31,015 bases of DNA, taken from positions 1 through 31,015 of the IMG/VR virus record IMGVR_UViG_3300001533_001970; one strand, given 5' to 3'. Numbering within the stretch: the stretch's first letter is position 1; the number at the start of each line of letters is the position of its first letter. This document shows, one piece after another, positions 1 to 31,015 of this stretch. Origin of the DNA: a virus. The translations under genes and the position numbers were made by a program. The notes beneath the pieces are model-generated. The model did not search any database, was not told where the DNA came from, and saw only the letters and a program-made list of their open reading frames with translations.

Positions 1-1
1 T

Positions 2-106
2 TTTAACGCGAGCAAGAATATACTGTTACGATTTCTTACCGGCACTTACGGTTCCGGTTACAAACCTGATGATGTAGACTTATTGGAATATTTGTCCTTA
101 TTTTAA
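2..106 (+). CDS. C-terminal end of an unidentified gene (cut by window start)
   Basis: An open frame runs from the window edge to a TAA at 104-106 and encodes 34 residues beginning FNASKNILLRFLTGTYGSG and ending in EYLSLF. The codon choice matches the genes downstream and it ends 14 nt before the exonuclease start, so it is probably the tail of a real gene in the same transcription unit. Too little is visible to name a function. Its position next to a replication nuclease weakly suggests DNA metabolism, which is inference only. Confidence 0.5.
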   Translation, partial: FNASKNILLRFLTGTYGSGYKPDDVDLLEYLSLF

Positions 107-120
107 GGAACGGTGAATTA

Positions 121-1002
121 ATGTATTCTAAAATATATGTGGATTTTTTTTGGTTATTAATGAAAACGATTCGTAGAAAAAATAAAAAACATGGATTTTC
201 AGGTGATCGTAATCCTATAGATTCTGTTGTAATTTCTTATTTTTTTTCTGATTTATTTCAGTTATGTAAGCGATTTACAACTACAGATGTTTCTTTATTT
301 TTTGATTCTTTTCCGACATTTCGAGAAAAATTTTTACCTGAATACAAGGGTAACCGGGTTGTTAAATTTGAAAGGTTTAAGAGTTTGGATCCTTATATAG
401 ATTTAGCAGATGCTTTGGGGTTAAAATTAGTAAAGGCCGATTCTTATGAGGCTGATGATTTAATGTATCATTTTGTAAAGTCGGATCCGTCTCGAAATAC
501 TCTTATACTATTTGCTAGTGATAACGATATTTATCAGTGTTTATTACGTAATAATATTTTAATGTTACAAAGTTATAGAGGGAAATTGTATACTCGAGAA
601 ACTTTTTATAGAGATTTTGGTTTTTCTCCTGATAACTATGGTTTATATAAGTCATTGATAGGTAATTCCGGTGATAATATTAAAGGTGTACCTTATTTTA
701 AGAAAAAAGTTGCCCGAGAAATTGTTTATACATCTATGACACCTGATTATTTGTATACTAATTTAAACGATATGAGTATATCTGATAAATCTAAGAAGCG
801 ATTATTAGATTTTAAAGATGTTGTAGAGCGTAATTTTAAATTGTGCAAATTAGCTACTTGTAATAATGTTGAAATTGTTAGCGGTAGTTATAATAAATTT
901 AATTTTTTTAAGTATTGTAAAAAATATAATGTGGTGGATTTAGTTTCAAAATTTCCTTCGAAAGTTTTTGAGAAAGATCTTACGACAAGGATGGTTTTTT
1001 AA
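121..1002 (+). CDS. FEN/PIN-type 5'-3' exonuclease (flap endonuclease, phage RNase H-like)
   Basis: The 293-aa protein matches the phage 5'-nuclease family (T5 flap endonuclease, T4 RNase H), metal-dependent enzymes that remove RNA primers and 5' flaps during replication. Visible landmarks in order are an N-terminal Asp in YVDFF (Asp8), FFDSFPTFR near residues 60-68 followed by a basic stretch to KGNR (helical-arch region), the acidic cluster YEADDL at 109-114, SDNDIY at 133-138, and the helix-3-turn-helix DNA-binding segment GNSGDNIKGVP at 181-191 with Asp185. All expected metal-binding acidic positions appear to be present, so it is probably active. The length is normal for the family. The start is preceded by a modest purine-rich sequence (aaggaacggtga). 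It lies 6 nt upstream of the sigma-like gene, probably on the same transcript. The family call is firm; the role in this phage's replication is inferred. Confidence 0.93.
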   Translation: MYSKIYVDFFWLLMKTIRRKNKKHGFSGDRNPIDSVVISYFFSDLFQLCKRFTTTDVSLFFDSFPTFREKFLPEYKGNRVVKFERFKSLDPYIDLADALGLKLVKADSYEADDLMYHFVKSDPSRNTLILFASDNDIYQCLLRNNILMLQSYRGKLYTRETFYRDFGFSPDNYGLYKSLIGNSGDNIKGVPYFKKKVAREIVYTSMTPDYLYTNLNDMSISDKSKKRLLDFKDVVERNFKLCKLATCNNVEIVSGSYNKFNFFKYCKKYNVVDLVSKFPSKVFEKDLTTRMVF

Positions 1003-1008
1003 ATATTT

Positions 1009-1665
1009 ATGGGTAAGAAATTTTTTCCATATGTAGTAGTTACTGATAATGCAAGTGTTTTTGATAATAATTATGTTAAATATGAGCCTATTACATTACC
1101 GCCTGAAATTGAAAAATTACGGGATAAATTGTTAAGTTTATGGTTATTAGATGATCGTATTGTTGAAAATGAAGGTTTTAATTATGCTCAAATGCCTTCT
1201 AAGTATGAACTTACGGGTATTGAAAAATATTTATACGCATTTTTGGATACGATTGAGGTTGAAATATTTTATCTTGCCATGAAAGGTATGTCGCAAGAAT
1301 TAATAGGCTCCTTTTATGATGTAGGCCAGTCTGTTATTTCCTTTAGGATTTTACGATTGCAGAAAAAATTAAATGATGTTTTTTATAGAAATGTAGTATT
1401 ACTTAGTTCTTTACAAGATAATTATTATGAATTGTCTCTTTATTTAACTCAAGGCGAGCTTTTATTTTTAATAGAATGTATTATTTGTATGGATAAGGTA
1501 AAAGTTTGCTCTACATTATCTTTATCTAATTTTCTAGTTACAAAAGTGTTTTATAGAATTATTTATAAAATATGTTTTGTACCTAGTTTATGGAGTTTTG
1601 TTGATCGAATAGATTCCTTATTTAAATGGGGAGTTTTAGGTCGATCTTATTATAAAAAGGATTAA
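1009..1665 (+). CDS. Helix-turn-helix protein, sigma-70 region 4-like
   Basis: This 218-aa protein has a segment at about residues 82-121 (IEVEIFYLAMKGMSQELIGS, then DVGQSVISFRILRLQKKL) that reads like a sigma-70 region 4 or LuxR-type helix-turn-helix: a hydrophobic first helix, a Gly-containing turn, a recognition helix and a closing basic helix. No sigma region 2 is obvious in the N-terminal 75 residues, and the C-terminal 90 residues are hydrophobic and unfamiliar. A phage-encoded sigma-like factor directing RNA polymerase to late genes is a plausible role, because the genes that follow carry a shared promoter-like element. That link is inference. Alternatives are a repressor or another DNA-binding regulator. 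The start has no clear Shine-Dalgarno sequence and follows the exonuclease stop by 6 nt, suggesting coupled translation. Confidence 0.6.
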   Translation: MGKKFFPYVVVTDNASVFDNNYVKYEPITLPPEIEKLRDKLLSLWLLDDRIVENEGFNYAQMPSKYELTGIEKYLYAFLDTIEVEIFYLAMKGMSQELIGSFYDVGQSVISFRILRLQKKLNDVFYRNVVLLSSLQDNYYELSLYLTQGELLFLIECIICMDKVKVCSTLSLSNFLVTKVFYRIIYKICFVPSLWSFVDRIDSLFKWGVLGRSYYKKD

Positions 1666-1681
1666 TATTTAGGAGGTTTTT

Positions 1682-2071
1682 ATGAAGTTTAATTTATCGG
1701 ATGTTGATTTTGCGGTTCGAGAGATTAGCAAAGGGTTACAAGGGGATGTTTATTTGGAAGGAGATATTAACAAAGCTCCCCCCACTTCGGATGAGTTAGA
1801 TGCATCTTTGTTTCGGTTGTTGACTAATATTGTTTCTCAATATAAAATGTATACTATTAAAAATGCGACACCTGAAACTTTATATGCTATTGAGAAGTGT
1901 GGGAGTAATGTGTTTTTCGCGGAGTATCATCCTGTAGTATCTCAGCTATCTGTTATTCGAGTAGATGGTAAAATGTGGACTTATAGTAATCAGGCTACTT
2001 TTACTATGGAAAAAGTTGTTAATTCTGCGGATACTGGATCTACTTCAGAGGTGATTTTAACTAAAAATTAA
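1682..2071 (+). CDS. Small protein of unknown function
   Basis: This 129-aa protein is not recognised. It has no signal peptide, membrane segment or cysteine cluster; the sequence is mixed alpha/beta in character. The start is well defined: AGGAGG at 1671-1676 lies 5 nt before the ATG, a much stronger ribosome-binding site than those of the two genes before it, so it may be translated at a higher level. It is the last gene before the intrinsic terminator at 2094-2134 and so closes the upstream transcription unit. Confidence 0.8.
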   Translation: MKFNLSDVDFAVREISKGLQGDVYLEGDINKAPPTSDELDASLFRLLTNIVSQYKMYTIKNATPETLYAIEKCGSNVFFAEYHPVVSQLSVIRVDGKMWTYSNQATFTMEKVVNSADTGSTSEVILTKN

Positions 2072-2093
2072 TATTTTTTGGTTAAGATATGTC

Positions 2094-2134
2094 AAAAAGC
2101 TCACCCTTTTTGTGGTGGGCTTTTTGTTTTTTTT
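2094..2134 (+). terminator. Intrinsic terminator closing the upstream operon
   Basis: A 12-bp stem is formed by aaaaagctcacc (2094-2105) and ggtgggcttttt (2114-2125), with one G-T wobble and an 8-nt loop. It is followed by a T-rich tract to 2134. It lies 22 nt after the stop at 2071 and directly before the promoter-like element at 2132, separating the replication/transcription genes from the structural genes. Confidence 0.9.
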
Positions 2135-2145
2135 GGTACTGTCTT
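2132..2145 (+). promoter_or_regulatory. Promoter-like repeated element, copy 1
   Basis: TTTGGTACTGTCTT is one of seven intergenic copies fitting WTTGKTAYTNYYTT. It starts at the end of the terminator T-tract, 35 nt before the ATG at 2181. It would drive the first structural-region gene. The promoter reading is inferred from position and recurrence. Confidence 0.5.
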
Positions 2146-2180
2146 AAAGATAAAGAAGACTTTATTATTGGAGTAACCTT

Positions 2181-4787
2181 ATGTTAATTTCTAAAATTAT
2201 ATCCTTAAATGCAATTGAATCTGTTGAAGATATGGCTTTACTTGAGAAGTATCGGGCTATGCATGATTTAGCTCGTGCAGGTGCTCAGAAACCTACCTTA
2301 GAAGATAAGAAGGTGTTAATTGATGGCTATGGGGAAGATGAGGGTTTATCCTTGTTCAATGACTTGGTTAAACGTTATCAAACTGCTGTAAGTAAGCGTT
2401 ATAAGGGTCGTGACCGTGGTGGTGTTTTAGAGTCGGAGCGGGAGAATTTTATTAAAAAACGTATGGACCAGTTGGAAAAAACATTAAATAATTTAGAAAA
2501 AACGGATTCATATGCTAATAATATTAATAAAATATATACTCAATTGGGGTCGGTTATATCTAAGTGGCTTTTTGAGATGGGTGAAATTTCGGCGAAAGTA
2601 TGTCTTAGTAAAGCTTCAGGGTTAGATTATTCGGATAAAGATTTTCTATTTGATGAGATAGTAAGTTCTATTGTAGAGCAAATGTCCGGGTTTTTAACTA
2701 ATAAAGGTGCTGTTGTTAGGATGTTAAAGGATGATTTGACTTCTTCTGTTGATGTAGTTGAGGAAAATTTACAAACTTCTGTTGATTTATATATGAGAGA
2801 TAAGCTAAGAGCTCCTATTAAGTCTAAAGATCCAAGAGAACTTAGTACGCAGGCTGTTCGTAATAGTTATAATATTCATATTAGAGCTTTAAAAGACAAA
2901 TTAGATGCTTATGTACCGGGGGAAACTTTTAAATATGATTTTAAAGATCATTCTTTTATTTTAGATAGTAAAAAAGCTATAAAAGATGCGATTGATATCT
3001 TAATACGTGAAAAAGAAGAGTTTGCTACATCTGATACCGGTGAAAAGAGATCTGGAGTTAAACATGGTTATGGGGTTACTATTTCTGAAACCGAGATGAG
3101 TGTTATTATAGATAATCTTTTTAAGCTATTTCAAGATGGGATTGATTTATGGTTTTCTTCTTCTAAAAGTTATGAAGATCCTTATTTTTTAAAAGACATA
3201 GGGGAAATGAGCGGTGTTTCTAAATGTGGTGTATCTTTACAAGAGTTAGTTCAAAGTATTGCTAATAAAGTTCGTTGGCGGGGTATTGATATTGGGAAAA
3301 AGATAGTTAGAGATTATACCCGTGATGCCGCTCATCTTAAGAGATTTACACCTGTAGAGGTTCAGAAAGATGATTCTGATATCGATTTTGAAACGGGTTC
3401 CGAATTTGATGTAACTGAAGATTCTTTATCCGCCCCTCCAGATGAAGTTTATAGTGATCATGAACATGATTTAAAGGCTTTATCAAATGCTTTAAGTTCT
3501 TGGGCTGGTGATAGAGATGATATAACTGAGGTTATGGGTTTAGGTGGTTATATTTTACGTGATATTGGTAATGTATATGATTTATTTATGGAACCTGTTG
3601 AAGACGGGGGTATTGGAGGTAGCTGGGATTTTGCGAAAGAAGAGATGAATATTAATTCATTTAATGATTTATTATTGTATTATGCCTGTGCGGATTTAAA
3701 TGTTGTTATTTCTGCTAAAGTATTAAAAAATAGAATGGATAAGATTAAAAAACTTTTTAAAGGATCTGAGCCATCTGAAGCATTTAAGCAATTAGAAAAA
3801 AAATTTACTTGTTCAAAATGCCAGGGCGATGGTGTGCATGACAATAAAAGATGTCCAGAGTGTATGGGATATGGTTATATTAATCCTAAATTATCTCCTA
3901 AAATTTATTCTGTTTATAGCAAGTTGCGTGATAAATTTAGTTATATAAAGAAGGACGAAGCTTTATCTAATTTGAATAATATTGAATATATTTTTTATCT
4001 TATATATAAGGAAATTCTTTTAGATTATATTGGTAATACTATGTTTGCAAATAATTTGAATTATGGTGGCAGGCAGTTAGTGTTTAATAAATTATATTCT
4101 CAAATAGCACGTGAAGGGGGTTCTCCTAAAATTCTTAAAGAAATAATAGGTGGCCCGGCTTTTGGACGTTTTTATGATGAATATATAAAGACAGAATCTA
4201 GAGAGAAGGGGTCTCGCAGTTTTTATGATACCGATGCTTTCCATTCTGTTGTTGCTAAAGATAAAAGCAAATTTAAGTCTATGGAAGATATTTTAAGTAA
4301 GTATTCTCCAGATGAGCGTGATAAATTAACTCAGCAGGTGATTGGAATGTCTCATTCTCGTTGGGAAGAATATGTTAAATATATTACGAAGAGCGATTCT
4401 TCTGTATCTAAAGGTGTTCGGAGTATATCTTCGACTAATAATACTAATTTACGTGGTGCTGTTGAATTTTTTAAGAAGTTTTTTGATTATCTTCAGGGTG
4501 TTGATAGTCATGGTTTAATTGATGAATCTTCTATTGTAGATGAGATTTTAGATAGTTATTTAAACAAAATGGAGTTTACATCTAGTGATAATATAAACGA
4601 TGTCGCTATTTCTAGTGAAGGTCGAGAATATTCTGATATGGGTCGTGACAAAAATGATAAACTGCAAAATCTATTACGAGGTCAGTTTACAAGTTCACAT
4701 ACTATGAAAGATTTATGGGTTCTCTCTGAGGATAAAAAAGCTATTTCGGTGAATTCTTCATACAAACGAATTGATAAAAAAGAATGA
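2181..4787 (+). CDS. Large protein of unknown function with a DnaJ-type CxxCxGxG zinc motif
   Basis: This 868-aa, mostly helical and charged protein is not assigned to a family. Its one clear feature lies at residues 544-565: CSKCQGDG, then CPECMGYG. This is a pair of CxxCxGxG motifs as in the DnaJ cysteine-rich domain, able to bind one zinc, but there is no J domain or HPD motif, so it is not a DnaJ co-chaperone. An acidic linker lies around residues 397-430. It is the first gene after the terminator at 2094-2134, has its own promoter-like element, and a Shine-Dalgarno GGAG precedes the start. It ends 19 nt before the next gene and sits two genes upstream of TerL. A virion or packaging-related role is possible from position alone. 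Confidence 0.85.
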   Translation: MLISKIISLNAIESVEDMALLEKYRAMHDLARAGAQKPTLEDKKVLIDGYGEDEGLSLFNDLVKRYQTAVSKRYKGRDRGGVLESERENFIKKRMDQLEKTLNNLEKTDSYANNINKIYTQLGSVISKWLFEMGEISAKVCLSKASGLDYSDKDFLFDEIVSSIVEQMSGFLTNKGAVVRMLKDDLTSSVDVVEENLQTSVDLYMRDKLRAPIKSKDPRELSTQAVRNSYNIHIRALKDKLDAYVPGETFKYDFKDHSFILDSKKAIKDAIDILIREKEEFATSDTGEKRSGVKHGYGVTISETEMSVIIDNLFKLFQDGIDLWFSSSKSYEDPYFLKDIGEMSGVSKCGVSLQELVQSIANKVRWRGIDIGKKIVRDYTRDAAHLKRFTPVEVQKDDSDIDFETGSEFDVTEDSLSAPPDEVYSDHEHDLKALSNALSSWAGDRDDITEVMGLGGYILRDIGNVYDLFMEPVEDGGIGGSWDFAKEEMNINSFNDLLLYYACADLNVVISAKVLKNRMDKIKKLFKGSEPSEAFKQLEKKFTCSKCQGDGVHDNKRCPECMGYGYINPKLSPKIYSVYSKLRDKFSYIKKDEALSNLNNIEYIFYLIYKEILLDYIGNTMFANNLNYGGRQLVFNKLYSQIAREGGSPKILKEIIGGPAFGRFYDEYIKTESREKGSRSFYDTDAFHSVVAKDKSKFKSMEDILSKYSPDERDKLTQQVIGMSHSRWEEYVKYITKSDSSVSKGVRSISSTNNTNLRGAVEFFKKFFDYLQGVDSHGLIDESSIVDEILDSYLNKMEFTSSDNINDVAISSEGREYSDMGRDKNDKLQNLLRGQFTSSHTMKDLWVLSEDKKAISVNSSYKRIDKKE

Positions 4788-4806
4788 TAGACTACTGGGA
4801 GGTCTA

Positions 4807-5667
4807 ATGAGTAAAAATAATAAGTTAGCTGATATTGATGATGCTGTTGATGATATTTTAAGTATAATGTCCTCTGCGGAGGGGTCTATGGCATCTAAAG
4901 AGCTTTTAAAGTCTGAGGTATCTAAAGCATCTGATGACAGAGAGTCTTCTGAAACAAAAAATTCTTCCGAATTAAAGCAATTAAATTCTGAAGAAGATAC
5001 TTTGAATTTATCGGATTTACCCGAGTCTGATAATAGTGGGTTTGCTTCTCCGGAGGTAATTAAATCTTCTTCTAAATCTAAGAAAAAACGTAGCCGAAAG
5101 GGTTCTAATTCTTCTTTAGATGATGTTCCTTCTAATATTTATGATTATTTAGTTAAAAAATCTTATGTTATATTAGAACAATTGCAAGAAATTAAGGACG
5201 GAGTTGATCCTGTTGTTGATATAAAAGCGTTGACTGATGTTGTTAATCGAGAGGCAAAGCTTATTGAAGTGATTAGCTCCCTAAGCCGTCGGAAAGATGA
5301 ATTTGTTGAAGATAATATTTTATATAAATCTTTTATTAGATCCGCCTCAAAGTGTTTACTTTATATCGTATATAATGTGGGGCGTAAATATTTATCTAAA
5401 ATAGATATAGTTGCTTTTTTAAATGAGCTTTCTCTTTCGATGGATGATTTTGATATTCAGGTTCGAAATTTAATAGGTTCTTCTGAGTCTTTATCTTTAG
5501 ATATCGTGAAAGAGCTTGAAAATCGCGGTGAATCTTTTGAAAAGTTAAAGCAAGGTGATGATTCTAATAAGGTAGTTCAAGTAGAATTTGAGGGGGTTTC
5601 TGATTCTGATTCAGAGTTAGAGCGTAAAGAATCTGAAGATCTAGAACGTTCGTTGTCGATGGAGTAA
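4807..5667 (+). CDS. Charged Ser-rich protein upstream of TerL (unknown; small-terminase candidate by position)
   Basis: The 286-aa protein starts at ATG 4807, chosen because GGGAGG at 4798-4802 lies just upstream; an in-frame TTG at 4771 would add 12 residues but has no ribosome-binding site and overlaps the previous gene. Residues 1-110 are low-complexity, rich in Ser, Glu, Asp and Lys, with a basic patch KSKKKRSRKG near residues 89-98. The middle (about 115-235) is predicted helical, and the C-terminus is acidic. Immediate position before terL is typical of the small terminase subunit, and a basic patch could bind DNA, but no TerS helix-turn-helix is recognised. That function is only a positional guess. 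Confidence 0.8.
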   Translation: MSKNNKLADIDDAVDDILSIMSSAEGSMASKELLKSEVSKASDDRESSETKNSSELKQLNSEEDTLNLSDLPESDNSGFASPEVIKSSSKSKKKRSRKGSNSSLDDVPSNIYDYLVKKSYVILEQLQEIKDGVDPVVDIKALTDVVNREAKLIEVISSLSRRKDEFVEDNILYKSFIRSASKCLLYIVYNVGRKYLSKIDIVAFLNELSLSMDDFDIQVRNLIGSSESLSLDIVKELENRGESFEKLKQGDDSNKVVQVEFEGVSDSDSELERKESEDLERSLSME

Positions 5668-5671
5668 TTTA

Positions 5672-7558
5672 GTGGCTTTAATTAATAAAACAGATATGGA
5701 TTTCGGTAATGTTTTTTCATCAAATATTTCGAATATTCTACATCAAAAGCAGCTTTTAACTGATATTTCTATATATGATTATGTTTCCAATCCTAGTTTA
5801 GGGGGTGTTAGACCTTATCCTGTACAGGCTATTATTTTAAAATTAATGTCTGGGATTGAATTAGATGGAAAAGACCGTCGTAGAATCAAGGTTCCGGATC
5901 GTTTTAATGAAAGTATAAAGTATTATTTTTCAGAAAAGCAGTTTTTAGAATTTGCTTATAATGAAGGTCGTTGTAGTATAAAAGAACAATGTGATGTTGA
6001 TAAGAGATGGCTTTTATTATGTGGTCGACGTTCGGGTAAGTCTTTTTTAGCGAGCCGTATTTTAGAATGTAAGACTGCTCAATTTCTTTATATGCAAGAC
6101 CCTTTTAAACAGTTTGGGATTGATTACGGGTCTCCAGTAAGGGCTGTATCTGTTTCTGCGTCTAGAGAGCAGGCTACAATTATTTTTAATTCGGTTTCAA
6201 ATAATGTTATAGTCAATCCGTTATTTACTAGTTTTGATGTTCAAATGACTAAGCGTTTTGCACATTTTATGCATCCTATTTTTTATGAGAAGTTCGGTAA
6301 TTTAAGTAAAAAATTAAAACCTAATGTTCAAATAGTACCTATGGCGGCTAGTTCTAGTACTGGTCGTGGGTTTGGGATGATTTGTATTATTTTTGATGAG
6401 TTAGGGTTATTTCCTACGCAACGGGGTCCGGCTTCGGCTAAAGAAGTTATTAAGGCTTTTTCTCCTTCTTTAGCAACTTTCGGAGCTTTTGGGTTTTGGT
6501 TAGTCACATCTTCACCTAGTTATTCTAATGATTCAGAATTACATCGGTTATATGATATTTCAATGAAGCCTGATAACGATGAATATGTCTCCTTTAGATT
6601 TCCTACTGTATGGATGAATCCTAATATACCTGCTACCTATTTAAAAAAAGAATTTTCTGGTAATGACCCTATTTATTATAAAGTAGAGTTTGAGGCTGAA
6701 TTTGGTAAAGGTAAGGGTGAAAAATGGTTGGATGACATTGTTGTTCGGAATATGAATAAACGTGAGCCAGAGTATCTTCCTAAAAAATATTTTTTTATGG
6801 GTATAGATTTAGCAAATAGTATGGATGCAGCCGCGTTTAGTATCGGCCACCCTTCAACGGGTTCTAAATTTATAGAAGATGAGCATATTGTTTTACGTCC
6901 AGGCCATGGTAGATTGAAAAATGTAACTTTAATTCCTAATGAATTCTTAGTTAATATTTTTATAGGGTTATTTCAAAAATATAAGCCTTTATACGTAGTA
7001 ACTGACCAACATGGGGCTTTGAGTTTATATAGTTTGATTGGAGATGTTGGAATAATTAATCGTATTCGTGATATAGCTTTTAATCCAAAAAAGAATGATA
7101 CGGTAAATGCTATTTTTTTTAATTATTTTATAAATAATTTATTAAGAAGTTATAATCCTGATTTATTAGGTTCCCTAAAAGCCTTAGTATATGAGAGATC
7201 AACTACAAATGGGTTTTTAAAGGTTTATTCTGGCGATGAGGAGCATCACCCCGATGATTCATATGATGCTTTTGCTAGAAGTCTTTTTGCTTTTTTACTT
7301 TTTTGTCAAAAAAATAAAAGTTTTTTATCTTCATTGAGATACGATTTTTCAAAAGTGGCTTTTATCAATCGTTATGCTGATGTTTTATCTCAGGAGCTTA
7401 CTAATATGAATGCCGTATCTTATTCTAAGAGTAAGCGTGAGAGATATGTAGAGTCCATGGGTGTTATTCAGAAGAGTAATATGCTAAATATGACCTTTTC
7501 AGGCAATAGGATTAGTCGACCTGGTTTAAATAAGGGTGACGTTATTTTTAGAAATTAA
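5672..7558 (+). CDS. terL: Terminase large subunit (DNA packaging ATPase/nuclease)
   Basis: This 628-aa packaging motor protein translocates DNA into the prohead and cuts concatemers. The N-terminal ATPase has Walker A CGRRSGKS (residues 117-124), Walker B IIFDE (239-243, with the catalytic Glu) and the coupling motif TSSP (279-282). The C-terminal RNase H-fold nuclease has MGIDLA (Asp379), VVTDQHG (Asp445) and HHPDDSYDAF (Asp528/529 and Asp532). All key residues are present. Translation starts at GTG 5672, 4 nt after the upstream stop, with GGAG at the end of the previous gene as ribosome-binding site. The length is normal for T4-type large terminases. It acts at the portal, encoded next. 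Confidence 0.96.
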   Translation: MALINKTDMDFGNVFSSNISNILHQKQLLTDISIYDYVSNPSLGGVRPYPVQAIILKLMSGIELDGKDRRRIKVPDRFNESIKYYFSEKQFLEFAYNEGRCSIKEQCDVDKRWLLLCGRRSGKSFLASRILECKTAQFLYMQDPFKQFGIDYGSPVRAVSVSASREQATIIFNSVSNNVIVNPLFTSFDVQMTKRFAHFMHPIFYEKFGNLSKKLKPNVQIVPMAASSSTGRGFGMICIIFDELGLFPTQRGPASAKEVIKAFSPSLATFGAFGFWLVTSSPSYSNDSELHRLYDISMKPDNDEYVSFRFPTVWMNPNIPATYLKKEFSGNDPIYYKVEFEAEFGKGKGEKWLDDIVVRNMNKREPEYLPKKYFFMGIDLANSMDAAAFSIGHPSTGSKFIEDEHIVLRPGHGRLKNVTLIPNEFLVNIFIGLFQKYKPLYVVTDQHGALSLYSLIGDVGIINRIRDIAFNPKKNDTVNAIFFNYFINNLLRSYNPDLLGSLKALVYERSTTNGFLKVYSGDEEHHPDDSYDAFARSLFAFLLFCQKNKSFLSSLRYDFSKVAFINRYADVLSQELTNMNAVSYSKSKRERYVESMGVIQKSNMLNMTFSGNRISRPGLNKGDVIFRN

Positions 7559-7572
7559 AATAGTTTGTTAAA

Positions 7573-7586
7573 TTTGTTATTTTCTT
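7573..7586 (+). promoter_or_regulatory. Promoter-like repeated element, copy 2 (before portal)
   Basis: TTTGTTATTTTCTT lies in the 51-nt gap between terL and the portal gene, 23 nt before ATG 7610. It fits WTTGKTAYTNYYTT and is preceded by AA, as in most copies. No terminator precedes it, so it would add to read-through transcription from upstream. Confidence 0.5.
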
Positions 7587-7609
7587 CTTAAATGATTCGA
7601 GGTTTTTAC

Positions 7610-9793
7610 ATGGAAAATATTTCGTGGGTAAATAATTTATTAGTAAATTCTGGTGTTATAAGTACATCTAATTACAATATGTATACGCAGTTTAATACGA
7701 CAGGTTCTTATGGAGCCGGTGTTACTATGGGGCCGATGGAAGGTAGACCTAAAACTCTATCCGATTATGGCACTGTTAATGCGTATGAGTTGTCTAAAAA
7801 AGATAAGACGCGATTAATTCGTCAGCTTTTTATGGATGATCCTGTAATCGGTGCTGCAATCGATGTAAATACTATTACCCCAATGTCTAAAACACGTCTT
7901 ACAAAGCCCTCTATCCGGGGTAAAGATGAGTTATCTACGTATATTTTAAATTTATATAAGACGATGGTGGATAAAATTAAATTGTTTAAGAATCTATTAG
8001 CGACTGTACATGAGTTTTTTGTTGCCGGTGAGGTTTATATTTGGTGTGAATGGGATGAAAGTATTTCTATGTGGAAGAGGATGGTTTTATTGCCTGTTGA
8101 GAAATGTAATCGTGAAGTAGATCCTATGACTTATGAGGAGTCTATTTTCTTAGACTGTTCTGAGCAAGAGGACTATGAAGTATATTCTGATTTCATAAAG
8201 GCTACTTACGGAAAGGGTAGTGCACAGCATATGGCTTTCGAGAAAACTCATCGAGTAAAATTACCTACTAATCCTTTTGAGGGGAGTTTTTGTAAATATA
8301 TTTCGAGAAAACCTTCTGAATTATATCCTGAAGTAAGTCCTATTTTAGGTAGATCTTTAAGGTTAGCAATTGCAATTCAGTTTTTAATGGCGATGTATGA
8401 ATCTCATATACGTAGGTCTTTACGCGCAATTGATTTATTTGTTGTTGGTGGCGGTGATGAGAATGCTATGCCTGAATGGGTTGATGATTTTGAAATGCGG
8501 TATTGGACTTCTATGTTGGGTGAAGAGGTTCCTTTAATTACTAACTATAAAGTTGACTATAATTTAATTAATTATAAAGAAAAGAAACCTGAAATTATGG
8601 AAGATATGAAGGAATTTTATAATTTAATTACCTTAGGGACCGGGATAAATATGTCAATGTTAACTGGCGAAGATTCTAATTGGAATGCTGAGAGAATTCC
8701 TATGGAAATTATAAACACTCGTTATTTTCTATTGAGAGAGGAGCTTCAGGATTTTGTTGAAAATGATTTGTTTAAACCTGTAGCGTGGGCTCAAGGGTTT
8801 TATTTACCTGGGATTAAGATAGATCGTGATTTTATACGTCATCAATTAATGGAGTCTTATTTAGGTAAACCTATAACTAAAACAAAACCTAAAGAAAAAG
8901 AAGATATTAAAGGGAAAAAAATAGATGTAAAACCGGTAAAATCGGTTAAATCTGTTGATGTATTGGACCCAGCTATCTCTAAAGTATCAGAGAAGGCGGT
9001 TCAAGAGTCTGGTATTTTTAATGAATTGGAGTATTCTGATTCGGATAAGTTTAGAGATGAACAATATGAAATTATGAAATATGCTCTAAAAGAAGATGAA
9101 ACTAATTCTGAATTTATTGAAATAATGGATAAATGGAAGGCTGAAAAAGAGAAAATCAATAAAGATAAACGTCATAAATTTACTTCATCTAAAACAGCAA
9201 TCCGTAATTTCAACGATTCGATGCCTAAAAGAAGTTATGTAGGTTATGGAAGTGTTTCTCATAAAGATATGGGTGAAGAAGGTTATAATGATCCTAATAT
9301 AGTATGGTATATTCCTCATTTAAGTTTTAAACGTGTTGCGATTGCGGATAGTGAGTCTGCTTTTACCCAGTTATTTAGTTTATTCGAGAAAGGTAAGGTG
9401 CCAATTAGCTTTATTTATGACTTATTTAATATGGATGCTGATAGTGTTGAGGCTGAATTAAAAGATAACATTTTTACCTTAAAGGATCCAAATACAAGTT
9501 TATTTTTCGAACAGCTTATGAGTACTGCCGGTACTGATGTTGCTGCCAATCCTCATATATTGAAGGTTATTCTAGAGAAGATGAATATCCCTAACGTTTT
9601 TGGTAAATTTTTAGATACTGGTGCAGAAGAAGGTGAGGGAGCGGGGCCTGGTGGCATGGGCGGTATGCCGGGTGGTGGTTTAGGTGACATGGGTGGTTTA
9701 GGTGACATGGGTGGTTTAGGTGATATGGGCGGTGAACCCGGTGGTGCCGAAGGTGGCGCTGAAGGTGGCGGTGCTCCTGAATTACCTTTTTAG
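7610..9793 (+). CDS. Portal protein (head-tail connector vertex)
   Basis: The 727-aa protein is called a portal from its sequence pattern and its place directly after terL. Near the N-terminus it has DDPVIGAAIDVNT, then a membrane-free alpha/beta core with AGEVYIWCEWDES and a helical region containing NISMLTGED-like sequence around 345-360, as in T4-type portals. It forms the ring through which TerL pumps DNA. ATG 7610 is preferred over ATG 7592 because GAGG at 7599-7602 is 7 nt before it. The protein is longer than T4 gp20 (524 aa). The extra length includes a charged segment around 425-520 and a Gly/Met-rich tail with three copies of GLGDMG. Confidence in the portal call is good; exact domain limits are estimated. 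Confidence 0.88.
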   Translation: MENISWVNNLLVNSGVISTSNYNMYTQFNTTGSYGAGVTMGPMEGRPKTLSDYGTVNAYELSKKDKTRLIRQLFMDDPVIGAAIDVNTITPMSKTRLTKPSIRGKDELSTYILNLYKTMVDKIKLFKNLLATVHEFFVAGEVYIWCEWDESISMWKRMVLLPVEKCNREVDPMTYEESIFLDCSEQEDYEVYSDFIKATYGKGSAQHMAFEKTHRVKLPTNPFEGSFCKYISRKPSELYPEVSPILGRSLRLAIAIQFLMAMYESHIRRSLRAIDLFVVGGGDENAMPEWVDDFEMRYWTSMLGEEVPLITNYKVDYNLINYKEKKPEIMEDMKEFYNLITLGTGINMSMLTGEDSNWNAERIPMEIINTRYFLLREELQDFVENDLFKPVAWAQGFYLPGIKIDRDFIRHQLMESYLGKPITKTKPKEKEDIKGKKIDVKPVKSVKSVDVLDPAISKVSEKAVQESGIFNELEYSDSDKFRDEQYEIMKYALKEDETNSEFIEIMDKWKAEKEKINKDKRHKFTSSKTAIRNFNDSMPKRSYVGYGSVSHKDMGEEGYNDPNIVWYIPHLSFKRVAIADSESAFTQLFSLFEKGKVPISFIYDLFNMDADSVEAELKDNIFTLKDPNTSLFFEQLMSTAGTDVAANPHILKVILEKMNIPNVFGKFLDTGAEEGEGAGPGGMGGMPGGGLGDMGGLGDMGGLGDMGGEPGGAEGGAEGGGAPELPF
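9677..9730 (+). repeat. Three tandem 18-nt repeats coding GLGDMG in the portal tail
   Basis: Units at 9677-9694, 9695-9712 and 9713-9730 read GGTTTAGGTGACATGGGT with only small changes in the third. They are in frame and encode Gly-Leu-Gly-Asp-Met-Gly three times. Near-identity at the DNA level points to recent slippage expansion. Flanking sequence (GGMGGMPGGG before, GGAEGG after) continues the Gly-rich character. Confidence 0.95.
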
Positions 9794-9802
9794 TTGAGTG
9801 AA

Positions 9803-9816
9803 TTTGTTATTCTTTT
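9803..9816 (+). promoter_or_regulatory. Promoter-like repeated element, copy 3 (before nucleotidyltransferase)
   Basis: TTTGTTATTCTTTT lies in the 29-nt gap after the portal gene and ends only 6 nt before the ATG at 9823. It is one of the best matches to the shared element, but it leaves almost no room for a leader or Shine-Dalgarno sequence. Confidence 0.45.
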
Positions 9817-9822
9817 CTCTAT

Positions 9823-11010
9823 ATGAAAGTAGAAAAGAAAGTTAGTGATTCAATTGAATATTCTCTTGAAGGGATTGGCGATCAGCGTGGTAAGCGTCGT
9901 GAAAAATCTTTAAAGAGAAAAGATCCTTTAACGAAACCTAAAGGTTTAACTAAAGGACATCGTGGTCCTTATTTAGGTAAGAATCTTTCCAAGCCTTCTT
10001 ATGAAACCGATGGAATGGGCCGCCGTCGAGATCGTGCCGGTTTAGGGGCTTCTTCTGCTATAAGTATATCTTCTATTGTTGATTATCCCCATGTAGGGTT
10101 ACCCGCAGATGTATGGGTTGAGGTCAATGGTCTATATAAATTAAAACCTACGGTTAAAAAAGATATTGTAGATCGGATTGGAGATTTTTGTAAGCGTTAT
10201 CAGATATGGGGTTTTGTAAATTCGTTATTTTTAGCTAGTTCGGTGACAACTTCTTATTATACTCAGTTTTCCGATATAGATGTTAAAGTTATGTTGGATT
10301 TAGATTCGTATAAAAAGTTTTTAGATTTATCTGATAAAGATGATGAAGATTTTTTAACTACTTTAATACAATATGTTAGAAAGGACCCTACTATCGTAGA
10401 TACCAATATAAAAGGGACTAACCGTGAATTGGATGTTTATTTTAAAACGGATGAATTTTACAATGTAGATTATTCTGATGGTGTTTATGATATTTTAGAA
10501 GATAAATGGATTAAAGAACCTTTAATCGTTGATTTAGATATGCTATCATCTGAAGATATGGATTTAGAGTCTCGATTTAAACGTGGGTTTGATATGGCAA
10601 TGGAATGGGCTGAGAGCTGGGATTTGTCATTAGGTCAGATTGATAGAGAAATTAAAGAATTTTATTATATAAGTGACTTTTTAGCCTCCTTACCTGTTAA
10701 ATATTTAAAGAAATTTAAAGAAATGCTTCTTTCTAAATTAGAAACTTTAGAAAAGGCTGTTACAGAATTGGTAAAAGAGCGTGAAGATGTAGGTGATCAG
10801 CGACATGATGTTTTTGATGTAAGTACAGAGTTGCCTGATTATCATAATAGCATTAATTGGTTTCCCGAAAATATCCAGTTTAAATTGCTCCAGAGATGGG
10901 GTTATTTTGCCATTATAAGTGAGTTAAAGTCTCTTTTGAAAGGTGGTTTATCTTTAAGAGACATTGATGATATAAAAACCGCAGTTCAACGTGGTGCTGA
11001 TGTTGAATAA
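9823..11010 (+). CDS. Predicted nucleotidyltransferase (DNA polymerase beta superfamily) in the head operon
   Basis: The 395-aa protein carries a nucleotidyltransferase signature: LFLASSVTTSYYTQFSDIDV at residues 135-154, matching the family pattern hhGSx(n)DhD with Asp151 and Asp153, and NRELDVYF at 200-207 with the third acidic residue Asp204. The usual Gly-Ser is Ser-Ser here (139-140). Such enzymes transfer a nucleotide to RNA, protein or a small molecule; the substrate cannot be told. Residues 20-75 are strongly basic and could bind nucleic acid or act as a packaging tail. The C-terminal 150 residues are helical. It lies between portal and small head-assembly genes. The ATG has no visible ribosome-binding site, and no better in-frame start was found. 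The fold call is fairly strong; activity and role are unknown. Confidence 0.75.
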   Translation: MKVEKKVSDSIEYSLEGIGDQRGKRREKSLKRKDPLTKPKGLTKGHRGPYLGKNLSKPSYETDGMGRRRDRAGLGASSAISISSIVDYPHVGLPADVWVEVNGLYKLKPTVKKDIVDRIGDFCKRYQIWGFVNSLFLASSVTTSYYTQFSDIDVKVMLDLDSYKKFLDLSDKDDEDFLTTLIQYVRKDPTIVDTNIKGTNRELDVYFKTDEFYNVDYSDGVYDILEDKWIKEPLIVDLDMLSSEDMDLESRFKRGFDMAMEWAESWDLSLGQIDREIKEFYYISDFLASLPVKYLKKFKEMLLSKLETLEKAVTELVKEREDVGDQRHDVFDVSTELPDYHNSINWFPENIQFKLLQRWGYFAIISELKSLLKGGLSLRDIDDIKTAVQRGADVE

Positions 11011-11011
11011 A

Positions 11012-11025
11012 TTTGGTATTTCTTT
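11012..11025 (+). promoter_or_regulatory. Promoter-like repeated element, copy 4
   Basis: TTTGGTATTTCTTT in the 33-nt gap between the nucleotidyltransferase and the 113-aa gene fits the shared element. It is followed by tcgaggttataatATG, a normal ribosome-binding site and start. Confidence 0.5.
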
Positions 11026-11043
11026 CACTATCGAGGTTATAAT

Positions 11044-11385
11044 ATGAAAGTACGTCGTTTATTAACAGAAAATTATGAAGATATGAAGCCTCATCAATTG
11101 GTTTCCAATTCAGATGAAGGTAGAGTTTTATCTGATATAGATGTTTTTGAGGATATTGAGGACCAGTTATATGATTTAGCATTTTTATTTATATCTAATG
11201 CGGGTATATTGGATAAAATATTTATAGATGATTATGATGATATTTCAGATCTGCGTGATACCATTTTAGCTAATATTAAAAATTCTAAAAATAAAAGTTC
11301 TTTTTTAGAGCAGAGTGATCGTATATTAGATGGTTTTATTGCTAATTACGGTACCCGTCTTTCAGGAGGTTATGGTGATAATTAA
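11044..11385 (+). CDS. Small acidic protein of unknown function (head-assembly region)
   Basis: This 113-aa protein is not recognised. It is acidic (EDIEDQLYD, IDDYDDISD) and probably helical, with no cysteine motif or membrane segment. GAGG at 11033-11036 is 7 nt before the start. Its last codons overlap the start of the next gene, indicating coupled translation. Its place between the portal and the protease resembles the small prohead-core genes of T4-type phages, but that is analogy only. Confidence 0.8.
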   Translation: MKVRRLLTENYEDMKPHQLVSNSDEGRVLSDIDVFEDIEDQLYDLAFLFISNAGILDKIFIDDYDDISDLRDTILANIKNSKNKSSFLEQSDRILDGFIANYGTRLSGGYGDN

Positions 11386-11857
11386 AGATATTCGAACTTT
11401 TAAATCTTTATCGGCTGAGCCGGGTGAAGAACTTGCGATGGGCGGAGAAGGGGCTCCTGATATTCCTGAGCTTCCTGATACTGGAGAAGAACAGACTGCT
11501 CCTGATGCCGGTGAAAAAACTTCAAAAGAACCTGCTGCTGATGATATAGGGGTTCAGCCTCCGGTCGAAGATTCTTTAGATTCTTCGGTTTCAGATGTTT
11601 CTCCTAAAGTTAAAGGTATTTTAATGCTAGCTGTTCTTATACATGATAAAGGGGCTAATGTTACTAAAAAAGATTTATTATCCTCTATAGTAAATGCTTC
11701 GGCGGATTCTAAAGAGTTGCGGTCCATGTTTTTCGGAATGGTTTTTTTAGGAACTAATTTAAATTTTTATAGTAAGTTTTTGGCAGAAATTGGTGATGTA
11801 GGTAATGATGTCGATTGGGATGTTGAAAAATTAAAGAAAACGCTTTCGGAATGGTAA
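11372..11857 (+). CDS. Acidic protein of unknown function, prohead-core candidate
   Basis: This gene encodes 161 aa if it starts at ATG 11372. AGGAGG at 11364-11369 marks the initiation region; GTG 11375, one codon later, is better spaced and equally possible. A longer in-frame opening from 11330 lies inside the previous gene and has no such signal. Residues 15-75 are a Pro/Glu/Asp-rich low-complexity stretch; residues 80-161 look helical and folded (ILMLAVLIHDKGANVTKKDL). It overlaps the upstream stop by 14 nt and ends 3 nt before the protease gene, so the three are tightly coupled. Location and acidity suggest a scaffold or prohead-core role, unproven. Confidence 0.8.
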   Translation: MVIIKDIRTFKSLSAEPGEELAMGGEGAPDIPELPDTGEEQTAPDAGEKTSKEPAADDIGVQPPVEDSLDSSVSDVSPKVKGILMLAVLIHDKGANVTKKDLLSSIVNASADSKELRSMFFGMVFLGTNLNFYSKFLAEIGDVGNDVDWDVEKLKKTLSEW

Positions 11858-11860
11858 TAT

Positions 11861-13804
11861 ATGGAGTTTTATAAAGGTAAATTTAAGAGTTATAGCTCAA
11901 ATTCACTTCGATCTAAGGTTGAGGTTATAACTCCGTCATCTATATCTACGCGGGGTTTTTTAAGTACATCTTCTAATTCGGTAGGTTATGATCCTAGGAA
12001 GTATTTATATTCACATTGTACCGCGTTGGTCGGTGCTCGAGTTGATGATAATGGTTATTATATTCTTCCGGGGTATGAGAATACTGTCAATGCGTGGGGT
12101 GATGTTGTTACAGATAGTACTTTAAAAGAATTTGTAGAAACTTTTTTAGAGTCGTATGTTTTTTTTGAGCATATTCATATAGATGAAATGATTAAAGGTA
12201 ATATTTTAGATTATTTTTTATATGAAATGGAAATATTTGGTCGTCCTTATACGTTTGTAGATGTTTTAATGGCTACCGATTTAAAGGATGCGGTTTTATG
12301 TAATTCTATTATAAATGGTGATATTAATGAGGTTAGTCAAGGTTGTTGGGCTACTAAGCTTCAATGTTCTCAATGTGGTGAGAGTTTTAAAGATTTAAAG
12401 GATATTTGTGATCATTTAAAATATAATAGTAATGAATGGTTTGTCGATCCGAAGGGAACTCCTCGTGTAACTTGTAATATTTTACAAAGTGAACCCGGTA
12501 ATAAGGAAAGTTTTTCATTTTTTGATGTGAGTTGGGTTTATCAAGGGGCTTATAGGGTTGCAGTTTTACATAAATTGTTTAATAAAAGTGATGCTGAAAG
12601 CGTGATTTCGGGTCAGAGTACTGTTCAAGATTTTGCGGTTAAAATGTTACCTCATTTATCTTCTTTAAACGTTTGGAAAGATGATGATTTAATTGAGAGT
12701 ATTGATCAGGTACATATGGGGTCTAATTTTGATGAATTTGGTACGCGGTTTATACATAAAGATAAAGAAAAGTTCGTGGCGTCTTATATGGACCTGGCGA
12801 GTTTCTTTTATACATTACAAGATGTAAAATATAAAAAAAAGGAGTATAATGGTATGGAAATTAAAGATAGAGTAAATAAATCTATTTCTATAGCTAGCAC
12901 TATTCTGACTGGAGATGCTCGTAAAGATAAGTATACTTTTAAAGATGTTGTGAAGTCTCTTGCAGTTATGCCAGATGGAAAATTAGATGAATTTTATTCG
13001 TTTTGTACCGCCAATAAGGCTGATGCCGTTGTTGGTGAGTCTGGTGATTGTGATTCACCTAAGTCTAAAGAAGCAGATTCTTCCGAGAAACCTGTAGAAG
13101 CAGATTCTGCGGATGATGAAGGTGTTATGGATGATATGAATATCGAAGCCGATGTTGATATTGAACCTGATACTGAAGAAGGTATGGATGTTGAGATGGA
13201 TGTTGAGATGGAGTCTGATGCTGAAGATGTTGGTCAAGAAATGGAAATTTCTTGGGATGATGTTAGTGAGGTTAAAAATTCTTTTAACGAAAAGATAGCT
13301 GAGTTAAGTGATGAAGGTGAATCTCCTAGTACGGAGGCTCTTTCAGAGTCTATTAATTCAATAGTAGAAGAGTTTGGCCCTAATGTAATCGCAGGTTTGA
13401 TTCTAGATGCAAGTCCTGAATGGTTTGAAGATGAAGTAGCTGCCGATGATCTTGAGGGTATGGATGATGAAATTGCTGCTGCTCTTGATGAAGTTGATAT
13501 GGGGCCCGAGGATGAAGCTGGTGAAGCTGCTCTTGGTATGGAAGAAGGTGACCTTAAGGGTGAGATTCAGAACATAACCGCATCTAAAACTACTAAGTCT
13601 GTTTCCCGTAATACTACGGATTCAGATAAGTTGAGTAAAGTTTCTCAGAGTAATGAAGGTACTCAAGCTGGTGATAGTGCTGTTAAGTCTACTTCTTCTA
13701 AGAAGAAGTTAAAGAAAATACCTTTAGTCGGAGTATCTTCGATTAAAAAAGGTTCAGATGAATATGATGAAATTTCTGATGCTATAATGGGCGAGAGATT
13801 CTAA
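11861..13804 (+). CDS. Predicted capsid maturation protease with acidic scaffold-like C-terminal region
   Basis: This is a 647-aa protein. Residues 45-190 resemble phage capsid assembly proteases: a His in YVFFEHIHID (His104 or His106), then KGNILDYFLYE, a hydrophobic strand, and EVSQGC with candidate catalytic Ser159 at the place of the SMGC motif I recall for this group. It is followed by CSQCG and CDHL (Cys169, Cys172, Cys183, His185), a likely zinc site. Residues about 395-570 are extremely acidic and low-complexity, as in scaffolds fused to proteases. The C-terminal 60 residues are basic and Ser/Lys-rich. Such proteins build the prohead and cleave scaffold and capsid proteins during maturation. 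Its place before the decoration and major capsid genes fits. The protease assignment rests on recalled motifs. Confidence 0.7.
   Translation: MEFYKGKFKSYSSNSLRSKVEVITPSSISTRGFLSTSSNSVGYDPRKYLYSHCTALVGARVDDNGYYILPGYENTVNAWGDVVTDSTLKEFVETFLESYVFFEHIHIDEMIKGNILDYFLYEMEIFGRPYTFVDVLMATDLKDAVLCNSIINGDINEVSQGCWATKLQCSQCGESFKDLKDICDHLKYNSNEWFVDPKGTPRVTCNILQSEPGNKESFSFFDVSWVYQGAYRVAVLHKLFNKSDAESVISGQSTVQDFAVKMLPHLSSLNVWKDDDLIESIDQVHMGSNFDEFGTRFIHKDKEKFVASYMDLASFFYTLQDVKYKKKEYNGMEIKDRVNKSISIASTILTGDARKDKYTFKDVVKSLAVMPDGKLDEFYSFCTANKADAVVGESGDCDSPKSKEADSSEKPVEADSADDEGVMDDMNIEADVDIEPDTEEGMDVEMDVEMESDAEDVGQEMEISWDDVSEVKNSFNEKIAELSDEGESPSTEALSESINSIVEEFGPNVIAGLILDASPEWFEDEVAADDLEGMDDEIAAALDEVDMGPEDEAGEAALGMEEGDLKGEIQNITASKTTKSVSRNTTDSDKLSKVSQSNEGTQAGDSAVKSTSSKKKLKKIPLVGVSSIKKGSDEYDEISDAIMGERF
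13187..13210 (+). repeat. Two tandem 12-nt repeats coding DVEM
   Basis: GATGTTGAGATG is exactly duplicated at 13187-13198 and 13199-13210, in frame, inside the acidic region of the predicted protease/scaffold. It is probably slippage in low-complexity coding DNA. Confidence 0.9.
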
Positions 13805-13866
13805 ATATTTAATTAAAATAGTTCATTTGCTCTTAATTGAGCTTAAATTTATATGGAGGTGAATAT

Positions 13867-14466
13867 ATGCCTAAAATAATGATTGATCAGTATACTCTGG
13901 TTGATAGTAATGTTGTAGTTGCGGATAGTCTTGCTGCTAAAAAGTATGATACTGTAACTATAGGTGGTTCTGCTGTATTACCGGTTAACGGTGTTTTACC
14001 AACTGATGTTGGTGCTTTAAGCGGTATGCTTGTACAGCCTGCAGGTGCTAATAATTCATTAGAACTTTATAATGAAGATAGCGATGCTAAGATAATTGTT
14101 GGTATGTTCATTCAGACTAAAGATTTTTCAGGTGCTAATTTTGTACCTAGAGAAGGTATTTATGCTGGTGGCGGTAATATACCTGGTGGTGCTTCTTTAA
14201 AGAACAGCAAAAATGATCTAGATAGTTATTTAATTCGTCAGGGTTTAGACCTTGGAAATGTTGTTTATATTAAAGGTGCTCGTATTTCAGTTGAATTGTA
14301 TGCTACTGCTAACGAAGCAGGTGATGCTGCTTTGGCTGCTTATGAAGTAGGTGATACAATATATGCTTCTCAAGCATATGGATGTGTTACTAAAGCTGAA
14401 ATCGGTGATCCTATTGGTGTAGTTATGGCAGTTCAGAATGATCAATTGGATATCTATTTTGGATAA
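13867..14466 (+). CDS. Predicted head decoration/capsid stabilisation protein
   Basis: The 199-aa protein is rich in Gly, Ala and beta-forming residues, with no cysteine cluster. The C-terminal part (EVGDTIYASQAYGCVTKAEI, then GDPIGVVMA) resembles the beta-barrel pattern common in phage head decoration proteins, where 'G-D-x-V/I-Y' is followed by 'IG-V-V'. Its position directly before the major capsid gene is also where decoration proteins usually lie. ATG 13867 is the start, with GGAGG at 13855-13859, 7 nt upstream; an in-frame TTG at 13837 lacks any such signal. The leader is almost the same as that of the major capsid gene, consistent with high expression. Function is inferred from position and pattern. 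Confidence 0.7.
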   Translation: MPKIMIDQYTLVDSNVVVADSLAAKKYDTVTIGGSAVLPVNGVLPTDVGALSGMLVQPAGANNSLELYNEDSDAKIIVGMFIQTKDFSGANFVPREGIYAGGGNIPGGASLKNSKNDLDSYLIRQGLDLGNVVYIKGARISVELYATANEAGDAALAAYEVGDTIYASQAYGCVTKAEIGDPIGVVMAVQNDQLDIYFG

Positions 14467-14470
14467 TCCT

Positions 14471-14526
14471 GTGACACGGCTTTAAGCCATAGTTCACAAA
14501 AGTTGTAACTAGAATTTAATAATTCT
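14471..14526 (+). other. Leader of the major capsid gene with two small hairpins
   Basis: The 95-nt gap between decoration and capsid genes holds GGCTTTAAGCC (14478-14488) inside GTGA/TCAC (14471-14474 with 14494-14497), then AGAATT/AATTCT (14511-14516 with 14521-14526). Neither has a T-tract, so they are not obvious terminators. They may stabilise or be processing sites for the capsid mRNA. The shared promoter-like element is not found here. Confidence 0.35.
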
Positions 14527-14561
14527 ACAGTTTACAGAAAAATTTATGGAGGTGTAAATAA

Positions 14562-15449
14562 ATGCCAAAAAATTCTATGACGGTTGATAAACTTAACCGT
14601 ATTAACGGAAAAATACAGAAACTTATGAACACACCTGGCGGTCTTGTAAAAGCTCTTAATAAAATTACAAGTCCTTTGAAAACCAGACGTGATGTAGTTT
14701 CTGGTGTGCGGAAAGTATTTCAGTACGATCCGCTGACAGAAGGTGAAGTGCCTAAGTATGACACTGATCCAGATGCTTATGCTTATACTGTTCCTCATCA
14801 GGGTGGGGCTCCTATGAGACTTAATCCTATGGAAGGTAGACAGGTTGAAGCATATATGTTTGATATGATTGTATATAAGGAATTTCCAGTTTCTCAGTTA
14901 AGAAGAGCTCGTTATAAGCTTCTTAAGAGAATTGAGCAGGTTCTTAGAAATGCGATCGTTCTTCAGGAAGATACTCTTATGGTTGATGTTCTGAATGCAG
15001 TAGTTGATGATGCTCAGTATCCTTTTGATTTAACAGAACTTCAGTCTCAGGATCTGGATCCCGATGTACTTACTCGTGCTATGGGTTTCATTGAAGATTA
15101 TACAGATGCCAGTTTTGTTCTTATGAAAGCTCGTAGAGCTTCTTATGTAAGAACTTGGGGTATCGATATTTTTGCTCCTGCAAGACGTGAGGAAATCCTT
15201 AAAACCGGTGTTATCGGTTCTTTATGGAATGCTTCTCTTTATAAAAGCCGTGTATTTCCTGACAATTATGTTTATGTTACAGGTGATAAAGAACATGTAG
15301 GACGTTTACCTGAATATATGTCTTTAACTCCACTTGAAATTGTTTCTCCTAAGAAAGGAAAACAGGAAATTGGTATGGTTCAGAACATTGGTTTCTTGTG
15401 CCATAATCCTTATGCTGTAACTAGAGTTGAACTCGGAGTTACTCCGTAA
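14562..15449 (+). CDS. Major capsid protein (HK97-type fold predicted)
   Basis: The 295-aa protein is the major head subunit by sequence pattern and position. It has a helical N-terminus, then PMRLNPMEGRQVEAYMFDMI and VYKEFPVSQLRRARYKLLKR, resembling the E-loop/spine-helix part of HK97-fold capsids. The C-terminal part has GSLWNASLYKSRVFPDNYVY, then PEYMSLTPLEIVSPKK, typical of the P/A-domain end of these proteins. GGAGG at 14548-14552 is 9 nt before the ATG. Codon use differs from neighbours: Leu is mostly CTT rather than TTA and Gln appears always CAG, as expected for a very highly expressed gene. A perfect-palindrome terminator follows at 15473. An N-terminal propeptide cut by the protease is possible but not visible. 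Confidence 0.88.
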   Translation: MPKNSMTVDKLNRINGKIQKLMNTPGGLVKALNKITSPLKTRRDVVSGVRKVFQYDPLTEGEVPKYDTDPDAYAYTVPHQGGAPMRLNPMEGRQVEAYMFDMIVYKEFPVSQLRRARYKLLKRIEQVLRNAIVLQEDTLMVDVLNAVVDDAQYPFDLTELQSQDLDPDVLTRAMGFIEDYTDASFVLMKARRASYVRTWGIDIFAPARREEILKTGVIGSLWNASLYKSRVFPDNYVYVTGDKEHVGRLPEYMSLTPLEIVSPKKGKQEIGMVQNIGFLCHNPYAVTRVELGVTP

Positions 15450-15472
15450 GTTTTGATTTTAAAGAAGGGTTG

Positions 15473-15504
15473 AACTACCTTGAAATTTCAAGGTAGTTTC
15501 TTTT
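15473..15504 (+). terminator. Intrinsic terminator after the major capsid gene
   Basis: The arms 15473-15485 (aactaccttgaaa) and 15486-15498 (tttcaaggtagtt) form a perfect 26-nt palindrome, followed by a T-rich run to 15504. It lies 23 nt after the capsid stop. No promoter-like element follows, so the next gene probably depends on read-through. Confidence 0.9.
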
Positions 15505-15529
15505 AATTATTTAACAGGAGGACATGTTT

Positions 15530-15763
15530 ATGAAAAAGAAAGTTTTTGAAGCAACTAGTTTTATTTCACTTAATTTTGAAGATAGAGCTGGTTCTGGAAA
15601 GAAACTAACTATTGAACCTGGTGATGTAGTTAGTATTATGTCTAAGTCTGCATATAAGCAGGAAAGTTTGGCTAATAGAAAACGTTCTGTTTCTTCAATA
15701 AGAAATAGAAGAGCTAAAAAAAGATCCGAGAGTTCTAACAGTCTTCGTTTGAAAGAACTGTAA
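15530..15763 (+). CDS. Small basic protein of unknown function
   Basis: This 77-aa protein is strongly basic in its second half (NRKRSVSSIRNRRAKKRSES) and is probably nucleic-acid binding or packaged with DNA, which is an inference from charge. The N-terminal half (residues 10-35) is beta-like: LNFEDRAGSGKKLTIEPGDV. ATG 15530 is chosen over ATG 15524 because AGGAGG at 15516-15521 is 8 nt from the former and only 2 nt from the latter. It sits between two terminators, which makes it a single-gene unit downstream of the capsid gene. Confidence 0.8.
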   Translation: MKKKVFEATSFISLNFEDRAGSGKKLTIEPGDVVSIMSKSAYKQESLANRKRSVSSIRNRRAKKRSESSNSLRLKEL

Positions 15764-15792
15764 TTCTTGTGTAAATAGTGGATTAAACAGTT

Positions 15793-15824
15793 AAAGGGTA
15801 GGTTAATAAACCTACCCTTTTTTT
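15793..15824 (+). terminator. Intrinsic terminator
   Basis: A perfect 12-bp stem, aaagggtaggtt (15793-15804) and aacctaccctt+t (15809-15820), with loop AATA, is followed by a T run to 15824. It lies 29 nt after the stop of the small basic protein. Confidence 0.95.
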
Positions 15825-15834
15825 GTTTGTTTAA

Positions 15835-15848
15835 ATTGTTATTCTTTT
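15835..15848 (+). promoter_or_regulatory. Promoter-like repeated element, copy 5
   Basis: ATTGTTATTCTTTT starts 10 nt after the terminator T-run and ends 15 nt before ATG 15864, with GGGAGG between (15853-15858). Terminator, element and ribosome-binding site in this order make it one of the clearest promoter candidates. Confidence 0.6.
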
Positions 15849-15863
15849 ATTAGGGAGGTTGTA

Positions 15864-16211
15864 ATGAAATCTAAATTTAAAATTTTGAGAAAAACAAAAT
15901 TTTTAGGGGTAAACTGGACAGGGGAGCCTGTATTAAATCGATCTAATATACGGTTGATAGATAATTGGTTACATAAGGATATGGTGGAGTTATGTAAAGA
16001 ATTACGTTCAATTCCAGAATTGAAATTATTTAATACTCAGTTATATAAGATGGATCGTGATTTACAGCGTTTAAATTCATTGAGAGCAAAATCTCCTGCT
16101 GAGTTTTTTAATTCGTTGTCCAATATATTTGAAACCGTTTCTGATATTTTAAGTTTTATGAAGAAGAAAAATTTAATTCAGAAAATTGTGAGTGGGTCTT
16201 ATGGCGAATAA
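15864..16211 (+). CDS. Small protein of unknown function (start of connector gene cluster)
   Basis: This 115-aa, basic, largely helical protein is not recognised. GGGAGG at 15853-15858 is 5 nt before the ATG, so the start is well supported. It is the first gene of a new transcription unit and overlaps the following gene by 11 nt, indicating translational coupling. Its place after the capsid gene and ahead of neck-type genes would fit a head-completion or connector component, which is positional inference only. Confidence 0.8.
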   Translation: MKSKFKILRKTKFLGVNWTGEPVLNRSNIRLIDNWLHKDMVELCKELRSIPELKLFNTQLYKMDRDLQRLNSLRAKSPAEFFNSLSNIFETVSDILSFMKKKNLIQKIVSGSYGE

Positions 16212-17094
16212 TACAAGTTTAATTTCTAGAAAAGATGGATTGGTAGGTAAATATATTGAATTAATTTGGGTGCATTTTTCTCCTGGTACTATTAATCCTA
16301 TAGATGTTCACTCGGTAGATAAAGTGGAAATTTTTGATGCTTTACCTGATGAAGGTGGGCAGATTATTCAGACAATTCCGTCTTCAGATATTATTAAAAG
16401 TGATACCGGTACTTATAAATATATAATGGATCCTGTAGAATATGGAAAAGGCGGTAAGTTTTATTATGATAAAATTACTTATCATAGTGATAGTACTTCT
16501 GTTGAAGAAGCAATTGGTTATGTATGGGTTAAGGACCAGAGTGCTAGTTTAACGGTGCCAAATAATGTATTGAGAGATATTCGTATTTATTTACATGATG
16601 ATAATCCTGATAAAGATTATAGATTTAGTCCTCCGGAATTTCCTGATTTATATAGACAAACTTCTCGGAGAAATCAATATGTATGGGATGATCATCAGTT
16701 AGATCTTGCTTTTAGATTAGCTGTTCATAGGATTCATGCTGTTCCTCCTAATGCGCCTTTAGGGTTGAATTTATTATTAACCCGGGAATATTGGGTTGTT
16801 TTACGCGCTGCTTATATTGAGGCAATGTTAATTAAAATACCTCTGTGGATTAATGAGGAATTTGATTATACTTTAGGTGGTTTGAGCCTAACAATTAATA
16901 AATCCGAGAAATATAAAAGTTTAATGGATTCTTTAAATAGTAATTTAGATGAATTTCTATTTAAGTGGAAACAGAAGTATCGCGGTAAAAGTTCGGTTAT
17001 TATTACATATACCGGTGTTTATGGTAAGCGTATGAGTTTACGTGTAGGGAATCCTTTTCCGAGCGGTACTGCAATGAGCTTAAGTTTTTGGTAA
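16201..17094 (+). CDS. Virion structural protein candidate with Ig-like N-terminal domain (neck/connector region)
   Basis: This is a 297-aa protein. Residues about 10-115 look like a beta-sandwich: IELIWVHFSPGTINPIDVHS, then KVEIFDALPDEGG, ending GYVWVKD. Residues 125-297 are helical with Trp-rich segments (NAPLGLNLLLTREYWVVLRA) and a beta-hairpin end. ATG 16201 is preferred over an upstream in-frame GTG (16192) because it gives the short overlap common in this cluster; the ribosome-binding site is weak either way. Order between capsid and sheath genes suggests a neck or head-tail connector protein. I do not recognise the exact family. Confidence 0.75.
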   Translation: MANNTSLISRKDGLVGKYIELIWVHFSPGTINPIDVHSVDKVEIFDALPDEGGQIIQTIPSSDIIKSDTGTYKYIMDPVEYGKGGKFYYDKITYHSDSTSVEEAIGYVWVKDQSASLTVPNNVLRDIRIYLHDDNPDKDYRFSPPEFPDLYRQTSRRNQYVWDDHQLDLAFRLAVHRIHAVPPNAPLGLNLLLTREYWVVLRAAYIEAMLIKIPLWINEEFDYTLGGLSLTINKSEKYKSLMDSLNSNLDEFLFKWKQKYRGKSSVIITYTGVYGKRMSLRVGNPFPSGTAMSLSFW

Positions 17095-17106
17095 AAAGAG
17101 GTTTTA

Positions 17107-17907
17107 ATGCCTATATATCCTAATGTAGTTACTGATTATAATCGCCCCATAACGGGTTTATTAAAAAATATCAATATTTATAGTGGATCTTTACCTGGGA
17201 TTGTGTTATTAAAATGGGATTTTCCAGAGGGTACTTATTCTGGGGTAAATATTTATCGGAGTTATGATGGTTCTTTTACTAATTATACTAAAGTAAATAT
17301 TTCTCCTGTATCAGTAAATACTTTTACCGACAATTTTGAACTTAGATATACGAATGATACTTCTCCCACTGTGGTTAGAAAATTAATAAATAGTATTGAA
17401 TATTTTGTAGTTCAGGTCCAGCACGAAATTGTTCCAACATATACTTCTTATGATAATTTATATAGTAATTCTAATATAGGCGGTGATATTTTATTAGATG
17501 CGGATGTACCTTCTTTTTATAAATCCGCATATTTAAGAGTTTATTTTAAAGACGAGATTGTATGGGTTAACCGTGTAGTTGGCAATAAGATTTATTGTCC
17601 TAATATACAGTTATATAATGCTAATTTAATGAATTTAGATCCAGCTGATTTAGATGATTCTGATAATTGGCGGGTAGAGTACTATCAAACTAATCGTTTT
17701 TTAAATTTTACCCGGTTAGAGCAATTATTTTATAAGTTATCTTTAATAGACATGGGTGGTAATGAAATAAACGATATAGAGTCGTTGCCAGTTATTTCTT
17801 TAGTTTATATGGATAATCTTGATTGGATGTGGCGTGAGGCAGGTCGTAGAACTTTTTGGTTATTTTGGTACGGCGGGGGAGATATTTTTTTTTTGAAGCG
17901 GAAATAG
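17107..17907 (+). CDS. Structural protein, N-terminal part; apparently interrupted by a frameshift
   Basis: This frame gives 266 aa ending at TAG 17905-17907. Residues 25-75 look like a fibronectin III-type beta domain (GIVLLKWDFP, YSGVNIYRSYDG, NTFTDN). Near the end, LDWMWREAGRRTFWLF resembles a phage structural family I recall in which this Trp/Arg motif is followed by a Cys-rich segment and then a GTGxxGGYxGP motif. Here that continuation appears in another frame (17856-18338) as TGIKGGYIGPF. The break lies in a run of G and T homopolymers at 17873-17945. AGAGG before the ATG supports the start. Together the two parts would make about 410 aa. It is either a real frameshift, a programmed slip on the 10-T run at 17885-17894, or an assembly error. 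Confidence 0.65.
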   Translation: MPIYPNVVTDYNRPITGLLKNINIYSGSLPGIVLLKWDFPEGTYSGVNIYRSYDGSFTNYTKVNISPVSVNTFTDNFELRYTNDTSPTVVRKLINSIEYFVVQVQHEIVPTYTSYDNLYSNSNIGGDILLDADVPSFYKSAYLRVYFKDEIVWVNRVVGNKIYCPNIQLYNANLMNLDPADLDDSDNWRVEYYQTNRFLNFTRLEQLFYKLSLIDMGGNEINDIESLPVISLVYMDNLDWMWREAGRRTFWLFWYGGGDIFFLKRK

Positions 17908-18338
17908 GGTGGGGGAGAGGGGTTTTTTTTAGAACCGGGATAAAAGGGGGTTATATTGGACCTTTTAAACTCCGGATGTTGTTTGGCGATACTAGTTATA
18001 TTCGTAGTTTGAAAGAGGTTGGATTAGATTTACAAAATATAGTAGATACTTGTTATCATATGCCTTATCCTTATTTAGAACACGGTGATGTGGTTATACG
18101 TAAAAATGGGTCTAGAATGTCTGTAGGTAAAATTACTAATTATATTCCTAGAGGTACCGCAATATTATTACAAAGTTTTGGATTAGGAGAGGCTACTCCT
18201 TATCAGAAACTTTTACCTGGGACTACGGGTATTGAAGTACATAGACACGGTGGTACCGATGTTGATGATAGTGGTGATTCTGATGCGGGTGCCGCTACTT
18301 CAACTTCTACGGATGATGTTAATTTCGGGGGCTGGTAA
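17856..18338 (+). CDS. C-terminal part of the frameshifted structural protein
   Basis: This reading frame is open from 17856 but has no credible start codon or ribosome-binding site; the first ATG (17976) falls after the conserved-looking TGIKGGYIGPF. It is best read as the continuation of the 17107 gene after a -1 shift. Visible features are YPYLEHGDVVIRKNGSRMSV and the following GKITNYIPRGTAILLQSF, a beta-rich segment, then a low-complexity Ser/Thr/Asp tail. It stops 2 nt before the next gene. Protein of this type lies near the neck in related phages as far as I recall, so a connector or tail-completion role is likely if the full product is made. Confidence 0.6.
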   Translation: MVILVRRGRYFFFEAEIGWGRGVFFRTGIKGGYIGPFKLRMLFGDTSYIRSLKEVGLDLQNIVDTCYHMPYPYLEHGDVVIRKNGSRMSVGKITNYIPRGTAILLQSFGLGEATPYQKLLPGTTGIEVHRHGGTDVDDSGDSDAGAATSTSTDDVNFGGW

Positions 18339-18340
18339 TA

Positions 18341-18865
18341 GTGAGTTCTTTATCTGATGAATTATTAAGAGCAATTAGTGAATGTGTTTTCAGCAAAGAG
18401 TCTTTGGAAAAGATTCGAGATCTGGCCCGACCTGAAGTCCGTAATTATATTTTAGAGTATTATCATGGAATTCTCCCAGAAGATATTTATGAGCAGTTAT
18501 TTGGGTATTATGAAAGGAATATATTAGAAGTTACAAATGGGAAGAAACCTATAAAAGATGGCGATAGAGAGGTTGAATATTATGCTTTAATAGATGATGA
18601 TTTACTGTTTAAGAGTTTAGTACCAGCTGCCCGTGATGAAGTGTCGCTTACTCGTGAGATTATTGAACAAGAGTATAAAGAGGACCTTGAGAAGGCATAT
18701 AATATATTAATAGAGAGCTTGCGTGATTTAGAAGATGATGTTATAACTCAATTGGTAAATGAAGTGGATGATTTAGTCGAAGAGCAGGTGGCTGTTCAAT
18801 GGGTTAAGTTAACCGCAATTTTTTCTGGAATTATTAAGATGTCGGCATCCGATTTTATTTTTTAA
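18341..18865 (+). CDS. Acidic helical protein of unknown function
   Basis: This 174-aa protein is strongly acidic and helical (EIIEQEYKEDLEKAYN, LVNEVDDLVEEQ), with coiled-coil character around residues 105-150. It starts at GTG 18341, 2 nt after the preceding stop, with a G-rich stretch upstream, so translation is probably coupled. There are no cysteines in a motif and no membrane segment. It lies in the neck/connector cluster, but no family is recognised. Confidence 0.78.
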   Translation: MSSLSDELLRAISECVFSKESLEKIRDLARPEVRNYILEYYHGILPEDIYEQLFGYYERNILEVTNGKKPIKDGDREVEYYALIDDDLLFKSLVPAARDEVSLTREIIEQEYKEDLEKAYNILIESLRDLEDDVITQLVNEVDDLVEEQVAVQWVKLTAIFSGIIKMSASDFIF

Positions 18866-18883
18866 CATAGGTAAGGTTTTTAT

Positions 18884-20059
18884 ATGAATTATGAATTTGA
18901 AGATTTAAAAGTTTTTATAGCTGATAAATTACGTGCCGAGTTGGCTTATAATAGCGAATATCGTAATATTGATGTTATTGATTATGTTGCGACTCGTTCT
19001 TCGGATAAACCTAATAGAATACGTGTAACCTTACCTAGTTATTCGGTAGATGATCATATTCATAATTATCGAGTTGGTAATTTATATTCTCCATATGGTT
19101 TTTTAAAGGATAAAAAAACATCTGCTAGTTCAATTATGTTCTTTATGGTTGATCCTATTTATGATATAGGTCGCAATGTTGAGCCTTTACCTAATGGATT
19201 ATATATTTTAAAAGTTGTTTCTATTACGGATGATACCACAACGGTTAATCGAAAATTATATAAATTTGCTTTACATAATCATCAGGGGCTTGAAAATGTT
19301 TATTATTTTCCAGAAGATGAGAAACCGGTTCTTACAAGTAATGTTTTAGTTTATTCTAATAATAGATATATAGATCAAGATAAATATATTGTAGATTCGG
19401 ATAAGATTACTTTTGATAGTTCTTTACATTCCTTAAATAGTTTGGTTTATATTCATTATTTTTATAGAGATGGTTCCGATAATTTTACAGTACATAACTA
19501 CGAAACTCGCAGGGATATTTTACCTTATATGTATTTAAAATTTGGAAAATTAAGTTTACATGATGAAATTAGATTTAGAGTTACTGAAAGTCCTTCAATT
19601 GCGTATGAATATTTTATTTCGTGGAAGACTTGTAGTTTGGAGTTAAAATTACAGTGTGAAAACGAGATGATTCGGGATAAACTAGTGACCGTTTTGGATA
19701 GAATTGTAGATACTTTTAAAAGAGAATTTCCGGATAAATATAATATAGTAGTTTCTGATATACAGGGTACTTTTTCAGATGGTGAGGTTTTTGGAGATAA
19801 TATCTTACCTACAAATTTAGGTACTATTACTTTTAATTTGTTTTTACAGTCTAATAGTTTTGTTCCTTTAAAAACTTCTTCTTTTAATTTTACGGATGTA
19901 CGTGTTTATAATATTGATTTTGATGTAGTTTCTAATACATCAAATTTACCGGCTGCTTGGAGAAATATAACGCCCGGGATAACTGAAAATTATTCTATTT
20001 TTGGGGAGTTAGGTAATGTAGATGTAATTCCGGCATTGTATACAGAATATTTTGATTAA
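18884..20059 (+). CDS. Virion structural protein candidate, function unknown (tail-completion region)
   Basis: This 391-aa beta-rich protein has many Tyr, Phe and Asp residues, a common composition for virion proteins. The central region (KPVLTSNVLVYSNNRYIDQD, then KITFDSSLHSLNSLVYIHYF) resembles a short adapter beta domain seen in tail fibre or baseplate proteins. The C-terminal third has a helix (IRDKLVTVLDRIVDTFKREF) followed by strands, a pattern that would suit a tail terminator-type fold, though it is not recognised as one. The start follows AAGG in aggtaaggtttttat. Position just before FmdB-like and sheath genes is the only functional clue. Confidence 0.78.
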   Translation: MNYEFEDLKVFIADKLRAELAYNSEYRNIDVIDYVATRSSDKPNRIRVTLPSYSVDDHIHNYRVGNLYSPYGFLKDKKTSASSIMFFMVDPIYDIGRNVEPLPNGLYILKVVSITDDTTTVNRKLYKFALHNHQGLENVYYFPEDEKPVLTSNVLVYSNNRYIDQDKYIVDSDKITFDSSLHSLNSLVYIHYFYRDGSDNFTVHNYETRRDILPYMYLKFGKLSLHDEIRFRVTESPSIAYEYFISWKTCSLELKLQCENEMIRDKLVTVLDRIVDTFKREFPDKYNIVVSDIQGTFSDGEVFGDNILPTNLGTITFNLFLQSNSFVPLKTSSFNFTDVRVYNIDFDVVSNTSNLPAAWRNITPGITENYSIFGELGNVDVIPALYTEYFD

Positions 20060-20077
20060 ATTTTTGGGAGGTATGAG

Positions 20078-20470
20078 GTGCCTATTTATAAGTTTAGATG
20101 TGATAAGTGTAACTGTGAGCTTGAAAAATTATGTGATACTTTTGAAGCTACGCAGATTTGTTTAAATTGCGGTAATGAAATGAGTAAGGTTTTTGGTAAA
20201 GTCAATGTTAAACCTTCTCAGGATGAATTAAGTAATTTTACAGATAATAAGTATGCTGATCTTTTGGTTGGTAGAAAAGCTACTAAGAAATGGGAGGGGT
20301 ATAGTGATGCGATATCTGTACGTAATAAGGCTTTAAAAGAGGGTAGGCATTGTGCTTATGATTTTAATAAAGGTAAATATATCCTTTTAGAGAAGGGTTC
20401 TGATTTAGATAATATTTCAAAGACAAATTCTACGACTTTAAAAAAATTTAAAGAAAGTGGGGTTATTTAG
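20078..20470 (+). CDS. FmdB-type zinc-ribbon protein
   Basis: The 130-aa protein begins MPIYKFRCDKCNCELEKL and continues ICLNCGNEMSKVFG, the classic FmdB regulatory-domain pattern with two CxxC pairs (Cys8, Cys11, Cys28 and Cys31) that bind zinc. FmdB-like ribbons are annotated in many bacteria and in some phage structural clusters; their phage role is not established. Residues 40-130 are basic and helical and not recognised. It starts at GTG 20078 with GGGAGG at 20066-20071, 6 nt upstream, which fixes the start. It closes the connector cluster ahead of the sheath promoter region. Confidence 0.85.
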   Translation: MPIYKFRCDKCNCELEKLCDTFEATQICLNCGNEMSKVFGKVNVKPSQDELSNFTDNKYADLLVGRKATKKWEGYSDAISVRNKALKEGRHCAYDFNKGKYILLEKGSDLDNISKTNSTTLKKFKESGVI

Positions 20471-20589
20471 CCTTAAAGGTTGTTAAGATTCGTGCTGTTT
20501 GCCTAATTTGGTATTTTCTTAAGGTTGATTAAATTTGTAATTATCTAAAGCCTTTTAAAAGGTTTAATTTTAAGAAATAGGAGTAAATT
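20471..20589 (+). other. Leader region before the tail sheath gene
   Basis: This 119-nt gap holds the promoter-like element at 20507-20520, a weaker related sequence TTTGTAATTATCT at 20534-20546, and a hairpin (aagcctt 20548-20554 with aaggttt 20559-20565, loop TTAA). It ends with TAGGAG before ATG 20590. The hairpin has only a short T tract after it and may be a leader structure rather than a terminator. Confidence 0.45.
20507..20520 (+). promoter_or_regulatory. Promoter-like repeated element, copy 6 (before sheath)
   Basis: TTTGGTATTTTCTT fits WTTGKTAYTNYYTT and is preceded by CCTAA. It lies 69 nt before the sheath ATG, the longest leader of the seven copies. It differs from copy 1 (2132) at only two positions. 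Confidence 0.55.
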
Positions 20590-23500
20590 ATGGCTGATTT
20601 TAAATCAACAATCAATGTTATAGGTCTACGTCCAGGGGCGTATGCCGAAACTTTTTTCGAAACACTTGCCACTTTTTTACCAGATGATGTTAAGGTTCCT
20701 CTTATAGTTGGAACTGGTGATGATGTATGGCGTTTAAATAAGGAGTTAATTCGTTTTGGACATACCGATGTCTTTAAAGAAGATCTTTCTTCTCAGATAG
20801 ATGGTGCTAAGAGTACTTTTGTTATTCCAAATACTCCCATTATAGTAATTTCTGATGTAGGTTTGCCTGAAGTAACTAATGATGCTGCTCATATTAAAGT
20901 TTATGTGGATAATAAAGGGCAGAGTGTTTTAACTCTTAATGGTGCGACAGGTGAGTTTAGAATTGCTTCTGTTCCAGCCGAGGGTCAGAAATTAGAAGTT
21001 TCTTATTCGTGGGATGTTAGAGATACTAAGATTACTGAAGATTTGTCGGCTCAGGCGGATGGAAAAACTTCGGTATTTTATGTATCTAATCTTTTTATTG
21101 TAGATGGAACTCATAGAGGTTTTATTGTAGAAACGGCTAGTTCTCCTGCGGTTATAGTTACTATTAATGGTTCTGAAGTAGATGTTGCCAATATTGATGG
21201 TTATAAAGGACAAATTACTTTAGCTTTAAACGATTCTGATTTACCTAACTCTGTTAATGGCGATACTGTTTCGGTAACATATTATTATGCGATTCCTCGT
21301 AATTTTGATGAACTTCCTGAGAGAACGGTTGAAGAAATTACTAAGGTCTATAGAAGTGCTAATACCGCTCCTTTTAAGTTTGGAATTGATTATGTAACTG
21401 ATAATAATAAGGTCATATGGGGTGATTCTGTTTTTGCGGAGACTAAGGTTGTAAATTTAGATTCTACTTCTGAAATGGCTAGTGTTGTTTCAGCATCTGT
21501 TTATGAGCATACTATGCATGGAGAACCTGTTTCTGCTGATAGATTGTTTGAAGGGGATGATCGGTTAGAAACTTATAGAGTTATCGTTGATGGTAATGGT
21601 AATAATATTCCGACTAATGACCCTTCAGATGTTATTGTTGTAACTAAAGATGTTGTAGATGGTACTGAGAATGAAGTGGTTCAACTTTATGGTGAAGGTA
21701 AGCGTGTTAAATATGCCGATAGTATCGATGTAGTTGGTGAAGTAGTTGCTGATGTGATACCTTATGATGGTGTAATAGATTCAAGTGAAACTAATGTTTT
21801 AACATCGGGTTTATCTATTGTATCTGAGGTTGATAAAACTTCAATGTATTCGGATACAGAGATTGTAAATACTAATACCGCAAGTTCAATTGTAAGTTCA
21901 GTTAGTTTTTATCCTTCTTTTACAGGATCTGTTTTATATATGAAACGTACTCTTACAAATACCGGTAGTTCCGCATTAACTCCAGTGAATACTGGTATTA
22001 AGATTAAGGATATTTCATCTGATGCGCTTTATAGTGTTTCTTATCAGATAGGTAGTTCTATAGATTATGCGGATGCTTCTTGGTCTGCTTCAGCTTCTGC
22101 GATCGCTTCTGGTGATGATTTTATTTATCCTTTAAATGAAGGGGCTACAATTGCAGCCGGGGCTTCTCATACTGTCTTTATAAAAATCGTATTTGAAAAC
22201 GATGGTGTAGATGTTAACGGTCCTGCTTTTGTTACTTATAAATATTCTGATATAAATACCGGGACTTATACTGTTAAGGTTGTAGATGCTGTTGCAAAAG
22301 CTTATAATATTTATGATGCTAATAACCGGGTTGTTTTTTATGGCGAACTGAACGATGGAACTGGTGCAGGTGTTAATGTTAAATTTCCAAATAATACGGT
22401 AGATATTCGTTGTACCCCTGGTAGAAGTGAAAAGGGTGAGTATTTTATTACTTTTATTTCTTCTGATTATTATAAAGTTTCATTTGTTAAAGATGGAACT
22501 TCTGTAATGAATGAGGTTAAGAATGTAATTACAGGTGGCTCTACCTGGTCGCTCGGTTCTACTTTTTGGGATAACGAACGTGGTGTTATGTGGACTATGG
22601 TTGATGATGGTGTTAATTTTTTTGAAGCCGGTGATACCGTAGAAATTTTAATTAAAGGTGGCGATGGACAAGAGCGTATCGCAAGTAATAATCCGGTTTG
22701 GGATATTCCGGGTGTATTTTTATTAATGAATGATTCTGTTTTTGATGGCGTTTCTGATGGTGATACTATGACCCTAAAGGTTTATAATATTGCTGAAAAC
22801 GTACTTACTCCTGATTCACCTTATTTTGTTGATTATGATGTAGACAAAGGTATTGATTATACTCGTGGAATCGTTATAAGTCAGATTGATTATGTTGGAG
22901 GTCAACTTGAAAAGGTAATTGGAGTTGAAAGTTTAAATAATACTGCAGTTCTAGGGGCAAAAGCTTGTTTTGAACAAGGTGCTCCTTATGTTATTATACA
23001 GCAGATTCGTAGAAACGAAGTCAGTGGTGATCCGACAAAATCTGAGTTTGATGAAGCTTTATCTGTTTTCTTAAGCGGGTTTGATGATGATCGTACAAGA
23101 CCTTATTATATTGTGCCTATGTCTACTGACAGATCTATATTAAATTCATGGAAAAATGCAGTTGATATTTTATCTACTGGTCAGGAAGGTCGTCCTTGTG
23201 TTCTTATTAGAGGCTTTTCTAACTCTTTAACTTATCAAGGTGTTGATGAACTTGTTCAAAATATTACTAATTATCGTGTAATTCCGATTTATCCTTGTGA
23301 TGGTGTAATTGATTACACTGATAGTCGTGGTAATAGTTATGAATTACCCGTTCCTCCTGCCGTTATTGCTGCTGAATATGCTGGAATGCGTTCTGCGGTT
23401 TCTGTAGCGGATTCCGTAATCAATAGACCTTTTGTTTATATTAAAAAGGTTCAGACTAGACATGATGATTCAGTATTAGGTTGGATGGTAGCTCGTGGTT

Positions 23501-23865
23501 GTACTACTGTTTTAAATGAAAATAATGTAGCTAAGATTTTTGATGAATCTACTTCTTATTCGAGTAATTTATTACAGAAAGAACCTAATATTATCTTTTC
23601 AAGTGATTGGGTTCGTACCGGGCTTGTTAGTTATCTAAATAGACCTGATTTTGTACCAGTTAAGAATCTCGGAGATAATTCTGATCTTAATGCTGCGGTT
23701 ATTACTTATTTATCCGAGCAGGTTAGTAATGGTATTATTCGTGATAAGCAGAATATTAAAGTTATGAATAATGTGAATGATCCTAGAATTGCGGATATTT
23801 CTTTTGAAATTATGCCTTTTTGGATTAGAAAATGGATCCGGATCGCAATTACGGTTGTTAGATAA
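20590..23865 (+). CDS. Contractile tail sheath protein, unusually large
   Basis: At 1091 aa it is well above T4 gp18 (659 aa). The N-terminus (INVIGLRPGAYAE, then VPLIVGTGDD) and the C-terminal 300 residues (YYIVPMSTDRSILNSWKNAV, RPCVLIRGFSN, VNDPRIADISFEIMPFWIRK) fit the sheath family, whose subunits surround the tail tube and contract on infection. Between them lie extra beta domains: a tandem pair at about 63-144 and 149-238, which share EDLSSQIDG and EDLSAQADG openings, and an Ig-like insertion at about 395-560 (RTLTNTGSSALTPVNTGIKI, GATIAAGASHTVFIKIVF). These probably project outward. GGAG lies 6-7 nt before the ATG. The tube gene follows after a terminator. Confidence 0.9.
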   Translation: MADFKSTINVIGLRPGAYAETFFETLATFLPDDVKVPLIVGTGDDVWRLNKELIRFGHTDVFKEDLSSQIDGAKSTFVIPNTPIIVISDVGLPEVTNDAAHIKVYVDNKGQSVLTLNGATGEFRIASVPAEGQKLEVSYSWDVRDTKITEDLSAQADGKTSVFYVSNLFIVDGTHRGFIVETASSPAVIVTINGSEVDVANIDGYKGQITLALNDSDLPNSVNGDTVSVTYYYAIPRNFDELPERTVEEITKVYRSANTAPFKFGIDYVTDNNKVIWGDSVFAETKVVNLDSTSEMASVVSASVYEHTMHGEPVSADRLFEGDDRLETYRVIVDGNGNNIPTNDPSDVIVVTKDVVDGTENEVVQLYGEGKRVKYADSIDVVGEVVADVIPYDGVIDSSETNVLTSGLSIVSEVDKTSMYSDTEIVNTNTASSIVSSVSFYPSFTGSVLYMKRTLTNTGSSALTPVNTGIKIKDISSDALYSVSYQIGSSIDYADASWSASASAIASGDDFIYPLNEGATIAAGASHTVFIKIVFENDGVDVNGPAFVTYKYSDINTGTYTVKVVDAVAKAYNIYDANNRVVFYGELNDGTGAGVNVKFPNNTVDIRCTPGRSEKGEYFITFISSDYYKVSFVKDGTSVMNEVKNVITGGSTWSLGSTFWDNERGVMWTMVDDGVNFFEAGDTVEILIKGGDGQERIASNNPVWDIPGVFLLMNDSVFDGVSDGDTMTLKVYNIAENVLTPDSPYFVDYDVDKGIDYTRGIVISQIDYVGGQLEKVIGVESLNNTAVLGAKACFEQGAPYVIIQQIRRNEVSGDPTKSEFDEALSVFLSGFDDDRTRPYYIVPMSTDRSILNSWKNAVDILSTGQEGRPCVLIRGFSNSLTYQGVDELVQNITNYRVIPIYPCDGVIDYTDSRGNSYELPVPPAVIAAEYAGMRSAVSVADSVINRPFVYIKKVQTRHDDSVLGWMVARGCTTVLNENNVAKIFDESTSYSSNLLQKEPNIIFSSDWVRTGLVSYLNRPDFVPVKNLGDNSDLNAAVITYLSEQVSNGIIRDKQNIKVMNNVNDPRIADISFEIMPFWIRKWIRIAITVVR

Positions 23866-23883
23866 TTGTATAATTAAATATAT

Positions 23884-23922
23884 AATAAGGCGTTGCTTAA
23901 GCGGTGACGCCTTATTTTTTTT
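23884..23922 (+). terminator. Intrinsic terminator after the sheath gene
   Basis: A perfect 10-bp stem, aataaggcgt (23884-23893) and acgccttatt (23907-23916), with a 13-nt loop containing gcttaagc, is followed by a T run to 23922. It begins 18 nt after the sheath stop. Confidence 0.92.
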
Positions 23923-23924
23923 AA

Positions 23925-23938
23925 TTTGTTATTGCTTT
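23925..23938 (+). promoter_or_regulatory. Promoter-like repeated element, copy 7 (before tail tube)
   Basis: TTTGTTATTGCTTT begins 2 nt after the terminator T-run and ends 31 nt before ATG 23970. It is preceded by AA like the other copies. TAGGAG follows as ribosome-binding site. Confidence 0.6.
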
Positions 23939-23969
23939 TTAGATAAAAGCTACTTTTAGGAGTAAAGTT

Positions 23970-24683
23970 ATGATAAAAGTTCCTTCTCATTTCAGTCCGC
24001 AGACTCATGCGGCGATAAGTCAGAGAAATAAACTATATACCCGGGGTGACGATACTGCTCGGTTCAATCATTTCTTAGGAGCTGTAAGTACTTTTAATAT
24101 TACGGATGGACGTGATGTTACAGAAGTTAGGGGAATTGGGATGGGTGATCGTTTTATAGAGCTTGTTCCCGGTTATTCAAATACATATACCATTACAATT
24201 AATCGTACTATGTTTTACATGTCTAATTTACAGCAGGAGCTTGGTTATAAAGCAGGTGTTTCTGGTTTTGTTCGTGCATTAAGACATCATAAATACCCTT
24301 TTGATATTAAACAGGAATTAGTTTTTTCTGAACTTGTTCAAAATCATTCTGATTTTGATGAGGATAATTTACCTGCTGGTGTTGTGGGTATGCGGTTTCC
24401 TGAAAATGATGGTGATAGTAGTTCAAATGTAAATAAAACCGGTAAGTCGGTTGATAGTTTATATGCTATTGTTACTTTATATTTAGCTTGTTGGATGACA
24501 TCTAATGGGGCTTCTTATGAGACCGGTAATAATTTAGTTTCAGAAGATAGTAATGTAAGTGTTACTGATATTTGTGATGGAGCTACTGATTTGTATCAGA
24601 ATATGCTATGGAATACTGGTAATGAAGTTTCTATAAATGAGCCAGGTCGTTCTTTTGTAGGTAAGATTAGTTACGAAGTTTAG
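23970..24683 (+). CDS. Tail tube protein (gp19-like)
   Basis: The 237-aa protein follows the sheath gene and has the pattern of myovirus tail tube proteins: an N-terminal segment leading to VRGIGMGDRFIELVPGYSNT and then YTITINRTMFY, the first beta-sheet of the tube fold, and RALRHHKYPFDIKQELVFSE in the middle. An Asp/Ser-rich loop at about 147-165 and a C-terminal strand (RSFVGKISYEV) complete it. It would form the hexameric inner tube through which DNA passes. TAGGAG before the ATG sets the start. It has its own terminator-element-RBS arrangement, consistent with high expression. The length is somewhat above T4 gp19 (163 aa), partly because of the loop. Confidence 0.85.
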   Translation: MIKVPSHFSPQTHAAISQRNKLYTRGDDTARFNHFLGAVSTFNITDGRDVTEVRGIGMGDRFIELVPGYSNTYTITINRTMFYMSNLQQELGYKAGVSGFVRALRHHKYPFDIKQELVFSELVQNHSDFDEDNLPAGVVGMRFPENDGDSSSNVNKTGKSVDSLYAIVTLYLACWMTSNGASYETGNNLVSEDSNVSVTDICDGATDLYQNMLWNTGNEVSINEPGRSFVGKISYEV

Positions 24684-24698
24684 ATATTTGTTTTTGAG

Positions 24699-24730
24699 CC
24701 GGTTTCTGAGAAAGGGGCCGGTATATTTTT
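24699..24730 (+). terminator. Probable weak terminator after the tail tube gene
   Basis: ccggtttc (24699-24706) can pair with ggggccgg (24714-24721) using several G-T wobbles around a 7-nt loop; a short T run ends at 24730. The CCGG core is striking in this AT-rich DNA. It would lower expression of downstream genes relative to the tube. The ribosome-binding site of the next gene starts 8 nt later. Confidence 0.55.
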
Positions 24731-24748
24731 AAAGTTTTGGAGGTTATT

Positions 24749-25267
24749 ATGGATTTAAAGTATTTAGAGGATACTTTTAAGAAGGTAAAAGATTTTTATT
24801 CAATTGAAGACGAGGTAGAACTTCTTCCTGATTTTAAGGTTAAGTTTAAAGTTTTTAGAAATGGTCGCTTATCTGAGCTCATTGATGGTTTTCAATCCGG
24901 TAAATACACGTATCCTGAATTTTTAAGTAAAATGTTTGCGAATTCTGTTACCAGTATTAATAATATTGATGTGGAAAATCTTAAATTACCTGATGATGTT
25001 GATTTAAAATCTTTTTTAGAAAAACACGCAATGATATCTCTTGATATGAATATATTAGATTCGTTTTTTTTAATCATACGTGAACATTTAACTGTTTTAA
25101 ATGAGAAAGCCGTCGCGACTGTAAAGAACGAATCACTTCAGAAATTATTAAAGAAATCTTCAGATGCGTTTAATAAATTAGATGAGCGTGTTGAACAGGA
25201 GCAGAATTCTTTAAAACAAACAAATTCTAATAAATCTTCTGATTCTAAAGATAATAAGATTTCTTAA
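24749..25267 (+). CDS. Tail assembly chaperone candidate (by position)
   Basis: This gene encodes 172 aa from ATG 24749, preferred over an in-frame TTG at 24737 that overlaps the ribosome-binding site itself (TGGAGG at 24738-24743). It is a small, acidic, helical protein lying between the tail tube and the tape-measure candidate, the usual place for tail assembly chaperones. The C-terminal 35 residues are low-complexity Ser/Asn/Lys. I looked for a slippery -1 frameshift leading to the next gene and found none: the next frame opens only about 10 nt before this gene's stop and has its own AAGGAG. Function is positional inference. Confidence 0.75.
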   Translation: MDLKYLEDTFKKVKDFYSIEDEVELLPDFKVKFKVFRNGRLSELIDGFQSGKYTYPEFLSKMFANSVTSINNIDVENLKLPDDVDLKSFLEKHAMISLDMNILDSFFLIIREHLTVLNEKAVATVKNESLQKLLKKSSDAFNKLDERVEQEQNSLKQTNSNKSSDSKDNKIS

Positions 25268-25278
25268 AAAGGAGTCTT

Positions 25279-26187
25279 ATGTCAACTTTAAATATTCAAA
25301 AACCATCAGGTGAAACCGGCCTTTCTTTAGAAGAGAAGGCGCTTCGGGGTTCTTTAGGCTCCGAGGAGACTAGTTCTAAACGTAAATTAGTTAATTATTC
25401 TCGAATTTCCTCTGAAAGTCTTTCAATTATAGCTACCGCATATGTAACATGTATTAAACGTGGAGGGTTGTATTTTTGGTTTCCGTTAACGGATGAAATT
25501 TCAATATGTTTACGACCTCTTTCCGATGATGAAATTGATGAATGTACTGAATTATCCGCATATGGAGGTATTAAGTTACAATTTTTTTATTCAATTATTG
25601 GATATAATTCCGTATTTATTAATGACGAACCTTTTTTATGGAAATTGGTTAATTTTTTATGTAATATAGGGTTAGATGCTATATTATATTCTGTGATTAA
25701 TGATCTTCAAGCGGTGTATACTTATATGTTTCATTTTTCGTTCGCCATTGTTGATCTTTTACCTTCCAAATCGTTATGGGAATGGTATAAGATAAACGGG
25801 TCTAATCGTAAATTACGAGGTTTAAATGATTTAGAAATGGATTGGGTTTATTTAAATAGTTTACGGGATTATTATTCTTATTTTTATTTTGTTCAAGTTA
25901 TGTCGGGTTTATGGGGCGGTAAAAAATTATCCGCGATAGAAACCTGTTATACTCAGGGTTTTTCGACCATTGGTGCTGGTTATGAAAGTGGTTCGGATTC
26001 CGTGAACAAACTTGCTAGGGAGATTGAAATGGAACTTTCTGGTGAAAAGGATGAGCATGCTAAGGCAGTTGAACATATGGAGTCTCGTATTATTGAAAAA
26101 GCTAAAAAACGTCAAAAATCATATGAAGAATTTCGCCGTACCCATAATTATCGTAAGGGTGTTTATGCGGAGGTTTCATGGGGTTAA
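25279..26187 (+). CDS. Protein of unknown function before the tape-measure gene
   Basis: This 302-aa protein has Trp/Tyr/Phe-rich hydrophobic helices in the centre (VNFLCNIGLDAILYSVINDL, YTYMFHFSFAIVDLLPS). They resemble membrane segments but are interrupted by charged residues, so it may be a soluble helical protein. The C-terminal 70 residues are a charged, probably coiled-coil region (KLAREIEMELSGEKDEHAKA, RIIEKAKKRQK). AAGGAG before ATG 25279 supports the start. It could be a second tail assembly chaperone acting with the 172-aa neighbour on the tape measure, but nothing in the sequence proves this. It ends 3 nt before the next gene. Confidence 0.78.
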   Translation: MSTLNIQKPSGETGLSLEEKALRGSLGSEETSSKRKLVNYSRISSESLSIIATAYVTCIKRGGLYFWFPLTDEISICLRPLSDDEIDECTELSAYGGIKLQFFYSIIGYNSVFINDEPFLWKLVNFLCNIGLDAILYSVINDLQAVYTYMFHFSFAIVDLLPSKSLWEWYKINGSNRKLRGLNDLEMDWVYLNSLRDYYSYFYFVQVMSGLWGGKKLSAIETCYTQGFSTIGAGYESGSDSVNKLAREIEMELSGEKDEHAKAVEHMESRIIEKAKKRQKSYEEFRRTHNYRKGVYAEVSWG

Positions 26188-26190
26188 TTT

Positions 26191-28365
26191 ATGCCAGGTA
26201 ATAAGTTTGTACTTGAATTAAAACCAACAACTGGGTTAGATTCTTTTATGAAGAAACTGAGCCGCCCTTCTACATCTGACAGTCCTACGGGTAAAGCAGG
26301 GGATGCTCCTGAGTTAGCTAAAGGTCTTCGTGGTGTGTTTGCAGATATGGGTCGTGACCTAAATAAAAATATCGATATTTTCGGTAAACATTTAGGTGTT
26401 ATACTTGGCGGCGAAGCCCGTGAAGCTACTAAGAATCGCCGTAAAATATTTGAGCAGACTAAAAATGATAATTCACCAGGTGCTATACGAAAAAGAAAGA
26501 AGGCAGAAGGGGATGAGAAGCGTGCCCGAGAAAAGGCTCAACGTGAAGTTGACGACAAGATTAAATCCTTTTCAAACGCATTAGAACAGCCTTTTACTGC
26601 CCTAAAAAACGCAGTACGAGAGTTAAATGTTCTAGGTGCCCCTGTGGGTGCAGCTACTGCTGCTTTATTAGATATGGCTGAAATTGGTAAAAAGTTGAAT
26701 AAACAATATTATACGAATGCCTTAGCGATTGAGGGTGTGTCCGATGAATATACACATAATAAGGATAGTCTAGCAGATTTTAGTTCTGATATGTCAATAA
26801 TCCGGACTGAGGCTAGAATGCCGTTTGATGAGTTTAATAGTGCGGTGTCTGAAGTAACAGGCTCTGGAAAGCCTCTGAGTTTTTTAGGTACAAATACTCT
26901 TAAAGTAAATGAAGGTTTAAGAAAATTATCTTATTATTCACAACGTACTGGGAAATCTGTAGGTGAAGTTAGTAAAAGTTTTGTATCTTTTAATAAAATG
27001 TTTGGGGAACAGTCAGATGTTATTTATGATACTATGGATGAGGTTTTGAATCAGCAAGAAGGTTCTGGGGTAGGGGTTAAAACTTTTGTAGATCAAGTAA
27101 TGGATGTTACCAAGGCTTTTTATTTGTTTGGTGATAATACTAAAGATTCAGCAAAGACTTTAAATAGATTAGCTCGATCAGGGTCGATTGCTCGGGAAAC
27201 TTTAGAGTCCTTTAAGAATTTAAAACAGGAGTCTGTGAATGTTTTAGTTGACAATATTGGAATGGTTATCGGTACTCAACGAGAGGCGGTTGTCGGTGGT
27301 GTAGAAAATAGAATTGCAGAATTATCTAAGGGTACTGAGGAGGAACAGACAACTGCTGCGTTTTTAAAATCGGATCTTGAAACTTTTAAAAAATATGGAG
27401 ATGTGGATGCGTTAAAAGGGTCGTTAAGTTCTTTAGACGAACAGAGTCTTTCAGATATGTTTTTAGATATTCAGGGTCGTGTTGGCACTGGGTTTGATAA
27501 GGATAAGTTATATGATAAAGAAGGTAAGATTAATCAAGAGCAGTTGAATGCCTTGAAAACTTCAATGATGGCAACCGATATGAAACTATCACCTGAACTG
27601 TTAAGATTAGTTGTTGGGACCCAGGACCGGTCTGTTGGAGATAAAGAAGATTTGCCGTTAGACGGAGACGCAAAAAAGGCGCGAGAGAAAGTACAGCTTG
27701 AGTATCAGAAGATAGTAAATGAAAAGATGTTGACGGCAGATGATATTTTAGGTATGAACGCGGCTTTTGAAAAGGTTTTTATGACAATGGGTACGGGTTT
27801 AGATTATATTCTGGATTTTACAGGTGATATGATGCAGAAAGCGGTGGATCTTGTGGGGTTAGGTGATACTGAAGCCGCTGCGGAGCAGGCTACTCTTTTA
27901 ATAAATCAGCAGCTGGACAGTAGATTGGCGGCCTTAGAATCAGAGAAAGACTACCAAGAGGCATCTTCTGGAGGCAGGAAGGAGATGGAAAAAGCAGTTG
28001 CGAAGGAAGTTGCTTTGTCTACTGTAATGGGTTCTCGTTATGATCATTATCTAAAGGCTAAGGAACTGGAAGAGGGGGGTTATGAAGGTGTTTCTGGGAA
28101 AAGTAAGGCGATTTATGAGAAAATTATTTTAGAGACCGAGGATCAGGGTATTTTTTCCAGACAAATAGAGGGGCGATTTAAATATGATGAGCTCGTGGAG
28201 GGAGATTATACTGATAAAAAGTTAAAAGGCGCTGTTAAGACGGCTTTAGAGCAGACTCAAGATTTAAATGATAAAGTTAGTGAGATGGTGGAGGACTTAA
28301 CGTCGAATGAGAAAAAGGAATTGAAAGTTAATGTAAATATATATCGTAAATTAGAGAAAGATTAG
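26191..28365 (+). CDS. Tape-measure-like protein (tail length determination)
   Basis: This 724-aa, nearly all-helical protein rich in Ala, Lys, Glu and Asp lies in the tape-measure position after tube and chaperone-type genes. A basic stretch (residues about 85-125, KNRRKIFEQT to KAQREVDDK) is followed by a small Ala/Gly-rich hydrophobic segment (VLGAPVGAATAALLDMAEIG) near 150-170 that could contact membrane during infection, then long helices. At about 0.15 nm per helical residue the whole length corresponds to roughly 110 nm, a reasonable myovirus tail. No lysozyme or peptidase domain is visible. GGGG at 26179-26182 precedes ATG 26191. The identification depends on position and composition rather than on a conserved motif. 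Confidence 0.7.
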   Translation: MPGNKFVLELKPTTGLDSFMKKLSRPSTSDSPTGKAGDAPELAKGLRGVFADMGRDLNKNIDIFGKHLGVILGGEAREATKNRRKIFEQTKNDNSPGAIRKRKKAEGDEKRAREKAQREVDDKIKSFSNALEQPFTALKNAVRELNVLGAPVGAATAALLDMAEIGKKLNKQYYTNALAIEGVSDEYTHNKDSLADFSSDMSIIRTEARMPFDEFNSAVSEVTGSGKPLSFLGTNTLKVNEGLRKLSYYSQRTGKSVGEVSKSFVSFNKMFGEQSDVIYDTMDEVLNQQEGSGVGVKTFVDQVMDVTKAFYLFGDNTKDSAKTLNRLARSGSIARETLESFKNLKQESVNVLVDNIGMVIGTQREAVVGGVENRIAELSKGTEEEQTTAAFLKSDLETFKKYGDVDALKGSLSSLDEQSLSDMFLDIQGRVGTGFDKDKLYDKEGKINQEQLNALKTSMMATDMKLSPELLRLVVGTQDRSVGDKEDLPLDGDAKKAREKVQLEYQKIVNEKMLTADDILGMNAAFEKVFMTMGTGLDYILDFTGDMMQKAVDLVGLGDTEAAAEQATLLINQQLDSRLAALESEKDYQEASSGGRKEMEKAVAKEVALSTVMGSRYDHYLKAKELEEGGYEGVSGKSKAIYEKIILETEDQGIFSRQIEGRFKYDELVEGDYTDKKLKGAVKTALEQTQDLNDKVSEMVEDLTSNEKKELKVNVNIYRKLEKD

Positions 28366-28387
28366 TAATAATAAGGTTATTAAATAA

Positions 28388-29431
28388 ATGAGTTTAAAAG
28401 ATAAATTAAATAATAGTCCGGTAAAAGGTACTCCTTTAACAGGTTTAACCCCGTTAGTTCCGATTAAAGATTTTTTTGCTAAGATGTATTTAAGTTACTA
28501 TCCATATGAATTAAAACAGTTAATACCTTTGAAGATTAAAACTTTACCGATAATGTATTTAAACCGGGGTATAATGGATGAAGAAGTTACTCATTTACAA
28601 AGCGAGACGGAGGTTCTTTCTGGTGTTTGTATTGATGACTGGGGTGAGGATATTTTTCGTTTAAATTTTAGTGATATTATTGGCTCGTTTACTCGTTATG
28701 AAGTTGAACCCGTTAAATCGAATATTCAGTCTTTTTTTAAAGGGATGGCTTTTGATAGTTTTGGTGGACAATATGATGGCCTAAAAGTGCAGAAAGGTTA
28801 TGTCGGTATGGAGGAGATTGTAAAGAAAGGGTTGAATCGGGTTACGGAGCATAATAACGGAAGTATTAGTTATAAAAAATGGTCTGAATTAACTAATTCC
28901 GGTGAGAATATTTTACGACAATTAATTATGTTTTATCGGCATAATGGGGTTTTATTTGATGAAGATGGGATCCCGGTTATTACTGGTAATATTATAATAG
29001 AAACCAACTACGCCATTGTAGTGCCGAGTTTATTATATGAACGAATCCCAGATAGTTTAAAATCTAAAATGGGTGGTAATTTACAGGCTTTAAATGAGCG
29101 TATTGAAAAATATAGGGAGACTGCGTTAGATAAATATTCCGGTGTTAGTGATTTAGCGGATGTAAAATATATGGATGATCGACAATTTATTCTCAATTTT
29201 AAGGAATTTATTAGACCCTTATCTATATATAAAGGTAAAATAAGTTCTTTAAGTCTTGATTTTAGTACCCCTTATTCTTTTTCAGGTACTTTAGAATTTA
29301 GCGGGATTCAAAGAAAATATACCATTCCCGCGGTATCTGGTAAAGTATTTGGTAAAGTTATATCCAAGTCAAAAGAGGTTGAATTTATAGGTAATACTGA
29401 AATTGTTGAAGGTTTTGGGGTGCAGAAATAA
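28388..29431 (+). CDS. Tail/baseplate region protein, function unknown
   Basis: This 347-aa mixed alpha/beta protein is not recognised. It follows the tape-measure candidate, where hub and baseplate genes usually lie. It has a Pro-rich N-terminus (VKGTPLTGLTPLVPI), a central helix around residues 220-250 (KMGGNLQALNERIEKYRETA), and a beta-rich C-terminus (YSFSGTLEFSGIQRKYTIPA). AAGG upstream is distant (about 13 nt), so the ribosome-binding site is weak. A tail hub or baseplate role is plausible by order only. Confidence 0.78.
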   Translation: MSLKDKLNNSPVKGTPLTGLTPLVPIKDFFAKMYLSYYPYELKQLIPLKIKTLPIMYLNRGIMDEEVTHLQSETEVLSGVCIDDWGEDIFRLNFSDIIGSFTRYEVEPVKSNIQSFFKGMAFDSFGGQYDGLKVQKGYVGMEEIVKKGLNRVTEHNNGSISYKKWSELTNSGENILRQLIMFYRHNGVLFDEDGIPVITGNIIIETNYAIVVPSLLYERIPDSLKSKMGGNLQALNERIEKYRETALDKYSGVSDLADVKYMDDRQFILNFKEFIRPLSIYKGKISSLSLDFSTPYSFSGTLEFSGIQRKYTIPAVSGKVFGKVISKSKEVEFIGNTEIVEGFGVQK

Positions 29432-29446
29432 TTTAGGAGTTTAGAT

Positions 29447-30319
29447 ATGAAAGTGCAAAAATTACAATCCAATAATTCCTCAAAAACAAAAGGGGTTTCT
29501 CGTGCTGGTGGTGCTGGTGGCGTTGACGGTATTGGGGCTCTAAATCAGGGTCTAGTGCAGTCTTTTATAACTCTACTTGTAAAAAATCCAGATAAAGATG
29601 CAATAATTACATTAATTGAAAAAGAAGGTGTGTCAGCTTTTATAAAAACACTGCTTTCGAAGTTTAAAAAGGTTGCAAGTACAGTTCTTTCTGACCCGGA
29701 TAAATTGCAGACGATAGCGCAAGCTCCGGTTTCGAATAATGCAGATGATTCGACAGATGCTTCGACAGATGGTGCTGCTGATCCCGCTGATGCTGAAGCG
29801 GCTGCACAAGATATAGAAGGTTTACGTGCAATGGTTATGGATAAATATATTACTGGTATTATAAATTATGTAATACCTTTTGTTGTAAAACTTTTTGATG
29901 ATATTAATGATGGGTCGGTCGATGGGCATGAAGTAAATGCTAATCTAGTTAAATATAGTCATCAGATGTCCACATGGTTAAATGATATTGTGATATATGG
30001 TAAGAAAACTTTAACATTGTTTAAAACAATGAAGGATGCTGATTCCCAGGTTGATTTTTTAGCTGAAAGGTATTACCAATTTAAAGAGTATTTAGCTTTA
30101 ATTATTGAAGGTGGTGATTATGCATATCGTGTCATTTTAAACTTGGGAAATAAAAAAACCGGTTCAAAAGATAAAGAAGCCGCTGATATGAGTATGGATA
30201 TGGATAATGTTAGTTTAGAAGATCTTAAAGCGGTTCGGACATTACAGGGTATGGAAGCTGGTATCGAACAAGGGTTTGCAACTGTAGATAAAAAATTTGA
30301 TTTTATAGATTTAGGTTAA
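29447..30319 (+). CDS. Tail/baseplate region protein, function unknown
   Basis: This is a 290-aa protein. The N-terminal 45 residues hold a Gly/Ala-rich stretch (VSRAGGAGGVDGIGALNQG). Residues 95-125 are a low-complexity Ala/Asp linker (DDSTDASTDGAADPADAEAA) that divides two helical halves. The second half (DKYITGIINYVIPFVVKLFD onward) is a helical bundle. TAGGAG at 29435-29440, 6 nt before ATG 29447, sets the start. It sits between two unrecognised tail-region genes, and no family is assigned. Confidence 0.78.
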   Translation: MKVQKLQSNNSSKTKGVSRAGGAGGVDGIGALNQGLVQSFITLLVKNPDKDAIITLIEKEGVSAFIKTLLSKFKKVASTVLSDPDKLQTIAQAPVSNNADDSTDASTDGAADPADAEAAAQDIEGLRAMVMDKYITGIINYVIPFVVKLFDDINDGSVDGHEVNANLVKYSHQMSTWLNDIVIYGKKTLTLFKTMKDADSQVDFLAERYYQFKEYLALIIEGGDYAYRVILNLGNKKTGSKDKEAADMSMDMDNVSLEDLKAVRTLQGMEAGIEQGFATVDKKFDFIDLG

Positions 30320-30326
30320 AAGTTGA

Positions 30327-31015
30327 ATGGGTGTCAGGTCAGATTTATTTAATATTCCGTCTTTTGCTAATGTAGCGAGTAAAGGGTTAGGTCCTCAGGT
30401 AGGAGCTGCTATAGGTGATAAATCTGTAAGTGCTGTATTCGATTATGGGCAAGAAGTTTTAGATCAAGTAAGTTCTGGTGGAACTATTGGTTCGGCGACT
30501 CAAAATTTTAGCCAAGATGTATTAGATAATGCGAAAGATGCTTTTATTAAGAATTTTTGTATAAATTTTTTAAAACCGTTTCATACGGATATTTCATCAA
30601 TATATTCTCGTCCGGATTATTTTGATTATACACAGAGTGGACTTGGTGGACTTGTTGGGGATCCTTTATGGAAAACTAATTTTTATATTCCTATTAGTGT
30701 TTTAGATTATGAGGACCAGAGTAAGGAGAAATTTAAATTTCTACTGGCATCTGTCCCAGAGTCGATGTCTTTTAATTTACCTGAAATAACTACATTAGAG
30801 AAGATGAAAAATAGTATTTTAAGTAATTATACAGGACATAGAACTTTTTCATTACGTTTAAATGGGAAGAGTAGGGGTTTTTATCATTATTTATTTGGAT
30901 ATACATATACGTTATTTCCGAAAACTCGAGCATATCGTAATTTTATGGATTTTATTAATTTAAATATTTTAAATGGTAGAGAGTATTGGGGGATCAGTAC
31001 GTATAAGGCCGATAT
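30327..31015 (+). CDS. Tail/baseplate region protein, 3' end outside the window
   Basis: An open frame starts at ATG 30327, 7 nt after the preceding stop, and runs to the window end without a stop (229 complete codons plus two bases). It begins MGVRSDLFNIPSFANVASKG and later contains GLGGLVGDPLWKTNFYIPIS, LLASVPESMSFNLPEI and NGKSRGFYHYLFGYTYTLFP. The codon use matches neighbours. It is aromatic-rich and mixed alpha/beta, as is common for tail hub or baseplate proteins, but no family is recognised. The ribosome-binding site is weak, so coupling to the upstream gene is likely. Confidence 0.75.
   Translation, partial: MGVRSDLFNIPSFANVASKGLGPQVGAAIGDKSVSAVFDYGQEVLDQVSSGGTIGSATQNFSQDVLDNAKDAFIKNFCINFLKPFHTDISSIYSRPDYFDYTQSGLGGLVGDPLWKTNFYIPISVLDYEDQSKEKFKFLLASVPESMSFNLPEITTLEKMKNSILSNYTGHRTFSLRLNGKSRGFYHYLFGYTYTLFPKTRAYRNFMDFINLNILNGREYWGISTYKAD

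What the first reader, a model, noticed from the sequence alone, without database searches (positions are those of the whole stretch)
9823..11010. Nucleotidyltransferase-fold protein inside the head-assembly operon
SDIDV and LDVYF with Ser-Ser in place of Gly-Ser give a convincing polymerase-beta-type active site, yet the gene lies between portal and prohead genes, not with replication genes. With a 55-residue basic N-terminal stretch it could be packaged and injected to modify a host target, or modify a virion protein. I know of no established role for such an enzyme in head assembly.
Basis: partly seen in the sequence, partly recalled or inferred. Interest (0 to 1): 0.62.

Follow-up and report, generated by a model that had tools for sequence, protein, structure and literature searches.

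The report
Nucleotide-transfer enzyme in jumbo-phage head operon
Between two capsid-building genes of an uncultured giant phage sits a highly diverged member of an unstudied but widespread phage family of nucleotide-adding enzymes, in the same spot where related giant phages carry large proteins with RNA-repair and topoisomerase domains, so it may be an RNA-repair enzyme that the phage packs into its particle.

Summary
ORF 9823-11010 (395 aa) lies between the portal gene and the prohead-protease gene. It belongs to phrog_36119, an unnamed phage family with the Pol-beta nucleotidyltransferase (NTase) core. A profile built without the window finds it at 56 bits, and the AlphaFold model contains the core. 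In 145 relatives that cover these columns both DxD aspartates are invariant, and a third acid follows. The window alone has G to S, H to K and E to D in the active site.

The family is not a head-assembly component as such. Relatives lie upstream of terminase-portal in 84 of 144 loci, in another head operon in 4, beside replication genes in some cyanophages and Cr30, and inside multidomain fusions.

The unexpected result concerns the position. Phage-G-like relatives lack this family there. Their portal-to-protease slot often holds 500-1,800-aa proteins with topoisomerase IB, CCA-type NTase, 2H phosphoesterase and HAD RNA-repair domains. Across 42 records, 10 of 14 CCA-type NTases and 18 of 19 topoisomerase IB domains lie there, against 0.3 and 0.6 expected.

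Best reading: a catalytically plausible NTase occupying an RNA-repair cargo slot, perhaps acting on tRNA ends. Packaging, substrate and activity are inferred. Protein nucleotidylation is the main rival.

The parts
9823..11010 (+). phrog_36119-family Pol-beta nucleotidyltransferase, 395 aa; catalytic S139/S140, D151, D153, D204
9823..10065 (+). codons 1-81: basic, low-confidence (probably disordered) N-terminal extension, absent in most relatives
10099..10524 (+). codons 93-234: NTase core, from the L-x(4)-W motif through SDID and LDVY to GVYxxxxDKWxxxP
10564..10989 (+). codons about 248-389: C-terminal helical domain holding the family ENxxFKxL motif (P348-L356), with a longer helical hairpin than relatives
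7592..9793 (+). portal protein
   Evidence: phrog_16240 E 3.6e-9; similar to portals of LR745208 and Tunturi_5
11044..11385 (+). small ORF of unknown function, 113 aa, inside the slot
11330..11857 (+). ORF of unknown function, 175 aa, inside the slot
11861..13804 (+). head maturation protease, 647 aa, with a long acidic C-terminal part; 3' border of the slot
   Evidence: phrog_18299 E 2.8e-10
14562..15449 (+). major head protein
   Evidence: phrog_2522 E 2.4e-28; 26-31% identical to Bacillus phage G gp27 and LR745208
5672..7558 (+). terminase large subunit
   Evidence: phrog_2 E 3.5e-21

Best explanation
The ORF encodes an active-looking template-independent Pol-beta nucleotidyltransferase of the uncharacterised phage family phrog_36119. 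It sits in a cargo slot between portal and prohead protease that phage-G-like jumbo phages use for RNA-repair and other enzymes. Shown here: family membership, the predicted fold, conserved metal-binding acids in relatives, and the enrichment of RNA-repair and topoisomerase domains in this slot in relatives. Inferred: it is made late with the head proteins, is enclosed in the head (the basic N-terminus could hold it to DNA or to the prohead core), enters the next host with the DNA, and adds nucleotides to RNA 3' ends, most likely tRNA ends damaged by host defence nucleases. It would do alone what the CCA-type NTase domain does in the relatives' multidomain proteins.
For: Family and fold: 56 bits with a 57-member profile that lacks the window; AlphaFold core pLDDT mostly above 80 for the window and mean 95.6 for the 245-aa relative L001. 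The matches that top Foldseek's PDB lists are nucleotidyltransferases (AAD(9), ANT, LinB, AadA, CD-NTases, poly(A) polymerases), though at weak E-values. In 145 relatives D73 and D75 are invariant and E117 is present in 144 of 145, the one exception being the window's own Asp. Slot: in 42 G-like jumbo records, 10 of 14 PolyA_pol domains, 18 of 19 Topo IB, 5 of 8 HAD_SAK_1 (a family named for RNA-repair proteins) and 9 of 17 2H phosphoesterases lie on the same strand just 3' of the portal; expected by length 0.33, 0.58, 0.22 and 0.48. The PolyA_pol domains resemble CCA tRNA nucleotidyltransferases. Members of this NTase family elsewhere are fused to CTP_transf_like, DUF5661, PG_binding_1, GNAT or further NTase domains, and DUF5661 also occurs in the G-like slot (L269). 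Phage NTases that restore lost RNA ends are established as a theme (PMC7824862).
Against: No virion proteomics and no close relative of this phage, so packaging is unproven. The window protein is very diverged (tree end branch 3.03) and is the only one with G to S, H to K and E to D at the active site. It is not homologous at profile level to CCA enzymes or RlaP. No RNA ligase or HAD was identified in the window ORFs tested, but the window is a 31-kb fragment. In cyanophages and Cr30 the family lies among replication or middle genes, which needs no packaging. The slot enrichment comes from related phages, so the counts are not independent.
Confidence: 0.38

Rival explanations
1. It is a protein-modifying NTase (AMPylation, UMPylation or similar) that acts on a host target or on a virion protein.
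For: The best sequence match of the 57-member profile in the PDB is the AMPylating domain of DrrA (E 7e-4). MNT antitoxins, one of them solved with its mono-AMPylated HEPN partner, are among fold matches. Pol-beta NTases of polyvalent proteins were proposed to nucleotidylate proteins (PMC5512222).
Against: The DrrA match covers only the generic GS...DxD core and is weak. No HEPN or other partner was identified in the two neighbouring ORFs. The shared slot theme is RNA ends and DNA topology.
Confidence: 0.24
2. The position is incidental: a mobile accessory gene of phage metabolism or counter-defence that landed in the late operon, made late but not packaged.
For: The family appears in many contexts (head operons, upstream of terminase, beside replication genes) and G-like relatives lack it.
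Against: Its context is strongly clustered on the family tree: 11 changes against about 50 in shuffles. 84 of 144 loci sit upstream of terminase-portal and 4 more in another head operon. The window slot recurrently carries functionally similar proteins.
Confidence: 0.2
3. It modifies or makes a small molecule: an aminoglycoside-NTase-like or CD-NTase-like enzyme that changes a nucleotide signal or metabolite.
For: The two-domain layout (NTase plus C-terminal helices) resembles ANT/AAD(9)/LinB, the top Foldseek matches, and CD-NTases also match.
Against: Foldseek E-values are only 2e-3 to 0.1 and the C-terminal domains do not superpose well (overall TM about 0.27). No effector gene was recognised beside it.
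Confidence: 0.1
4. It is a catalytically dead NTase fold recruited as a structural or assembly protein.
For: The active-site changes G to S, H to K and E to D occur only in the window among 147 sequences; long branch.
Against: All three metal-binding carboxylates are kept as acids; E to D is conservative, and the relatives are strictly conserved.
Confidence: 0.08

Closest known systems
phrog_36119 (unnamed PHROG family; Synechococcus phages, Caulobacter phage Cr30, Maribacter phage Molly, Lak phages, huge phages)
   Same: Same family by profile: L-x(4)-W, SDxD, E/D-x-Y, GVYS-x(5)-W-x(3)-P and ENxxFKxL motifs; same predicted fold.
   Different: The window protein is 395 aa rather than about 240 aa, has a basic N-terminal extension and a longer helical domain, and carries S-S, K and D where relatives have G-S, H and E.
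CCA-adding / PolyA_pol NTases (PF01743) in portal-adjacent multidomain proteins of G-like jumbo phages
   Same: Pol-beta NTase in the same slot, 3' of the portal.
   Different: Different Pol-beta family; mostly part of 600-1,800-aa multidomain proteins rather than a single-domain protein.
RlaP, RNA-ligase-associated Pol-beta NTase (PF10127)
   Same: Phage-encoded Pol-beta NTase, proposed to restore lost RNA nucleotides (PMC7824862).
   Different: Separate family: no Pfam match; Cr30 and Lak-A2 carry one of each at different loci.
Polyvalent proteins (PMC5512222)
   Same: Enzymes thought to be injected with phage DNA; ART and 2H domains occur there and in the slot proteins of relatives.
   Different: The window protein has a single enzymatic domain. 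[quoted passage not shown]
Aminoglycoside nucleotidyltransferases (AAD(9), ANT, LinB)
   Same: NTase core followed by a helical domain; top fold matches.
   Different: Weak overall superposition, 10-14% identity, no substrate-pocket evidence.

Membership tests
phrog_36119 | Profile match over the NTase region | tested here: met
   PHROG E 7e-4; own profiles without the window: 38 bits and 56 bits, E 3e-15
phrog_36119 | GS...SDxDLH plus VExY active site, invariant in 57 relatives | tested here: inconclusive
   SD-D, the third acid and Y are kept; the window has S for G, K for H and D for E
phrog_36119 | C-terminal ENxxFKxLR motif | tested here: met
   window PENIQFKLLQR aligned; weak in HMM alone (1.5 bits)
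Pol-beta nucleotidyltransferase superfamily | Predicted NTase core with DxD and a third acid on neighbouring strands | tested here: met
   AlphaFold strands 152-158 and 202-209; NTases top Foldseek; VIA-align NTases 1ylq Z 7.6, rmsd 3.0 over 88 residues, and 2rff Z 7.3, rmsd 3.8 over 102, with unrelated helical bundles scoring higher on the C-terminal part
Pol-beta nucleotidyltransferase superfamily | Catalytic nucleotidyl transfer | not testable with these tools
   needs assay
RlaP (PF10127) | RlaP profile match | tested here: not met
   no RlaP match for the window protein at E up to 1 or for relatives at E up to 10; hhalign probability 0.1% against three RlaP proteins; both families coexist in Cr30 and Lak-A2
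CCA-adding enzyme / PolyA_pol | PF01743 or NCBIfam CCA profile match | tested here: not met
   no match
Polyvalent protein | Two or more unrelated domains in one polypeptide | tested here: not met
   one recognised enzymatic domain in 395 aa
Polyvalent protein | Enclosed in the virion and injected | not testable with these tools
   no proteomics for this uncultured phage
MNT-HEPN toxin-antitoxin | Adjacent HEPN partner | tested here: inconclusive
   neighbouring ORFs of 113 and 175 aa have no Pfam or PADLOC match

The most novel reading that the evidence does not exclude
The interval between portal and prohead protease in phage-G-like jumbo phages is a conserved cargo bay for virion-delivered RNA-repair and DNA-topology enzymes, and this phage replaced the usual multidomain machine by a single protein of an uncharacterised nucleotidyltransferase family. 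tRNA repair would then start from packaged enzyme before any phage gene is expressed.
Probability: 0.33. Interest if true: 0.8.

Novelty: new variant of a known kind. Interest (0 to 1): 0.52.

Why it matters
A phage enzyme family spread over at least several hundred environmental phage loci has no assigned function. Its repeated placement beside head and packaging genes, together with a portal-adjacent slot enriched for RNA-repair domains in giant phages, suggests that counter-defence RNA repair may be carried in the particle. That can be tested by virion proteomics on cultured phages: phage G and Tunturi_5 for the slot, Cr30, S-CRM01 and Molly for the family.

Tried and rejected
(1) Close relatives of the window phage by single-sequence search with portal, head protein or the NTase: none or only distant NTases. 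(2) Phage G gp15, the gene after its portal, as a homologue: no similarity and no Pfam match. (3) RlaP: rejected. (4) CCA-adding enzyme: no profile match. (5) Defence-system protein: only E 0.014-0.023 to PADLOC PDC-S09, not followed. (6) I suspected an ATP-dependent-ligase-like domain (K-x-D-G-x-N motif) at the C-terminus of the fusions L026, L027 and L040; PDB sequence search and PHROGs gave nothing, so it is not used as evidence. (7) Virion proteomics for a family member: the main text of the paper on Maribacter phage Molly has no mention of mass spectrometry or a proteome. (8) Whole-model VIA-align is dominated by unrelated helical bundles matching the C-terminal helices, so no function is drawn from that domain. 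(9) Prohead-protease cleavage sites in the N-terminal extension: considered from memory only, no consensus for this protease, not claimed.

Full report
What is there. The window is a 31-kb uncultured virus record. Its head genes run terminase (5672-7558), portal (7592-9793), the finding ORF (9823-11010), two small ORFs, head maturation protease (11861-13804), a 209-aa ORF and the major head protein (14562-15449). The head protein is 26-31% identical to those of Bacillus phage G and the 485-kb phage LR745208, and the portal resembles those of LR745208 and Tunturiibacter phage Tunturi_5. The window is therefore part of a phage related, distantly, to the G-like jumbo phages.

Family. Pfam has no significant match for the ORF and PHROGs gives only a weak match to the unnamed phrog_36119 (E 7e-4). 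A pattern search in IMG/VR brought 245-aa relatives that match phrog_36119 at 1e-38 and the Pfam NTase domain at up to 6e-4. The relation was then tested without circularity. A profile of nine relatives that lacks the window finds the window ORF at 38 bits. A profile of 57 non-redundant relatives that lacks the window finds it at 56 bits, E 3e-15, and nothing else among 16,047 open frames. The alignment covers the N-terminal L-x(4)-W motif, SDxD, E/D-x-Y, GVY-x(6)-W-x(3)-P and, weakly, a C-terminal ENxxFKxL motif.

Active site. In the relatives whose sequence covers these columns, D73 and D75 (L001 numbering) are invariant (145 of 145), and position 117 is Glu in 144 with the window's Asp as the only exception. 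The retrieval patterns included SD[IL]D[LV]H, which biases the DxD count, but 78 of these rows have V, F, A or Y between the two aspartates and so could not have been drawn by that pattern; E117 was in no pattern. The window is alone in having Ser for the Gly of the G-[SG] turn, Lys for the invariant His and Asp for Glu 117. It is a very long branch (3.03 changes per column). The metal-binding set is therefore kept, in altered surroundings.

Structure. AlphaFold gives a confident NTase core for the window (blocks of pLDDT mostly 78-96 between residues 91 and 210; strands 152-158 and 202-209 lie at the catalytic acids), a low-confidence first 81 residues and long C-terminal helices. The L001 relative is modelled at mean pLDDT 95.6. 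The matches that top Foldseek's PDB lists are the nucleotidyltransferases AAD(9), ANT, LinB, AadA, CD-NTases and poly(A) polymerases, at E 2e-3 to 0.1. In the viral library nine phage proteins match nearly the whole fold at E below 1e-17, one of them annotated as a nucleotidyl transferase domain protein. The fold is thus Pol-beta; it does not tell the substrate. The best sequence match in the PDB is the AMPylating domain of DrrA (E 7e-4), which keeps protein modification open.

Where the family lives. In 84 of 144 loci it lies upstream of the terminase-portal pair, mostly as KTSC-like ORF, NTase, four conserved unknown genes, terminase, portal (cluster sizes and gene order; tally). In 4 loci it lies between the prohead protease and the scaffold/head genes. 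In cyanophages and Cr30 it lies near DNA polymerase, UvsX-like, primase or Hsp20 genes. The context label needs only 11 changes on the family tree against about 50 in shuffles, so these are a few inherited arrangements and not many independent events. Some members are domains of 500-1,300-aa proteins with CTP_transf_like, DUF5661, Zn_protease, DUF192, GNAT, PG_binding_1 or a second NTase.

The slot. To ask whether relatives of this phage keep the gene, 127 loci around the head protein or terminase of G-like phages were fetched. None has this family nearby, nor do 42 whole records (that empty search had no positive control in its own set, but the same kind of profile search rang in six phage records). 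The interval between portal and protease in these relatives is often filled by large proteins. Pfam finds in them topoisomerase IB, the PolyA_pol head domain, 2H (2_5_RNA_ligase2, tRNA_lig_CPD), HAD_SAK_1 (named for 'Swiss Army Knife RNA repair proteins'), ART-PolyVal and DUF5661; NCBIfam relates the PolyA_pol parts to CCA tRNA nucleotidyltransferases. Mapping all matches in the 42 records gives 10 of 14 PolyA_pol, 18 of 19 topoisomerase IB, 5 of 8 HAD_SAK_1 and 9 of 17 2H domains on the portal strand within the slot (before the protease, or within 9 kb where the protease was not found), against 0.33, 0.58, 0.22 and 0.48 expected from length. These phages are related, so the counts are not independent trials, but the concentration is clear.

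Mechanism. The simplest account is that this position is used for cargo enzymes made with the head, with RNA-end repair as one recurring theme, and that the window phage holds there a single-domain NTase of another Pol-beta family. Phage NTases that restore lost nucleotides at RNA ends (RlaP, CCA-adding enzymes), HAD phosphatases and 2H enzymes are described as counter-defence RNA repair in jumbo phages (PMC7824862), and 2H domains fused to MuF or portal domains were noted in polyvalent proteins (PMC5512222). That the window enzyme acts on RNA, that it is packaged, and that it acts early in the next infection are inferences. Protein nucleotidylation, an unpackaged late gene, a small-molecule enzyme and a dead fold remain as rivals, in that order.

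Novelty. The superfamily is well known and the family exists as an unnamed PHROG, so the protein is not a new kind. It is a strongly diverged variant in a position that, within the papers found here, has not been described as a portal-adjacent RNA-repair slot. The literature search was limited to open-access text, so earlier mention cannot be excluded.

Noticed in passing
L302 15635-21166, L274 14300-19693, L289 14202-19319, L310 14820-18053, L015 10205-11728 (minus) and others: Portal-adjacent multidomain proteins in G-like jumbo phages that combine topoisomerase IB with CCA-type NTase, 2H and HAD_SAK_1 domains; strongly enriched just 3' of the portal.
   Followed up: partly
L288 14343-18221: An intein (Intein_splicing plus LAGLIDADG_3) lies inside the PolyA_pol region of the portal-adjacent protein.
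   Followed up: no
L005 3113-3508 and 3511-6342: The NTase family gene is split into two ORFs: the N-terminal half up to the third acid, then a 943-aa ORF with a BspA-type leucine-rich-repeat region followed by the C-terminal half.
   Followed up: no
L182 (Prevotella phage Lak-A2, record 442146-442865): The family member carries four in-frame TAG codons, consistent with TAG recoding in Lak phages.
   Followed up: no
L023, L024, L025, L026, L139: Fusion proteins of 1,100-1,300 aa join this NTase to CTP_transf_like, DUF5661, Zn_protease, DUF192 or a second Pol-beta NTase.
   Followed up: partly
L125 5827-7362 and L141 411-2543: NTase fused to a peptidoglycan-binding domain (L125, Pfam; L141 looks similar by eye) at the usual place upstream of terminase.
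   Followed up: no
L131 7798-8835, L066 5692-6087, L101 6604-7581, L141 5436-6695: Four conserved proteins without any PHROG match lie between the NTase and terminase in about 60-80 loci.
   Followed up: no
window 11861-13804: The prohead protease ORF is 647 aa with a long acidic C-terminal part, possibly a protease-scaffold fusion.
   Followed up: no
window 2181-4787: 868-aa ORF upstream of terminase with a CxxCxGxG...CxxCxGxG zinc-knuckle-like motif (DnaJ central domain E 0.005), function unknown.
   Followed up: no
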